Assembly (NCBI GenBank): GCA_024743055.1
Contig: JANSXH010000017.1
Coordinates: 1-64,000 of the forward strand
DNA: 64,000 nt
From: Pseudomonadota bacterium
GTDB taxonomy: Bacteria > Pseudomonadota > Alphaproteobacteria > Sneathiellales > Sneathiellaceae
Reading direction: 5' to 3'
Shown: positions 1-64,000 of the stretch, piece after piece
How the letters are laid out: each line of letters begins with the position of its first letter
Position numbering within the stretch: position 1 is the first letter of the stretch
Translations under genes and position numbers: made by a program
Notes under the pieces: generated by a model
What the model saw: the letters and a program-made list of their open reading frames with translations, nothing else
Told to the model about the DNA's origin: nothing
Database searches by the model: none

Positions 1-2
1 AA

Positions 3-584
3 TGTGCGGATGTTGTTGATCAGGAAGAAGCGCGTAGATATATCAAGATCCTCAAGGAAGTTGAGGTGACTGAAGGAAATGCGAAAGCAGTTCTGGCGCC
101 TTCTGATAATATCTCGGTCTCTTTCGAGATTGATTTTGATAACCCACGTATTGGCAAACAGAATTGTAGCTTCAGCCTACGAAACGGCACCTTCAAGAAC
201 GAACTTTGCCGCGCCCGCACTTTTGGCTTTTTGAGTGAGTTTGAAAAGTTGAAGGAACTGGGGCTTGCGAAAGGCGGCTCTCTTGATAACGCAATTGTGT
301 TGAGCGGTCCGGATATCCTCAATGAAGAGGGGCTGCGGTATGATGATGAATTTGTTCGTCATAAAGCCTTGGATGCGGTAGGCGATCTGTATTTGGCGGG
401 CGCCCCGATTATCGGACAGTTTTATGGCTTCCGTTCTGGACATGCCTTGAATAACAAGCTGTTACACACCTTATTGGCAGATAAAGATGCCTGGTGTTAT
501 ACAACCGAAGCGCCCGTTCGTATCGGTAATGTTGGAGGAGCCTACTGGCCATCTCAACAGGCAGCAGCACCCGCGACGGCTTAA
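3..584 (+). CDS. lpxC: LpxC, UDP-3-O-acyl-N-acetylglucosamine deacetylase (C-terminal part)
   Basis: This is the C-terminal part of the zinc deacetylase that commits UDP-acyl-GlcNAc to lipid A synthesis in the cytoplasm. The reading frame is open from base 3, so the gene begins before the window; roughly the last 190 residues are present. The sequence VDQEEARRYIKILK at the left edge matches the domain linker of LpxC. The block FVRHKALDAVGDL carries the second zinc His and the zinc Asp, and the later GHALNNKLL carries the catalytic His. An Ala/Pro-rich tail follows, as in other alphaproteobacterial LpxC. The gene normally follows ftsZ, which would lie to the left. A strong hairpin follows the stop codon. 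Confidence 0.95.
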   Translation, partial: CADVVDQEEARRYIKILKEVEVTEGNAKAVLAPSDNISVSFEIDFDNPRIGKQNCSFSLRNGTFKNELCRARTFGFLSEFEKLKELGLAKGGSLDNAIVLSGPDILNEEGLRYDDEFVRHKALDAVGDLYLAGAPIIGQFYGFRSGHALNNKLLHTLLADKDAWCYTTEAPVRIGNVGGAYWPSQQAAAPATA

Positions 585-630
585 TTTAAGAGAATTTGAA
601 CTGGCGAGTTGATTGAAACTGGCCAAAGAA

Positions 631-661
631 AAAAGGCACATAATCATATTATGTGCCTTTT
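631..661. terminator. bidirectional intrinsic terminator between lpxC and the XRE gene
   Basis: A perfect 14-bp stem (631-644 with 648-661) with a 3-base loop is flanked by A-rich sequence on the left and T-rich sequence on the right. It can therefore end transcripts from lpxC on the plus strand and from the XRE gene on the minus strand. Confidence 0.85.
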
Positions 662-671
662 CTTATGAATA

Positions 672-1058
672 TCAGGCTGACTTGCGCCGCCGATCTTTTC
701 CAGCAAGACTTTTTATTAGACCGCTGACTGCAGACTTAACAGCAGTTTCCTCTATCTCACCATAGTTACGAACCAACTCGATTGTTGAGCGGTTCTTACC
801 ACCATGTTCCAACGGAGTAGTGGCCGCCAGAGGCTCGAGATGTTCAAAGAAATAGGCCACGTCAACTTCCAGACGTTTGGCAATTTCGTATAAACGTCCG
901 GCACTTACGCGATTTGCGCCTGTCTCGTATTTCTGAACTTGCTGATAAGAAATGTTCAATGCTTGAGCGAGATGCTCCTGGGTCAGACCCATCATTGTTC
1001 GCCGCTCACGAATTCGCTCGCCGACATGATTGTCGACTTTCTTTGCGAGTTTACCCAT
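672..1058 (-). CDS. XRE-family helix-turn-helix regulator
   Basis: This is a 128-residue DNA-binding regulator. A Cro/C1-type helix-turn-helix spans roughly residues 12-70 (GERIRERRTMMGLTQEHLAQ, then NISYQQVQKYETGANRVSAG). The C-terminal extension of about 55 residues is basic and ends in KDRRRKSA. This architecture is common in alphaproteobacteria, where PraR/PhrR-type proteins of similar size act in stress or biofilm control; the exact regulon cannot be read here. It is transcribed against its neighbours and lies between lpxC and bamD, two genes that are often adjacent. An imperfect palindrome 54 bases upstream of the start may be an autoregulatory operator. Confidence 0.85.
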   Translation of the reverse strand: MGKLAKKVDNHVGERIRERRTMMGLTQEHLAQALNISYQQVQKYETGANRVSAGRLYEIAKRLEVDVAYFFEHLEPLAATTPLEHGGKNRSTIELVRNYGEIEETAVKSAVSGLIKSLAGKDRRRKSA

Positions 1059-1434
1059 TTTGGTCGGTACCTTTCTAAACTATCCTTTCGGAATAATTAT
1101 TACTTTATTTCGAGTAAATAATATTACTCTAGGGGCGTGGTGGCGTTTTAGAAATTGCAGTTACCTGCATATTGGAGAAAATAAAACGTTCGCCTTACCC
1201 TTATAGGTAACATAGCATGTATACTTATAAAAAGAAAACACCTAAATTGCCCGCATTTTCAATAAAAATTATTTATTAACCGGCTCAAAAATAATATTAA
1301 ACTTAAAGTATGGCAGCGGCCGAAACCGGTTAGCCGCCCAAGGAAAATATATCCAACCTTAACTTCCCAACGCCTTGGATATTGGATAAAATGATGGTGT
1401 TTTCTTTATTCTGGTGAGAGGCCAATAGAAAATC
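1059..1434. other. divergent, AT-rich intergenic region between the XRE gene and bamD
   Basis: This 376-base stretch must hold the promoters of the XRE gene (leftward) and the bamD operon (rightward). The only clear structure is GAGTAA (1112-1117) facing TTACTC (1124-1129), a candidate operator for the XRE protein. No convincing coding frame or RNA gene was seen. Confidence 0.5.
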
Positions 1435-2259
1435 GTGCCCTTTAAACTTTCCGGTTATCTGAAACAGCTGACTTTGGCGGTGGTTGCTACACTTGCTTTA
1501 GCGGCCTGCAGTTCGGACGAAGCTCCACAATATGTTGAGAGGCCGGTGCAGGACCTCTACAACCAAGCACTTGCTGACTTAAATAACGAGGACTATATCC
1601 TCGCCGCCCAAGGCTTTGATGAAGTGGAACGACAGCATCCGTATTCCGTCTGGTCTACGAAAGCCCAATTGATGTCCGCCTTTGCTTATTACCAGAGCAA
1701 TGAGTATGACCAGGCTATCTTGGCGGCGGAGCGGTTTATTGAGTTGCATCCTGGAAACAAGGATATTGCTTATGCCTATTATTTGGTGGCGATTTCCTAT
1801 TATGAGCAAATAACAGGTGTTGAACGGGATCAAAAGGTGACGCGACAAGCTCTGATAGCGCTTCAAAACCTGGTCCGCCGTTTTCCGAACACAGAATATG
1901 CCCGTGATGCACGCCTTAAGATCGATCTGACGCGCGATCATTTGGCTGGTAAGGAGATGGCCATTGGTCGTTATTATCAGACCCAGCAATTCCTTATCGG
2001 CGCCATAAATCGATATCGCTTGGTTGTTGAGCAGTATCAGACAACCACCCATGTGCCAGAAGCCTTGCACCGGTTAACTGAATCCTATCTCGCCCTTGGG
2101 ATAACCCAGGAAGCACAGACTGCTGCAGCTGTTCTGGGATACAATTTCCCTGGAAGTGAATGGTATCAGGATTCCTATGCATTACTTGATGCCAATTATC
2201 TGAGACCAGAGGCGGATGAGGATTCCTGGATCGTCAAGGCCTGGAAAAGCGTGTTCTAG
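1435..2259 (+). CDS. bamD: outer membrane assembly lipoprotein BamD
   Basis: BamD (formerly ComL) is the essential lipoprotein of the BAM complex that inserts beta-barrel proteins into the outer membrane. The 274-residue product starts with GTG, has a hydrophobic signal sequence and a lipobox LAAC with Cys25 as the predicted lipidated residue. Five TPR-like helical repeats follow, including YNQALADLNNEDYILAAQGF and the conserved HPYSVWSTKAQLMSAFAYY region. The length matches the family. It begins the bamD-recN-ligA operon; recN starts 13 bases after its stop. Confidence 0.95.
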   Translation: MPFKLSGYLKQLTLAVVATLALAACSSDEAPQYVERPVQDLYNQALADLNNEDYILAAQGFDEVERQHPYSVWSTKAQLMSAFAYYQSNEYDQAILAAERFIELHPGNKDIAYAYYLVAISYYEQITGVERDQKVTRQALIALQNLVRRFPNTEYARDARLKIDLTRDHLAGKEMAIGRYYQTQQFLIGAINRYRLVVEQYQTTTHVPEALHRLTESYLALGITQEAQTAAAVLGYNFPGSEWYQDSYALLDANYLRPEADEDSWIVKAWKSVF

Positions 2260-2272
2260 GCCAGAACGCCGG

Positions 2273-6047
<3,775 letters not shown>

Positions 6048-6052
6048 GGTTA

Positions 6053-8077
6053 TTAGCTCACCGCTCCAGTCGCTTCTTCCAACCAGTCTTTCACCTCACC
6101 ATCCAATTGCGGTGATATCTTTTCCCAAACCTCTGAATGATAGTTGTCCAGCCAGTTCTTCTCAGCATCAGTTAGCATATTAAGATCAATCAAAGACAGA
6201 TCTATGGGAGCGAAAGTCAGGGTTTCGAAACCGTACATTGTCCGTTCGGCGCCCTCTGGACTCGCAATCTCTCGAACAGTGACAAGATTTTCAATTCGGA
6301 TTCCATAAGCGTCTGTCTTGTAGTAGCCGGGCTCATTGGACAAGATCATGCCAGGAACAAGAGCAACGGAGCTCGGTGCCTTGGAAATTCGCTGCGGTCC
6401 TTCATGGACACTTAAATAGCTGCCGACCCCATGACCTGTTCCGTGATCATAATCCAACCCCTCTGACCAGAGAGGAGCACGGGCGAGAGTGTCCAATTGA
6501 GTGCCCGTTGTGCCTTTTGGGAAAATGGCTTTCGCCAGGGCAATGTGACCCTTTAAAACCAATGTAAAGCGATGACGCATTTCCTCTGAAGGCGTACCGA
6601 TTGCCACCGTGCGGGTAATATCCGTGGTGCCGTCCAGATACTGGGCGCCACTATCTACCAAATAAAGATTACCCGGTGTGAGTTTCCGGTTTGATTTTTC
6701 AGTGGCGCGGTAATGCACTATCGCGCCATTCGGGCCGGCGCCGGAGATGGTCGGGAAACTTAGATCCCTGAAATTTTCCCCGCTCTCTCGGTAACGGCGC
6801 AGCTGACTTTCGGCCGCCATTTCATCGAGATCCCCTTTTTCAGCATTTTTTGAGAGCCAGTGAAGAAATTTGGATACCGCTGCACCATCGCGAATATGGG
6901 CTTTGCGTGTTCCGTCAATTTCAATTTCATTTTTGGTGGCTTTCGGGAGCAGGCAAGGATCCTCTCCAAACAGTACTTTTGATCCAGATGACTCTAATCG
7001 GTTCAGGATCCATTGGCTTGTAACTGACGGATCAATCAGAACATTTTGCTCAGCAAGCTTGTCTAATTCAGCCCCAAAGGCTTCGCGACTATGTAGCCGG
7101 ACCGAGTTGCCCAAATGCTCGACCAGTTCTGTACTGGATTTGCGTAGATCGACGAAAAGGTCAACAGTTGCATCCTGATGAAGCAAAGCAAACCCTAGGG
7201 CAAAAGGAGTGCAGGGAAGGTCTGTTCCCCGAATATTGAGTAGCCATGCGATGACATCTGGTAAAGTATGGACGGAGGCATCAATGTTACGTTCTGCTAG
7301 AGTAGCTGCAATCCGCGTTCTTTTGGCGGAAGATACCTCTCCTGCATAAGGCAAAGTCTGGGGAACAACCATTCCCAAAGGCGGGGAGGGTCTATCAATC
7401 CAGATGCTATCGATCAGATTTTCTTCAACAGACAGTAATGTGAGCTCTGAGTCTGTCGAGAGGGCTTGCAGCATATCGACATTGCTTTTCGTATGTAGCC
7501 AGGGGTCAATTGCCAGGGTTTCTCCGGCAGACATATTACTCTTAAGCCATTCTTTCAAAGGCTCTTCACTAACATGACGAGGTTCAAACAAGGTGGTATC
7601 CACTTCTGTTTGAACCTGAAGAGTATATCTGCCATCAACAAAAATGGCGGCTTGATCTTTGAGGACTGCGGCTACACCGGCAGATCCCGTAAATCCCGTC
7701 AACCATTTCAGCCGCTCTGAGCAGGCCGGTGCTGCTTCCCCGTGAAACTCATCATTGAGAGGCACAATGAAGCCGTCAATCTGAAGCTCCGCCATTTTCC
7801 CGCGCAGACGCTTAAGGCGATCTTGCGACTGTGAGGGTGCCAGTACGCATTCCTGAATTTGTGCCCGTAGGGTATTGCGAAGTTGCTGAGCGGTTTGAAA
7901 TTGATCAGCGTTCAGTCCAGGCAGCAAATTTAAAAGAGACCTATCCTCGTCAGGCCTCGGTGGGATAGCTGCTGCACCTTTAATAAGCTCAAGGGTCACC
8001 GCTGAAGGAGAGTCAGGAGCGATCTCTCTAAGCTTACTTTCTAAATTATCGGCGTCTTGCAGATCAGTTAATGCCAC
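6053..8077 (-). CDS. pepP: Xaa-Pro aminopeptidase (M24B family)
   Basis: This metallopeptidase removes N-terminal residues that precede proline. The 674-residue product has two creatinase-type N-terminal domains (from about residue 85, LKRLRGKMAELQIDGFIVP) and a C-terminal pita-bread catalytic domain. The metal ligands lie in DSGAQYLDGTTDITRT, HGTGHGVGSYLSVHEGP, NEPGYY and RIENLVTV. The start is a GTG at 8077, chosen because a clear GAGG ribosome site lies seven bases upstream. This gives about 75 residues before the usual family N-terminus, longer than typical relatives of about 600 residues. It is transcribed alone, convergent to ligA. Confidence 0.93.
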   Translation of the reverse strand: MALTDLQDADNLESKLREIAPDSPSAVTLELIKGAAAIPPRPDEDRSLLNLLPGLNADQFQTAQQLRNTLRAQIQECVLAPSQSQDRLKRLRGKMAELQIDGFIVPLNDEFHGEAAPACSERLKWLTGFTGSAGVAAVLKDQAAIFVDGRYTLQVQTEVDTTLFEPRHVSEEPLKEWLKSNMSAGETLAIDPWLHTKSNVDMLQALSTDSELTLLSVEENLIDSIWIDRPSPPLGMVVPQTLPYAGEVSSAKRTRIAATLAERNIDASVHTLPDVIAWLLNIRGTDLPCTPFALGFALLHQDATVDLFVDLRKSSTELVEHLGNSVRLHSREAFGAELDKLAEQNVLIDPSVTSQWILNRLESSGSKVLFGEDPCLLPKATKNEIEIDGTRKAHIRDGAAVSKFLHWLSKNAEKGDLDEMAAESQLRRYRESGENFRDLSFPTISGAGPNGAIVHYRATEKSNRKLTPGNLYLVDSGAQYLDGTTDITRTVAIGTPSEEMRHRFTLVLKGHIALAKAIFPKGTTGTQLDTLARAPLWSEGLDYDHGTGHGVGSYLSVHEGPQRISKAPSSVALVPGMILSNEPGYYKTDAYGIRIENLVTVREIASPEGAERTMYGFETLTFAPIDLSLIDLNMLTDAEKNWLDNYHSEVWEKISPQLDGEVKDWLEEATGAVS

Positions 8078-8271
8078 TTCGTTACCTCAATTCAGGAGAC
8101 GGGTTATCCTGAGAATATGGCTTTTTTTAAACCCATTTGCAATCGGAGCTATGCAATTTATGCAATGCTCCATTTCCGACTTAGCAGGCAAAATCGCCTC
8201 CTAAGTCATTGTTTTTTAATGAATGCAGTGCAATATAATAAGCACAACGAACACATGAAGTGGAAGATGAA

Positions 8272-8553
8272 ATGTTTGAACGAAACGAAAAATATGGTCA
8301 TGCTTTGCATTTACAGTATGGGGCGCAGACAACCCATGACTCCGGTGCAGGGGCTCCAAACCAGCATTTCGGAGTAGTGTCATTTATCAAAGACATATTC
8401 ACTCGCGATCATAACAGGGATTTTCAGGATTCTGTTGAAGTGGAAGTAGCGGATAGCCGTTCTTTGAAAACAGAAGCTTCTGACCAAGCTAATGCGGATT
8501 TTGCCGCAAATGAAAACAGCGCCGACGCACAGCGCGGCAGAATGATGAATTAA
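8272..8553 (+). CDS. small hypothetical protein upstream of the first DUF1127 gene
   Basis: This is a 93-residue acidic protein of unknown function (MFERNEKYGHALHLQYG...), ending in a disordered tail rich in Ala, Asn and Glu. The ATG at 8272 has a GGAAG ribosome site five bases upstream; a GTG at 8260 is an alternative start. It shares direction with the DUF1127 gene that begins 45 bases after its stop, with a good ribosome site between them, so the two may be co-transcribed. No domain or transmembrane segment was recognised. Confidence 0.55.
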   Translation: MFERNEKYGHALHLQYGAQTTHDSGAGAPNQHFGVVSFIKDIFTRDHNRDFQDSVEVEVADSRSLKTEASDQANADFAANENSADAQRGRMMN

Positions 8554-8597
8554 TCGGTCCTTTTAGGACACGTAATTGCTTCTAAAGGAGAAGTATT

Positions 8598-9134
8598 ATG
8601 ATGAGTTACAACAAAAAAGACATTGAAGCATTGGCGATGCTGAGGCCAGTTGAGTCCAACAACAATCTTATTGATGTTGACCGCCATGTTTACGAAGCCC
8701 ATGTTCTGAGAAGCGAATATATCTCAGGACAGATCTCTAGTTTGTTTGCATCTATTGCGAATAAGTTCAGATCTTATCGGCGGAACCAGCTCGCAAAACA
8801 GAGCCTTTACGCAATGACAGATCGTGAATTGGCTGATCTTGGTATCTCTCGTGCAGAAATCGAGCAGGCTGTGGAAGGAAAATCTCTGTCTGCAGCTGGC
8901 GGGCAGGATTCCATCCTCGCTAAACTGTTTAAGGCAGTGGGGACAAAGATTGCTGCAGCTCAGAAGGCTCGTGCTGGATATGCTCAACTGATGGCAATGG
9001 ACGCACGTCAACTCGCAGATATTGGTCTCACTAGAGGTGACATTGAAGCTGCCGTAAATGACGGTCTGTCGAAAAAAGCGAATGACAATCTGTCTGCCGC
9101 AAACAACAACGGTGAACAGCGCCACGCCATCTAA
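8598..9134 (+). CDS. tandem-DUF1127 protein (first copy)
   Basis: This 178-residue protein contains two copies of the DUF1127 motif: LAKQSLYAMTDRELADLGIS around residues 65-84 and ARAGYAQLMAMDARQLADIG around 124-143. DUF1127 proteins are usually 45-75 residues with one copy; in alphaproteobacteria, small Arg-rich members have been linked to RNA-related regulation of phosphate and carbon metabolism. The region between the repeats is Ala/Lys rich. An AAGGAG ribosome site lies upstream of the ATG. A UUCG-looped terminator follows. A paralogue with the same layout lies at 10115-10612. Function is unknown. Confidence 0.85.
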   Translation: MMSYNKKDIEALAMLRPVESNNNLIDVDRHVYEAHVLRSEYISGQISSLFASIANKFRSYRRNQLAKQSLYAMTDRELADLGISRAEIEQAVEGKSLSAAGGQDSILAKLFKAVGTKIAAAQKARAGYAQLMAMDARQLADIGLTRGDIEAAVNDGLSKKANDNLSAANNNGEQRHAI

Positions 9135-9182
9135 TCCTGTATTAGGTGACGCTTGATGCGTTATCACAGTTAGATACCGATT

Positions 9183-9216
9183 CCCCATACCAATTCGTTG
9201 GTGTGGGGTTTTTTTT
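9183..9216 (+). terminator. intrinsic terminator after the first DUF1127 gene
   Basis: An 11-bp stem (9183-9193 with 9198-9208, one G-T pair) is closed by a TTCG tetraloop and followed by eight T residues. This is a textbook rho-independent terminator on the plus strand. Confidence 0.93.
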
Positions 9217-9526
9217 ACATTGTAAAAATCTACTTCCGCCCGAGAGTGTCTTTCTCCCAAAAATATCAAAATCAAGTCAAGTGGCTTGGATATCCTCTAA
9301 GAGAGGAAAAACGGCCTATTGATTGCCGTTAATATCTATCACGAAACTGTGAGACTTCAAAAAGGAGGGCCTTTTTCTTGCCTCATTCCTTTCTTAGCTG
9401 TTAGGCTCCCAGCGCTTATTAGAACTTTTTTGGTAAGCTAATTTTAACAACGTTTGCATATTTTTGAATGACACCGGCTGAGTATGCCGGACTGATGCGT
9501 TTGACGAAGGTAATTTGGAATAAATC
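9217..9526. other. intergenic region between the DUF1127 terminator and the next small gene
   Basis: About 310 bases without a convincing gene. Short imperfect inverted repeats are present (for example CTCTAAGAGAG near 9295 and ACGGC/GCCGT near 9311-9329), none with a T-run. It presumably carries a promoter for the small gene at 9527. Confidence 0.4.
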
Positions 9527-9817
9527 ATGGCTCAATTTTGTAGAAATCAAGCTTTGAAAGGTGAAGATGAACAGAAGTGTCAGGAACAACTAGCTTTTCC
9601 GAAACGAGTAGCTCGCGCTATATCTCATCGTGTCGAACAAATGAGTAAGACAGTAGAGGGAAAATCACTCTTTGCGAATTCCGCTTTACCAAACATTCGG
9701 TTTCAACAGCGAAGCGATAAAATTGATCAGTTCGCTGCTTCTGAAACGCCAAGATGGAGAAAACCACTATTTTCCCCTGAAACGGCAGCGGCGCTGAGGC
9801 AGAAGCTAACCAAGTAG
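9527..9817 (+). CDS. small hypothetical basic protein
   Basis: This 96-residue basic protein (MAQFCRNQALKGEDEQKC...) ends in SPETAAALRQKLTK. It has no recognised domain, signal peptide or membrane segment. A GGAA sequence about eight bases before the ATG is a weak ribosome site. It lies between the two tandem-DUF1127 genes in the same direction, which suggests a local small-protein cluster, but it shares no clear motif with them. Confidence 0.5.
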   Translation: MAQFCRNQALKGEDEQKCQEQLAFPKRVARAISHRVEQMSKTVEGKSLFANSALPNIRFQQRSDKIDQFAASETPRWRKPLFSPETAAALRQKLTK

Positions 9818-10114
9818 CCCACTTACAGCCAGAAATCCATTCACAATCATGGCAAAAATATGATTGCCGCGAACCTTATATGGTGCCAGAAACTCATAGA
9901 GAGGCTGGAGTATTATTTTTTTTGAATAAAAAATACTGATAATTCAACCGCATAAACAAATTTTAGCGGTTAAAATAATACTGGCCACTGATTTCCCCTT
10001 TCCCGCCACAATTGATGAATACCTGCCTTTACAAGAAAGATGATTAAAGATCGCGATCTTGCAGTAGCCCGAAACGAAAAGCGGGGGCAAGATTTCGAAA
10101 AAGGGAGAGGTAAG
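9818..10114. other. intergenic region before the second DUF1127 gene
   Basis: A 297-base AT-rich stretch with no supported gene or terminator. It presumably holds the promoter of the second tandem-DUF1127 gene. Confidence 0.4.
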
Positions 10115-10612
10115 ATGATGACCTATTATATGACCGAAACGACAGCAGGAACGGCCATTGCAACGGAGCAAAGATACGGTTCTGCAAAAGTTGTTAAAAG
10201 CGCAAAGAGTGAGCCCAAAACAAGTTTTCTTCGCACATTTCGGGCTAACCTTTCGTCGAAATTTGCCGATTATAAAAAGCGGCAGCAAGCCAAGCGCGAG
10301 CTCTATGGGATGAGCGGTCGGGAGCTTTCAGAGTTAGGAGTTTCCCGAATGGAGATCGATACGATTGTCGATGGGCCAGCAAAGCCATCTCTTATCAAAA
10401 TAAGCTACAACGCTTGTAAAGACTATATCTCCCAAAGGCTGAGGGAGCGGGCAGGCTATGTTCATCTCATGCAAATGGATGATCGCCAGTTAAAAGATCT
10501 GGGACTAACCAGAAACCTGGTTGAAAGAGCCGCCAATGATCAGATGCCATCAGCTCATAACGATAACAATCCGGCATCTATTGTTAAAAACGATCGCCGC
10601 AAAGCGGTATGA
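10115..10612 (+). CDS. tandem-DUF1127 protein (second copy)
   Basis: This 165-residue protein again carries two DUF1127 motifs: QAKRELYGMSGRELSELGVS at residues 58-77 and ERAGYVHLMQMDDRQLKDLG at 111-130. The start at 10115 (MMTYYMTET) is preferred over an upstream ATG at 10040 because a GGGAGAGG ribosome site lies four bases before it. The layout, spacing of repeats and polar C-terminal tail match the protein at 8598-9134, so the two are paralogues. Function is unknown; regulatory or RNA-associated roles are only suggested by studies of smaller family members. Confidence 0.85.
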   Translation: MMTYYMTETTAGTAIATEQRYGSAKVVKSAKSEPKTSFLRTFRANLSSKFADYKKRQQAKRELYGMSGRELSELGVSRMEIDTIVDGPAKPSLIKISYNACKDYISQRLRERAGYVHLMQMDDRQLKDLGLTRNLVERAANDQMPSAHNDNNPASIVKNDRRKAV

Positions 10613-10618
10613 TCGTTC

Positions 10619-10675
10619 GCGGTCGGCGGCCTAACATTCCCCCCATAATGAAAGGCGCCGACCGCAGACTTTTTA
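10619..10675 (+). terminator. intrinsic terminator after the second DUF1127 gene
   Basis: A GC-rich 9-bp perfect stem (10619-10627 with 10657-10665), extended by at least one more pair, has a long loop and is followed by AGACTTTTT. It ends the rightward transcript just before the convergent prmA stop. Confidence 0.7.
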
Positions 10676-10682
10676 TCTGGTT

Positions 10683-11543
10683 CTATCGACGAAGAACCAG
10701 AACGGCCCATTCCCCGATGCGATATCTCCGATCAAGATGCAGACCCTGCAGCCTGTAGCTATTCCTCACCATAGTTTCTTGCCGACTCAACAAGCCAGAC
10801 AGAACAAGACGGCCATTTTGATCGAGTGCCCTTGTTATGGATGGGGCCAGTTTAACAAGAGGCCAGGCAAGAATATTAGCAACGATCAGATCATAGGGAG
10901 CGGTCTTCTGAAGAATTCTGCTGTTTAGACCTGCTGCATGTACGGCAGATACAAGGGGCGCAAGATGGTTCTTGATAGTATTCTCTCGGGTGACAATCAC
11001 AGCATCTAGATCGATGTCACTTGCCAGAACCGGCCGTCCCCAGGACTTCGCAATAGCGAGGGCGAGGACACCGGCGCCGCATCCAAGATCGAGCGCATTT
11101 CTGAATTCAAACTGCTTGCGGAGGTCATCTAGTGCAAGCAGGCATCCATAGGTGGTTTCATGTAGTCCTGTTCCAAAGGCACGGCCCGCATCAATAGTGA
11201 GATCATGCCGTGATATGGTCGGATGCTTGGAATCGTGGGATCCATGGATGTAGAAGCGACCCGCATCCACTGGCGGGAGTTGTGATTGGCTTTCCGCGAC
11301 CCAGTCCTTGTTGACCAGCAGTGACAGATCGTAGTCCAGGTCCTTTGGTAGCAAGGTCAGAAGAGCTGGATCAGGTTTCTCATCGAACAGCATTTCCAGT
11401 CGCCAAAGAGAACCATCTGCCACAGCTTCAGTAGTTGAGACCGTCAAGGCATGATCTTCAAGAACTTCTTCGATGGTTGGTGTCTGTGAGAGCGGGAGGG
11501 TTGCGGTGAACTGCCAGAGTTCTGGCTCAGCTTGGCTGGACAA
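10683..11543 (-). CDS. prmA: ribosomal protein L11 methyltransferase PrmA
   Basis: PrmA is a cytoplasmic SAM-dependent enzyme that methylates ribosomal protein L11. The 286-residue product has an N-terminal L11-recognition domain and a Rossmann methyltransferase domain with DLGCGAGVLALAIAKSWG (motif I, near residue 150), the acidic motif ASDIDLDAV, and NILAWPL, the NIxxxPL-like catalytic motif. The start is a TTG at 11543, four bases after a GGAG ribosome site. The gene overlaps the 3' end of the upstream helicase gene by 17 bases, so the two are translationally linked. Confidence 0.95.
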   Translation of the reverse strand: MSSQAEPELWQFTATLPLSQTPTIEEVLEDHALTVSTTEAVADGSLWRLEMLFDEKPDPALLTLLPKDLDYDLSLLVNKDWVAESQSQLPPVDAGRFYIHGSHDSKHPTISRHDLTIDAGRAFGTGLHETTYGCLLALDDLRKQFEFRNALDLGCGAGVLALAIAKSWGRPVLASDIDLDAVIVTRENTIKNHLAPLVSAVHAAGLNSRILQKTAPYDLIVANILAWPLVKLAPSITRALDQNGRLVLSGLLSRQETMVRNSYRLQGLHLDRRYRIGEWAVLVLRR

Positions 11544-13806
11544 AATTCTCCATCACTTTCTTTGTGCCGGCTTTCTCAAAGGCGATTTCCAACTTCGGGC
11601 CGTCTTTTTTAAGGATTTTGCCATAGCCAAATTTCTGATGAAATACACGACTACCTATGGCCAGGGAATCGTCGTTGGTATTTTGCGAAACCGGCTTGGT
11701 GCTGTTATCGACAAGGCTTTCATTCGCTCGTGATCGTTTGGCGAGGATTTCTGCCAGATGATTATCGTCTGCCATTCGCCAGCTTGGGGTTGAGCTGGTA
11801 TCCTGACGCCGGGTTGTCGCATACAGCCCTTGCCCGGATTGATCTTCAATGTGGGAAGGGGGGAGTTCATCGACAAATCTACTGGGCAGGGATGACTGCC
11901 ACTGGCCATGGATGCGGCGATTGCTGGCATGGCTGATGAAACATTTTTCCTTGGCGCGTGTGATGCCGACATAGGCCAACCGACGCTCTTCTTCCAGGGC
12001 TTTCAAGCCGTTCTCGTCTAAGGCCCGCTGATGCGGAAACAGCCCTTCTTCCCAGCCGGGCAGGAAAATGACGTCATACTCAAGACCCTTTGCCGAATGT
12101 AAGGTCATAAGGCTGACCATTTCGTCCGTATTATTGGCGTTGTTCTCCATTACCAAAGACACATGTTCCAGGAATTGCCCAAGGCTGTCATATTCTGACA
12201 AGGCGGGGACGAGTTCTTTAAGGTTTTCACGTTTGCCCTCCGCCTCAACAGATTGATCCTGTCGCCACATATCCATATAACCACTCTCTTCGAGAACGGC
12301 TTCGACCAGGTCGTTCGGTGGGATAAGATCCTTTTGCGCACGCCAGTTCTCAAAATTTTCCATCAGGTCCCGCAGCGCGGCCAGGGGCTTTCCCTTAAAG
12401 AGTCCTTCCTCGACCGCGGCTTCGGCGGCACGGGATAGCGACAGGTTTCTGGATCGGCCAATATCCCGCAGTTTATCGAGGGCTTTGGCGCCCAGGCCGC
12501 GCTTGGGCAGATTGTAGATACGTTCAAAGGCAAGGTCGTCATCAGCCTGGTTGATCACCCGCAAATAGGCCAACACATCGCGGATTTCCCTGCGCTCGTA
12601 GAATCTCAGACCGCCAATAACCCGGTATTTGATCCCCATACTGAGAAAGCATTCTTCAAAATCTCGGGTTTGAAAACTGGCCCGGACAAGAATGGCCATA
12701 TCCTTCGGACTTTTTCCTTTACGTTCGAGCGCTTCAATTTCCTCAGCCACCCAAGTCGCTTCATTTCCCCCGTCCCAAACAGCATTGAGGACAACCTTGT
12801 CCCCATCATTACCTTCCGTGAACAGAGTCTTCCCGAGCCGACCTTCATTCTTTTCGATCAATCCGGAGGCTGCGCCCAGAATATGTGAAGTAGATCGGTA
12901 GTTTCTCTCTAGCCGGATGACTTCAGCACCCGGAAAATCATCCTCGAACTTTAGGATATTCCCCACTTCTGCCCCGCGCCAGCCATAGATGGACTGATCA
13001 TCATCACCGACACAACAAATGTTCTTGTGTTTTTGAGCTAGCAGTCTGAGCAGCAAATATTGTGCGACATTTGTATCCTGATACTCATCCACCAGAATAT
13101 ATTTGAAGCGATTCTGATAGAGAGCGAGGATATCACTGTTTTGTTGAAATAGGGTCAGGACGTGTAGCAGCAGATCACCAAAGTCACAGGCATTCTGGGC
13201 GGCTAGCCGTTCTTGATATATCCGGTATAGCTCTGCTGCGCGGCCATGGGCGAAGCCGTTTGACTCAATGTCTTTGACGGCATCGGGCCGAAGACCCTTA
13301 TCCTTCCAGCGGTCGATGACAGCAGCAAGACCTCGAGGCGGCCATTTTTTGATGTCGATATGTTCTTCAATCAAGATCTGCTTGAGGAGCCTGAGTTGGT
13401 CATCCGTGTCCAGGATCGTGAAATTATTGCTCAAACCCACAAGTTCAGCATGTCGGCGTAACATCCAAACGCCAATGGAGTGAAAGGTACCAAGTCTGAT
13501 TTCGATAGCAGAGGGGCCCACCAGATTAGCCGTACGTTCCTGCATCTCCGCAGCGGCCTTATTGGTAAAGGTCACTGCCAAAATCTCCCAGGGTCTCACA
13601 TCTCTCATATTCAGGATATGGGCGAGCCGTGTGATCAACACTCTAGTTTTGCCTGTGCCAGCTCCTGCAAGGACAAGTACAGGCCCGTCCAGAGCCTGCA
13701 CAGCCGCCAATTGTCCTTCATTGAGGCCGTCAAGATAGGAGAAATCTGGTTGCGGGGCCTGACGATTATCTGCGTCAAAGCTGCCTATTTCGAAGCTGTC
13801 ATTCAT
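11527..13806 (-). CDS. uvrD: UvrD/PcrA-type ATP-dependent DNA helicase
   Basis: This superfamily 1A 3'-5' helicase acts in excision and mismatch repair. The 759-residue protein has the Q motif GLNEGQLAAV, Walker A AGAGTGKT, motif II VDEYQDTN, motif III DDDQSIYGWRGA, motif IV LERNYRS, motif V TLHSAKGLEYD and motif VI VGITRAK in order. The C-terminal segment from about residue 715 (GSRVFHQKFGYGKIL) is the Tudor-like tail of the PcrA/UvrD group. It precedes and overlaps prmA. The symbol follows the usual naming for this group; PcrA would be equally valid. Confidence 0.94.
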   Translation of the reverse strand: MNDSFEIGSFDADNRQAPQPDFSYLDGLNEGQLAAVQALDGPVLVLAGAGTGKTRVLITRLAHILNMRDVRPWEILAVTFTNKAAAEMQERTANLVGPSAIEIRLGTFHSIGVWMLRRHAELVGLSNNFTILDTDDQLRLLKQILIEEHIDIKKWPPRGLAAVIDRWKDKGLRPDAVKDIESNGFAHGRAAELYRIYQERLAAQNACDFGDLLLHVLTLFQQNSDILALYQNRFKYILVDEYQDTNVAQYLLLRLLAQKHKNICCVGDDDQSIYGWRGAEVGNILKFEDDFPGAEVIRLERNYRSTSHILGAASGLIEKNEGRLGKTLFTEGNDGDKVVLNAVWDGGNEATWVAEEIEALERKGKSPKDMAILVRASFQTRDFEECFLSMGIKYRVIGGLRFYERREIRDVLAYLRVINQADDDLAFERIYNLPKRGLGAKALDKLRDIGRSRNLSLSRAAEAAVEEGLFKGKPLAALRDLMENFENWRAQKDLIPPNDLVEAVLEESGYMDMWRQDQSVEAEGKRENLKELVPALSEYDSLGQFLEHVSLVMENNANNTDEMVSLMTLHSAKGLEYDVIFLPGWEEGLFPHQRALDENGLKALEEERRLAYVGITRAKEKCFISHASNRRIHGQWQSSLPSRFVDELPPSHIEDQSGQGLYATTRRQDTSSTPSWRMADDNHLAEILAKRSRANESLVDNSTKPVSQNTNDDSLAIGSRVFHQKFGYGKILKKDGPKLEIAFEKAGTKKVMENFVQPS

Positions 13807-13859
13807 ATCTTAAAGATATAGCTTACTGATCCAATATCGGCTACTGCAGAACAGTGAAT

Positions 13860-15653
13860 TTATCGGAAAACTTTATCTCTGGATTCATCTTGGGCGGACA
13901 GCAGGGCAGCATTATAGGCATGCAGCAGGTCTTTGTGATGAAGGATACCAATAAGCCGGGTATCATCTGCTCGATTGATCACCGGGATATGCTCAACACC
14001 GGCTTTTTCTATGATCTGAATGGCTGCTTTCAAACTGGTATCCGGGAACAGAACCGGATTATCGTCATGTACCAGGTCATTTGCCGTCAGATTCTCCTCC
14101 GGTTCGTCGCCAAACAGATGGGTTTTGAGATCAGAATAATCGATTCGACCGATAAACTCATGCGTTTCAGGCTCAACGACAACGAATTTGTCATGGTTGG
14201 TGTTGCTGACAATGCGGCGTAGGTCCTTCATGCTCGTATCTTTCGGGACCTCAATAAACTGACGGTCCATAATTCCGCGGACCTGTCGGAAGCTGAGTTG
14301 ACGCAATGCCCGGCTCTCATTGACGTCGACATTTCGCAGCAATAACTGGGTCTGAAAGATACTCCGGCCAATGATATGTTTCGTGATCAGGGTTGCGACG
14401 GAGACAGCAATCATTACAGCGATGGAGATTTTATAATCACCCGTTAGCTCAAAAACGATGAGAATGGTCGAAATGGGAGCCCCAAGAACAGACGCGGCAA
14501 CGGCGGACATGCCGATGATGGCATAGAGCCCATGACTGGCGGCCATTTCCGGAAATGCTTGCGCCGCGATCAGGCCAAATGCTCCCCCTGTCATGGCGCC
14601 GATAAAAAGGGACGGAGAGAAAAATCCACCGCCGAACTTAGCGCCAATAGTAACGCCGACAGCGATGGTTTTGACGACTATCAAGGCCAACAGGAGGAGT
14701 AAGCCATAGTTTCCCTTGAGAGCCATGTCAGTGGCTTCATATCCGACACCAATGATCTGCGGAAACAAGATTGCCATCGCGCCCAAAACTACGCCACCGG
14801 CGGCGGGCCGTAAAACATCAGGTATTTTAAATCGGTCAATGGTTTTGGTGGAAAATGTAATGCTCCAGATAAAAATCAGAGAAACGAGGGCACAAACCGC
14901 CCCAAGTAGCGCGATGGCGGGAAATTCCCAAAGGGAAACAATGCTGTAATGGGGGATGATAAAGGCCGGAAAGTCGCCGATATAAATCCGACTGATCACC
15001 GTGCCGACAACAGCAGAGATCACGATCGGTGCAAAAGCTTGTGTTGCAAGCGACCCGACAACCACCTCCAACGCGAAGAACATGCCGGCAATCGGCGCAT
15101 TGAAGGAAGCGGCCACACCGGATGACACACCACAGGCAATCAGGGTCATATAATACTTCGATGGCAGGCGCAGTCGTTGGCCTAGCTGACTGGCAATCAT
15201 GGCGCTGAAATGAACAACAGGTCCTTCCCGGCCGCTTGAAGCGCCAGACCCAAGGGAGACAGCACTGACAAACATGGCGCCGACACCTGCGAAGAATTTC
15301 ATTTTTCCACGGCGGACGATCACGGCTTCCATGACGTCTGCCACGCCGCGGGGTCGGTGGCCTGGCATTAGGTATTTAAGGAAAACACCGACGATTAGGC
15401 CTCCGACAATCGGAGCCAACATGATTTGCCACCAGGGAAGGCCCTCTGCACCGAAAATAACTTCCTCGCTGCCATAACCATAGAATAGTTCCTGGATTTC
15501 ACTGATGGCTAGTCTGAAGCCAACGGCGCCATATCCCGCTAACAACCCAATCGCGATGGCGCAGGCAACAAGTTTGACAGGCATGCTGTTTGTTGCCGAG
15601 ATAATGGGGCTGAGTATTTTTTCCCCGGTACGATTATGTTCAGCGACGGCCAT
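13860..15653 (-). CDS. ClC-family chloride channel/transporter with CBS domains
   Basis: This 597-residue inner-membrane protein moves chloride, as a channel or a Cl-/H+ exchanger. Conserved selectivity-filter motifs are visible: GSGASSGREGP with the gating Glu, then GAKFGGGFFSPSLFIGA. About ten or more hydrophobic segments fill residues 25-420. Two CBS domains at the C-terminus (VPKDTSMKDLRRI and FPDTSLKAAIQIIEKAGVEH) probably bind adenine nucleotides. The full length is typical for CBS-bearing bacterial members. It is monocistronic, with no obvious partner. Confidence 0.93.
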   Translation of the reverse strand: MAVAEHNRTGEKILSPIISATNSMPVKLVACAIAIGLLAGYGAVGFRLAISEIQELFYGYGSEEVIFGAEGLPWWQIMLAPIVGGLIVGVFLKYLMPGHRPRGVADVMEAVIVRRGKMKFFAGVGAMFVSAVSLGSGASSGREGPVVHFSAMIASQLGQRLRLPSKYYMTLIACGVSSGVAASFNAPIAGMFFALEVVVGSLATQAFAPIVISAVVGTVISRIYIGDFPAFIIPHYSIVSLWEFPAIALLGAVCALVSLIFIWSITFSTKTIDRFKIPDVLRPAAGGVVLGAMAILFPQIIGVGYEATDMALKGNYGLLLLLALIVVKTIAVGVTIGAKFGGGFFSPSLFIGAMTGGAFGLIAAQAFPEMAASHGLYAIIGMSAVAASVLGAPISTILIVFELTGDYKISIAVMIAVSVATLITKHIIGRSIFQTQLLLRNVDVNESRALRQLSFRQVRGIMDRQFIEVPKDTSMKDLRRIVSNTNHDKFVVVEPETHEFIGRIDYSDLKTHLFGDEPEENLTANDLVHDDNPVLFPDTSLKAAIQIIEKAGVEHIPVINRADDTRLIGILHHKDLLHAYNAALLSAQDESRDKVFR

Positions 15654-15791
15654 TTAAGAAGCCTAGCGTCCAATACTGCAGCCTAATGGCTGCTCGGTTT
15701 TTTATCTTGTTTTTTAAGGTGTAACCCTATTGTCTTAAAGTTTCAATAAGCCGTCGATAATTCGTCACGAAGTCTTGAACTTTTTCCTTTT

Positions 15792-16574
15792 TCAGGACCG
15801 CAGATATTCTTTCGCCCAGGTCAGCGTTTCTGAGGTTGGCCCGGAAGGTTTGTACTCACACCCAATCCAGCCACCATAGCCCGCTTCCTCCAACATGTTG
15901 AAGAGATAGGGATAGTTGATCTCACCATTATCTGGCTCAAACCGGTGGGGAGGATTGGCGATCTGGATATGGCCAATTAGGTCAAACACCCCTTCAAACT
16001 GGCGACAAATATCCCCATCCGTTTTTTGGACATGATACATATCGAACTGAAGCCTTAGGCTAGGGTTGCTGATTTCTTCAATGATGCCCTTTGCCATTGT
16101 CACATTTTCTAGGAAGAAGCCTGGCATATCCAGGTTGTTGATGGGCTCAATTAAAACTACGAGATTCCTTTTCGCAGCTTCCTCTGCAGCATAGGCAATG
16201 TTTCGACAATATGTATCGAGCTGCGCGGCGTGAGAAGCCTCTTTATCCCTAAGGCCCGCCATAACATGGACCTGCCCGCAACTGAGGGCCTCAGCGTAGT
16301 CGAGAGCTTCTTGCACAGTTGATTTGAACTCTTCACTTCGACCAGGCAAAGAAGCGAGGCCACGTTCCCCGGCCTCCCAATCTCCGGCCCTCATATTGAA
16401 TAATACCTGGGTTAAGCCATTGTCTTGAAGAATGTTACTAATTTCATCTGGTGCATGCTCGTAGGGGAAAAGATATTCGACACCGCGAAAGCCATCCGTT
16501 GCCGCCGCATTAAACCGATCAAGGAAAGGAAGGTCCTGATATAGGAAGCTTAAATTAGCAGCAAATTTCAGCAT
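15792..16574 (-). CDS. hyi: hydroxypyruvate isomerase family protein (TIM barrel)
   Basis: The 260-residue protein belongs to the Hyi/OtnI group, which interconverts hydroxypyruvate and tartronate semialdehyde or isomerises 2-oxo-tetronates. The N-terminus MLKFAANLSFLYQDLPFLDR and the blocks GFRGVEYLFPYE, FNMRAGDWEAGERGLASLPGR, VLIEPINNLDMPGFFL and GWIGCEYKP match the family along its length, and the two conserved Glu residues expected to bind metal are present. The start at 16574 was chosen over a longer frame that would run into gpt; it lies four bases after the gpt stop. Substrate choice cannot be settled from sequence. Confidence 0.88.
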   Translation of the reverse strand: MLKFAANLSFLYQDLPFLDRFNAAATDGFRGVEYLFPYEHAPDEISNILQDNGLTQVLFNMRAGDWEAGERGLASLPGRSEEFKSTVQEALDYAEALSCGQVHVMAGLRDKEASHAAQLDTYCRNIAYAAEEAAKRNLVVLIEPINNLDMPGFFLENVTMAKGIIEEISNPSLRLQFDMYHVQKTDGDICRQFEGVFDLIGHIQIANPPHRFEPDNGEINYPYLFNMLEEAGYGGWIGCEYKPSGPTSETLTWAKEYLRS

Positions 16575-16578
16575 GGGT

Positions 16579-17082
16579 TCAGGCGTCCTCTTTGCGTGTT
16601 TCGTCAACCAGTGGTTTGACAAAGGAAGGGGCCTGGTCCCAAGGGAAGAGAATCCAGGTATCCTGACTGACTTCTGTAATAAACGTGTCGACCTGATCCC
16701 GACCTTTGGGCTTTGCATAAAGGGTGGCGAAATGGGCATTCGGCATCATCTTGCGAACATGCTTTGCAGTAATGCCGCTATCGACCAGGTCGTCTACAAT
16801 CAGCCAACCTTTGCCGCCATCCGGAAGTTGCAGGTCTTTTACAAGATTTACCTCGCCGACGCTTTTATCGTCCCGATAGGCCGAAATACAAACTGTCTCG
16901 ATATGACGGATATCAAGTTCTCGAGCAACAATTGCAGAAGGGACCAAACCACCGCGTGTGACGGCAACGACCCCTTCAAATGGTCTCAGATCCATTAGTC
17001 GCCAGGCCAGGGCTCTTCCATTTCGGTGAAGCTCTTCCCAGGAAACTGGAAAATATTTTGTATAGCCTGCGGCCTCGGTCAT
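16579..17082 (-). CDS. gpt: xanthine phosphoribosyltransferase
   Basis: Gpt salvages xanthine and guanine by transferring phosphoribose from PRPP. The 167-residue protein has the PRPP-binding motif WLIVDDLVDSGITA and the N-terminal sequence PVSWEELHRNGRALAWRL typical of the xanthine-preferring bacterial enzyme. A clear AGGAG ribosome site precedes the ATG. It is the first gene of a two-gene unit with hyi, separated by four bases; the two products are not known to share a pathway. Confidence 0.93.
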   Translation of the reverse strand: MTEAAGYTKYFPVSWEELHRNGRALAWRLMDLRPFEGVVAVTRGGLVPSAIVARELDIRHIETVCISAYRDDKSVGEVNLVKDLQLPDGGKGWLIVDDLVDSGITAKHVRKMMPNAHFATLYAKPKGRDQVDTFITEVSQDTWILFPWDQAPSFVKPLVDETRKEDA

Positions 17083-17208
17083 TTTTATCTCCTAAAGTGA
17101 TTTGGGAGACGTTTTTAAACTGACGCGCGCGAGATGAAAAGCCCCGTTTTGATGGGATGCCGGGTTGGTTGGCTTTTAACCGGTATTGATTTCAGGTAAG
17201 CTTGTCGA

Positions 17209-17463
17209 ATGAATTCCAGAACACCGACGAATGCGCAGCTTAAGTATCTCCGTCTGGGACGATATCAGCCGGGCGGAAAGTTACCGCTGTTTGACCCAAA
17301 TGGACAGCAGATCAGCGCAACGACAATCCGAAGCTGTATCCGCAAAGGATGGGCGAAGCAATGGTTTCGAAACCCGATCAAATCGGATTGGCTTGTCTGC
17401 AAGCTCACTGAAGAAGGAATCCGCATTGTTGATCGTCATCCAAACCGTCTTAGTAAAGGCTAA
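17209..17463 (+). CDS. conserved small hypothetical protein
   Basis: An 84-residue basic protein with the pattern QLKYLRLGRYQPGGKLPLFD, TIRSCIRKGWAKQWF and DWLVCKLTEEG. The order and composition resemble a compact helix-turn-helix or winged-helix fold, and similar short proteins seem familiar from Rhodospirillales-like genomes, but no function is known to me. It is a stand-alone gene on the plus strand. Confidence 0.65.
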   Translation: MNSRTPTNAQLKYLRLGRYQPGGKLPLFDPNGQQISATTIRSCIRKGWAKQWFRNPIKSDWLVCKLTEEGIRIVDRHPNRLSKG

Positions 17464-17587
17464 ACCCATTCCTGAGAATGTGATGGCGGTCTCATTGAAC
17501 GGTAAATGCCGGTAAAAGAAGCTTTTCTTTCTCACAATGCCGTGACACACTTTGCGTTCCTTTAATTAGAAAAGGCGTCTGCACAAT

Positions 17588-18286
17588 ATGACTGGCTCCG
17601 TAACTTTTCTTGTTCTGGCAATCCTCGCATTTCTTGCAATTCACATCATTCCATCCAGTTTTCTGCGGGAGAAGATGGTCAGTCGAATAGGAGAGGGAGG
17701 CTATATGGCCTTCTTCAATATCCTTTCTCTAGCCGTCTTCATATGGGTGATTTTTGCTTATAAAGATGCTCCGGCAGGCGATTTTTTATGGGATACCGGA
17801 AATGCAGGCCGCTATCTTGGTATCGTTCTAATGGTTGTCGCCTCCATCTTTTTCGTCGGCGCTTTTACCGGTCCAAACCCAACAGCGGCCGGTGCCGCTA
17901 AACTGGTTGATAAGGAATTCGCTTATACAGGGATAAATGCCATTACCCGGCATCCTCTGATGTGGGCCATCACTCTCTGGGCGATAACCCATCTCATTAA
18001 CCGCGGAGATACAACTTCGGTGATTTTTTTCGGTGGACTTGGCATTCTGTCTCTTGCCGGGACTTTCCTGATCGATGCCAAGAAGCAGAAACAGATGAAG
18101 GAAGACTGGGACCGCTACGCTGCCCGCACTTCCAACATCCCGTTTCAAGCCCTCATGCAGGGCCGCGCGTCATTTTCGATAAAAACTCTGTGGTGGCGGG
18201 TTTTGCTAGGGTTTGTGCTGTTTCTTGTTCTCTTCGCTTTTCACAGCACTGTAATAGGCGTCTCGCCGGCGCCGATATCTGGTTAG
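17588..18286 (+). CDS. nnrU: NnrU family integral membrane protein
   Basis: This 232-residue protein has about six transmembrane helices and the NnrU-family conserved blocks ITRHPLMWAITLWAITHL and GPNPTAAGAAKLV. NnrU was named in denitrifiers, where it is needed for nitrite and nitric oxide reduction, but the family is widespread in organisms that do not denitrify and is related to isoprenylcysteine methyltransferase-type membrane folds. No denitrification gene lies nearby, so its role here is open. It is convergent with the thioesterase gene, six bases away. Confidence 0.85.
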   Translation: MTGSVTFLVLAILAFLAIHIIPSSFLREKMVSRIGEGGYMAFFNILSLAVFIWVIFAYKDAPAGDFLWDTGNAGRYLGIVLMVVASIFFVGAFTGPNPTAAGAAKLVDKEFAYTGINAITRHPLMWAITLWAITHLINRGDTTSVIFFGGLGILSLAGTFLIDAKKQKQMKEDWDRYAARTSNIPFQALMQGRASFSIKTLWWRVLLGFVLFLVLFAFHSTVIGVSPAPISG

Positions 18287-18292
18287 GAAAGG

Positions 18293-18754
18293 CTAGAGTT
18301 GAAGGACAGCGCAGGTGGTGTTGCCAGTTGCATAAATTTTCCCGTCTTCGCCGATCAGTTTTGCTTCTGCCGTTGCAATTCGTCTGCCTTTATGAACGAC
18401 TTCGCCAGTAGCGGTCACTTTGCCCATGCCTGGTTTCATGGCCCGCAAATACTTAATATTGAGATCGACCGTCGTATAGGTTTCCCCAGGCTCAATAACC
18501 GAGTGAACACTGCAGCCAAGGGCGGAATCAAGCAACGTTGCGGCATAGCCACCATGGACAGCACCAAGGGGATTAAGATGATTCTCGTTCGGAACGCCGT
18601 GAAATGATACCCTGCCGTGAGCAATTTCACCGAGGGTGAATTCCAGGGTTTTGCCGATAGGGGGGGTCAGTTTATTGTCGACCATCATCTGTAGCTGCTG
18701 CAAGCCACTCATCTCCTTAAGTGCCTCTTTAAAATCGGTTTGGTGCAAAGTCAT
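18293..18754 (-). CDS. PaaI-type hotdog thioesterase
   Basis: A 153-residue acyl-CoA thioesterase-like protein. The active-site block HLNPLGAVHGGYAATLLDSA contains the HGG motif and catalytic Asp of the PaaI/YdiI hotdog group, and DLNIKYLRAM is the typical central strand. The start at 18754 (MTLHQTDF) is preferred; an ATG 54 bases upstream gives an N-terminus not expected in the family. It is divergent from the LysR gene beginning at 18861, so that regulator may control it. Confidence 0.87.
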   Translation of the reverse strand: MTLHQTDFKEALKEMSGLQQLQMMVDNKLTPPIGKTLEFTLGEIAHGRVSFHGVPNENHLNPLGAVHGGYAATLLDSALGCSVHSVIEPGETYTTVDLNIKYLRAMKPGMGKVTATGEVVHKGRRIATAEAKLIGEDGKIYATGNTTCAVLQL

Positions 18755-18860
18755 CTCTGATCCAGTTCTATTTGTACGCTGATATACCGCTAAGATAGGA
18801 ATTTTCATCCAAACAAAAATATGCTAAATATGAATATTGCCTATAAATAAATGAATAGAT

Positions 18861-19757
18861 ATGTCCTGGGATCATTATCGATATTTTCTTGCTGTTGCCG
18901 AAACAGGCAGCTTATCGGCTGCCGCACGGCAACTGGCTGTATCGCAGCCAACTGTAGGTCGTCAAATCAGTGAACTCGAAGACAAATTGGAAGCCCGCTT
19001 ATTCGAGCGGGCGTCTCACGGATATATGTTGACGTCTGCCGGGCGCCAGATTCTGGAGAAAATAGAACAAGCCTCGTCGGCCTTTCAGGACGTGGAGCGA
19101 CAAGTGCGGGGGATGGACAAGGCGCTATCCGGTCGTATCCGTATATCGGCAACAGAAGGCCTTGGTAGCTATTGGTTGACGCCAGCCCTGAGTGAATTTC
19201 ACGCGGCCTATCCAAGCATCAGTTTTGAATTGTTGCTCAATATATCTCTCGTAAACATGCGAAACCGAGAAGCTGATATCGCCTTGAGACTCGCAAATCC
19301 AAGGGTTTCGGATTTGATCGGTCGTAAGCTGGGTAAAATCGGTTTCGGCCTATATGGGGCGGATAACTACTTTGACAAAAAAGGTGTTCCAGCCAGTATG
19401 TCAGATCTTGTCCAGCATGATTTTGTCGGTTGGCGGGAGGGGGCAGAGGAATTAGATGTTTCCACGGCCCTTAACAGAATTGCGAAGGGCGGACAGATAA
19501 CCATTCGCTGCAATACAGTGGCGGCCCAGATTTCGGCCGTCAGCTCTGGAATGGGTCTGTTTTTAGCGCCTCACTACATGGTTCCACAAGATGGTCGTTT
19601 TATGCGCTTGCTGACAGAAGAAGTGGATCATCGCATAGATATCTGGCTACTTACACACCGGGATCTGGTTAACACACAGAGGGTCAGAACCCTCCTAGAC
19701 TTCGTTTACGAGAAATTTCGACAGGATAAGGAAATGCTGGAATACGGTTTTTCCTGA
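18861..19757 (+). CDS. LysR-family transcriptional regulator
   Basis: This 298-residue regulator has the N-terminal winged helix-turn-helix (residues 1-60, FLAVAETGSLSAAARQLAVS) and a type-2 periplasmic-binding-like effector domain from about residue 88. Such proteins usually regulate a divergent gene, here the thioesterase at 18293-18754. The first-line start MSWDHYRYFLAVAE fits the group closely. The effector is unknown. Confidence 0.93.
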   Translation: MSWDHYRYFLAVAETGSLSAAARQLAVSQPTVGRQISELEDKLEARLFERASHGYMLTSAGRQILEKIEQASSAFQDVERQVRGMDKALSGRIRISATEGLGSYWLTPALSEFHAAYPSISFELLLNISLVNMRNREADIALRLANPRVSDLIGRKLGKIGFGLYGADNYFDKKGVPASMSDLVQHDFVGWREGAEELDVSTALNRIAKGGQITIRCNTVAAQISAVSSGMGLFLAPHYMVPQDGRFMRLLTEEVDHRIDIWLLTHRDLVNTQRVRTLLDFVYEKFRQDKEMLEYGFS

Positions 19758-19759
19758 CA

Positions 19760-21250
19760 TCAGGTAAAGAAATGTGAAATGAGGAAGAATAGACCGGCTG
19801 CAAGTAGGGCGGCACAGGGGACTGTTATTATCCAGGCAGCGATAATAGTTAAAAAGTGGGAACGACGTACCAGCTTCTTGCGGCGATTTACAGCGGGCTC
19901 CTCTTCCTCTAGAGGAAGATTGCTCTCAGGATGAATTTTTTGCAGGCGATTGGTTGAGCGATAGGCACGGGCTCGACGTTCCGTATCCCACTCTCGAAAA
20001 AATCCGACACCAAAAACGGCTCCTACAGCAATGTGAGTGGAACTAACTGGTAGGCCGAGGGCAGATGCAATGAGAACTGTGATACCTGCAGATAAGGCCA
20101 CACAATAGGCTCGCATGGGGTTCATTTTGGTTATCTGCTCGCCAACGGTTCGGATGAGTTTAGGGCCGAACAAGAACAGGCCAGCGCTCAGCCCAATGGC
20201 GCCGATGACCATGACCCAGAGCGGGATCCCAACTTTGGCATCAATTGCCCCGGAAGTTGAAGTGCTGACAATCGCTGCAAGAGGGCCAACGGCGTTGGCG
20301 ACATCATTTGCACCATGGGCAAAGGACAGAAGCGCTGCCGAACAGATTAAGGGGATTGTAAAAAGGGTTCGGATGGACTTGTTGCGGTTCTCCATGCCCA
20401 CGGCAGCTTTCTTAACAATGGGGCGGACGATAGCCAGGGCTAGAAGAAAAAAGCCAAAGGACATCAGGCCGATCGTCACGAAGTCCGGCTTCCAGATTTT
20501 CTTCAGACCCTTCATGATCAGATAGGCGGAGAAAACACCTGTCATAACGGCGACCAGAAGAGGGACCCAGCGCGTGGCAGCTGCGACTTTATCTTCCTTG
20601 TAGATAATATTGAATTTGATGAATGCCAGGAACGCGGCAGCGATCACGCCGCCCATGACCGGAGAGATAACCCAGCTTGCGGCGATGGCGCTCATGGTTT
20701 GCCAGTTGACCACACCAAAGCCGGCAGCTGCGATTCCTGCTCCCATGACCCCACCGACAACGGCATGTGTTGTGGAAACGGGGGCGCCGATCCAGGTGGC
20801 GATATTGACCCACAAAGCTGCCGCAAACAGCGCCGACATCATCGCCCAGATGAAGACCTCTCCACTTGCCATGGAATTGGGGTCGATTATCCCTTTCTTG
20901 ATAGTGCTGACGACATCCCCGCCTGCCAAAACCGCCCCTGCAGCTTCAAATATTGCCGCAATGATAAGGGCGCCGACCATGGTCAATGCCCGGGATCCAA
21001 CAGCAGGGCCGACATTGTTGGCTACATCATTGGCGCCGATATTCAGCGCCATGTAGCCACCAATAATCGCAGCAATGATGATCAATGTGGAATGTTCGCT
21101 AGTATCGACGATGCTGGCAGAAAAAGCCCAGACGATTAGAAGAAAAAGGGCGGCTAGCCCAAGGGCTCGATAGCGTGTAGTTGCAGACCCGGCTTGAGTC
21201 TCAATTTGCCCTATGCGGTCCAGATCCTTGTCGAGTGTTTGTTTTACCAT
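19760..21250 (-). CDS. pit: PiT-family inorganic phosphate transporter
   Basis: This 496-residue inner-membrane carrier takes up phosphate, probably as a metal-phosphate complex with protons. The two family signatures GANDVANNVGPAVGSRALT and GANDVANAVGPLAAIV sit in the two inverted halves, with about ten hydrophobic segments around them and a hydrophilic loop near the C-terminus (RRARAYRSTNRLQK). The ATG at 21250 is used; a TTG at 21277 is possible and neither has a strong ribosome site. A PHO-box-like sequence lies 36 bases upstream of the ATG, suggesting PhoB control. No DUF47 partner gene is adjacent. Confidence 0.93.
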   Translation of the reverse strand: MVKQTLDKDLDRIGQIETQAGSATTRYRALGLAALFLLIVWAFSASIVDTSEHSTLIIIAAIIGGYMALNIGANDVANNVGPAVGSRALTMVGALIIAAIFEAAGAVLAGGDVVSTIKKGIIDPNSMASGEVFIWAMMSALFAAALWVNIATWIGAPVSTTHAVVGGVMGAGIAAAGFGVVNWQTMSAIAASWVISPVMGGVIAAAFLAFIKFNIIYKEDKVAAATRWVPLLVAVMTGVFSAYLIMKGLKKIWKPDFVTIGLMSFGFFLLALAIVRPIVKKAAVGMENRNKSIRTLFTIPLICSAALLSFAHGANDVANAVGPLAAIVSTSTSGAIDAKVGIPLWVMVIGAIGLSAGLFLFGPKLIRTVGEQITKMNPMRAYCVALSAGITVLIASALGLPVSSTHIAVGAVFGVGFFREWDTERRARAYRSTNRLQKIHPESNLPLEEEEPAVNRRKKLVRRSHFLTIIAAWIITVPCAALLAAGLFFLISHFFT

Positions 21251-21285
21251 CGGGGCCGCCGCACAAATTGAGAGCAAGATTTAAA

Positions 21286-21303
21286 CTGTCACAAAACTGT
21301 CAT
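21286..21303 (+). promoter_or_regulatory. PHO-box-like site (PhoB binding)
   Basis: CTGTCAC-AAAA-CTGTCAT at this position matches the PhoB PHO-box layout of two 7-base half-sites with an 11-base period; only one of fourteen half-site bases deviates. It lies 36 bases upstream of pit on the opposite strand and 146 bases upstream of the divergent M20 hydrolase. Which of the two genes it controls, and whether it activates or represses, cannot be read directly. Confidence 0.7.
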
Positions 21304-21448
21304 GATTTCTAATTCAGTTATCGGAAGAATGAAAGAGCGTTGTTTGTAATCACAATCAAGAATAGCGATTTTGATTACTTTTATTCGAAGACAAGCTTGT
21401 GTTAGGGTTTGTTCACGGCGCTTGATGCAGAAGATTGAGGATACAAAA

Positions 21449-22624
21449 ATGAAAATATTGCCCGAGCTCAAAGAAATTCATGACGAGATGACCGAATGGC
21501 GTCATCGGATCCATAAACACCCGGAAACAGCGTTTGAAGAGTATGAGACATCTGACTTTGTCGCAGAAAAGTTGGAGAGTTTCGGCATAGAGGTACATCG
21601 AGGTTTGGCTAAGACCGGCGTCGTTGGTACCTTGACGAGCGGGAGTGGAAACCGGGCAATTGGTCTTCGTGCAGATATGGATGCTCTCGATTTGCAGGAG
21701 CTGAACGAATTTGAGCACCGCTCTCAGGTCGATGGGAAAATGCATGGTTGCGGCCATGATGGACACACGGTGATGCTGCTTGGGGCAGCAAAACATCTCG
21801 CGAAAACCAAAAATTTTGATGGCACGGTTAGGTTTATTTTCCAGCCTGCTGAAGAAAACGTGGCCGGTGGTCGTGTGATGATCAAAGATGGGCTGTTCGA
21901 ACAATTCCCTGTCGATAGCGTCTATGGAATGCATAATATGCCAGGGCATGATGTCGGAACTTTTGCCGTACGCAAAGGCCCGATCATGGCATCAGCAGAT
22001 TTCTTTGAAGCCAAGATCACCGGTAATGGAGGGCACGGCGCCTTTCCACATCTGGCGACAGATCCGATCCTCATCTCTGCTGAAATTATCCAGGCCTGGC
22101 AGAGTATTGTCAGCCGTAATACGGATCCATTGCATTCTGCCGTTATCACCGTAGCCCAGATTCATGGAGGACATACTGGAAATGTGATCCCGGCAGACGT
22201 GACAATGAGCGGAACGACCCGGGCCTTTGATCCTGATATCCAGGATATGATTGAAAACCGCATGCGCCAGATTGCCGTCGGTATTGCCGAAGCCCATGGG
22301 GCTACGGCTGAGTTCATCTATGATCGTCGCTATGCGCCTACGATCAATACTGCGGATGAGACAGATGAAGCGATTGCCGCAGCGCTGGATCTTGTCGGGG
22401 ATGAGGCTGTAAACAAGAATGTCACTCCGGTTATGGGCGCTGAAGACTTTTCCTGGATGCTAAGAGAACGGCCCGGTTGCTATATTATGATAGCAAATGG
22501 TAGCGGAGAAGGCAGCTGCCATGTTCATAATCCGAACTACGATTTTAACGATGAGATCCTGCCGCTTGGGGCCAATTATTGGGTCAATTTGACAGAACGG
22601 ATTCTTGAGAGGGACGGAGCCTGA
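21449..22624 (+). CDS. M20-family amidohydrolase (hippurate/N-acyl amino acid hydrolase type)
   Basis: A 391-residue di-metal peptidase-family hydrolase that probably cleaves N-acyl amino acids. Metal-binding residues lie in GCGHDGHTVMLLGAAKHLA and in PAEENVAGGRVMI, and the dimerisation domain GNGGHGAFPHLATDPI sits mid-protein. VMGAEDFSWML near the C-terminus supplies the last conserved Glu-Asp. The start at 21449 was chosen because GAGG lies eight bases upstream and MKILPELKEIHDEMTEWRH is the family N-terminus; a longer frame from 21371 is unlikely. Confidence 0.92.
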   Translation: MKILPELKEIHDEMTEWRHRIHKHPETAFEEYETSDFVAEKLESFGIEVHRGLAKTGVVGTLTSGSGNRAIGLRADMDALDLQELNEFEHRSQVDGKMHGCGHDGHTVMLLGAAKHLAKTKNFDGTVRFIFQPAEENVAGGRVMIKDGLFEQFPVDSVYGMHNMPGHDVGTFAVRKGPIMASADFFEAKITGNGGHGAFPHLATDPILISAEIIQAWQSIVSRNTDPLHSAVITVAQIHGGHTGNVIPADVTMSGTTRAFDPDIQDMIENRMRQIAVGIAEAHGATAEFIYDRRYAPTINTADETDEAIAAALDLVGDEAVNKNVTPVMGAEDFSWMLRERPGCYIMIANGSGEGSCHVHNPNYDFNDEILPLGANYWVNLTERILERDGA

Positions 22625-22776
22625 AGTCTGTGATCATTATACAATAATACCCATATGCCTCACTTTTTCGTGACGACGATTACAATATAAGACGAAATTG
22701 GTTGGTATTAGTCGTTGCGAATACACAAATTGGGTATGATAATCGACCTTAACACTGGGGGGAAATTGAAGGTGTA

Positions 22777-23637
22777 ATGAGTATGCGTGTGAAATTCTGG
22801 GGAGTTCGTGGGTCCATCGCGACACCCTCTGCAGATCATATGAAATATGGTGGCAATACTTCGTGCGTAGAAGTTAATGTCAATGATCGCATCATAATTC
22901 TTGATGCAGGGACGGGGGTCCGCTTGCTCGGCAACTGTCTTTTGCAGCGCAATCTCAAAGATTATCTTTTCCTTCAATCCCACACCCATTGGGACCACAT
23001 AAATGGATTTCCGTTTTTTGGCCCCGTTTACCAGGACAATGTCAATATCAAGATCATGGCTGGTCATCTCAGTGAATGTGGCGGCATAGAAAAAGTCCTT
23101 TCCTCTCAGATGTGCCAGCCGACTTTCCCGGTTCCTTTCTCTGAGCTTGCAGCAAATTTAAGCTTTACTGATTTTAAATCTGGTGATTCTTTCTCTCTTG
23201 GAGATGGGATAGAGGTGCGGACGGCTCCCCTGAAACATCCTGACGGCGGAACGGGATATCGTATTGATTTTGAGGGCAGCAGCCTCTGTTATGTGACGGA
23301 CACAGAACATGTCATTGGCAAGCCTGACGAAGATATTCTCGAATTGATCGAGGGGGCAGATCTGGTTATTTATGATTCGACCTATACCGATGAAGAGTAC
23401 CCGCAGTTTGCCGGTTGGGGCCATTCCACTTGGCAAGAAGGCGTTCGTCTTTGTAAAGCTGCTAACGTAGGACAATTGGCCATTTTCCATCATGATCCGT
23501 CTCATGATGATGCATTCATGGATACAGTTGCCCGAGAAGCGTTCAAGGCTTGGCCCAATGCATTTGTTGCTCGCGAAGGCATGACTGTTGAAGTCGCTAA
23601 GGCAAATGTTCAGGAAAAGATTTCCGTCGCATTTTGA
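22777..23637 (+). CDS. MBL-fold metallo-hydrolase
   Basis: A 286-residue metallo-beta-lactamase-fold protein. The motif SHTHWDHINGFPFF supplies the HxHxDH zinc ligands, and CYVTDTEH and IFHHDPSHDD supply later ligands. MRVKFWGVRGSIATPS at the start is typical of the PhnP/RNase Z-like cyclic-phosphodiesterase-related subgroup, but the true substrate is unknown. A GAAGG ribosome site precedes the ATG; a second ATG two codons downstream is equally possible. Confidence 0.88.
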   Translation: MSMRVKFWGVRGSIATPSADHMKYGGNTSCVEVNVNDRIIILDAGTGVRLLGNCLLQRNLKDYLFLQSHTHWDHINGFPFFGPVYQDNVNIKIMAGHLSECGGIEKVLSSQMCQPTFPVPFSELAANLSFTDFKSGDSFSLGDGIEVRTAPLKHPDGGTGYRIDFEGSSLCYVTDTEHVIGKPDEDILELIEGADLVIYDSTYTDEEYPQFAGWGHSTWQEGVRLCKAANVGQLAIFHHDPSHDDAFMDTVAREAFKAWPNAFVAREGMTVEVAKANVQEKISVAF

Positions 23638-23648
23638 GACCTTCGAAT

Positions 23649-24515
23649 TTATTCCAGAGTTTGCTTTATCAACCTGTAAAAGGATGAGATTACCCTCAAT
23701 CCTTTATTGTCATTTAGAAAGGTAACATAGTTTTTCGAGGTCAGTTTTTTACCTTCGATCTCAATAAGATGAATTCGACTATCGCCGGATACTTCTTTTT
23801 CCGAAAGGAATGCGACACCCATATTATTGGCAACGGCCTCCCGTCCTACTTCTTTACTTTCCATGACGATTGTCTTTTCTTTACACAATCCAAATTGATT
23901 GAACCAGGGATTGGAGTCTGCTGTAGCGTCTCCTTCGCAACGCGACAGTATAATTTTTAGCTTCTTGAGCTCTGTCGGTGCGATAGAATACCGGGACCGC
24001 CAGGGATGATTATGGGATACAGCAAGTTTAACTGGATCTTCAATGAGCTTGTGACTAAACAATCGGGAATGCTTTGGTTGTTGCTGTAAAAAACCGATAT
24101 CAAATCTACAATCTAGAATGTACTCCTCTATTTTTCTTGGCTCTGCAAGGTGAAAGGTTAAATCTATCGCAGGGTATTTGTCACTGAACCGGGAAACGAA
24201 TGGTAATGTGTTGAGAGAGGAGGCAGCAACTATTTTAAGCCGACCGGCGTCCAGATTTTCAAGAGAGGATAGGAGGCTATGCGCTTCTTCTTCCAAACTA
24301 AAAATGCGGGTTGATAATCTTAACAACGCGGCTCCGGAAGACGTTATTTCAATTCGACGGCCCTTCCTGTTGAATAGCTTTGTATTATATCTTCGTTCCA
24401 ATGCCAGAACTTGGAGAGTTAACGCCGGTTGAGTCAGGCCGAGTGCTTGAGCTGCTGATGTAAACCCGCCATTTTGAGCAACAGCATGGAATGCTCTTAA
24501 TTGTGCATGGTTCAT
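23649..24515 (-). CDS. LysR-family transcriptional regulator
   Basis: This 288-residue LysR protein has the helix-turn-helix AFHAVAQNGGFTSAAQALGL and an effector-binding domain from about residue 88 (GRLKIVAASSLNTLPFVSRF). It lies convergent to the MBL-fold gene and divergent from the histidine phosphatase gene, with a 259-base AT-rich region between. Its target is not evident. Its DNA is more AT-rich than its neighbours, a weak hint of transfer. Confidence 0.92.
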   Translation of the reverse strand: MNHAQLRAFHAVAQNGGFTSAAQALGLTQPALTLQVLALERRYNTKLFNRKGRRIEITSSGAALLRLSTRIFSLEEEAHSLLSSLENLDAGRLKIVAASSLNTLPFVSRFSDKYPAIDLTFHLAEPRKIEEYILDCRFDIGFLQQQPKHSRLFSHKLIEDPVKLAVSHNHPWRSRYSIAPTELKKLKIILSRCEGDATADSNPWFNQFGLCKEKTIVMESKEVGREAVANNMGVAFLSEKEVSGDSRIHLIEIEGKKLTSKNYVTFLNDNKGLRVISSFYRLIKQTLE

Positions 24516-24774
24516 ATTCTATTCAATCCATCTTCAGAATATGGTTTCGCAAAGTAAATTCTCGGAATTAGTGTATTGATGTTCATTTATATACGGGTAA
24601 GTTATGGAAACTCCCTTGTCAATTGATATATTAAGTATTAATACATCTTATAGTAGAAATTCCTGCGATAAGTTTATTTGATGTCTTATTGATTGCCCTA
24701 TGCTCAGCAGATATTGTACTTCTGTATTCTCCACCCGTATTGGCAATAAAAAGCAAGAATAAAAGGACCGAACT

Positions 24775-25329
24775 GTGGATATCACCTTATACCTCGTGAG
24801 GCATGGCGAAGCGGCAGGTGCCTGGGATGAAACCGCTGATCCTGGGTTAAGTACCCTCGGTCACCAACAGGCGGAGAGCCTGGCTGAACAGCTACATGCA
24901 GAAATTTCGCCGCTTCCAATTTACTCTAGCCCATTGATGAGGACCCGAGAAACCTCCTCTCCGCTAGAACGCCTTTGGAGCCGTCAGGCGGAAGTTGTTC
25001 CTCGCCTGTCTGAGGTTCCCTCTACAGGGATAGATTTCAAGGACCGACGTAAATGGCTGACGACCGTACTACAACGATCTTGGCCCGAACAGACAGACTT
25101 TCTCCAAGAATGGCGCGCAGGACTAGTCGATTATGCCCGCAACATGGACCATAGCGCCGTATTCATTACTCATTTTGTTGTTATCAACAGCCTCGTCGGA
25201 GCTGCAGAAAAAAGTGATCAGGTTCTTGTGTTCCGTCCGGATCACTGCTCAGTTACGAAGATCAAGGTATCAAGCGGCGAGTTGAGCCTCATTGAAAAAG
25301 GATCAGAAGCTGTTACAGTTGTGAAATAA
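24775..25329 (+). CDS. histidine phosphatase family protein (SixA-like)
   Basis: A 184-residue phosphatase of the RHG superfamily. LVRHGEAAG near residue 7 supplies the catalytic phospho-His, SSPLMRTRETS the conserved Arg, and ITHFVVINSLVG the second active-site His. The GTG start at 24775 has AAGGA upstream. Similar short proteins include SixA and phosphoglycerate-mutase-like enzymes; the substrate is unknown. Confidence 0.87.
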   Translation: MDITLYLVRHGEAAGAWDETADPGLSTLGHQQAESLAEQLHAEISPLPIYSSPLMRTRETSSPLERLWSRQAEVVPRLSEVPSTGIDFKDRRKWLTTVLQRSWPEQTDFLQEWRAGLVDYARNMDHSAVFITHFVVINSLVGAAEKSDQVLVFRPDHCSVTKIKVSSGELSLIEKGSEAVTVVK

Positions 25330-25377
25330 CTAGAATATGAATTCTGGTCAAAGCTGATTGGCGGATTTTTGGCGAAA

Positions 25378-25845
25378 ATGAAACAAGACACAGAAGACTC
25401 CACTCCAGTGTGCGAATCCCTTGAAAAAGTCGGCGAATATCGGGTTGAGGCGCAAATTGGTCATTTACTAAGGCGGGCGCATCAACGGGCAAGTTCTATC
25501 TTTCAGTCCCATATGGCGGATGAGCAGATCACCCCGACCCAATTTGCGGCTTTGGCTAAGCTCAAGGACGAAGGGGAATTGTCCCAAAATTATCTGGGCC
25601 GTCTGACGGCAATGGATCCAGCAACTATCCAAGGTGTCACTCGACGGCTTATGGACAGAGGCTTGCTTCAGGCCCGGCCAGACAAGGAAGACAGGCGCCG
25701 TATGCTCCTTTGTTTAACTGATGCGGGAGAAAAACTAGTTACTTCTCTTATTCAGCGCGGGATAGATGTTTCTGCTGAGACTCTCGCCCCTCTGACGCCG
25801 GAAGAGCAGGATGCTATTGTTCGACTATTGAAGAAACTGAGCTAA
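25378..25845 (+). CDS. MarR-family transcriptional regulator
   Basis: A 155-residue winged-helix regulator with the MarR core LSQNYLGRLTAMDPATIQGV (recognition helix) and the wing DKEDRRRMLLCLTDAG. These proteins bind small aromatic or other ligands as dimers and usually repress nearby genes. The ATG at 25378 is used; a TTG three codons earlier is possible. It follows the histidine phosphatase by 48 bases and may be co-transcribed. Confidence 0.91.
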   Translation: MKQDTEDSTPVCESLEKVGEYRVEAQIGHLLRRAHQRASSIFQSHMADEQITPTQFAALAKLKDEGELSQNYLGRLTAMDPATIQGVTRRLMDRGLLQARPDKEDRRRMLLCLTDAGEKLVTSLIQRGIDVSAETLAPLTPEEQDAIVRLLKKLS

Positions 25846-25873
25846 GCCAACTGTTTGTAGGAGATTTGCCGAT

Positions 25874-26314
25874 CTAACCAAGACTTTTGCGCATGGAAAC
25901 TGTGTTTCCCTGCCGGTCAATTTCTTCCCAACCCATATGCCGGTAAATTTGAACATTCTCAGGCATCTGTGTGTGAGTGCTCAATCGCATTTCCGAAAGC
26001 CCCTGTTGTTTTGCCTCTTGATCTGCGAGCTCCAGCATAGCTCGGCCAATTCCCTTACCGGCATGAACGGGATGCACAGCCAGATTGGCAAGTTTTAGAA
26101 ACCCGTCTCCAGGAATCAGAATCATACCCGCAATGACGATATCCGCTTGGGTAGAAACCCAAACCTGATGCATAGCGATATCATCGGCGCATCCTTCTGA
26201 CACTGGCGGTAGGTCTGCAATATGCTGCGCATATTTCAGATAGGCTGCATCAATGCAAGCTTTCAGACTAGCTGCATCTGTCATTTCAGCCCTTCGAATG
26301 TCGGGTATATTCAT
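25874..26314 (-). CDS. GNAT-family N-acetyltransferase
   Basis: A 146-residue acetyltransferase. The acetyl-CoA binding motif A is seen as LAVHPVHAGKGIGRAMLELA, preceded by the beta-strand GFLKLANLAV, and IYRHMGWEEIDR is the motif B region. The start at 26314 (MNIPDIRRAEM) has an AGAGGAAAGAGAAG ribosome site and is better than the longer frame. The acceptor substrate is unknown. Confidence 0.89.
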   Translation of the reverse strand: MNIPDIRRAEMTDAASLKACIDAAYLKYAQHIADLPPVSEGCADDIAMHQVWVSTQADIVIAGMILIPGDGFLKLANLAVHPVHAGKGIGRAMLELADQEAKQQGLSEMRLSTHTQMPENVQIYRHMGWEEIDRQGNTVSMRKSLG

Positions 26315-26454
26315 CTTCTCTTTCCTCTTAGGCCATAGCTTTTGGGGCAATGAGCCGGAACTTCTAAAAAATTATATTTGACTGGATGGGATTCCCGTAG
26401 CCCGGCAAAGGCTGTATAAACCTAAACAACAAGTTGGCGGGAGAAAAATCAGCA

Positions 26455-27009
26455 ATGCATGGGATTCTGAAGCGCATATTGCTTGGCCGGGAAGATCGCC
26501 AGACGATCTCCAAATTTGCTAAAGGCGCAGACCGCTCCCTGGGTGTCGGATTGCTTATCTCAGCAGCGCTTCTGGGAATGGCGTTAACACGTCCCGTTAT
26601 ACAGACGGAGTTGTTCCTGGATCTCAATGGATCTTATTCCTTGATTGATGCTATGACCGCATTGCTGAAGGCAGGGCATGGACTGGCGGCAGTCCTAATA
26701 CTAATTGGGACCATCCTCATTCCCATTCTTCTGCTCTCTTCTGCCTTTGATCTTTGGTATAAACATGAGCTGCAGGACTCAAAGTTTGAGGCCAAAGCTG
26801 CTCGTTTGCGTCAGTATGGAAAGCTATGGTTTCTAGCCGCCGGAATTCTTCTGTTTGGCCTTTATGCAGCCGTTTACAATGGGGCAGGTACGGTGCTGCT
26901 AACTCCCGTCTATTACTTGATCGTATCGATTATGGTGCTCAAACTTATTCTTGTCCGTTTGTCCCTGCTGATCGGCGCCGTCCATTTCGTTGAAGATGAC
27001 GGAGACTGA
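26455..27009 (+). CDS. hypothetical four-helix membrane protein
   Basis: A 184-residue protein of unknown function with four likely membrane segments: around residues 30-48, 75-97, 128-148 and 152-176. Charged loops include the central KHELQDSKFEAKAARLRQYG, probably cytoplasmic. The ATG at 26455 was chosen; a GGGAG sequence lies 11 bases before it. I do not recognise the family. It stands between a convergent acetyltransferase and a methyltransferase gene with no evident operon. Confidence 0.7.
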   Translation: MHGILKRILLGREDRQTISKFAKGADRSLGVGLLISAALLGMALTRPVIQTELFLDLNGSYSLIDAMTALLKAGHGLAAVLILIGTILIPILLLSSAFDLWYKHELQDSKFEAKAARLRQYGKLWFLAAGILLFGLYAAVYNGAGTVLLTPVYYLIVSIMVLKLILVRLSLLIGAVHFVEDDGD

Positions 27010-27185
27010 CTAAAGCCGAAGAAGCAAGTTTAGGAGCTTTAAAGGTTAAGTTAAGCAATTATCCTTATCTTCCCTAAAATAAACAAATTTCGAAGTTAGC
27101 TATTAAGAATTCCATTGGTGATAGGGCTTTGTTATGCTCCTATCAGCAAAAGTGGTGTTCTTAGTCATCCTGTGAGTCACGCGTT

Positions 27186-27971
27186 ATGTTGAAGTTCGTA
27201 TTTGGAAAAACCGCCCGCTATCCCGGTTATGAAGTAGAGCATTACCAGGTACGTCGTAAAATACGATCAGTGTCCTTAAACCTAAAGTATGGTGGATTTT
27301 CTCATACAACATTGGGCGTCCTTGCCCAAATTTGTCACAAGCTAAAGCTTTCCCTGCTTCAAGACTACCGGTTCTATAATCGGATGAGCGTACCAGACTG
27401 GCTTGATGTTGGAGGTATCCATGAGCAGAGCGAACTGGACCTGCCGGAGAAGGCTCGCGGATCCGCTACGCGATATGAGGCAACAGAGGAATATGAATTT
27501 CGCTATGTGCTCGAGCGCCTGCCAATAGCCATTGAAGACTATAAGTTTATTGATTATGGATCCGGTAAGGGTGTTGTTCTTTCATTCGCAGCCGACTATC
27601 CATTTCGCCGCGTCACGGGGGTTGAGCTCAGTCCGATGCTGCATCAGGTAGCTGAGAAAAATATTGAAGAAATGCATCGACATCAGAAAGTTAATAGCGG
27701 ACCCGTATATTCTACGTTAAGAGATGCGACGGAATATGAGATGCCGGAGAGACCCCATGTGATTTATCTATTTAATCCTTTCGGACCCGATATACTCGAA
27801 GGAGTGCTAGACCGATTGTCCCGGCATCTTTCCGACGTCGATCAGCCGTCCTATCTCCTCTACAATAATCCGATCCATCACCAGGTGATTGAAAATCACG
27901 GATTGTTTCACAAAACCGCCTCACGGATGGGTGGGAAGTGGTTCGTTTACGCGACAGGCAATGAGCAGTAG
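27186..27971 (+). CDS. class I SAM-dependent methyltransferase
   Basis: A 261-residue protein with a basic N-terminal segment of about 110 residues followed by a Rossmann methyltransferase core. Motif I is FIDYGSGKGVVLSFAADYPF, the acidic residue of motif II is in VTGVELSPM, and the active-site-like motif is YLFNPFG. The sequence pattern resembles bacterial methyltransferases annotated only as class I; substrate unknown. It is convergent with the VWA gene. Confidence 0.84.
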   Translation: MLKFVFGKTARYPGYEVEHYQVRRKIRSVSLNLKYGGFSHTTLGVLAQICHKLKLSLLQDYRFYNRMSVPDWLDVGGIHEQSELDLPEKARGSATRYEATEEYEFRYVLERLPIAIEDYKFIDYGSGKGVVLSFAADYPFRRVTGVELSPMLHQVAEKNIEEMHRHQKVNSGPVYSTLRDATEYEMPERPHVIYLFNPFGPDILEGVLDRLSRHLSDVDQPSYLLYNNPIHHQVIENHGLFHKTASRMGGKWFVYATGNEQ

Positions 27972-28004
27972 GTGGAGCTGATTTTAAACCGGTTAAAGAT
28001 TAAT

Positions 28005-29183
28005 TTAACGGTTTAGTTCCTTCATTGCACTTTCTAGGCCGCCAATAGTCAATGGGAACATGCGATCGGTCATTAGCTGCTTCATCATTTGTACTGAAGG
28101 CGTATAGTCCCAATATTTTTCCGGCACCGGATTGAGCCAAACAGCCTTGTGATAGATATCGAGTATCCTCTCCATCCAGGCCTGTCCCGCTTCTTCATTC
28201 CAATGCTCAACGCTGCCACCGGCATAAGCAATCTCATAAGGGCTCATAGTCGCATCGCCAACAATGATCAGCTTGTAGTCGGCGGGGTAGGTATGGAGCA
28301 CGTCCCAGGTTGGCATGAATGAGGTATGGCGACGACTGTTTTCTTTCCACAGTTTTTCATAAACGCAGTTATGGAAATAGTAGAATTCCAAATGCTTAAA
28401 TTCACTGCGGGCGGCAGAAAACAATTCTTCGCAGGCCTTGATATGGTCATCCATTGACCCGCCAATATCGAACAAGATCAGCACCTTCACCGTGTTATGG
28501 CGTTCGGGGCGCATCTTCAGATCCAGGAAACCGGCATTGCGGGCGGTTGAGCGGATAGTGTCGTCGAGATCCAGCTCTTCGGCTGCGCCTTCCCGGGCAA
28601 ATTGCCGCAAGCGTTTCATAGCGACTTTGATATTACGGGTGCCAAGCTCAACACTGTCATCGAGATTTTTATATTCGCGTTTGTCCCAAACCTTAACGGC
28701 CTTGCGATGGCGGCTTTCTTTTTGGCCGATCCGCACACTTTCCGGATTATAGCCATAGGCCCCAAACGGAGATTTGCCTGCCGTGCCAATCCATTTATTG
28801 CCGCCCTGATGGCGTTTTTCCTGCTCTTTTAAGCGCTCTTGTAAGGTTTCCATGAGCTTTTCCCAGCCGCCCATGGCTTCAACCTGTTCTTTTTCTTCAT
28901 CTGTGAGACTCAACTCCGCCAGCTTCTTAAGCCATTCCTCCGGGATTTCAACGGCTTCATCACCGGAGATGAACTCAATGCCATTGAAGCAATGGCCAAA
29001 GACCTGATCAAACTTGTCGAGATTCTTCTCATCCTTCACCAAGGTCGCCCGGGAGAGATAGTAGAAATCATCGACGGAATATTCCGCACATCCTGCCTTG
29101 AGGGCTTCAATCAGTGTGAGATATTCCAGCAAGGTGACCGGAAGTTGAGCTTCTTTGAGGTTGAAGAAGAATTTGGTGAACAT
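28005..29183 (-). CDS. VWA-domain protein, CoxE-like
   Basis: A 392-residue protein whose C-terminal half is a von Willebrand A domain with the metal-binding MIDAS motif DIGGSMDDH at about residue 245. The N-terminal half is mostly helical and charged. Such proteins work with MoxR AAA+ ATPases as chaperone pairs that mature or insert metal in partner enzymes; CoxE with CoxD in CO dehydrogenase is the best-known case. The start at 29183 follows GGAGAG. The MoxR gene lies 13 bases upstream. No molybdenum hydroxylase or other obvious client gene is in the window. Confidence 0.88.
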   Translation of the reverse strand: MFTKFFFNLKEAQLPVTLLEYLTLIEALKAGCAEYSVDDFYYLSRATLVKDEKNLDKFDQVFGHCFNGIEFISGDEAVEIPEEWLKKLAELSLTDEEKEQVEAMGGWEKLMETLQERLKEQEKRHQGGNKWIGTAGKSPFGAYGYNPESVRIGQKESRHRKAVKVWDKREYKNLDDSVELGTRNIKVAMKRLRQFAREGAAEELDLDDTIRSTARNAGFLDLKMRPERHNTVKVLILFDIGGSMDDHIKACEELFSAARSEFKHLEFYYFHNCVYEKLWKENSRRHTSFMPTWDVLHTYPADYKLIIVGDATMSPYEIAYAGGSVEHWNEEAGQAWMERILDIYHKAVWLNPVPEKYWDYTPSVQMMKQLMTDRMFPLTIGGLESAMKELNR

Positions 29184-29196
29184 GATCGCTCTCCGT

Positions 29197-30042
29197 TTAT
29201 CTTTGCTCCCGCCGTGACAGGAAGGCCAATCGCTCAAACAGATGCACATCTTGCTCGTTTTTGAGCAATGCGCCATGCAGGGGCGGGATCAACTTGGAAG
29301 GATCCTTGGACTTGAGAATGTCATCCGGTAGATCTTCACTCATCAGCAGCTTCAACCAGTCGAGCAATTCACTCGTTGATGGCTTTTTCTTGAGCCCGGG
29401 TGTTTCCCTTACATCGAAGAATATTTTCAGCGCATCACTAACCAGCTCACGCTTCGCATCGGGATGATGGACATCTACGATTTTCTCCATGGTTTCCGTA
29501 TCGGGGAAACTGATGTAATGGAAGAAACAGCGGCGCAGGAAGGCGTCGGGAAGTTCTTTCTCATTGTTGGAGGTAATGATCACCAGGGGCCGATGCTTGG
29601 CCTTGATGGTTTCCTGGGTCTCATACACAAAGAACTCCATCCGATCGAGTTCCTGCAGTAGATCGTTCGGAAATTCGATATCTGCCTTGTCGATTTCATC
29701 GATTAGCAGGATCGGGCTTTCTTTTGCTGTGAAAGCCTCCCACATCTTGCCGGGGCGGATGTAATTGGAGATATCATGGACCTTGTCCTCTCCTAATTGC
29801 GAATCACGCAAGCGGGACACAGCGTCATATTCATACAGACCCTGTTGAGCTTTGGTGGTGGACTTGATGTTCCACTCGATGAATTGTTTGCCGAGGGCTT
29901 TGGCTACTTCCTGGGCCAGAACGGTCTTTCCGGTGCCCGGTTCCCCCTTGATCAGCAAGGGTCGCTCCAACGTCATTGCCGCATTGACCGCGATCATCAG
30001 ATCTTCTGTAGCGACGTATGTATCTGTACCTGTGAATTTCAT
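29197..30042 (-). CDS. MoxR-family AAA+ ATPase
   Basis: A 281-residue AAA+ ATPase. Walker A GEPGTGKT spans residues 33-40, Walker B is ILLIDEIDKAD, sensor 1 is VIITSNNEKELPDAFLRRC with the arginine finger region, and a C-terminal helical lid follows. MoxR proteins act with VWA proteins as metal-centre or complex assembly chaperones. It is the first gene of a two-gene operon with the VWA gene at 28005-29183. Confidence 0.93.
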   Translation of the reverse strand: MKFTGTDTYVATEDLMIAVNAAMTLERPLLIKGEPGTGKTVLAQEVAKALGKQFIEWNIKSTTKAQQGLYEYDAVSRLRDSQLGEDKVHDISNYIRPGKMWEAFTAKESPILLIDEIDKADIEFPNDLLQELDRMEFFVYETQETIKAKHRPLVIITSNNEKELPDAFLRRCFFHYISFPDTETMEKIVDVHHPDAKRELVSDALKIFFDVRETPGLKKKPSTSELLDWLKLLMSEDLPDDILKSKDPSKLIPPLHGALLKNEQDVHLFERLAFLSRREQR

Positions 30043-30195
30043 GCCGTACTCTCGATTTATTGTTCTTTATTTGCGTCAGTTCCGGGGCTCTATGCCCAGA
30101 AAAATAAGCCGGGACGGGGCAATGATCAAGTAAATTGACAAAAAGTCATTTTTAGAGCCGACCATATTTGCTCCCGGCAAGTGATTTGGAAAAGG

Positions 30196-30834
30196 CTATC
30201 CTATATTCGGGTAATCCGGGCCCTGTTCAACCTGACCATCTCGTTTTACATGGATCAGGTCTTTCAGCAGGCCATTTCTGACGGAATAAATAATTCCGTG
30301 AACTGAGAAATCCTGTCCTGCATCCCAGGCATCCTGAGCAACAGTTGTAGCACAGACATTGCGAACCTGCTCGATCACGTTCAACTCGCAAAGTAGGTCC
30401 AGGCGATCCTGTTCTGTTTCCACCTTGTCGATCGCTGTTTCATAAACCCGGATGATGGACCTGATATGGCGGAGCCAGTTGTCGATCATGCCAAATTTTT
30501 TACCGGACAGGGCGGCCTCGATCCCGCCACAGCCATAATGGCCGCAAACGATGACATGCTTCACCTTTAAGACCTCAATCGCATATTGCAGAACGGAAAG
30601 GCAGTTCAGATCAGACGGCACAACAATATTGGCAACATTGCGATGAACAAAGACGTCACCCGGAGGAAGATCGATTATCTGATTAGCCGGAACCCGACTG
30701 TCCGAACATCCAATCCAGAGATATTCAGGATGTTGTCCACCCGCCAGATTTTCAAAAAAGTCCGGACGCTCTTTGAGCATCCGTGCGGCCCAGTCCTTGT
30801 TCCGCTGAAAAATTTCGTAAAAACTATCCATCAT
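30196..30834 (-). CDS. beta-class carbonic anhydrase
   Basis: A 212-residue zinc enzyme that interconverts CO2 and bicarbonate. Zinc ligands are Cys43 in CSDSR (with the Asp45/Arg47 dyad), His99 and Cys102 in HYGCGG. Conserved VFVHRNVANIV and the C-terminal GIIYSVRNGLLKDL fit the plant-type beta class. The ATG pair at 30834/30831 is preferred to a TTG at 30858. Monocistronic, with an MFS gene divergent upstream. Confidence 0.95.
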   Translation of the reverse strand: MMDSFYEIFQRNKDWAARMLKERPDFFENLAGGQHPEYLWIGCSDSRVPANQIIDLPPGDVFVHRNVANIVVPSDLNCLSVLQYAIEVLKVKHVIVCGHYGCGGIEAALSGKKFGMIDNWLRHIRSIIRVYETAIDKVETEQDRLDLLCELNVIEQVRNVCATTVAQDAWDAGQDFSVHGIIYSVRNGLLKDLIHVKRDGQVEQGPDYPNIG

Positions 30835-31035
30835 CTGGATGTGACCCCCGTCAAACAATATCAGATGCTCCCCGTCACAGGGTGTTCTATTCGGAATTAC
30901 CGGGTTCGCAAACCCCTAATTGCGATTTTCTTGTCATCAAGGCCTCGTTAATGCGACAAATTTTCAAATCAATTGACAAATTCCCTGATTAGGCAGACCG
31001 TATTGTCCAAAAGAAATCGTCCTTAAGCGAGCAGC

Positions 31036-32286
31036 ATGTCTTCCAGCACCCGACCTTCCGTGGCAAAGGTTCAGCCCATTTACATCTTTATGGTCTGCGC
31101 AATTTTGTTTGGCCTTGGACAGTTTCAACGTATGTCCGGTGCCGTTATTATGCCGCCTATCGCACATGACTTGAGTATTGCTGTCGAAAGTCTGGGGCTC
31201 GCGGCGGCGGCCCTGTTTTTTGCGTCTGCCATGGCCCAGATTCCCATAGGTATGCTGCTGGACCGATTTGGTCCGAGGATCATTATCCCGTCGACAGCTG
31301 TACTGGCTGTTATCGGATCTTTATTGCTTGCCAGTGCCACCAATTTTAACGAAGTATTGTTGTCTAGGGCCCTCATTGGGCTGGGCTATTCTGCGACAAT
31401 GATGTCAACCTATGTCTTGTTCGCTAAATGGTTTCCTCCCGCAAAATTTGCCACTATGGCTTCCTGGCTGATGGCCTCGTCCAGTTTCGGTGGCATCATG
31501 GCATCTGCGCCCTTGGCCTATTCGATCGAACTCTATGGCTGGCGTACGCCCTTTGTCGTGGTGGCTGGGATCACCTTGATCATGATCCTTTTGGGGATTC
31601 TCATTGTTCGGGATGCGCCGCCGTCTTATCAAGACAGTAAGGAAAAACCGGCGACCATGGGTCAGAGTATTCGTGGATATATGAGTGTCCTTAAGCATCC
31701 CAAGTTCTTTAACCTTTTGGCCATGGGATTTGTCGCTTATGGTCCTGCCGTCGCACTACTTGGTATGTGGGGTGGACCTTATCTTGAACAGGTTTACGGA
31801 TTGTCTGGAGCAGAGAGAGGGCAGATTCTGCTTTTGATGACATTGGCAGTACCCCTGGCTGCTTTGTTTTTCGGTCCCTTGGATCGCTACTTCAAAAGTC
31901 GAAAGAAAATTGTTTTTGTGGCGGTTTTCGTTGAACTTGTGGCTTTTGCCACTTTGGGCTTGGTAGAGGATCTAGCCCTTTGGGCCGTAACCGCGCTGTT
32001 TGTTCTAATCGCTTTTGTGCAGCAATATTACGTGGTTCTGGCGGCACAATGTCGGGCCTCTTTCCCTGATTATCTTGTCGGGCGCGCCAATTCCACGTTG
32101 AACCTTATCAGCATCCTAGGCGTTGCTTTCCTACAATCCATGTTCGGATGGATACTGGCGGTTAGCTCTGGGGATGGCTACGCCCATTCCTTTACGTTTG
32201 TTGCCGGACTGTTGCTTGTTGCTCTGTTTATTTACGCCTTTTCCAGCGAAAAATACCATCCCAGCCTCGCAACCGAAAAAACCTAA
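31036..32286 (+). CDS. MFS transporter
   Basis: A 416-residue carrier with twelve predicted membrane helices. The loop 2-3 signature appears as GMLLDRFGPRIII and a second-half counterpart as FFGPLDRYFKSRKKI. A Tyr/Trp-rich stretch and WRTPFVVVAG are typical of nitrate/nitrite-porter-like or unknown MFS groups, but the substrate cannot be inferred. It stands alone on the plus strand before rpoH. Confidence 0.88.
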   Translation: MSSSTRPSVAKVQPIYIFMVCAILFGLGQFQRMSGAVIMPPIAHDLSIAVESLGLAAAALFFASAMAQIPIGMLLDRFGPRIIIPSTAVLAVIGSLLLASATNFNEVLLSRALIGLGYSATMMSTYVLFAKWFPPAKFATMASWLMASSSFGGIMASAPLAYSIELYGWRTPFVVVAGITLIMILLGILIVRDAPPSYQDSKEKPATMGQSIRGYMSVLKHPKFFNLLAMGFVAYGPAVALLGMWGGPYLEQVYGLSGAERGQILLLMTLAVPLAALFFGPLDRYFKSRKKIVFVAVFVELVAFATLGLVEDLALWAVTALFVLIAFVQQYYVVLAAQCRASFPDYLVGRANSTLNLISILGVAFLQSMFGWILAVSSGDGYAHSFTFVAGLLLVALFIYAFSSEKYHPSLATEKT

Positions 32287-32475
32287 TATTAGAACTGATC
32301 CAATTTGTACTTTTGCCCGTATAAGAAAGTATCAGGGGTAAAAGAAGCATAAACTCTGATCACGATTATATCAGGAGACCTACTAAAACATTGAATTTCT
32401 CGGTAAAAATGCTTATATTATAAGGGATTAAAGTATATGCGAAGTTCCCGAGATCAGCTATCTGAGGAAAGTTTG

Positions 32476-32491
32476 GTGAGAGGAAACTCAC
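32476..32491 (+). promoter_or_regulatory. hairpin around the rpoH ribosome binding site
   Basis: GTGAG (32476-32480) can pair with CTCAC (32487-32491) around the loop AGGAAA, directly against the rpoH ATG. The purine-rich ribosome site partly lies in this stem, so it could dampen translation. The stem is only five base pairs and its role is unproven. Confidence 0.4.
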
Positions 32492-33394
32492 ATGACTAAG
32501 CAAGAGGCGACAAACGACGTAAAACGCAATCGGGCGTTCATTTCCACAGCAATGTCCATTCCCCTTCTAAGTCGGGAGAGGGAATTCGAGCTGGCTCATC
32601 GCTGGCGTGACGACGAAGACGAGGCGGCACTGCACGAACTTGTCTCAGCCTATATGAGGTTAGTGGTCTCCATGGCATCCAAATTCAAAAATTATGGCCT
32701 CCCCATGGGGGATCTTGTTCAGGAAGGCAATATCGGCCTGATGCAGGCTGCCTTTAAATTTGAGCCTGAACGGGAAATTCGCTTCTCCACATACGCCAGC
32801 TGGTGGATTAAATCTGCTATGCAGGATTATATCTTGAGAAACTGGTCAATTGTGCGCTCAGGTACCAGTGCATCTCAAAAGTCTCTGTTTTTCAATCTTC
32901 GCTGGCTCAGGGCAAAAATACAGAGCACGGATGAGGGCGCATTTCCATCCGAAGCCCTTGAGACAGTGGCTAACAAGCTCAGGATTGGGATCCGGGACGT
33001 GGAGAAGATGGCCAACAGGTTGTCTGGTCGGGATCAGTCCTTGAACGCGCCCGTCGGACAAAACGGCGATGATAGTATGGAAGACTTCTTGCCTGATACC
33101 GGGCCGACACCCGAAGAATCCGTTATGAAACTGATGGATGGCCAAGTTCGTTCGAAATGGCTTGATACGGCCTTGCATGAACTTTCCGAAAGAGAACAGC
33201 TTATTATTCGGGAACGTCGCCTTCAGGATGATAAAACCACCCTCGAGGTTCTCGGCAACCGTCTTGGCATAACCAAGGAGCGGGTGCGGCAGATTGAACA
33301 CAAGGCCTTTGAAAAGTTGAAAAGTTCGGTTGTTCGGATTAGTCGGGAAGCAACAGCCAATCCAGCTATGATCTCTGTTCAGGGGACGAACTAG
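32492..33394 (+). CDS. rpoH: RNA polymerase sigma-32 factor RpoH
   Basis: A 300-residue heat-shock-type sigma factor. Region 2 contains LRLVVSMASKFKNYGLPMGD-like sequence and the core-binding GDLVQEGNIGLMQAAFKFEP, region 2.4 FSTYASWWIKSAMQDYILRN, the RpoH-box region QKSLFFNLRWLRAKI, and region 4.2 TLEVLGNRLGITKERVRQIE. This family directs transcription of chaperone and protease genes; alphaproteobacteria often carry two or more copies with different roles. Which paralogue this is cannot be told. A small hairpin covers its ribosome site. Confidence 0.95.
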   Translation: MTKQEATNDVKRNRAFISTAMSIPLLSREREFELAHRWRDDEDEAALHELVSAYMRLVVSMASKFKNYGLPMGDLVQEGNIGLMQAAFKFEPEREIRFSTYASWWIKSAMQDYILRNWSIVRSGTSASQKSLFFNLRWLRAKIQSTDEGAFPSEALETVANKLRIGIRDVEKMANRLSGRDQSLNAPVGQNGDDSMEDFLPDTGPTPEESVMKLMDGQVRSKWLDTALHELSEREQLIIRERRLQDDKTTLEVLGNRLGITKERVRQIEHKAFEKLKSSVVRISREATANPAMISVQGTN

Positions 33395-34083
33395 AATAAC
33401 TCTTGCTGGGCCGGACCTTGAACTTCTGTTTCCACCATGAGCTCAGGATCGTCGTTGCGAACATTTCCAACACGTCCGGAAACCGGGTAAAAACTAAGGT
33501 TATCCGGCGAAAGTGACGCTAAATATCCATCGTCAATTCCCTCAAGCCAGTTTCGATAATCTTTTGTGTCCAGCATGACAGGCATGCGATGGTGGATGAA
33601 GCTTATATTTTCTGCAGCGGGCATTGTCAGAATGGTGCAGCTCTCCAGATCTTCTCCGTCAGGTGTTTTCCAGCTCTCCCACAATCCGGCAAAAGCGAAA
33701 AGTTTATGCTCTGAGAGCCCAATAAACCAGGGTTGCTTCTCCCTCTTTTCAGATGTCTGCCATTCATAAAATCCGGTCGTCGGGATCAGACATCTCCTGG
33801 CTTTAAAAGCCTCACGAAATGCGGGCTTTTCCCGCACAGTTTCACTTCTGGCATTGATCATCTTGACACTGAATTCCGGTGATTTGGCCCAGGACGGGAC
33901 CAACCCCCAATGGGCAAAAAACAAGTCTGTTGTGGCCTCATCTGAGTTTTCTGCCAGGCGGACGGCAGCTATTTGTGTTGACGGCGGAATATTGTAGCGG
34001 GGCATCAGATTGGGACTTTGATTGAAACCAAATAGGTTCCGCATCGCTTCAACCGGGCTGGTCAGGCTAAATCGTCCACACAT
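33391..34083 (-). CDS. SOS response-associated peptidase (SRAP, YedK/HMCES family)
   Basis: A 230-residue protein of the SRAP family, which forms a covalent link to abasic sites in single-stranded DNA to protect them. The catalytic Cys2 appears after Met removal in MCGRFSLTSP; the conserved Asn is in MINARSET, Glu in GFYEWQ and His in IHHRMPVML. The start at 34083 is fixed by the need for Cys at position 2. Its stop codon overlaps the rpoH stop in the opposite strand. Confidence 0.95.
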   Translation of the reverse strand: MCGRFSLTSPVEAMRNLFGFNQSPNLMPRYNIPPSTQIAAVRLAENSDEATTDLFFAHWGLVPSWAKSPEFSVKMINARSETVREKPAFREAFKARRCLIPTTGFYEWQTSEKREKQPWFIGLSEHKLFAFAGLWESWKTPDGEDLESCTILTMPAAENISFIHHRMPVMLDTKDYRNWLEGIDDGYLASLSPDNLSFYPVSGRVGNVRNDDPELMVETEVQGPAQQELF

Positions 34084-34362
34084 GTTCGGTTTTCTCATAC
34101 CTGAAATGAAATACCATCATATACAACCACTTCCTCAAATTCCATATGCAGGGACAGGACCAATTGGAGGGGGAAGCGCTTTGAATGTGATGTAGGCCAC
34201 AATTTCCCTTGTTTTGCGCCATAATCGAGGGAAATGAGGCATTCACCATCTTGAATATCCTTTTGTTCCCAATACGTCTTTCACCAAGGCGCGAAGCTGC
34301 GCATGAAATAAGGATTGCCGGAAATTTTCTGGACACTGATTTTCGGAAATATGGGTGAAAAA

Positions 34363-34572
34363 ATGCGGGACGAAATTAAAACTACCTGGTTCATAGCCGT
34401 ACTTCTGATCGGCATGATGGGTGTATTTTCTTTGTTTTCCAGTGGTATTGAGGCCCAGGCTCAAAAAGAAATCACCTCTGCCTCTGTTGGTGTAGAGCAT
34501 AATATTGCCAAGTCCTCCAACGCAGCCGAAGGTTTCTGCGGCTGGCTCGGGAACCTGTTTACAAGTTCTTAA
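34363..34572 (+). CDS. possible small secreted or membrane-anchored protein
   Basis: A 69-residue product with an N-terminal hydrophobic segment (TTWFIAVLLIGMMGVFSLFS) and a possible cleavage site near AQAQ. The rest is short, with one Cys and a C-terminal GWLGNLFTSS. No family was recognised and the ribosome site is weak, so this could be a chance frame. Confidence 0.35.
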   Translation: MRDEIKTTWFIAVLLIGMMGVFSLFSSGIEAQAQKEITSASVGVEHNIAKSSNAAEGFCGWLGNLFTSS

Positions 34573-34582
34573 AACACCAAAA

Positions 34583-35335
34583 CTATCCGAGATTTGCCAG
34601 GCCAGGGAAGGTTTCCAGGAACCAGTACGCCAGGATCTGAAATTGGCCGGAAAAAATCAGGACACCAGTCGCGATTAGGATCAGGCCGGTGCCAACTTCG
34701 ACCGTCCTGAAATGTTTGCGAAATCGTCCCATAAATCTTAGAAATGTATTGATGCCGAACGCGGCGAGAATGAAGGGGATTCCGAGCCCTAAGGAATATA
34801 CTCCAAGCAAACTCACGCCATAACCCAGTGAGCTTTCGCTTGCCGCGATGGCGAGGATGGTTCCCAGGATGGGACCAATACAAGGTGTCCAGCCAAATCC
34901 AAAGGCAAGGCCGATGACATAGGCGCCGAACCAGTTTCTTGGCTGATCAATGTCGTTAAATCGGGCTTCGCGATAAAGTAGGGGAATGCGGATCAATCCT
35001 GTCATATGGATACCGAACAGGATAATTACCCCGCCGGCTATCTTCGACAGCAGCTCCAAATGCTCAATGATCAGGCGATTGATGAAGGAGGCTGAGGCAC
35101 CCAGCAGAACAAACACTGTCGAGAATCCCAGGACGAATATAACGGCCATGGTGACAACTTGCCAATTGATGCCTTTGCGGATGGCAGTACCATCATTGTT
35201 TTCCGTGATCTCCTCCAGGCTCGTACCAGCAACGAGGCAGAGATAGGCGGGAACGAGCGGCAATACGCAAGGGCTGAGAAAACTCACTAACCCGCCACCG
35301 ACCGCCGCCGCATAGGAGATATCAAATCCGCCCAT
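34583..35335 (-). CDS. ccdA: CcdA-family cytochrome c biogenesis protein
   Basis: A 250-residue inner-membrane protein with six helices that passes electrons from cytoplasmic thioredoxin to periplasmic thiol proteins such as those for cytochrome c maturation. Each half carries a redox Cys: FLSPCVLPLVPAY near residue 23 and FGFGWTPCIGPILG near residue 150. It is transcribed leftward with no other maturation gene beside it. Confidence 0.94.
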   Translation of the reverse strand: MGGFDISYAAAVGGGLVSFLSPCVLPLVPAYLCLVAGTSLEEITENNDGTAIRKGINWQVVTMAVIFVLGFSTVFVLLGASASFINRLIIEHLELLSKIAGGVIILFGIHMTGLIRIPLLYREARFNDIDQPRNWFGAYVIGLAFGFGWTPCIGPILGTILAIAASESSLGYGVSLLGVYSLGLGIPFILAAFGINTFLRFMGRFRKHFRTVEVGTGLILIATGVLIFSGQFQILAYWFLETFPGLANLG

Positions 35336-35492
35336 TACTTATCCGAAACCTTTCCAAACAGACATCATGGCTGACATCGCACAGATAGACCTTTTTATCC
35401 ACACGTTCCAGTCACAAGATTGTGGAAAGAACTGGAAATTGACCCACTGAATGGGTTAGCAAGGATATGTCACAGAAAAAAAAGAAGATGAC

Positions 35493-36488
35493 ATGACCCA
35501 GCACCCCTTTCTTCTAGCAACTTGCGACAGCCTGAATGGCCCTGAAGCTGTAAAAGTGAGTGAACGCCCACTTTCTCCTCTGGCATCAGGAGAAATCCGC
35601 GTGCGGATTAAAGCCGCAGCCCTCAATTTTCCCGATTTGCTGATGACTTATGGGAAATACCAATTCAAGCCCGAATTGCCTTTTACACTGGGAATGGAGG
35701 CTTCCGGGGTTATCGAAGAAACGGCGAGGGGAGACCATGATTTCAAAATCGGGGATGCTGTCCTCGTAAAAGGGAAAACAGGTGCATTTGCGACCCACGC
35801 CACAGTAACCGCCGAGCAGCTTGATCCGATGCCGGGGAATCTCTCCTTTGAGGAAGGAGCGGCCTACCGGGTAACTTATATTACGGCCCATGTTTCCCTC
35901 GTTGATAAAGCCCGATTGCAGCCCGGAGAAACGCTTGTGGTGCTTGGGGCAGGGGGTGGTGTCGGGCAGGCGTCAGTTGAGCTCGGCAAGGCTCTTGGAG
36001 CCACGGTAATTGCCGTCGCCAGTTCTGATGAAAAGCTCGCACTGGCGAAGCAAAGCGGGGCGGACTATCTGATCAACTATCGGCACCGGCGTTTCTCACA
36101 ACAGGTGCAGGAAATTACCAAGGGGAAGGGTGCGGATGTCATTCTTGATCCAGTCGGTGGGCCTTACTTTGAGGAGAGTCTAGACTGTGTCGCCTGGAAC
36201 GGTCGAGTGCTTGTAGTCGGATTTGCCAGCGGCAGTTTTGGGGTCTTGAAAACCGATTTGCCGGTGAAGCGGGGATGCTCGGTCATTGGCGTCCGAGCCG
36301 GCGAATATGGCCGACGCGATCCGGCAGCGGGCCAACGCAGTCATGATAATCTGCTAAGAATGACAGAAGAGCATGATTTGAAACCATTGATTGGCAAAAT
36401 CTGGCAGTTGAAGGATATTCAAGAGGCGCTTCAGGCAATGGAAGGGCGTGAAGTTGTCGGCAAGCAGGTCATCCGCATGCCTGTATGA
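35493..36488 (+). CDS. NADPH:quinone oxidoreductase family (zinc-independent MDR) protein
   Basis: A 331-residue medium-chain dehydrogenase/reductase. The catalytic domain has FPDLLMTYGKYQ and PFTLGMEASGVI, and the nucleotide-binding motif is VLGAGGGVGQASVELGKALG. The Cys ligands of zinc-dependent alcohol dehydrogenases are absent, which fits the quinone oxidoreductase/enoyl reductase branch. The C-terminal KPLIGKIWQLKDIQEALQAM is typical. Substrate is unknown. Confidence 0.92.
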   Translation: MTQHPFLLATCDSLNGPEAVKVSERPLSPLASGEIRVRIKAAALNFPDLLMTYGKYQFKPELPFTLGMEASGVIEETARGDHDFKIGDAVLVKGKTGAFATHATVTAEQLDPMPGNLSFEEGAAYRVTYITAHVSLVDKARLQPGETLVVLGAGGGVGQASVELGKALGATVIAVASSDEKLALAKQSGADYLINYRHRRFSQQVQEITKGKGADVILDPVGGPYFEESLDCVAWNGRVLVVGFASGSFGVLKTDLPVKRGCSVIGVRAGEYGRRDPAAGQRSHDNLLRMTEEHDLKPLIGKIWQLKDIQEALQAMEGREVVGKQVIRMPV

Positions 36489-36493
36489 GTGTC

Positions 36494-36534
36494 AAAAAAA
36501 ACGGGCGGTGATGTCGTTATAACATCGCCGCCCG
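36494..36534 (-). terminator. intrinsic terminator of the ArsR gene
   Basis: A 13-bp GC-rich stem (36502-36514 with 36522-36534, one G-T pair) is followed on the minus strand by eight T residues. It lies 24 bases after the ArsR-family stop and may also slow rightward transcripts. Confidence 0.87.
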
Positions 36535-36558
36535 CTCGTAATCTGTATAAGCTACTAT

Positions 36559-36879
36559 TTACGCAACTTCGGCAAGGTCGTTGTCGTTGCCAACAAATAT
36601 GCCGTGAAGCACTTGCAGAACCTCGACGACATTCTCGTCCTGCAAAGAATAGTAGATTGTCTGGGCATCGCGACGGGTCTTCACAACGTCTTCCTTACGG
36701 AGACGGGCAAGATGCTGCGAGAGGGCGGACTGGCTCAGGCCGACGATCTTTTCAAGTTGTCCAACAGACTGTTCTGTTCCGACTAGATTACACAAGATGA
36801 GCAACCGGTGTTTGTTGGACATGGCTTTTAAGAAGCGGCTGGCGTCGAGCGCCTTGTCCTGAAGAGGTGTTATATCCAT
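36559..36879 (-). CDS. ArsR/SmtB-family regulator, BigR/SqrR-like
   Basis: A 106-residue winged-helix repressor. The helix-turn-helix is VGLSQSALSQHLARL and the wing is RRDAQTIYY. The sequence pattern HRLLILCNL with Cys30 and the RRDAQTIYYSL wing resemble the BigR/SqrR subgroup, which senses persulfides through two Cys residues. Here the second Cys expected near the end of the last helix is Val96 (LHGIFVG), so disulfide or tetrasulfide sensing of the known kind would not be possible. No sulfide-oxidising gene is adjacent. Confidence 0.87.
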   Translation of the reverse strand: MDITPLQDKALDASRFLKAMSNKHRLLILCNLVGTEQSVGQLEKIVGLSQSALSQHLARLRKEDVVKTRRDAQTIYYSLQDENVVEVLQVLHGIFVGNDNDLAEVA

Positions 36880-37519
36880 TTATAAACCATATAATTTTTA
36901 TTAATACGAAAATTCTCAACAGCTGATATAGCAATAAAGCTAATTGATGCAAGCAAAACAATTCCGAATATCGCAAATTTTTGTAAAAATGCGTCATTCG
37001 TCACGTTCTGTGTAGTGAGATTCGCTTTTTTTGTGAAAATGGTTTTATAAATCAAGGATTGCTCGCGTCTTGGATGAGAGCTGTCTTTGATTTTATGGAC
37101 AAATTTCAATTCTATAAAAATGGAATATACCCCTCCGAATTTCTGTGATACGTCCTTCGGAAAATCTGATGATGTTGAAGTATTTATCATTTTAAGGTTT
37201 GTCCGATAGTAAACCGTTATCCCCCAAATGGCGTATAAATGCCTGTTTGGGGAGAAGATCTGTTCTCAGCACCTCAGCTGGCTATGTAGCGTATTGTAGT
37301 AAAAAGAGTTTTCCGGATGCGATCGTTCTGTGTTTCGCAGACTAGCTGAAGGAAAAATTAACCAAGAACCAGTCATTTTGGTTAATTAAAGGTAAAAAAA
37401 AGCGATATGCGTCCCATATTTGGACGATGAGGACCAAGAGATCGAGCGAGTATTGTTTTTGCGGCGTTAGCAGGCTGAACAGCCGACATGGTCAACATGA
37501 CAACAATGGATGAGTGACG
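36880..37519. other. 640-base intergenic region with two inverted repeats
   Basis: No supported gene lies here. Two inverted repeats stand out: CCCCAAA (37222-37228) with TTTGGGG (37246-37252) plus an inner GGC/GCC, and a perfect 10-bp repeat 37356-37365 with 37378-37387 containing TTAACCA and TGGTTAA. Both could belong to an operator, a leader RNA or a small RNA upstream of the SleB gene. Confidence 0.45.
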
Positions 37520-38236
37520 ATGCGACATTTATGGGGAAAGCTGGCAAGCGGTGCGAAGAACCGATCACATGAGATTGGTGTTGGGCTTGGCATTGTGACA
37601 ATTCTCGCTATGGCGATTGTCAGTTTTGGTTTGCTGTTCAAGATCGGAGCTGTGGGTGAGACTGACGATCAGTTGGCTTTCAATCAGTCGAACCGGGCGA
37701 ACAATATGTTGTATCTGGATCAAAAGTTGAAGGAACTGGAAATCCAGCCGGATACAGCCGCTTATCTCACTGATATGGATATGCCTGACCCGCATAATCT
37801 CAATCAGACCTTTGAGACGGTCGATCTGTTTGGCCGTAAATTTACCGAAGAAGATATGTGCATAGCGCAAGCCGTCTATTTTGAAGCCCGGAGCGAGCCT
37901 CTTGTTGGGCAAGTTGCGATTGCTGAGGTTATTCTCAATCGTATTGTCGATCCTCGATATCCTAGTACGGCTTGTGAAGTGGTTTTCCAAAATCAGCATC
38001 GCCGCCATAAATGCCAGTTCTCGTTCGCTTGTGACGGTCAATCTGACCGGCCGCAGCACACGCGCTCCTGGGAGAAGGCACTAAAGGTTGTCGCCCTTGT
38101 CCAGAAGGGTGAGAGAAGTGGTATTGCCAAACGGGCAACCCATTACCATGCCACTTACGTTAGCCCGAGGTGGAGCAATCACCTGAACAAATTGGGTCAA
38201 GTCGGCCAGCACATCTTCTACCGCGAAGACATTTAA
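37520..38236 (+). CDS. SleB-type cell wall hydrolase
   Basis: A 238-residue protein with one N-terminal membrane anchor (VGLGIVTILAMAIVSFGLLF) and a periplasmic hydrolase_2 domain starting near residue 110: EDMCIAQAVYFEARSEPLVG with the catalytic Glu, then AEVILNRIVDPRYPSTACEV. Proteins of this family cut peptidoglycan, as spore cortex enzymes in Bacillus and in wall remodelling in non-sporulating alphaproteobacteria. The ATG at 37520 has GGATGAG upstream. It is preceded by a long structured leader. Confidence 0.9.
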   Translation: MRHLWGKLASGAKNRSHEIGVGLGIVTILAMAIVSFGLLFKIGAVGETDDQLAFNQSNRANNMLYLDQKLKELEIQPDTAAYLTDMDMPDPHNLNQTFETVDLFGRKFTEEDMCIAQAVYFEARSEPLVGQVAIAEVILNRIVDPRYPSTACEVVFQNQHRRHKCQFSFACDGQSDRPQHTRSWEKALKVVALVQKGERSGIAKRATHYHATYVSPRWSNHLNKLGQVGQHIFYREDI

Positions 38237-39114
38237 TCAGGCACGCTGTTTCCCCGTTTTTTCCGATATCCCAGACAGGAATGAATGAACAAGGTTGTGA
38301 TCACCACAGCCCCGCCTGTCAACACACCTAGGCCTGGGTTTTCATGAATGACAAACCAGACCCAGATGGGTCCAAATATACTTTCCAGCAGCATCAGTAA
38401 GCTCACTTCTGGTGCGGGAATATATCGCGGGCCGATAGTAATCAATGAGAAGGCGCAGGGCAGAATAACGACGCCAAGAAGAATAAGATAAAAGATATCC
38501 TGTGAGGTAACGGCAGAAGGCGTGGCCAGCGGCAGCGAAATGGCTGCAACCATATATCCAGATAGAGCAAGAGATGGGACCATATCTATGGTTCGCGCAT
38601 GGCGAACGGTAGTAATTTGGCCGGCAAGACCCAAGGCACAAATGATTGCGTAGAAATCGCCCAGCCGACTACCACCGCCGAAATTATCGAGAAATATCAG
38701 GCCAATTCCGCCCAGACAGAAGATAATGGCGATCCATGTCGGGGCCTTGATCTTTTCCCCAAGGAATATCCAGGAAAGTAGCGCTGCAAATAGCGGCGCC
38801 GTTGCGATAATGAACAAGGCATTGGCAACATTTGTATGGGTCACAGCCAGGACGAAAAAAACTGTGCTTACCGTAAAACAGGACGCTGCTAAGACCCCTC
38901 GCTTTCCCATGGCCTTGAAACTCTTGAGGGCACTGGTCCCGCGCCGTAAAATGTAAAAAACTAAAATTGTTGTAGCAAAGAACAGCCCGCGCCAGAACAG
39001 AGTCGTCCAGCTATCAACGGAAATTAAACGGATCAACAGGCCATCTGGAGACAGAATGATCACGCCCAAAGCTGTTATAAGGGTTCCGTACACATGCGGT
39101 GGAAGCTTTGCCAT
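38233..39114 (-). CDS. EamA/DMT-family transporter
   Basis: A 293-residue inner-membrane protein with ten predicted helices in two EamA repeats; AAPLFAALLSWIFLGEKI in the first and LLMLLESIFGPIWVWFVIHE in the second are the repeat ends with the conserved Glu. Family members export amino acids, metabolites or drugs. Substrate unknown. It overlaps the SleB gene end by four bases, convergent. Confidence 0.9.
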   Translation of the reverse strand: MAKLPPHVYGTLITALGVIILSPDGLLIRLISVDSWTTLFWRGLFFATTILVFYILRRGTSALKSFKAMGKRGVLAASCFTVSTVFFVLAVTHTNVANALFIIATAPLFAALLSWIFLGEKIKAPTWIAIIFCLGGIGLIFLDNFGGGSRLGDFYAIICALGLAGQITTVRHARTIDMVPSLALSGYMVAAISLPLATPSAVTSQDIFYLILLGVVILPCAFSLITIGPRYIPAPEVSLLMLLESIFGPIWVWFVIHENPGLGVLTGGAVVITTLFIHSCLGYRKKRGNSVPD

Positions 39115-39267
39115 GAAGAATTGGATCCAGAATGGTGCCGTGGGGCGGGAAGTTTATGTCTTCTGCTGTAGACCCAATTGGCAGGAAATCCAAGAGATTT
39201 CTGTCTGTTTGATTTCTGTTGCGTAAATTGAAAATAGTGACATTCTGAATCCTTAAAATAGGAGGGC

Positions 39268-40413
39268 ATGATGTCAGAAAGCGCAACAATATCAGATGGC
39301 ATGATTTCCGTAGAACGAGAGGGAGATCTCTGTGTTCTTAATTGGACGGATGGCCGCAAAGAGGGCTTCCATAGTCTTTGGCTAAGGGATAACTGTCAAT
39401 GTGCTGATTGTCTGCACCCACAAACCCGGGAAAGACTATTTGATCTAATGACTTTGGATCCGAACAGTGATCTCATTGACCATCTCGAAACACAAAATGG
39501 CTCTCTTTTCGTAACATGGAGTGACGGCCATCAAAGTCAGTTTTCAGAACGATGGCTGCATGAGCATGCCTATGGTGAAGACGCTCGCCAGGCACGGCGG
39601 GAAAAACCCACCCTTTGGACTTCCGAAGTAAAGAATTCTCTCCCGGAGATAAATTATGAGAAGGTTATGTCTGGGGATGAAGGGTTACTCAGTTTTCTGG
39701 ATATGCTGTGTGACTATGGGTTTGCTCTGATACGACAGACACCGACCAGAGATCTTGAGGTCACGCGCGTTGCATCGAGAATCTCGTTTCTCCGAGAAAC
39801 GAATTTCGGGCGGGAATTTGATGTGATTTCAAAACCCAACCCAAATAATGTCGCCTATACAGCCTTGGAACTACAATCCCATAGCGATCTTCCCAATTGG
39901 GAAGTGCCTCCCGGGACGCAATTTCTGCATTGCCTGGAATTTGACGCTGAGGGCGGGGAGAGCACGCTGGTTGATGGCTTCGCAGCAGCTCGCCAACTGC
40001 AATCGATGAGCCCGGAGGATTTTGATCTGCTATGCCAGTTGCGTATCCCATTTCGTTTTCATGATTCAGATTGGGATATCAGGCGGTCGGCTACAACACT
40101 TGCCCTTGATTCCTTTGAAGAGCTAGAGGAAATCCGTTTTCACTCTGCGTTGACAGCTCCCCTCGATATTCCCTCGGATCAGGTACTGCCTTTTTACCGG
40201 GCCTATCGCGCCCTGACCGAAATCATCAGAAAGCCGGAAAACATCCTGAAACTCAAATTACGACCTGGCGACTTGCTGGTCTTTAATAATCGGCGTGCGT
40301 TACATGGGAGGGCAGCTTTTGACCCAAATACCGGCCCCCGACATTTACAAGGATGCTACGTGGATAATGACGATGTGATGAGTAAGCGCCGAGTCCTTCG
40401 GCGACGGCTTTAA
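39268..40413 (+). CDS. gamma-butyrobetaine dioxygenase-like 2OG-Fe(II) oxygenase
   Basis: A 381-residue protein that matches gamma-butyrobetaine hydroxylase, the last enzyme of carnitine synthesis, in length and layout. The N-terminal DUF971-like domain has likely zinc ligands Cys43, Cys45, Cys48 and His88. The TauD-like catalytic domain has the iron ligands His205, Asp207 (SHSDLPNWEVPPG) and His346 (NNRRALHG). Trimethyllysine dioxygenase is a close alternative. No other carnitine gene is beside it, so the substrate is an inference. A GGAGGG ribosome site lies upstream. Confidence 0.86.
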   Translation: MMSESATISDGMISVEREGDLCVLNWTDGRKEGFHSLWLRDNCQCADCLHPQTRERLFDLMTLDPNSDLIDHLETQNGSLFVTWSDGHQSQFSERWLHEHAYGEDARQARREKPTLWTSEVKNSLPEINYEKVMSGDEGLLSFLDMLCDYGFALIRQTPTRDLEVTRVASRISFLRETNFGREFDVISKPNPNNVAYTALELQSHSDLPNWEVPPGTQFLHCLEFDAEGGESTLVDGFAAARQLQSMSPEDFDLLCQLRIPFRFHDSDWDIRRSATTLALDSFEELEEIRFHSALTAPLDIPSDQVLPFYRAYRALTEIIRKPENILKLKLRPGDLLVFNNRRALHGRAAFDPNTGPRHLQGCYVDNDDVMSKRRVLRRRL

Positions 40414-41432
40414 ACCATTTTATTTTCGATCAGGCTGTCGACCGTTTCCTCGATTGATTGAGTAAGATTAACAGGCGCGAAATTTAAGTCCGCTCTGATC
40501 TTACTCGTATCGAACCGGACATCTTTGCCAAGGCGGGAAGCCACGATGCGCAAGTCAGGTTTAAAGAGCGCGAGGAACTTAACTAACCAATCTGGAACGG
40601 TCTTCAATGTGGTGGCGAAGCCCTTCGGCGCTGCCCGATCATGAACGATTTTGGCGATCGCTTCGAACGGGAGCCGGTCATTTACGCAAATATAACGATT
40701 TCCAGGAGCAGCTGGGCTGGTGAGGGCGGTGATATGAGCCTCAGCAACATCCCGGACATCTACGAGATTGAAGTCGATATTGGGAATGCCTGGCACCTCT
40801 TTGGCCAGCAGTCGACGAACGACTTCATGAGAGGCACTTATATTTGGCGCAATCAGCGGACCTAGAACAAAGCCGGGATTGATCATGGCAAGCTCTGGCC
40901 TTGCGTCTTCCGGCAAGGAACTGACAAAGTCCCAGACTGCGCGCTCTGCAATAGTTTTGCTCTTTGAGTAGGCACCGATATCCTGATCCAAGTCACTCCA
41001 GGTCTCTTCTGTGAGAGGAGTGGGGCCGAAATTTCCGCCAGCCACAGAGGCGATGGAGGAAGTCATCACAATTCTCTCTACGTCGCTTTCAGCAGCCGCT
41101 TTGACAGCGCGCAAGGCGCCGTCCCGAGCTGGGACGATCAGATCATTCTCGTCGTCAGGTTCAGATGTCGGCAGAGGAGAGGCCATATGCAGTAGATATT
41201 TGGCGCCCTCCATGGCCTCATGCCAACCAGTGTCTGAAGACAGGTTGGCTTCGACGAAACTGAGATGGGTTATGTCGCATTGATTGGCGAGGGCTGTTTT
41301 TAATCCGCCAATTCGGGCCGTATCCCGGACAGTTCCCCTTACCGCATATCCTTCTTCCAGAAGTTTATTTACTGTATGTTGCGCAATGAAGCCAGATGCT
41401 CCTGTTACCGTTACCAATCCCTTGTTGCTCAT
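40410..41432 (-). CDS. NAD(P)-dependent epimerase/reductase of the dihydroflavonol reductase type
   Basis: A 340-residue extended short-chain dehydrogenase. Cofactor motif VTGASGFIAQHTV is near the N-terminus, and the active-site YSKSKTIAE supplies Tyr and Lys, with Ser in MTSSIASVAGG. VRDVAEAHITAL is typical of the cinnamoyl-CoA reductase/dihydroflavonol-4-reductase-like branch, which reduces assorted aldehydes and ketones in bacteria. The ATG at 41432 is used; a TTG two codons earlier is possible. It overlaps the oxygenase gene by four bases. Confidence 0.89.
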   Translation of the reverse strand: MSNKGLVTVTGASGFIAQHTVNKLLEEGYAVRGTVRDTARIGGLKTALANQCDITHLSFVEANLSSDTGWHEAMEGAKYLLHMASPLPTSEPDDENDLIVPARDGALRAVKAAAESDVERIVMTSSIASVAGGNFGPTPLTEETWSDLDQDIGAYSKSKTIAERAVWDFVSSLPEDARPELAMINPGFVLGPLIAPNISASHEVVRRLLAKEVPGIPNIDFNLVDVRDVAEAHITALTSPAAPGNRYICVNDRLPFEAIAKIVHDRAAPKGFATTLKTVPDWLVKFLALFKPDLRIVASRLGKDVRFDTSKIRADLNFAPVNLTQSIEETVDSLIENKMV

Positions 41433-41575
41433 TGCCAACTCTTTCCTTCCCCTTGTCCCAAATTAGAAAGAGCTTTACACACAGACACTGCAATTACAAA
41501 TCGGGAATTGGGAAGAGATGATCCATACTCATAGGTAAGCTGTCAGGCAGACGCTTTAGAAATCAGGAGAAGAGT

Positions 41576-42271
41576 ATGAGCACCTCATCTGTAGATTGGC
41601 AAAAACTGGATCAGGATATTGATTCAAAGGGACACGCGGCACTAAGAAATCTTCTCTCTGGTAGCCAATGTGATCAGCTCATCGATTTATATGAACAGGA
41701 TAATCAATACCGAAAAACCGTTGTGATGCAGCGCCACGGGTATGGGCAGGGCGAGTATCGCTATTTTGACTATCCTTTGCCGGATCTCGTCGCGGACCTC
41801 CGGGAGAAGTTTTACGGGCCGCTATCAACTATTGCCAATCGCTGGTCAGTGGACCTCAATCATCAAGTCATCTATCCAGATCGGTTAAGGGACTATACAA
41901 GTATCTGCCATGATCATGGTCAGAGGCAACCAACCCCGCTTATCCTTAAATACGGCCCTGGAGACTATAACCGCTTGCATCAGGATCTCTATGGCGATCT
42001 TCAATTTCCCCTGCAAATGGCAGTATTGCTAAGTGAGCCGGGAGAGGATTTCGAGGGTGGGGAGTTTGTCCTGACAGAACAGCGTCCAAGGATGCAGTCC
42101 CGAGCGACGGTTGTACCGCTACGCCGCGGGGACGCCGTGATTTTTGCTGTCAACGATCGGCCGGTCATGGGCAGCAAGCGAATGTCCCGCGCAAAGATGC
42201 GTCATGGAGTCAGCGAGCTTCGTCAGGGACATCGATACACTCTCGGCGTTATTTTTCACGACGCGAAGTAA
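41576..42271 (+). CDS. 2OG-Fe(II) oxygenase
   Basis: A 231-residue prolyl-4-hydroxylase-like oxygenase. Iron ligands His135 and Asp137 (RLHQDLYG) and His210 (MRHGVSEL), and the 2-oxoglutarate-binding Arg220 (RYTLGVIFHD) are all present. GDYNRLHQDLYGDLQFP is a recognisable block of a bacterial branch whose substrate is unknown. It stands alone between an epimerase gene and a GlxA-type regulator. Confidence 0.88.
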   Translation: MSTSSVDWQKLDQDIDSKGHAALRNLLSGSQCDQLIDLYEQDNQYRKTVVMQRHGYGQGEYRYFDYPLPDLVADLREKFYGPLSTIANRWSVDLNHQVIYPDRLRDYTSICHDHGQRQPTPLILKYGPGDYNRLHQDLYGDLQFPLQMAVLLSEPGEDFEGGEFVLTEQRPRMQSRATVVPLRRGDAVIFAVNDRPVMGSKRMSRAKMRHGVSELRQGHRYTLGVIFHDAK

Positions 42272-42352
42272 AAACAAGCCTTTACAACTTAACAATTTCC
42301 CCCTCGTATTGTTTTGCTAATTATTTTATAAGCGGCAAATGACAGGGGAAAA

Positions 42353-43321
42353 TTGGATGTGATTCAGGAGACTGTAAAAACATTCGGGTTTCTGGTGACG
42401 GACCAGGCAAGCATGATGTGCCTTACATCAGCCATTGAACCCTTACGCGTTGCCAACCGGCTCAGCGGTCAACATCTTTATGACTGGCGTCTTCTTACAT
42501 TCGATGGTGAGCCAGCTCTTTCCAGTAACGGTTTCCGTGTGATCCCGGACATGCTTTTGGAGGAAGCGACCTCCCTCGATGTTCTATTTGTTTGCGGCGG
42601 CATCGGAACCGACAAGATCAAGGATGAGCATGTGCTGGCGGAACTGCGCCGTATTGTCCAGCATGGAACAGGCATTGGTGGCCTCAGCACGGGCAGCTTT
42701 GTTCTCGCTGCGGCAGGACTGCTAAATAATTTTCGGTGTACGGTTCACTGGGAAGGGGCGGTGAGTCTTCAGGAAAGCTACCCCGAGGTGATGTTTACCG
42801 GCAGCCTGTTTGAGATCGACCGCAACAGATATACCTGCGCCGGCGCCGTTTCCTCCCTGGACCTGATGTTGCATATCATCGCCCAGGCCCATGGCAATAA
42901 GCTTGCAGAAGATATCGCACTTAACTTTATGCATGACCGCTTGCGGGATCAGAATGACAAGCAGCAGGTCGTCCGCAAACTTCAACTGGCCGCAAAGTCG
43001 CAGAAGCTCTTGGCTATCGTTGAGATCATGGAGCAGAATATTGAAGATCCCATTGCGCCAGACAATCTGGCCAAGGAGGTCGGTATTTCCATCCGTCAGG
43101 TCGAGCGCCTGTTCCGACAGCATACTGGCCGATCCCCGGCGCGCTATTATATGGAACTGCGCCTGGAACATGCCCGACTGCTACTTCTTCAAACCAGCAT
43201 GTCGATCACTGAAATCTATATCGCTTCAGGTTTTTCTACCCATTCCCATTTTGCCAAGAGCTATCGGGAGTATTACGGCATTAGTCCGAGTCATGAGAGG
43301 AAGCCGAAACTTGTCGTTTAA
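42353..43321 (+). CDS. GlxA-family (DJ-1/PfpI plus AraC) transcriptional regulator
   Basis: A 322-residue regulator. The N-terminal DJ-1/PfpI-like sensory domain (about 5-185) includes FVCGGIGTDKI and GGLSTGSFVLAAAGLLNN, and the C-terminal AraC DNA-binding domain (about 220-315) has VGISIRQVERLFRQHTGRSP and GFSTHSHFAKSYREYYG. This architecture includes CdhR and GbdR, which control carnitine and glycine betaine catabolism. The TTG start has AGGGG four bases upstream; a GTG two codons later is possible. The carnitine-related oxygenase at 39268 makes such a role possible but unproven. Confidence 0.91.
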   Translation: MDVIQETVKTFGFLVTDQASMMCLTSAIEPLRVANRLSGQHLYDWRLLTFDGEPALSSNGFRVIPDMLLEEATSLDVLFVCGGIGTDKIKDEHVLAELRRIVQHGTGIGGLSTGSFVLAAAGLLNNFRCTVHWEGAVSLQESYPEVMFTGSLFEIDRNRYTCAGAVSSLDLMLHIIAQAHGNKLAEDIALNFMHDRLRDQNDKQQVVRKLQLAAKSQKLLAIVEIMEQNIEDPIAPDNLAKEVGISIRQVERLFRQHTGRSPARYYMELRLEHARLLLLQTSMSITEIYIASGFSTHSHFAKSYREYYGISPSHERKPKLVV

Positions 43322-43447
43322 GTATATAAGGGTCGGGATGACGTAATTCAGTTGTCTTGACCTGTCGGCAATAGTAGAACCTGACTTTGAAAGACGTAAA
43401 TGGTCCGGTGTGTTGGCCTGCCGGATTTTTGTGGGATACAGAAATCA

Positions 43448-44275
43448 ATGCAATCAAATAGACAGAAAGCCATTCAGGATTTCAAAAATGAAGTCAGGGA
43501 AACTGTGGCGTCTTATGCGGGAGAGACAGAATGGCGTGCCTTGTCTCATAAGTGGTTGGAACAAGCCTTGGCAAAGCGATATGTGTATAATTTTTCTAGC
43601 CTCGGCCGACCGATTATCCAGCTCCCGACCGATATGGTGGCGTTCCAGGAAATAGTCTGGGAAACGAAACCGGATTTGATTATTGAAACCGGGATAGCGC
43701 ACGGGGGTTCTCTTATACAAAGTGCGTCTTTGCTGGCCATGCTGGATTATTGCGATGCAGTTGAGGCCGGCGAGATGTTGGACCCGAGTGCGCCGAAACG
43801 CCAGGTTATTGGTATCGATATTGATATTCGCTCCCATAATCGGGAAGCCATTGAACAGCATCCGATGTCAAACCGCATTCGTATGTTTGAAGGCTCTTCT
43901 GTCGATCCGGAGATTGTCACCCAAGTGACTGAAATTGCGTCTGGATACTCGTCAGTCCTGGTTTCTCTCGACAGTAATCATACGCATGATCATGTCTTGG
44001 CAGAATTACAAGCCTATGCCCCTCTAACGACCCGAAACAACTATTGCCTTGTCTTTGACACTATTGTTGAGGACATGCCGGATGATTTCTATGAGGATCG
44101 ACCTTGGCATCCCGGGAATAGCCCAAAAAGTGCAGTGTTCGAATATTTGAAGCAAATTGGAGCAAATCCTGTCCAGGGTCAGGATGGGGCGCCACTTGCT
44201 TTTGAGAACAATCACTCCCTGGAGGACAAGCTGTTTTTCACGGTCACCCCAAGTGGTTTTCTGAAGCGCACATAA
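43448..44275 (+). CDS. CmcI/cephalosporin hydroxylase family methyltransferase-like protein
   Basis: A 275-residue protein of the family named for cephalosporin hydroxylase CmcI; most bacterial members are SAM-dependent methyltransferase-like proteins in polysaccharide loci, such as rhamnosyl O-methyltransferases. Motifs include LIIETGIAHGGSLIQSASLL (motif I), VIGIDIDIRSHNREAI and VLVSLDSNHTHDHVLAEL. The start at 43448 (MQSNRQKAI) fits the family better than a longer frame from 43400. It begins a four-gene run in a surface-glycan locus. Confidence 0.88.
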   Translation: MQSNRQKAIQDFKNEVRETVASYAGETEWRALSHKWLEQALAKRYVYNFSSLGRPIIQLPTDMVAFQEIVWETKPDLIIETGIAHGGSLIQSASLLAMLDYCDAVEAGEMLDPSAPKRQVIGIDIDIRSHNREAIEQHPMSNRIRMFEGSSVDPEIVTQVTEIASGYSSVLVSLDSNHTHDHVLAELQAYAPLTTRNNYCLVFDTIVEDMPDDFYEDRPWHPGNSPKSAVFEYLKQIGANPVQGQDGAPLAFENNHSLEDKLFFTVTPSGFLKRT

Positions 44276-44308
44276 ACTCCATGACGACAATTTTGCGAAA
44301 TATCGAAG

Positions 44309-45541
44309 ATGAAGATTAGTATTGTTGTCCCAACCCGGAATAGATGTGAATTTCTGAAATATTGCCTTCAGACGTGTCTCTTTTCGGAAGATCAAGATAT
44401 CGAAGTCGTTGTCAGCGATAATAATAGTGTCGATGCGACAAAAGAGGTTGTCGAGAGTCTTTCAGATCCAAGGCTGAAGTATGTGAATCCGGGAACAGAC
44501 CTAAGCATGCGCCAGAATTTCGAGTATGCACTATCCCACGCGACTGGCGACTACGTTATTTTTATTGGTGATGATGATGGTATTTTGCCAAACGGCATTG
44601 CGACCCTCAGGTACCTGATAGGCAAGCATCAGCCAGATATCATCGTCTGGCGGCATATCACCTATATCTGGCCACATAAGGAAGGAGGACCAAAGGAGGG
44701 ACTTCTGAAATTCCGCTATCGCGACTTTTGCGGGCCACTATATTCTCTAGAGCCAATGAAGATTTTTGAAGAATTCTGCCAAGGAAAACTTACCAGCTAC
44801 CGCGATGGAGCCAATATTTATCACGGTTGTGTAGCCCGCTCGGTAATTGACAGGGTAAAAGAGGCAGGTGGGGAATATTTTCAAGGCCAGATTCCGGACG
44901 TGAACACTGCAATTTCAAATCTAACGGCTGCTAAGTCGGTCATGTGGATACGGAACCCTGTTTCAATTGCCGGGGCAGGTGAAAAAAGCAATGGAACAGC
45001 AATGAACTCGACCAATGTTGCATCAGCTAAGCAGAAGAAGATTGTTAGCAGTTTTACATCTCTGGCCTCAGAAGATGCAGTTACACCAGAAATTGACCTC
45101 CGAATAAGATCCATTGTCGCGTATGTGTATGCGAACTTGTATCGCGTAAATCACATGCATCTGGATAACAAATTTACTCTGAATCATACTGCCTGGCGCC
45201 AGCATATTCTGGCGGATATGCGGAAATTTCCGCTGGAACATCAGTGTTGGGATGTATTGGAAGACTTTTTTGCGAAAATCGACCCTGAGTATCATTATCA
45301 GGGTTACGAAAAATCGGAAAAACCTCTAGAGAAAGAGAGGCCGGTAACTGCCAGGACTGGGAAATTGAAAAAGCCTGGCAAAGTTCCTGCCAAGCAGCTT
45401 GAGAATGTCGCCACAGTCGTATCCTGGCTCCAGTCTGTAACAGGAAAACCGTATTTCCCCTCCAAAATTGTGCCCGTTGCTCTTCTAGGCCAAGGTATCA
45501 AAGCAATTGAAATGAGGCGAAATATTGGGACGTTGAAATAA
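44309..45541 (+). CDS. family 2 glycosyltransferase
   Basis: A 410-residue GT-A glycosyltransferase. The N-terminus MKISIVVPTRNRCEFL binds the nucleotide sugar and GDYVIFIGDDDGILP carries the DXD-like metal site. The C-terminal 150 residues are helical, basic and Lys/Pro-rich near the end. No membrane segment was found, so it probably acts at the inner face of the inner membrane on a lipid-linked or protein acceptor. The next gene starts three bases after its stop. Confidence 0.9.
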   Translation: MKISIVVPTRNRCEFLKYCLQTCLFSEDQDIEVVVSDNNSVDATKEVVESLSDPRLKYVNPGTDLSMRQNFEYALSHATGDYVIFIGDDDGILPNGIATLRYLIGKHQPDIIVWRHITYIWPHKEGGPKEGLLKFRYRDFCGPLYSLEPMKIFEEFCQGKLTSYRDGANIYHGCVARSVIDRVKEAGGEYFQGQIPDVNTAISNLTAAKSVMWIRNPVSIAGAGEKSNGTAMNSTNVASAKQKKIVSSFTSLASEDAVTPEIDLRIRSIVAYVYANLYRVNHMHLDNKFTLNHTAWRQHILADMRKFPLEHQCWDVLEDFFAKIDPEYHYQGYEKSEKPLEKERPVTARTGKLKKPGKVPAKQLENVATVVSWLQSVTGKPYFPSKIVPVALLGQGIKAIEMRRNIGTLK

Positions 45542-45544
45542 GGT

Positions 45545-46672
45545 ATGTCGGGGGCAAAATCCATGTTGGAGATCCTTTACCTATGCCTAGAAAAACCGTT
45601 TCCAGAGGAATCCAAAGATAAGATGATATCTGTTCTAGCAATGTACGGATATTCATTGCTTGGAAACCATGAATTGACTTCAGGCCAAAAAGCCAAAATT
45701 CCAGCTCCAGAAGATCGCTCGTTTATTCATGCGCTAATTGTTCATAACTTACATCCGAATATCGCGGAAAGCTTTGGGCAGCCCTTAAACACGAATCTTT
45801 TTAAGGCTGTAAAAGGCGTAATGCGGAAATTCAAGGAACTAGATCCGCATGTGGTATCCCCTGGATGTATGGACGAGCATGCACGGCAATTGGAAATGAT
45901 GGAGTTTTCGGACATAGAAGTATTGTCTAGTTTAGCGATGTCCAATGAGGAGAATTTTAACTCGCCTTTTCAGGTGCTTGATTGCATCAGTGACAACAAT
46001 TCAAGGACACGTATTGATAAAATTCTGTTTCGCGGGGAACCAGCAGTCTGCAAGACTTTTCGGCAAACCAGTTTGGATGCGTTAGAAAAGGAGATCTTGG
46101 CACGAAAGGTCCTTAGCGCCAATGTACCAGAAATTGCGCCTGTATTAGAGCACGGAGATAACTACTTTATCATGCCTTATTACGAAGCAGTTTGGACCTG
46201 GCAGGCAGATAGCTTCAGCTTATTTCCATTGGATTACGCAGAAAAGTGCCTCGATATCATGCGTCGTATTCAGGAGAGCGGGTGGTCAGTGGTGGATTGG
46301 CACCCAGGCAACTTCATTTACCTTCCAGATGGTGATGTGGTTATGATTGATTTGGAAGCACTGACGGAGAACACTGCAGAGGAAGCTTTTGAAAGCAGTG
46401 CCGATATTCTAGGTCATCGAGATTTTCCTTATCAAGACAAACCAATAAATTATATGAATACATGGCAGCCCATTGTTGGACTCTCACTTAAATCTCTACT
46501 ATACGATTCTCCTAGCAAGAAAAGATGTGTGCGGACATTCTATTTTTTAGGAAGGGCTCTTCCCACAAGACTAATCAAGAAACTGGAACAGGCACTGAGG
46601 AAGCCAGTGAAAAAACTGGTTTCGCGTAGGCAAATTAGACGACTTGGCCCATATTTGGTCTATCGATTTTGA
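45545..46672 (+). CDS. protein-kinase-fold protein in a glycan locus
   Basis: A 375-residue protein whose C-terminal half has the kinase-like pattern VCKTFRQTS with Lys170, a Glu at 181 or 183, the catalytic loop DWHPGNFIYL (251-260) and metal-binding IDLE in place of DFG (Asp269). This is the style of the lipopolysaccharide core kinases (WaaP, Kdo kinase) and related small-molecule kinases. The N-terminal 150 residues are unrecognised. It could phosphorylate a sugar of the surface glycan. ATG 45545 is used; Met7 is an alternative start. Confidence 0.78.
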   Translation: MSGAKSMLEILYLCLEKPFPEESKDKMISVLAMYGYSLLGNHELTSGQKAKIPAPEDRSFIHALIVHNLHPNIAESFGQPLNTNLFKAVKGVMRKFKELDPHVVSPGCMDEHARQLEMMEFSDIEVLSSLAMSNEENFNSPFQVLDCISDNNSRTRIDKILFRGEPAVCKTFRQTSLDALEKEILARKVLSANVPEIAPVLEHGDNYFIMPYYEAVWTWQADSFSLFPLDYAEKCLDIMRRIQESGWSVVDWHPGNFIYLPDGDVVMIDLEALTENTAEEAFESSADILGHRDFPYQDKPINYMNTWQPIVGLSLKSLLYDSPSKKRCVRTFYFLGRALPTRLIKKLEQALRKPVKKLVSRRQIRRLGPYLVYRF

Positions 46673-46691
46673 AGCTACTTCAAAAAGGTAA

Positions 46692-47495
46692 ATGATGAAA
46701 AAGATACTCAAAAATATTCCCGTACTTGGTCCCTTGGGATACGCGTTTTCTAAGTACCTTAAAAGAACCGGTCGTCGATTGCGGGGAAAAACTGATCGTG
46801 GATGGGAGAAATACATCTTTGTTCGTCGAGATCTGACGCAGGAGGCCCAAGATGGAATGGACCGACCTGTCCAGCAAATTACTAACCTTCTCAACTATGC
46901 GAAGACCAGCACAAAGGGGCAGGGTGCTGGCCCAAAGGATTTGCCAGCGTCCCTGAGTATGGACATCAACGGATATCACATGGAAGGAACAAGGGTTCCT
47001 GCAGAGAGACTGGATTTTTATCCTCGTGACTGGGAAGGAAAGACAGTGTTGGATATTGGATGTAATCACGGAGGAATGCTGCTCTCGATCGCAGATAAAA
47101 TCCAGCAGGGTGTTGGTCTTGACTTTGATGACCCGACAATTAATGCAGCCAACAAAATAAGATCAGCTACAAACCGCACAAATCTGGATTTCTATTTTTT
47201 TAATCTTGAGAATGAAGACTTGAACCTAATTCGCGATTTCATTCCCGGTGAAAAAGTGGACGTGACTCTTTTGCTTGCCGTTTGCGCTTGGATCAAAAAT
47301 GGGGATCAGGTAATCGATTTTGTTTCAAAATTATCGGAAACGCTATTGTTTGAATCCAATGGAAGGGAAGATCAACAGCAGCAGCAATATGATGCGCTGA
47401 AGCGAGGATACCAAAATGTTGATCTTCTAAACCAGATCGTTGGAAATAAAGATGGTGAGGAATATGTGCAACGTCGGCTGTATTTCTGCTACTAG
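46692..47495 (+). CDS. class I SAM-dependent methyltransferase (glycan locus)
   Basis: A 267-residue methyltransferase with motif I VLDIGCNHGGMLLSIAD near residue 118 and the acidic motif GVGLDFDDPTI. The N-terminal 90 residues are basic with a short hydrophobic stretch (IPVLGPLGYAF). AAGG lies upstream of the ATG. It is the last gene of the plus-strand glycan run and overlaps the convergent epimerase by four bases. It may methylate a sugar hydroxyl; the substrate is not known. Confidence 0.85.
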   Translation: MMKKILKNIPVLGPLGYAFSKYLKRTGRRLRGKTDRGWEKYIFVRRDLTQEAQDGMDRPVQQITNLLNYAKTSTKGQGAGPKDLPASLSMDINGYHMEGTRVPAERLDFYPRDWEGKTVLDIGCNHGGMLLSIADKIQQGVGLDFDDPTINAANKIRSATNRTNLDFYFFNLENEDLNLIRDFIPGEKVDVTLLLAVCAWIKNGDQVIDFVSKLSETLLFESNGREDQQQQQYDALKRGYQNVDLLNQIVGNKDGEEYVQRRLYFCY

Positions 47496-48400
47496 TTTTC
47501 GGAAGGTTTAGAATAAGTAAGAAGGCCTTCTGAGAAAGATTTGAGATTCTTAAGATCAAGTACGTTAGCAAGCTTTTGCGGGTTGCCCTCAATGCGAACA
47601 CTGATAACAGGCGTAGGCTGTAGATTTAAGGTTTCCAAGATTCGAGGTTGATCGAATAGTTTTGCACATTCAAAAGCGATCTGATGGGGAAGCCGGCCAA
47701 CACCTGAACATATGTTTACAGGTCCGGAAATTTCTCTAAACGTAAGAGACTCAAACGCTTTTGCTACATCGTCAAGGTGAATGAAATCTACAGCCCTTCC
47801 TGGATTTTGAAATTCGGGTACTCTGTCATGGCTGATTTCTTCAATTATATACGAGATTAGTTTTTGCGGGTCTTCCCCTGGGCCGTATGGGAAGAAGATT
47901 CTGGCCCAGACAAGATCGATGTCCTTACCAATAACCTCCGCCATTCGCCTAAAGGCGTCCTTGGAAACGGAATATGGAGTTTTTGGCGAGAGGGCAGAGG
48001 TTTCTTCATTGAGTTGGCTGTTGGTCCAATCATATTCAGCGCAACTACCGGCCAACACAGCTTTCTGTCCCCCAGCCGATATAAAACTATCCAAAAGGAA
48101 AGCGCTTGAGGAAATCCATTTGAAATTCTCGCGGGAATGCCAGAATTTTCCAGGTGTCGCCTCCCAGCCCAAATGAATCAGCTGTTGCGGTTGGTAGCGG
48201 TCCAAAAAAAGGCGTACTGCATCTGTATCATGGAGATCGAGAGAAGCGTATGTGAGATTGTCATGAGCGGGAAATGGCGTCGGTTTTTGGCCGACAGCAA
48301 GAACCTTCCGACCACTTTTAAGTAGCCGGTGAACGACGGGGCGACCAATGACACCGGTGGCGCCAGTCACCATACAATACTCGTCAGATCTTTCTACCAT
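47492..48400 (-). CDS. NAD-dependent epimerase/dehydratase, probable 4-ketoreductase of a CDP-sugar route
   Basis: A 302-residue extended short-chain dehydrogenase. Cofactor motif TGATGVIGRPVV, Ser in LAGSCAEYDW and the catalytic YSVSKDAF are present. It is the last of five minus-strand genes that follow rfbF and rfbG, so it probably reduces the C4 keto group of the deoxysugar after methylation and epimerisation. The reaction is inferred from context; an epimerase role cannot be excluded. Confidence 0.87.
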   Translation of the reverse strand: MVERSDEYCMVTGATGVIGRPVVHRLLKSGRKVLAVGQKPTPFPAHDNLTYASLDLHDTDAVRLFLDRYQPQQLIHLGWEATPGKFWHSRENFKWISSSAFLLDSFISAGGQKAVLAGSCAEYDWTNSQLNEETSALSPKTPYSVSKDAFRRMAEVIGKDIDLVWARIFFPYGPGEDPQKLISYIIEEISHDRVPEFQNPGRAVDFIHLDDVAKAFESLTFREISGPVNICSGVGRLPHQIAFECAKLFDQPRILETLNLQPTPVISVRIEGNPQKLANVLDLKNLKSFSEGLLTYSKPSEN

Positions 48401-48406
48401 TCCAAA

Positions 48407-48934
48407 TTAATTAATCTCTTTAAGCATTTGATCTTTTTCGGAAATAACCCTTGGAAATCCGGGCCAGTCAATAGCGATCGTTGGGTCATTCCAGTGAAAT
48501 CCTCTATCATGCCCGGGCACAAAAGCCGGACTCATCTGATAGAAAACTTCCGTCTCATCTTCAAGGGTCAGGAAGCCGTGGGCGCATCCGGGGGGAATAA
48601 AAAAGCTGCGGCCATTATTACGGCTCAACTCCACCCCGATCCATTTTCTAAAGGCTGGGGAGTGGGGGCGTAGGTCCACTGCCACATCAAATAGTCTTCC
48701 GGCGCTGCATCGCACAAGCTTCGCTTCTTCAAATGGCGGGGCATGAAAATGCATGCCCCGCAAAGTATAGGCAGATCGGTTATAGGAAACATTGCTTTGG
48801 ACAGGGTGAAATGTGATCCCGGCGTCAGCAAACTCTGTTTCGCAAAAGGCCCGGGCGAAATAGCCTCGATCATCTTCATGACGTTCCGGACTAAGGATAA
48901 AGGCGCCGGGAATTGATGTTTCCTTGAATTTCAT
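48407..48934 (-). CDS. RmlC-like dTDP/CDP-4-keto-6-deoxysugar epimerase
   Basis: A 175-residue cupin of the RmlC family. The active-site His-Asp residues lie in LRGMHFHAPPFEEAKLVRC and VDLRPHSP, and FIPPGCAHGFLTLEDETEVFYQ is the second conserved block. The start at 48934 was chosen because it forms an ATGA overlap with the methyltransferase stop and gives the family N-terminus MKFKETSIPGAFIL. With rfbF and rfbG upstream and no rmlA, rmlB or rmlD, its substrate is more likely a CDP-linked sugar than dTDP-rhamnose precursors. Confidence 0.9.
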   Translation of the reverse strand: MKFKETSIPGAFILSPERHEDDRGYFARAFCETEFADAGITFHPVQSNVSYNRSAYTLRGMHFHAPPFEEAKLVRCSAGRLFDVAVDLRPHSPAFRKWIGVELSRNNGRSFFIPPGCAHGFLTLEDETEVFYQMSPAFVPGHDRGFHWNDPTIAIDWPGFPRVISEKDQMLKEIN

Positions 48935-50169
48935 GAGATCAGGCTGAGTGTTGGAATTGGAATAGCAAACTGACCGCCCCATTCCCTGATCGCCGCCATA
49001 TCTCCTGTAATTTCGACTGCTAGATTCCACGGCAGAATGAGAAGATAGTCCGGTTTTTCCTCCCAGACTTTTGACGTGGCAAAAACCGGGATATGACTGC
49101 CTGGCAGAAATGTATCCTGTTTCTCAGGATTGCGATCAACGACGAAATCGATGAGGCTTGAATCAACATCGCTATAGTTCAGCAGGGTATTCCCCTTGGC
49201 TGCGGCCCCATATCCCGCAACTTTGCGACCTTCCGACTTTGCCTTTTTGAGAAAGGCGAGAAGGGCGGTCTTTGCCGCCTCGACTTTCGGGGTAAAATTC
49301 AGATATCCATTGAGACTATTTAGGCCAGCTTTCTGTTCTTCTGCCTTTACATTCATCAATGCATCTGTTTCCGGATAGAGTTTACAGCCCATATGGCAAG
49401 CGAAAATTCTTAAGGAGCCGCCATGTGTGTCTATTTTTTCGACATCAAACAGCTTTAGATCGTGTTTTCGTAGAATTTTTTCGACAGTGTGCAGCGAAAG
49501 ATACGAATAATGTTCATGATAGATTGTATCAAACTGAACTTTCTCAATCATGTTCAGCAGGTGAGGAAACTCGATTGTCAGCACGCCATTTTCTGACAGA
49601 AGAATGCGAAAGCCGTCTATGAAATCGTTGATGTCGGGCACATGGGCCATAACATTATTGGCTGCCATCAGATCAGCTTTTAAACCGGTTGCGGCGAGTC
49701 GTGTGGCGGTTTCGATCCCGAAAAAAGCGACTTCGGTTTTTACTCCTGCTTTCTCAGCGGCTTTGGCGACATTGGCCGCCGGTTCGATGCCCAGAACTGG
49801 AATGCCTTTTTTAACAAAATGCTGCAGCAGATAGCCATCATTGCTAGCGACCTCCATGACCAAGGCGTTGGAGTCCAAGTCCAGTCTATCGGTCATCAAA
49901 TCGCAATAGCGGCTGGCATGGGCAACCCAGCTGTCGGAATAAGAAGAAAAGTAGGCATAGTCTGAAAATATATCCTCTGCCGGAACAGCATCTTCCACCT
50001 GGACCAGAAAGCAGCTGCCACAGACCCGCGCATGTAGGGGGTAGGATTTCTCCGTTGCAATTTCTTCCGGACCTTTGAGGTAACTATTTGCGAGTGGTGT
50101 GGACCCTAAATCTACAAATGTCTGAGTCAGAGGACTCGCGCAGAACCTGCAGGTCAATTCATTACTCAT
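48931..50169 (-). CDS. sugar C-methyltransferase (NovU/TylC3-like)
   Basis: A 412-residue three-domain methyltransferase. The N-terminal zinc-binding domain has CRFC (Cys7, Cys10) and VCGSC; the central SAM domain has VMEVASNDGYLLQHFVKKG; the C-terminal domain has VAGYGAAAKGNTLLN. TylC3- and NovU-type enzymes add a methyl group to carbon 3 or 5 of 4-keto-6-deoxy nucleotide sugars. It overlaps rfbG by eight bases and the RmlC-like gene by four, so it is in the same operon and most likely acts on CDP-4-keto-6-deoxyglucose or a product of it. Confidence 0.9.
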   Translation of the reverse strand: MSNELTCRFCASPLTQTFVDLGSTPLANSYLKGPEEIATEKSYPLHARVCGSCFLVQVEDAVPAEDIFSDYAYFSSYSDSWVAHASRYCDLMTDRLDLDSNALVMEVASNDGYLLQHFVKKGIPVLGIEPAANVAKAAEKAGVKTEVAFFGIETATRLAATGLKADLMAANNVMAHVPDINDFIDGFRILLSENGVLTIEFPHLLNMIEKVQFDTIYHEHYSYLSLHTVEKILRKHDLKLFDVEKIDTHGGSLRIFACHMGCKLYPETDALMNVKAEEQKAGLNSLNGYLNFTPKVEAAKTALLAFLKKAKSEGRKVAGYGAAAKGNTLLNYSDVDSSLIDFVVDRNPEKQDTFLPGSHIPVFATSKVWEEKPDYLLILPWNLAVEITGDMAAIREWGGQFAIPIPTLSLIS

Positions 50170-51241
50170 GGATCAAGCTTTCATATTCCTCAATCTGCGA
50201 CAATGTTAGGGCAGCAATGTCTTGACTGTCACTAAAGGCTTTGTACCAGTCCACGGTCTTTTTCAAGGTTGTCGGTGCATCCCATCTTGTCTGCCAGTCT
50301 AGGGTTTGGCGCGCAAGGGATGCATCAAGTGCCAAGGAAGTCTTTTCGGGTGGTTGATGGCCAGAGGTCAGCGAGTAATCTTCCTCAATACCGAACGCAG
50401 ATTGAACCTCCGCGGCAACTTGGCCTACCGTAATCGCTGCTTGATCCGCTGGACCGAAATTTAGGGCACTCGGCAAACTACGTTTCGTATCCTGAGCCAG
50501 AGCTTGTAAAAAAATGAGATAGCCTGACACAGACTCCAACACATGTTGCCAGGGCCGGGTGGCGTTGGGATAGCGAAGGGTCACAGGCTCGCCCGCCTCG
50601 GCGGCTCGCCAAATATCCGGGATGAGTCGGTCTTCAGAAAAATCTCCACCGCCGATAACATTGCCGGCCCGAGCTGTAGCGATGCGGGCAGCACTATCCT
50701 GAAACAAGCTTTTCGAAAGAGACGCCACCGCTATTTCGCAAGCAGCCTTAGATGAGGAGTAGGGATCGTCCCCGCCCAAAGGGTCGACCTCCAGAAATGC
50801 TTTTCCATCATCCCTGTTTAGATAGACCTTATCGCTAGTCACCATGACTGCTGCAACAAGATTTGATAGGCGGCTCAAACTGTCGAGAAGATTGACTGTT
50901 CCCATCACATTGGTTTCATAGGTATAGACAGGTTGTCGATAGGATCGACGGACGAGGGCCTGTGCTGCCATATGAAGAACAAACTCTGGGTCACAGTCCT
51001 GTACAGCCTGATCCAACGCATCCTTGTCGCGGATATCTAAAATCCGAGAGCTAATATTTAGGGAATCTTCAATGCTGGTATAAAGAGAAATCTTCCCTTC
51101 CGGCACTAGGGATATTCCCGTGACTTTCGCTCCAAGCTTAGAAAGCCATAAGGCTGCCCAGGCACCCTTAAATCCGGTATGCCCGGTTAGCAGAACACGG
51201 CGTCCGTGCCAGTCATCAGCGTTGAGGCGGCCAAGAGTCAT
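50162..51241 (-). CDS. rfbG: CDP-glucose 4,6-dehydratase
   Basis: RfbG converts CDP-glucose to CDP-4-keto-6-deoxyglucose. The 359-residue protein has the enzyme-specific cofactor motif LLTGHTGFKGAWAALWL, VTSDKVYLNRD, and the active-site region DPYSSSKAACEIA. The ATG at 51241 has an AGGAAG ribosome site. It follows rfbF by ten bases. This reaction starts the 3,6-dideoxyhexose and branched-sugar routes; ddhC-type dehydratase is absent here, pointing to a branched rather than a dideoxy sugar. Confidence 0.95.
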   Translation of the reverse strand: MTLGRLNADDWHGRRVLLTGHTGFKGAWAALWLSKLGAKVTGISLVPEGKISLYTSIEDSLNISSRILDIRDKDALDQAVQDCDPEFVLHMAAQALVRRSYRQPVYTYETNVMGTVNLLDSLSRLSNLVAAVMVTSDKVYLNRDDGKAFLEVDPLGGDDPYSSSKAACEIAVASLSKSLFQDSAARIATARAGNVIGGGDFSEDRLIPDIWRAAEAGEPVTLRYPNATRPWQHVLESVSGYLIFLQALAQDTKRSLPSALNFGPADQAAITVGQVAAEVQSAFGIEEDYSLTSGHQPPEKTSLALDASLARQTLDWQTRWDAPTTLKKTVDWYKAFSDSQDIAALTLSQIEEYESLIHE

Positions 51242-51251
51242 CAATTTCTTC

Positions 51252-52025
51252 CTACGACCAGACGCGCCAAGGGGCTTCCCCCTTATTCCAAAGCGTCTCT
51301 AGTAAGATTTTCTCGCGCAGGGTGTCCATAGGCTGCCAAAAACCCTTGTGCCGATAAGCGGATAATTGCCCGTCTGCCGCTAATCCTTGTAAGGGATCCG
51401 ATTCCCAGGGCATGTTGTCATCTGCAATCCTGTCAATTACCGAGGGTTCCAAGACGAAAAACCCACCATTTATAAGACCATTGTCACCGGCCGGTTTTTC
51501 GGTGAAATCTGTGACTTTCCCGTTCTCAATGATGGTCGCGCCAAATCTGCCTTGTGGAGCAACTGCGGTAAGGGTTGCTTCGCGGCCTTCGGCCTTATGA
51601 AACTCTATTAGCTCCGTAATATCAATATCGGCAACACCGTCGCCGTAGGTCATGCAGAAAGTTTCATCTGGGTCTAAATATTCTGCAACCCGCTTAAGCC
51701 TTCCCCCCGTCATGGTTTCTGCCCCGGTTTCAACCAGGGTTACCTTCCACGGTTCTGCTTTGGCATTATGATAGGTAATTTCATTGCTTTGCATATCGAT
51801 GGTCACATCAGAGCGATGCAGCACATAGTTTGCAAAATACTCCTTGATCACATAGCTGCGATAGCCGAGACAGATAATGAACTCATTGATGCCGTAATGG
51901 GCGTAGATTTTCATGATGTGCCAGAGGATCGGACGTTCGCCAATTTCGATCATCGGCTTAGGCCGAAGATGAGATTCTTCGGAAATGCGGGTCCCCAGCC
52001 CACCGGCGAGAATTACGGCTTTCAA
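51252..52025 (-). CDS. rfbF: glucose-1-phosphate cytidylyltransferase
   Basis: RfbF makes CDP-glucose from glucose 1-phosphate and CTP. The 257-residue product has the nucleotidyltransferase signature AVILAGGLGTRISEES, RPKPMIEIG and TYGDGVADID. The start is placed at the TTG at 52025, which gives the canonical MKAVILAGG N-terminus, the exact family length and a GAGG ribosome site eight bases upstream; a GTG three codons earlier abuts that site and is less likely. It is the first gene of the five-gene CDP-sugar operon. Confidence 0.94.
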   Translation of the reverse strand: MKAVILAGGLGTRISEESHLRPKPMIEIGERPILWHIMKIYAHYGINEFIICLGYRSYVIKEYFANYVLHRSDVTIDMQSNEITYHNAKAEPWKVTLVETGAETMTGGRLKRVAEYLDPDETFCMTYGDGVADIDITELIEFHKAEGREATLTAVAPQGRFGATIIENGKVTDFTEKPAGDNGLINGGFFVLEPSVIDRIADDNMPWESDPLQGLAADGQLSAYRHKGFWQPMDTLREKILLETLWNKGEAPWRVWS

Positions 52026-52178
52026 CGACGTCACCTCAAAATTTGCATACTGCTTGTTAGAGACTTATTTCAATAACCCGCAAGAGTGTCAAGGATTGCC
52101 TAAAGTTAGATTTGGGGTGAAAAATAAGAAACTTGCCCTATGCTGGATCGATAACAAGAATAGCGAAATTAGATCGTC

Positions 52179-53600
52179 ATGAAAAATAAGAAAAACGGCC
52201 TCCTCGACCTTGAGGACAATATCCGATGTGACTTTGAATATCTCAATTTCCCTCCCGACAATTGGGTCAAGCCAAAACTCTTGGAGAACGGAAGTCCGGT
52301 AACCGATGTGACAATCGTCGGCGGTGGTATGTGTGGCATGGCCGCTTCCTTTGGGCTGAAGCGAGAGGGTATTCGCAATATTCGAATATTTGACCGGCAG
52401 CCCGAGAGTTTCGAGGGACCGTGGTTAACAACAGCCCGTATGAAGACCCTACGCTCTCCAAAGCATCTCACGGGTCCGAACATGGGATTGCCAAACCTGA
52501 CCTTTCAAGCCTGGTATCGGGCCCAATGGGATACAGATAGCTGGGAGGCTCTTGGGCATATTCCGCGCGAAATGTGGATGGAATATCTGCGATGGTATCG
52601 GCAAGTCCTTGAAATTCCAGTAGAGAATGGTGTTGCGCTGGAGAGGATTGAACCTGAAGGGGATATCCTTAAACTGTTCTTGCTGAAAAATGGCCAAAAG
52701 GAGGAACATTTCACCCGGAAATTGGTCCTCGCGACTGGAAGGGCGGCATTCGGCGGGACCCGTTTGCCCGCAGCCTTTCAGGATCTTCCAGAAAACCTTT
52801 ATGCCCATACCGAAGACAAGATCGATTTTGAGGCATTGAAGGGAAAGAAAGTTTTCGTCATTGGTGGAGCCGCATCGGCTGTGGACTCGGCGGCAGTTGC
52901 CCTGGAGACAGGAGCTGCCGAGGTCCATTTAATGGTGCGGGCGAAGGAAATCCCGCGCCTCAACAAGTTCAAAAGTACAGTTTATTCAGGCTTCTTTCGG
53001 GGCTTTAAAAATCTGGATGAGGAGACAAGATGGCGGCTTCTGCATCATGGTTTTGGTTGTAAAATTGCCGCTCCTCGCGCCTCAATGTTGCGGCTAAAGC
53101 AATATGAGAATTTCCATATTCATCTCGACAGTCCCATTGCAAAGGCGAGAGCGGACGGAGATAGCTTGGAGCTGTCAACGGGGACCCAGAGCTATCAGGG
53201 TGACTTTGTCATTCTTGGAACTGGTTATGCCATCAATATTGCGGATCAACCGGAATTAGCCCCTTTTTCCAAGGATGTATTGTTATGGCGGGATCGGTTT
53301 ACGCCCCCTGCCGATATTGCCGATGAGGAACTAGGTAATTTTCCTTTTCTTGGTCCTGGTTTTGAACTTTTGGAAAAAACACCGGGTCAGGCTTCATATT
53401 TAGATCGCATACATCTTTTCAATGCGGCGACCACAATGACTCATTCTGCCGTCAGCAGTGATATCCCCGGGGTAAATATCGGGGCAGAAAGACTGATTGA
53501 TACCTTGGCTAAGAAATTCTTCGCCGAGGCCGCGCCGGAACATCTTCAAGATTTCTACGATTACGATGAACCAGAACTGCTCGGCGATGAATGGAACTAG
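52179..53600 (+). CDS. FAD/NAD(P)-dependent oxidoreductase, flavin monooxygenase-like
   Basis: A 473-residue flavoprotein. The FAD-binding GxGxxG-type motif is TIVGGGMCGMAASFG near residue 45, and the NADP motif is VIGGAASAVDSAAVAL near residue 230. LATGRAAFGGTRLP and FVILGTGYAIN resemble the ATG-containing links of flavin monooxygenases. It ends in an acidic tail and overlaps the convergent TauE-like gene by four bases. Its neighbour is the sulfonate locus, but a role there is unproven. The substrate is unknown. Confidence 0.83.
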   Translation: MKNKKNGLLDLEDNIRCDFEYLNFPPDNWVKPKLLENGSPVTDVTIVGGGMCGMAASFGLKREGIRNIRIFDRQPESFEGPWLTTARMKTLRSPKHLTGPNMGLPNLTFQAWYRAQWDTDSWEALGHIPREMWMEYLRWYRQVLEIPVENGVALERIEPEGDILKLFLLKNGQKEEHFTRKLVLATGRAAFGGTRLPAAFQDLPENLYAHTEDKIDFEALKGKKVFVIGGAASAVDSAAVALETGAAEVHLMVRAKEIPRLNKFKSTVYSGFFRGFKNLDEETRWRLLHHGFGCKIAAPRASMLRLKQYENFHIHLDSPIAKARADGDSLELSTGTQSYQGDFVILGTGYAINIADQPELAPFSKDVLLWRDRFTPPADIADEELGNFPFLGPGFELLEKTPGQASYLDRIHLFNAATTMTHSAVSSDIPGVNIGAERLIDTLAKKFFAEAAPEHLQDFYDYDEPELLGDEWN

Positions 53601-54316
53601 CGGATCAGGCCATAGATGCCGGCGCAGAGAAGGATGCCAAGAGCGATCCGGCGATAAAGCGTTTCGTTGGCTTTTCGAAACAGTCTGGATCCGATCCAGG
53701 CTGAGAAAATGAAAAGGGGCAGGAGCCAAAGGGTTGTCGTTGTCTCTGAGATCGTGATGAGGCCTGACACTGTCATGATGGCGATAAGGGCCAGTAACGT
53801 AATAGCAAAATAACCGGTGAAATTGGCCCGGTTAATGGCGGCGCTATCCAGACTGGACAACAGATACAGCATGACAGGCGGATTTCCGAGGCTGGTGAGA
53901 GCCATAAGAATGCCGGAAATGGCACCAACTCCTAATGTAACAGGCAAAGGCTTCCGGCCCTGATATCGCCATCCAGTCAGCAGGACCAGAGAGAAAACAG
54001 TGACCAGTGCGGCAATAGCATACCCGATGATCTTCGGATCTGTTGTTACCAGCAGCCAACTGCCGATAGGCATAAAAAGGGCAGCAACCGCGCCCATGGG
54101 CAGGATAACCTTCCAGTTGATATCCCGAAACACGCTCGGCATGAGCTGAGCGGTTACTACAAGTTCCATCATGATAATAATGGCGACTGTTTGAACCGGG
54201 CCGAACAAGTAGACAAAGAAAGGCGCCATCAGCATGCCTGATCCCATTCCGGCAAAGCCTCGCATCAAGCCAGCGGCGGCTGAGATAGCAATTGCAATGA
54301 TTAGCGCCGTCGTCAT
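53597..54316 (-). CDS. TauE/SafE (TSUP) family permease, probable sulfite exporter
   Basis: A 239-residue membrane protein with about eight helices and the TSUP-family pattern GLMRGFAGMGSGMLMAP near the N-terminus and GAISGILMALTSLGNPPVML in the second half. TauE, SafE and related carriers export sulfite or sulfoacetate. The start at 54316 has AGAGG upstream. It lies just downstream of pta-xsc, in the same direction, so it likely removes sulfite released by Xsc. Export of another anion remains possible. Confidence 0.85.
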   Translation of the reverse strand: MTTALIIAIAISAAAGLMRGFAGMGSGMLMAPFFVYLFGPVQTVAIIIMMELVVTAQLMPSVFRDINWKVILPMGAVAALFMPIGSWLLVTTDPKIIGYAIAALVTVFSLVLLTGWRYQGRKPLPVTLGVGAISGILMALTSLGNPPVMLYLLSSLDSAAINRANFTGYFAITLLALIAIMTVSGLITISETTTTLWLLPLFIFSAWIGSRLFRKANETLYRRIALGILLCAGIYGLIR

Positions 54317-54391
54317 GTTGACCTCTGAATAGTGCCTTGGCCCCAAAGAATTACAGCTTGGTTAAACCGCTGAATCATTGGTGACAGGGAA

Positions 54392-55384
54392 TTACTTGGC
54401 CTGAACTGCCGTGACCGCAATCATGGAGAAGACATCTTCTGCTGAACAACCGCGAGAAAGATCGTTTGCAGGATGGGCAAGCCCCTGAAGAATAGGCCCA
54501 AGGGCCGTCGCTCCGCCAATGCGTTGCGCGATTTTGTAGCCGATATTTGCAGCTTCCAGATTGGGAAACACAAGAATATTGGCATCCCCTTTTAATGGTG
54601 AGTCGGGAGCTTTGCTCGCACCGACCGATGGAACAAAGGCGGCGTCAAATTGGATTTCACCAAATAGGGTGAGATCGGGATGGAGGCCCCTGGCGATTTC
54701 TGTTGCTTCTTTTACGCGAGTAACACGAGGATGGCTTGCGCTCCCTGCCGTAGAAAAAGAGAGCATGGCCACTTTTGGTGTACCGCCAACAAGAGATTCA
54801 AAGGAACTGGCCGAAGAAATCGCAATTGCGGCCAACTGCTCTGGGGTAGGTTCAACGACAAGGCCGCAGTCGGCAAAGACAACAGTCCCCTTTCGCATGT
54901 GATGGGGCTGATCCAGGATCATGAGGAAGCAGCTCGAAACTGTTTTTTCGCCGTCGGCACGCCCAATGATTTGCAAGGCGGCACGGACAGTATCTGCAGT
55001 CGTCGTAATGGCGCCGGCAAGTGAGCCGTCTGCATCGCCGAGGCGCACCATCATGGCACCAAAGTTCAACGGATTGGCTATGGCCGCTCGGGCGGCCTCT
55101 AAATCGACCCCCTTATGGCGGCGTAATGCCTCATAGCTTTCAGCGTATGTACCAGCACGCTCCGATGTAGAGGGATCAATAATCTGAAATTCTGAGGCAG
55201 TGGCTCCGGCCTGTTCAAGCAATGAAGATACTTTATCCGAATTGCCGAGTAGAATTGGTGTTGCGATGCCTTCTTTCTTGGCACGGATAGCTCCATCAAC
55301 TATGCGCGGATCTTCCCCTTCCGGCAGTACGATGTGCTTGGGGTTGGCGCGAGCCCGTTCTAGAATATCGTCAAGTGCTGACAT
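54392..55384 (-). CDS. pta: phosphate acetyltransferase
   Basis: Pta converts acetyl phosphate and CoA to acetyl-CoA. The 330-residue short form (no N-terminal DRTGG domain) has IVLPEGEDPRIVDGAIRAKK, the conserved NPLNFGAMMVRLGDADG and MLSFSTAGSA. The start at 55384 (MSALDDILERARANPKHI) has GGAAG upstream. It follows xsc by 73 bases, across a strong hairpin. This pairing is known in sulfonate degraders, where Pta uses the acetyl phosphate made by Xsc. Confidence 0.94.
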   Translation of the reverse strand: MSALDDILERARANPKHIVLPEGEDPRIVDGAIRAKKEGIATPILLGNSDKVSSLLEQAGATASEFQIIDPSTSERAGTYAESYEALRRHKGVDLEAARAAIANPLNFGAMMVRLGDADGSLAGAITTTADTVRAALQIIGRADGEKTVSSCFLMILDQPHHMRKGTVVFADCGLVVEPTPEQLAAIAISSASSFESLVGGTPKVAMLSFSTAGSASHPRVTRVKEATEIARGLHPDLTLFGEIQFDAAFVPSVGASKAPDSPLKGDANILVFPNLEAANIGYKIAQRIGGATALGPILQGLAHPANDLSRGCSAEDVFSMIAVTAVQAK

Positions 55385-55419
55385 GGTGGGGACTTCCGAT
55401 TGTCGATGCAGAAAAGGTA

Positions 55420-55446
55420 TCCCGGCCCGTGAGAAACGGGCCGGGA
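55420..55446 (-). terminator. intercistronic hairpin between xsc and pta
   Basis: A perfect 11-bp GC-rich stem (55420-55430 with 55436-55446) with loop GAGAA lies 12 bases after the xsc stop. On the minus strand it is followed by only TACCTTTTC, so it would be a weak or partial terminator, or a 3'-end stabiliser for xsc mRNA. Confidence 0.7.
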
Positions 55447-55457
55447 CAGTCGGTTCG

Positions 55458-57236
55458 TTAGCCAGCCCGTTGTGGCCGCATATCGTCTTTGCTGATACCG
55501 GCAACTGAAACAGGGGCTTTCATCGCATCGCGACGGAAAGGTTCTCCCAGTTCCTGGTTCAGGACAACTTCAATGAAGGTTGTAACGTTATCCTCCATCT
55601 GCTCCTTGACGGCCGTCCGCAGGGTATCGGTGAGCTGGTCCATGGTTGTGACCTGAACGCCTTTAAGGCCACAGCCTTCAGCGATCTTGGCATATTCCAC
55701 ACCCAGATTGAGCTCGGTGCCGACGAAGTTGTCGCTGTACCATAGGGTCGTATTACGTTTTTCTGCGCCCCACTGGTAGTTTCGGAAAATCACCATAGTG
55801 ATGGGAGGCCAGTCATTGCGACCGCAAGCTGTCATCTCGTTCATAGAGATGCCGAAGGCACCGTCACCAGCAAAGCCGATCACTGGTGTATCCGGGCAGC
55901 CGATCTTGGCACCGAGGATCGACGGGAAGCCATATCCGCAAGGACCGAACAGGCCCGGTGCCAGATATTTCCGGCCTGCTTCAAAGGTCGGATAGGCATT
56001 ACCGATGGCGCAGTTGTTACCAATGTCCGAAGAGATAATGGCGTCCTTCGGCATTGCTGACTGAATCGCTCTCCAGGCCATCCGCGGAGACATATGTTTC
56101 GGCTGGCGATTGCGAGAGCGTTCATTCCAGTTGGTGCCCGGATCGTCATCCTCATGATCCATTGATGACAGAGCTTGCAACCAGCGGGATTTGGTTTCCG
56201 CGATCAGTTCCTTACGCTCCTTACGACCTTTGTCGCCAGCACCACTTGAAAGTTGAGCCAATAGCTGTTCAGCCACCATCTTAGCATCACCCTGAATGGC
56301 AACGGTGACAGGCTTGGTCAGGCCAATGCGATCGGAGTTGATATCCACTTGAATGACCTTGGCATCTTTCGGCCAGTAATCGATCCCATAACCTGGAAGG
56401 GTCGAGAAGGGATTGAGACGGGTTCCAAGTGCCAATACAACGTCAGCTTTGGCAATCAGTTCCATTCCTGCTTTGGAGCCGTTATAGCCCAAAGGGCCGG
56501 CAAACAGGGGATGAGAGCCCGGGAAGGCATCGTTATGCTGATATCCACAGCAGACAGGTGCATCCAGCTTTTCAGCCAAGGCTGCACTTGCAGGAATGGC
56601 ATTCGATAAGACAACACCGGCACCATTGAGGATGACCGGGAATTCCGCTTCTGAGAGCAGTTTCGCGGCGTCAGCGACAGCTTGTGTGCCACCTGCCGGG
56701 CGTTCCAGCACGACCATCTGCGGCAACTCGATATCAATGACTTGGGTCCAGAAGTCGCGGGGGACGTTGATCTGGGCCGGGCCGGAACCGCGCCAGGCTT
56801 TTTCGATGACCCGGTTGAGAACCTCTGCGATCCGTGTCGGATCGCGGACTTCTTCCTGGTAGCAGACCATGTCTTCAAACAAAGCCATTTGCTCAATTTC
56901 CTGAAAGCCACCCTGACCGATGGTCTTGTTGGCGGCCTGCGGGGTGACCAGCAGCATCGGTGTGTGGTTCCAGTAGGCGGTTTTAACTGGCGTCACGAAG
57001 TTGGTGATACCGGGTCCGTTCTGGGCGATGGCCATGGACATCTTGCCGGTGGCGCGGGTGTATCCGTCGGCTGACATGCCGGCGTTGGTTTCATGGGCGC
57101 AATCCCAGAACTTAATCCCGGCAGCGGGAAACAGGTCGGAGATCGGCATCATGGCGGATCCGATAATCCCAAATGCATGCTCTATACCATGCATCTGAAG
57201 AACTTTGATGAACGCCTCTTCAGTCGTCATTTTCAT
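55458..57236 (-). CDS. xsc: sulfoacetaldehyde acetyltransferase
   Basis: Xsc is a thiamine-diphosphate enzyme that uses phosphate to split sulfoacetaldehyde into acetyl phosphate and sulfite. The 592-residue protein carries the Xsc-diagnostic stretch HETNAGMSADGYTRATGKMS and NKTIGQGGFQEIEQM, and the ThDP motif GFAGDGAFGISMNEMT in the C-terminal domain. Its length is normal for Xsc and distinguishes it from acetolactate synthases. GAGGG lies nine bases before the ATG. It is the middle gene of iseJ-xsc-pta. Confidence 0.96.
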   Translation of the reverse strand: MKMTTEEAFIKVLQMHGIEHAFGIIGSAMMPISDLFPAAGIKFWDCAHETNAGMSADGYTRATGKMSMAIAQNGPGITNFVTPVKTAYWNHTPMLLVTPQAANKTIGQGGFQEIEQMALFEDMVCYQEEVRDPTRIAEVLNRVIEKAWRGSGPAQINVPRDFWTQVIDIELPQMVVLERPAGGTQAVADAAKLLSEAEFPVILNGAGVVLSNAIPASAALAEKLDAPVCCGYQHNDAFPGSHPLFAGPLGYNGSKAGMELIAKADVVLALGTRLNPFSTLPGYGIDYWPKDAKVIQVDINSDRIGLTKPVTVAIQGDAKMVAEQLLAQLSSGAGDKGRKERKELIAETKSRWLQALSSMDHEDDDPGTNWNERSRNRQPKHMSPRMAWRAIQSAMPKDAIISSDIGNNCAIGNAYPTFEAGRKYLAPGLFGPCGYGFPSILGAKIGCPDTPVIGFAGDGAFGISMNEMTACGRNDWPPITMVIFRNYQWGAEKRNTTLWYSDNFVGTELNLGVEYAKIAEGCGLKGVQVTTMDQLTDTLRTAVKEQMEDNVTTFIEVVLNQELGEPFRRDAMKAPVSVAGISKDDMRPQRAG

Positions 57237-57252
57237 AATGTTATACCCTCAT

Positions 57253-58911
57253 TTATCCGACGGCAGAATTCTGCGGGTCGGGATTTGACAGATTGGCCTG
57301 AGCCGGTTTTCCCAGTCGATCTTGTAAAATAATTTCGCTGGCTTTCTCCCCGATCATAATAGCGGGAGCATTGGTGTTACCGGAGACAATCTCCGGCATA
57401 ATCGAACAGTCGGCAATACGGAGACCTTCAATGTCCCGTACCTTCAAACGCGGATCAACGACGGCGAGGGGATCGATTCCCATCTTACAGGTGCCCGTCG
57501 GGTGATAGATCGTTGTGGATGAATTTCGTGCCCAATCCAGAATTTCCTCGTCAGTGACTACATCAGGCCCAGGATTCCGCTCTCCGGAGATCTTGCTGGC
57601 AAGCGGCGGTTGCTCTGCGATGTTACGGGCAATTTTTATACCGTCGACAATCGTTCTGCAATCCGTTTCCGTCGCCAGATAGTTGGGATGGATCGCCGGA
57701 TAGTCCCGGGAGTTGCCGGATTTGAGAAGAATCTCCCCACGGCTTTCCGGGCGCAGCTGACAGACGGACATGGTAAAGGCCGAGAAGGGATGAACTCCTT
57801 CCCCCGGACTGTCCGCAGACCAGGGCTGAATGTGAAACTGGATATCCGGGACTTCAAGGTCCGGATGGGTTTTCAGGAACCCGGTCGCGAGGCTGGCGGC
57901 CATGGTCATCGGCCCGGCCCGGAACATCAGATATTTCAAAGCGATTCGCGCCTGGTTATAAAGGCTGCGCACTTCGTCATTTAACGTTGGCTCATTACAG
58001 TTATAGACCAGGCGTGCCTGCAGATGATCCTGAAGGTTCTTGCCGACACCCGGCGAATCGGACACAACTTCAATCCCGTTGTCCCGCAGATGAGTCGCAT
58101 CCCCGATCCCCGACAGCATCAGGAGTTGCGGGGAACCAATGGCGCCGGAAGAGAGAATCACCTCAGAGGAGGCATGGGCAATGACTTCCTTGCCCTGCTT
58201 GTTCTCAAACGCCACGCCGGTCGCCTTATTGCCGTCAAATACGACCCGCTTGGCATGGGCATGGGTGACAATCTGCAAATTCGGGCGGCTTCTTGCAGGG
58301 TTGAGATAGGCAACCGCGGCACTGCAGCGACGGCCATTGCGGGTCGTCAGCTGAAAATAGCCGACCCCTTCCTGCGTTGCGCCGTTATAGTCATCGTTAT
58401 AGGTATAGCCGGCAGTCTGCGCCGCCGCGACCCAGGCATCACAAATCGGGCGCTTGAGGCGCATGTTAGAGACATTAAGGGGACCACCAACCCCATGATA
58501 GTCGTCGGCACCGCGCTCCTGATTCTCTGAATTCTTGAAATGGGGCAGAACATCGTCCCAACTCCAGCCGGTATTTCCCATTTGCCGCCAGCGATCATAA
58601 TCCTGCGGTTGGCCGCGAACATAGAGCAATCCGTTCAAGGAAGAAGAGCCGCCAAGGACCTTTCCACGCGGCCAGCCGAGGCTTCTGCCGTTTAGTCCTG
58701 GATCCGGCTCTGTCTCATAACACCAATCCACATTCGGATTGTTCATTGTCTTGAAATAGCCAACAGGGATGTGAATCCAAGGGTTTAGGTCACGCCCGCC
58801 GGCTTCCAGAAGAATTACCTTGATGGAGGGATCGGCACTCAGGCGGTTTGCCAGAACACAGCCGGCAGACCCGGCGCCAACAACGACGTAATCGGCTTCC
58901 AACTTTTCCAT
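57253..58911 (-). CDS. iseJ: GMC-family flavoprotein, probable isethionate dehydrogenase
   Basis: A 552-residue choline-dehydrogenase-like flavoprotein. The FAD motif is VVVGAGSAGCVLANRLS with the acidic LLEAGG, GMC signature 1 is GKVLGGSSSLNGLLYVRG, signature 2 is SSGAIGSPQLLMLSGIG, and the C-terminal active site is YHPTGTCKMG and SGNTNAPAIMIGEKAS. Its place directly before xsc and divergent from an iseKLM-type TRAP set matches the known isethionate loci, in which IseJ oxidises isethionate to sulfoacetaldehyde. Family members also oxidise choline and other alcohols, so substrate is inferred from context. GGGAGGA lies upstream. Confidence 0.85.
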   Translation of the reverse strand: MEKLEADYVVVGAGSAGCVLANRLSADPSIKVILLEAGGRDLNPWIHIPVGYFKTMNNPNVDWCYETEPDPGLNGRSLGWPRGKVLGGSSSLNGLLYVRGQPQDYDRWRQMGNTGWSWDDVLPHFKNSENQERGADDYHGVGGPLNVSNMRLKRPICDAWVAAAQTAGYTYNDDYNGATQEGVGYFQLTTRNGRRCSAAVAYLNPARSRPNLQIVTHAHAKRVVFDGNKATGVAFENKQGKEVIAHASSEVILSSGAIGSPQLLMLSGIGDATHLRDNGIEVVSDSPGVGKNLQDHLQARLVYNCNEPTLNDEVRSLYNQARIALKYLMFRAGPMTMAASLATGFLKTHPDLEVPDIQFHIQPWSADSPGEGVHPFSAFTMSVCQLRPESRGEILLKSGNSRDYPAIHPNYLATETDCRTIVDGIKIARNIAEQPPLASKISGERNPGPDVVTDEEILDWARNSSTTIYHPTGTCKMGIDPLAVVDPRLKVRDIEGLRIADCSIMPEIVSGNTNAPAIMIGEKASEIILQDRLGKPAQANLSNPDPQNSAVG

Positions 58912-59008
58912 GGCTTCAGATTCCTCCCTGACGCAGTTAAATGAGCGATTGCGAGCTAATGAATTCGAATGTCTTACAGAGATTTCTAATAATTTCGCTT
59001 GCTTAATT

Positions 59009-59035
59009 TAGTATACTATGTTTTTTTGATACTAC
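59009..59035. promoter_or_regulatory. candidate IseR operator in the iseJ-iseK divergent region
   Basis: A perfect 10-base palindrome TAGTATACTA (59009-59018) is followed 16 bases later by a second ATACTA (59029-59034). IclR-family regulators bind short palindromes in divergent promoter regions, so this is a candidate site for the IclR protein at 62548. The region is very AT-rich and chance is possible. Confidence 0.35.
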
Positions 59036-59149
59036 AAGTCTCATTTTTGATGCTTACTGAAATATTCTTTATGGGGTCGAATATGAAGGTGAGGAGACGA
59101 ATGAACTTCAAATGGAATGGAAATTGATAACGTTCATTGGGAGGAAAGA

Positions 59150-60382
59150 ATGACACTATCAAGCAAGCTGAGCCGTATCTCACGGCGTGATCTCTTTAAA
59201 CTGACAAGCCAGTTCGGCATCAGTTCCACACTTATGGCGGCAGGCGGATTTGCCGGTCTGATGGGAACATCTTCTCTGGCGCAGGCTGTCGAATCAACTT
59301 ACGAAAAGCGTTATAAGAAAGAGCCAAAGCATACTTTAAAGTTTGGGGCTTCCGGTTTTAACGCCCGCAACCTGCTGATTGAGCGGGCAGGGTGTCTGGA
59401 ATTTGCCCGCGACCTTGAGGAAAGAACTGAAGGCGAAATCCGGGTCGAGTTTATCGGCGATAACCAGATTTGCGGACAGCTTTCCTGCGTTGAAAAAACA
59501 CAGTTGGGTATTGTTGACATCTATGCGGCGTCAACCCAGAACTCCGCTGGTGGCGCACCGTATCTGAATGTTCTTGATTATGCCTACATGTTCCCTGGAC
59601 GGGCGTCGCAGTATCACTTCCTGTACAGCCCAGAAAGTCAGAAGGTCCTGCGTGATCCTCTGGAAAAACGCCATGGTCTCAAGTTCCTGTTCTCACATTG
59701 CGAACTTCGCGGCATTCAGCTCGGCCTGAAATGGCAGGACCAGCCGACAGTGACCAAGCTGGAAACCCTGTTCGGCACGAAAAACCGTGTGACGGGAACC
59801 CAACTGGGTCGTATCGCCATGCAGCTGCTGAACCTCAACCCGGTTCCGGTTGCCTGGGAAGAAACTCTGGACGGATTGAAGCAGGGCCTGATTGATGGGG
59901 CAGAGACATGGGCGTCGGCAGTGGCTTACGCTAATATGTCACCGGTTGTTTCCCAGTCTGTTGACCTGAAATTCTTCTGCGGCACGGAGCACACCTCCAT
60001 GTCTGCCAAGGTCTTTGATGCCATGGAGCCGCATCTGCAGGATGCAATCATGGAATCAGCCTATCTTGCTCAGGTTCATGTCCAGGCGGCCAACGAGGCT
60101 GCACTGGTCAAGACTGTTGGGTTCTCTGATCCGCAGCTGCCGGACACTTTGTTTGTTGAAAATGATGTGCGTCCTGCCTTCCTGCCAGAAGATCAGATCA
60201 AAATGGCAGAGGAAATGTGCTCACCAGAGTATAATCCTGAGCCATGGGCCGAATGGCGTGAGCGGTTGAACGCCTGGTCTGGTGGTCTCGATACCTATCA
60301 GGAAATCGCCAATGTTGCCCGGCAGGTTCCGGCGGACATGCGTCCGGAAAATGTTGAGCCACGTCGTTGGTGGCGCTCCTAA
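59150..60382 (+). CDS. iseK: TRAP transporter substrate-binding protein (DctP family), probable isethionate binding
   Basis: A 410-residue periplasmic binding protein of a tripartite ATP-independent transporter. The signal region has the twin-arginine motif SRRDLFK (Arg12, Arg13) before a hydrophobic stretch ending in SLAQA, so export by Tat is likely. KHTLKFGASGFN starts the mature domain; VPVAWEETLDGLKQGLIDGA is the DctP signature with its ligand-binding region. The start at 59150 is fixed by a GGGAGGAAAGA ribosome site. It leads the iseKLM-iseR operon, and strong hairpins follow it. Confidence 0.87.
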   Translation: MTLSSKLSRISRRDLFKLTSQFGISSTLMAAGGFAGLMGTSSLAQAVESTYEKRYKKEPKHTLKFGASGFNARNLLIERAGCLEFARDLEERTEGEIRVEFIGDNQICGQLSCVEKTQLGIVDIYAASTQNSAGGAPYLNVLDYAYMFPGRASQYHFLYSPESQKVLRDPLEKRHGLKFLFSHCELRGIQLGLKWQDQPTVTKLETLFGTKNRVTGTQLGRIAMQLLNLNPVPVAWEETLDGLKQGLIDGAETWASAVAYANMSPVVSQSVDLKFFCGTEHTSMSAKVFDAMEPHLQDAIMESAYLAQVHVQAANEAALVKTVGFSDPQLPDTLFVENDVRPAFLPEDQIKMAEEMCSPEYNPEPWAEWRERLNAWSGGLDTYQEIANVARQVPADMRPENVEPRRWWRS

Positions 60383-60405
60383 AAGTCTGAGTTGAGTACC
60401 CTGCA

Positions 60406-60431
60406 ACGCGGCACATTGATTTGTGCCGCGT
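60406..60431 (+). terminator. first hairpin after iseK
   Basis: A perfect 10-bp stem (60406-60415 with 60422-60431), ACGCGGCACA pairing with TGTGCCGCGT around a 6-base loop. No T-run follows, so it more likely protects the iseK mRNA 3' end or acts as a partial terminator than fully stopping transcription. Confidence 0.75.
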
Positions 60432-60462
60432 ACTTCCGGAACAAAAAAATAAACCGGAAGTA
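60431..60462 (+). terminator. second hairpin between iseK and iseL
   Basis: A 9-bp stem TACTTCCGG (60431-60439) with CCGGAAGTA (60454-60462) around an A-rich loop, directly after the first hairpin. The two share one base, so they probably form alternative or stacked structures. Confidence 0.65.
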
Positions 60463-60492
60463 TCCTGACATATGCTCTGAGGGAGGAAGCAG

Positions 60493-61161
60493 ATGCAATC
60501 TTTGATATCTGAGGCTGGCGCACTCGCTGCCGCTCTATTTACATTTGATTCATGGGAGATTGGCAATGCGCTGAGGACAGACGGCGCTTGGCTCTTTGGC
60601 TTTTTTGCCACCGTGATTGGTGCTGGTATTGTTCTGGTAATTTACCGTTTTGTGCCGTTCATCGACAAACACCTGGAACGGACAATCATGGTTTGGTCCT
60701 ATCTGGTGATCTCCGCCATTATCTTTGTCGAGGTGTTCCGACGGTTTGTTCTGAATGAACAGGCGCCCTGGTCGACGACATTGCCGCCGTTCCTGTTTCT
60801 GATCATGACCTGGTTCGGCTGCGCCTATAATGTTCGCCTCCGGACCCATCTGTCATTCAGTGAGTTTAGAACCAACATGCCCCGCAAAGGGCAGATGGCG
60901 TGCCTCATCCTTGATGCCGTCCTTTGGCTTGCATTCTGTGAGATTGTTATTGTTACCGGCGCGCGGGTGACGGCGAACTCAGCGGCCAACTTCCAGATCC
61001 TGCTCGGGACGGACAATGTCATGCAATGGTGGTTCCTGATCACCGTGCCCATTGCCTTCTTGCTGATGGCTGCTCGGGTTCTGGAGAACCTGATCGAAGA
61101 TATTGGCAAATATCGTGACGGCAAACCGATCATCGAACAAGCCGTTATTGGAGGGGAGTAA
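60493..61161 (+). CDS. iseL: TRAP transporter small permease (DctQ family)
   Basis: A 222-residue inner-membrane protein with four to five predicted helices; the DctQ-like domain spans about residues 65-200, with EVFRRFVLNEQAPWSTTLPP and WFGCAYNVRLRTHLSFSEFR as recognisable blocks. A GGGAGGAAGC ribosome site lies upstream. It works with iseK and iseM to import the sulfonate using an ion gradient. It follows iseK after 110 bases and precedes iseM by five. Confidence 0.9.
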   Translation: MQSLISEAGALAAALFTFDSWEIGNALRTDGAWLFGFFATVIGAGIVLVIYRFVPFIDKHLERTIMVWSYLVISAIIFVEVFRRFVLNEQAPWSTTLPPFLFLIMTWFGCAYNVRLRTHLSFSEFRTNMPRKGQMACLILDAVLWLAFCEIVIVTGARVTANSAANFQILLGTDNVMQWWFLITVPIAFLLMAARVLENLIEDIGKYRDGKPIIEQAVIGGE

Positions 61162-61166
61162 TCGAT

Positions 61167-62531
61167 ATGACTGATGGAACTTGGATTACACTCATTTCAA
61201 TTGGTGTCACTATGCTCTTCATGTTGGGCGTTCCTGTCCTGTTGATCATCGGCTATTGGGTGATCGGCTGCAGTTTCGTTCTTGGCATGACCCTCGACAA
61301 TATTGGAACAGCTCTCTCGGACGTGTTTACGGACGGCTTTGCCCTGCTGGCGATGCCGCTCTTTATCCTGACGGGGGACCTGATCAACCGGTCGGGTATC
61401 GCACGAAGACTTTCTGATTTTGCCTACTCCTGTCTCGGGTGGATCAGAGGAGGCCTTGCTATGGCGGCCATTGGAGCATGTGGTCTCTTCGCTGCGATAT
61501 CCGGATCAAACTCGGCGACAACGGCCACTATCGGCTCCATGCTGCATCCGGAAATGGTCAAGGGTGGCTATGATGAACGTTTTTCAGCGGCAACAGCCGC
61601 CGCCGGCGGTACGGTCGGGATCATCATTCCGCCATCGATCATCTTTATCGTGTACGGGTTCTTGATGAACCTGCCGATATCGGATCTGTTCCTGGCCGGG
61701 ATTGTTCCGGGTGCCTTGATGGTGTTCGGCATGCAGTTCGTCTGCTGGATCGTTTGCCGGATGAACGGTTGGGGTCATCTCATTCCTCTGCAACTGACCC
61801 GGATGCTTAAAACCGGCTTTGGCGCCTGGCTTGGCTTTTTTGCCATCGGCCTGGTTCTGTGGGGGATCTATACCGGTAAATTCTCACCGACTGAAGCGGC
61901 CGGGGTGACCGTTGGCTTCTGTATCATCGTCGGTCTGATTTCCTTGCCCCTATACAAGTTGATGGGATCCAAGGATGCGGATCGCCCGCCATCTGAGAAA
62001 TCCTATACGGAAATGCTGGTGGTAGAAGGTTTCAAGATTACCGAGATCCCGGCGATCACCATGCGGTCCGCGCAGATTACCGGTATCCTGGCGCCGCTGA
62101 TTGCCATCTCTGTTGTCATGCAGCAGATCCTGTCGCTTCTGGGTGCTCAGCAGGTTATTGGAGAGTTTGTGACGGGGATGGGCGGATATCACGCGGTTCT
62201 CTTTACCGCGATGGCCATCGTCTTTGTCTCTGGTATGGTGCTTGAGAGTTTGCCGGTGACGATTATCCTGGCGCCGATCCTGGCTCCGATCGCTCATTCG
62301 GTTGGGGTTGATCCGATCCATTTCTCGGTGATTTTCCTGGTGGGAGCGTCTATTGGTTTTGTGACGCCGCCTTATGGGCTTAATCTTTATGTAGCCAGCG
62401 GTGTAACGGGTGTTCCCTATTTCAAACTTCTGCGCTATACGGTTCCATATCTCTTTTCGTTGATAGCGGTTTGGATCCTTGTATCTCTCGTACCTGAGCT
62501 GACAACCCTCCTGTTACCGAATCGAGGTTAA
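61167..62531 (+). CDS. iseM: TRAP transporter large permease (DctM family)
   Basis: A 454-residue permease with about 12 helices. DctM motifs include MPLFILTGDLINRSGIARRL, GCGLFAAISGSNSATTATIG (as ACGLFAAISGSNSATTATIGS), GGTVGIIIPPSIIFIVYG and FSPTEAAGVTVG. The DctQ gene lies five bases upstream. It forms the ion-coupled translocation path of the transporter. Confidence 0.94.
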   Translation: MTDGTWITLISIGVTMLFMLGVPVLLIIGYWVIGCSFVLGMTLDNIGTALSDVFTDGFALLAMPLFILTGDLINRSGIARRLSDFAYSCLGWIRGGLAMAAIGACGLFAAISGSNSATTATIGSMLHPEMVKGGYDERFSAATAAAGGTVGIIIPPSIIFIVYGFLMNLPISDLFLAGIVPGALMVFGMQFVCWIVCRMNGWGHLIPLQLTRMLKTGFGAWLGFFAIGLVLWGIYTGKFSPTEAAGVTVGFCIIVGLISLPLYKLMGSKDADRPPSEKSYTEMLVVEGFKITEIPAITMRSAQITGILAPLIAISVVMQQILSLLGAQQVIGEFVTGMGGYHAVLFTAMAIVFVSGMVLESLPVTIILAPILAPIAHSVGVDPIHFSVIFLVGASIGFVTPPYGLNLYVASGVTGVPYFKLLRYTVPYLFSLIAVWILVSLVPELTTLLLPNRG

Positions 62532-62547
62532 CCAGGAGGACAGGTAA

Positions 62548-63333
62548 GTGAATGTTGCGAAACCAGAGATAACCGAGTCATCACCGCCGAATTTGCGGCT
62601 GATGCTGATTATCGAAGAAGTAGCGAAAGTGGGCGTCCCCGTGACGCCCACTGAAGTCAACGCCAAGCTGGGGTTGCCGAAGCCCACAATCCATCGATTG
62701 TTTGCGACCCTTGAAAGCGAAGGCTTCTTGCAACGGGAAATCGATGGAAGATCCTACAGTGCCGGTCGTCGCCTCAGACGCATGTCGGTCAATGTATTGT
62801 CTTCCCTTCGCGTTCGAACGGCTCGGCTGGCCGTGCTAAATGCCCTGGCAGAGGAAATCGGGGAAACCTGCAACCTCGCTATACCGGATCGGGATGCCAT
62901 GGTGTATCTGGACAGGGTCGAAACCAAATGGCCGCTTCGGATCCAGCTGCCGGTGGGGACCCAGGTGCCGTTTTACTGCACGGCTGCCGGAAAGATGTAT
63001 CTGTCTACTTTGAACGCCGCCCATCTGGATACATATCTCAATGCCATTGACCTGAAGCCGCAGGCGCCTAAGACCATAACGGACAAGCAGAAGCTTCACG
63101 ACGAAATAGCTCAAACGAGAGAACAGGGCTATAGCCGGGATGATGAAGAGTTTATGGAAGGGATGATTGCCCTGGCCGTTGCACTCAATGACGATCAGGG
63201 TCGACTGGTCTCAACACTATCCTTTCATGCTCCAAATCAAAGGCTTTCTCTCAAAGAAGGCCTTACTTTTTTGCCGTCATTGCGAAAAGCCGCAGCGGAG
63301 CTGTCGAAACTTGTGATTGAGGACTATCGCTAG
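62548..63333 (+). CDS. iseR: IclR-family regulator of the sulfonate locus
   Basis: A 261-residue regulator. The N-terminal winged helix (about residues 10-75) has VTPTEVNAKLGLPKPTIHRL; the IclR effector domain follows, with VYLDRVETKWPLRIQLPVGT and the core FYCTAAGKMYLS. IclR proteins are the known regulators (IseR) in some isethionate loci. The GTG start has an AGGACAGGTAA ribosome site and lies 16 bases after iseM, so it is co-transcribed with the transporter and can autoregulate it. The symbol is assigned by context. Confidence 0.85.
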   Translation: MNVAKPEITESSPPNLRLMLIIEEVAKVGVPVTPTEVNAKLGLPKPTIHRLFATLESEGFLQREIDGRSYSAGRRLRRMSVNVLSSLRVRTARLAVLNALAEEIGETCNLAIPDRDAMVYLDRVETKWPLRIQLPVGTQVPFYCTAAGKMYLSTLNAAHLDTYLNAIDLKPQAPKTITDKQKLHDEIAQTREQGYSRDDEEFMEGMIALAVALNDDQGRLVSTLSFHAPNQRLSLKEGLTFLPSLRKAAAELSKLVIEDYR

Positions 63334-63389
63334 GCGAGATAGGCCTGGTTGTTTCCAGTTTGACAGATTGATCTTCAATTCATACGCTC

Positions 63390-64000
63390 TTGCGCAATTA
63401 TAATGAGGCGGAGGGCGCAGAAATAACCGACCATCATCCTTCCGGTTGGCCAAGAAATCGATCTGATCTTGATCACCCGCCGGCAGAGACCCGGGATGAT
63501 CCTTTAGCAGGGATTGAAACCGGGGCAGACTTCAAGCCATTTTCACAGCGCAATGATATGTTCATGCGGGCCTGGTGGGATGAGACGATCCATTCCAAGG
63601 ACACGGAGCAGTTCTTCGCCAGCTATCGCATGGATGCCTCTCCGCGGCGAGGGGAGGGCTTCAATCAGCGGGACTTCGCTTTGCGCAATGCATCCTGGAC
63701 TGTTGCCGATGAATATGCCGATCGCAGTCAGGCGCAGGGAAAACGAGAAGGCTTTTCTGCGCCTCTGAAGCCACGTATTGAGAAATATTCTGAGGCCGTT
63801 GAGTTCGACTCTGATGTCCAGGCGACGGCGGAGATCAAGAAAATCGCTAAGATGTTCGGGGCGGATCTGGTTGGGATCGCCAAATATGATCCGCGTTGGA
63901 CCTATTCCGATGTGGTCGATGTCCGCGATATGTCGACAAGGCCCAATGAAATGCCGGAGGTGATCACCCATGTCATCGTGCTTGGGCATGGTATGGATTA
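63390..64000 (+). CDS. reductive dehalogenase-like protein (N-terminal part)
   Basis: An open frame runs to the right edge of the window and is cut there. Recognisable blocks are MRAWWDETIHSKDTEQFFAS, MDASPRRGEGFNQRDFALRN, FGADLVGIAKYDPRWTYSDV and VITHVIVLGHGMDY. The order resembles the N-terminal half of cytosolic, aerobic-type reductive dehalogenases such as BhbA and NpRdhA, which reduce haloaromatics with cobalamin and iron-sulfur clusters. The C-terminal iron-sulfur Cys motifs lie beyond the window. No Tat signal is seen, as in that class. The start is uncertain: a TTG at 63390 gives the longest frame and has no good ribosome site; ATG at 63558 is the next ATG. Confidence 0.7.
   Translation, partial: MRNYNEAEGAEITDHHPSGWPRNRSDLDHPPAETRDDPLAGIETGADFKPFSQRNDMFMRAWWDETIHSKDTEQFFASYRMDASPRRGEGFNQRDFALRNASWTVADEYADRSQAQGKREGFSAPLKPRIEKYSEAVEFDSDVQATAEIKKIAKMFGADLVGIAKYDPRWTYSDVVDVRDMSTRPNEMPEVITHVIVLGHGMD

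Follow-up and report, generated by a model that had tools for sequence, protein, structure and literature searches.

Introduction

The closest described system to the locus studied here is that of Ruegeria pomeroyi DSS-3, in which, according to excerpts of PMC4334477, the genes iseR, iseM, iseL, iseK and iseJ are numbered SPO2355-2359. An extract of PMC10130141 (Table 1) gives decreases in optical density on isethionate of 101.1% and 104.2% for mutants in SPO2357 (iseL) and SPO2358 (iseK), respectively. A solved isethionate binder is IseP of Oleidesulfovibrio alaskensis (8t9t), a sulfate-reducing bacterium, which parts of PMC11668362 present as an isethionate-binding TRAP protein. In Paracoccus sp. 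MA and Caballeronia sp. NK8, GMC flavoproteins that are 67% and 60% like the IseJ described below have xsc, pta and an IclR gene nearby, with an MFS transporter where our locus has a TRAP system; the Paracoccus sp. MA locus also has an annotated sulfite oxidase close to it. We take these MFS-type loci to be of the published IseU type.

Here we analyze a 64,000-nucleotide stretch of DNA (the window) that carries the same five core genes as R. pomeroyi and has IseKLM and IseR ordered as they are there, a likeness read from consecutive gene numbers alone. The two loci differ in what follows iseJ: xsc, pta and a TauE-like gene in the window, whereas pta and xsc of R. pomeroyi (SPO3560-3561) are distant from its ise genes. 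Our explanation of the locus, from isethionate uptake to sulfite disposal under IseR, has as a whole a probability of roughly 85%. By analogy with published homologues, isethionate would enter through the IseKLM TRAP transporter, IseJ would oxidize its hydroxyl group to give sulfoacetaldehyde, and Xsc, using phosphate, would convert the latter to sulfite and acetyl phosphate; Pta would then turn acetyl phosphate into acetyl-CoA. Sulfite may leave through the TauE-like permease, be oxidized to sulfate by a SoeABC-like enzyme encoded on another contig, or both. IseR would bind a palindrome between iseJ and iseK and so control both arms of the locus, and a second copy of this operator would place soeABC under IseR control as well.

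Organization of the ise locus

The eight genes of the ise locus are open frames at the places and on the strands first reported, and the gene order and families that the earlier note had claimed for positions 53597-63333 are confirmed by the frames and by family scans. A minus-strand arm, iseJ-xsc-pta-TauE, diverges from a plus-strand arm, iseKLM-iseR. In the minus arm, iseJ (57253-58911; PF00732/PF05199) encodes a GMC flavoprotein, the predicted isethionate dehydrogenase, and is separated by 16 bp from xsc (55458-57236), whose product is a sulfoacetaldehyde acetyltransferase far above the curated cut-off of TIGR03457 (940.8 vs 676.4 bits). The phosphate acetyltransferase gene pta (54392-55390; TIGR00651, 360.2 bits vs a cut-off of 311.2) and the gene of a TauE/SafE-family permease (53597-54316; PF01925, 93 bits), a candidate sulfite exporter, complete this arm. 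The plus arm consists of iseK (59150-60382; PF03480, DctP), encoding the TRAP substrate-binding protein, iseL (60493-61161; PF04290) for the small permease (DctQ), iseM (61167-62531; TIGR00786, above cut-off) for the large permease (DctM), and iseR (62548-63333; PF01614/PF09339) for an IclR-family regulator. The start of iseK is probably the ATG at 59150 (GGGAGGAAAGAATG) and not position 59117, since the ribosome site GGGAGGAAAG precedes 59150 and the starts of homologues agree with it, the alignment of most IseK homologues beginning at residue 8-12 of the longer frame. Read by eye, the N-terminus of IseK carries a twin-arginine-like signal, SRRDLFK.

IseK and IseP belong to the same DctP superfamily, and their likeness is weak (39 bits over 230 residues). 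The AlphaFold model of IseK, with a pLDDT of 54.6, is too poor for a fold search; in an alignment with the TRAP protein 4ovr, R198 and R224 of IseK coincide with arginines that are general to such proteins. Both the distance from the solved isethionate binder and the generality of these arginines fit a TRAP system that carries a wider range of short sulfonates, isethionate being one among them. We consider such a range improbable given that IseK is constantly paired with IseJ and that, in the R. pomeroyi extract, the iseL and iseK mutants lose growth on isethionate.

Conservation of the ise arrangement

The arrangement was followed through 83 IseK-encoding loci, namely the best 80 of 441 relatives in a scan with an IseK alignment together with three plasmid loci, in which partner genes were sought by tblastn. 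All 83 contain iseL, 82 contain iseM, 82 contain iseJ and 78 contain iseR, while xsc and pta lie inside the locus in 19/83 and 11/83, respectively. Some of the missing partners are contig ends, which is not the case for the missing iseR of locus L068. In 82/83 loci iseJ lies on the opposite strand less than 400 bp from iseK, the exception (L071) being the locus that lacks iseJ. Because its partner genes recur across the 83 IseK loci, the ise arrangement is not a product of chance. A further plasmid locus, from Desulfolutivibrio (45% IseK), was excluded from the 83, and no GMC gene is listed in its neighborhood.

A search with the window Xsc finds xsc elsewhere in 28 of 29 IseK genomes that have none in the fetched locus; of the 62 named loci that lack a linked xsc it covered 30, leaving out the genome of L064, and it includes one xsc row (G418, contig C32) that has no locus. 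The pairing of GMC and xsc genes recurs with MFS transporters in Paracoccus and Caballeronia, so the GMC gene goes with xsc and not with the TRAP system alone. The earlier note had read the genes as serving isethionate through IseJ, Xsc and Pta, with uptake by a TRAP transporter and regulation by an IclR protein; this reading is supported by the 82/83 loci and, within the excerpts cited above, by the gene order and mutants of R. pomeroyi.

IseJ and the choline dehydrogenases

Generic annotation calls IseJ a choline dehydrogenase, as it scores above the cut-off of the subfamily model NF002550. This annotation, along with a carnitine-type cluster some 12 kb away, would suit a choline-type alcohol dehydrogenase that stands beside xsc by chance, the locus then serving taurine or another source of sulfoacetaldehyde. 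On the betA equivalog TIGR01810, however, the window GMC protein reaches 551 bits, below the cut-off of 732, and is not a BetA by this measure; the true betA of the genome is found elsewhere (contig C6, position 22300; 786 bits). A GMC tree of 42 rows, to which 31 ise loci were submitted (L094 gave no row, and L204 gave none either), places IseJ in a set of 24 rows (support 100/99) with most of the ise-linked rows and the xsc-linked row of Paracoccus, and the genome's own BetA falls outside this set. A second ise-linked GMC group, comprising L055 and relatives at ~57-59% identity, is also present in the tree, in which several long branches leave deeper placement unsure.

IseJ resembles BetA in belonging to the same GMC family and in keeping the His470 and Asn512 columns, and differs from it in carrying Gln298 and Arg300 where the genome's own BetA has Glu and Tyr. 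The IseJ of the window has the Gln298/Arg300 pair, as do all 30 iseK-adjacent rows examined; the pair is not specific to IseJ, being found also in the genome's own GMC protein on contig C12 and in GMC proteins of S. meliloti and Haematobacter, none of which has xsc near it. The glutamate in the QDHLE motif of the own BetA aligns with that of DHPEG in choline oxidase, which is presumably the choline-binding Glu312.

Clustering of IseJ with choline dehydrogenases had been named as the observation that would count against isethionate, and neither the tree nor the betA cut-off produces it. The IseJ-type assignment draws on the position beside iseK in 82/83 loci, on the MFS-linked homologues and on the tree. 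Score, grouping with IseKLM- or MFS-xsc-linked GMC proteins away from BetA, and the constant divergent placement next to iseK together make the choline-type alternative very improbable, and the oxidation of isethionate remains the preferred role of IseJ.

Fate of sulfite

The earlier note had stated that a sulfite dehydrogenase gene is lacking, which holds for the ise locus and does not hold for the genome. A genome search with the molybdoprotein encoded behind xsc-pta of a congener (G008) finds a 63% homologue on contig C6, followed in a row by genes for an Fe-S protein and a membrane anchor; the three products are 63%, 65% and 48% identical to those of the three genes behind the G008 xsc-pta. 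Pfam assigns them the generic families of molybdopterin oxidoreductase, 4Fe-4S dicluster and DmsC-type anchor. The C6 set is likely a soeABC-like sulfite dehydrogenase and not a DMSO-reductase-type enzyme with some other reaction; it is so named from its neighborhood in relatives.

A SoeA homologue is present in 30/30 genomes searched (the window genome and 29 with IseK), and in 25 of the 29 others it lies on the xsc contig. The presence of SoeA in all of these genomes indicates that sulfite can likely be oxidized to sulfate, and TauE would offer a further route, by which sulfite export may also occur. TauE itself is scarce, as the 83 ise loci hold two distant matches (L064 and L030, 25% identity), and nine xsc-linked loci together with L030 carry another family (cluster c7) instead, one member of which, in L023, is annotated as 'putative sulfate exporter family transporter'.

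Disposal of sulfite solely through TauE-like export would agree with a locus that holds a TauE-family gene and no sulfite dehydrogenase, and the naming of the C6 set from neighborhood alone also leaves room for it. We regard it as an outside chance, as the soeABC-like genes on C6 have an operator in front of them and SoeA homologues are universal among the genomes searched. The conclusion of the earlier note that sulfite would be exported for want of a dehydrogenase is accordingly not borne out, the C6 set being preceded by a putative operator copy, and disposal that includes likely oxidation is preferred.

A putative operator in the iseJ-iseK gap

The gap between iseJ and iseK contains a putative IseR operator, TTTTGATAC-TACAA-GTCTCATTT, at 59024-59046 (no strand assigned), which is conserved in iseJ-iseK gaps. 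The palindrome common to these gaps, WWWTGAKAC-N5-GTMTCAWWW, spans 23 bp with the core TGAKAC-N5-GTMTCA. Among 83 gaps, from the window and 82 loci (L071 contributes none), 79 match the symmetrical consensus with a score of 13 or higher out of 18, and the other four with 11 or 12; outside the gaps, scores of at least 13 occur at 21 places in ~1.66 million positions, vs 79 inside. Aligned on the best match, a procedure that by itself favors information in the site, the gaps hold 1.40 bits per position within the site vs 0.36 and 0.34 on the flanks. A site pattern that we guessed had no match, and a scan for consensus promoters gave no more matches than in shuffles.

From comparative evidence, we predict that the palindrome is the IseR operator. 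Among the matches listed in the open literature on IseR and isethionate, on Xsc and on IclR regulons, a description of such an operator is absent; sulfonate and taurine terms do not occur in the main text, as available, of an IclR motif survey (PMC8222616) or of a regulon survey (PMC5343134). The isethionate locus is the known Ise/Xsc pathway, and the operator and its dispersed regulon seem to be new predictions.

Operator copies at unlinked xsc and soeABC genes

A strict form of the pattern occurs at 15 sites in 17 genomes, with no site in 6 of these 17 IseK genomes, and the reversed pattern used as a control yields one. Ten of the 15 sites fall in the ise gap. Of the remaining five, one is upstream of soeA of the window genome, one is upstream of an xsc outside the ise locus in G411, one in G408 has an IclR paralogue and a Pta-like gene nearby, and two lie near genes without a tie to the pathway as judged by eye. 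The window genome has two strict sites, one between iseJ and iseK and one upstream of soeA.

When an operator matrix trained on the ise gaps alone is applied to unlinked promoters, 21/30 unlinked xsc genes (in 21 of 28 genomes) exceed the highest score among 1500 first-order shuffles, and in these the site is 142-231 bp upstream, most often at ~148. The remaining nine score below -12, and 60 control stretches within xsc all score below -8. In a second, class-wide set of 35 genomes with Xsc, from which the window genome's own xsc is not counted and in which G366, G046, G038, G283, G135 and the second G177 gene have no locus, one of five xsc from IseK genomes passes. None of 26 xsc promoters passes in genomes without detected IseK (24 from the class set plus G008 and G001), where absence refers to the top four candidates scored per genome in a listing that covers part of the genomes, the class sample is taken to be the same as the class-wide xsc set, and the Xsc match of G001 (L113), at 47% identity, may not be Xsc. 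The xsc of G331, a genome without detected IseK, scores 9.0 (shuffle maximum 10.9, 99% point 3.8) and adjoins an IclR gene 54% like IseR. Pooled, 22/35 vs 0/26 gives a Fisher p = 7e-8, which overstates independence as the genomes are related.

Promoters of soeA pass in 3/30 cases (the window genome, G421 and G408). In G405, G421 and G422, soeA and xsc occupy separate contigs, no xsc is found in G408, and soeA of the window genome is on C6. The operator precedes 3/5 of these stand-alone soeA sets, a class that a contig break in a draft could mimic, and 0/25 of the sets close to xsc on one contig, the outcome expected if adjacent soeABC genes are read from the xsc promoter.

A protein other than IseR that regulates sulfonate genes might instead bind the palindrome. 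The absence of the palindrome from some unlinked xsc genes, and the strict copy that an IclR paralogue of Pelagibius sp. has beside it, would both suit such a protein; against it stand the position of the palindrome between the divergent arms, beside the iseR operon, in the gaps examined, and the 0/26 xsc that pass where IseK was not detected. On balance another regulator is unlikely, and binding by IseR is the assignment that we prefer.

Genomic context and origin of the cassette

A search for IseK at E 1e-20 in 23 other members of the genus and one further family member gave a single match, of 29%, in G007. Genes of the left flank are kept in the genus, and their order is conserved in the three genomes read. 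In G009, G020 and G022, the flavoprotein gene is followed not by ise genes but by a large frame that has no assignment and by genes of ABC transporters, as judged by Pfam in G022 only. The GC content of the ise locus is ~53-54%, compared with 44-52% in the first 52 kb. The ise cassette was likely gained laterally. A mis-binned contig was rejected as an explanation because the left flank has matches in 18 of the family's 24 other genomes (E 1e-10), some over short stretches only. As the window genome is 86% complete, absences from it are weak evidence.

Two neighbors are not members of the system. A reductive-dehalogenase-like gene, which follows iseR after 57 bp, and the flavoprotein gene at 52179-53600, which is a backbone gene of the genus, have no match in the 83 loci at thresholds of more than 40% of the length with at least 40% and 45% identity, respectively. 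A carnitine-type cluster lies ~12 kb further along the contig.

Discussion

In the sea, C2 sulfonates such as isethionate serve as sources of carbon and sulfur. The ise locus described here adds a further lineage in which a known pathway is confirmed. By a modest margin over even odds, we favor the view that alphaproteobacteria have a dispersed isethionate-to-sulfate regulon with IseR as its master regulator, comprising the divergent ise promoters, unlinked xsc and stand-alone soeABC. If this is true, uptake, cleavage of the C-S bond and sulfite detoxification would be co-switched regardless of gene linkage, and an ise cassette that is undetected in 24 other family members would act on soeABC of another contig. 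The operator would also allow unlinked xsc and soeABC genes to be assigned to isethionate use by sequence, and it predicts that the substrate induces the oxidation of sulfite.

Boundaries and internal features of the ise locus

The left border of the ise cassette is marked by a flavoprotein gene (52179–53600) that belongs to the genus backbone and converges with the TauE-like gene. Within the degradation arm, the minus strand carries a hairpin of 13 pairs followed by a T-rich tail in the xsc–pta gap (55418–55448); this hairpin may reduce pta expression relative to xsc. At the opposite end, 57 bp behind iseR and on the same strand, a reductive-dehalogenase-like gene begins at 63390 and runs through position 64000 into L009, the continuation of the contig to the right of the window (L009 391–1653). 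Its product carries 4Fe-4S domains and scores 176 bits against the reductive dehalogenase model TIGR02486, above the cut-off of 160. A search of the 83 related ise loci (those with a close IseK homologue, being the best 80 of 441 plus three plasmid loci) gave no homologue of this gene at 40% identity or above. Further right, a second TRAP system (L009 2505–11285) neighbors genes for 3-hydroxyanthranilate dioxygenase, aspartate dehydrogenase and molybdenum hydroxylase. Family models then place a carnitine-type cluster at L009 12381–16032, in which carnitine 3-dehydrogenase exceeds its model cut-off; a protein resembling gamma-butyrobetaine dioxygenase and a keto-acid cleavage enzyme both fall under theirs.

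Variation among related loci

A strict copy of the operator, the palindrome TGAKAC-N5-GTMTCA that is the putative IseR site, occurs in genome G408 (locus L136), flanked by a Pta-like gene and an IclR paralogue 45% identical to IseR; a search of this genome at E 1e-200 did not find Xsc. A second IseJ subtype, approximately 57–59% identical to the IseJ of the window, is partnered by close IseK homologues in L055, L058, L068, L070, L073, L080 and L099. In two further genomes, in both of which IseK was undetected, xsc is adjoined by GMC genes 46% (L201) and 42% (L204) identical to IseJ, which possibly represent another route to sulfoacetaldehyde.
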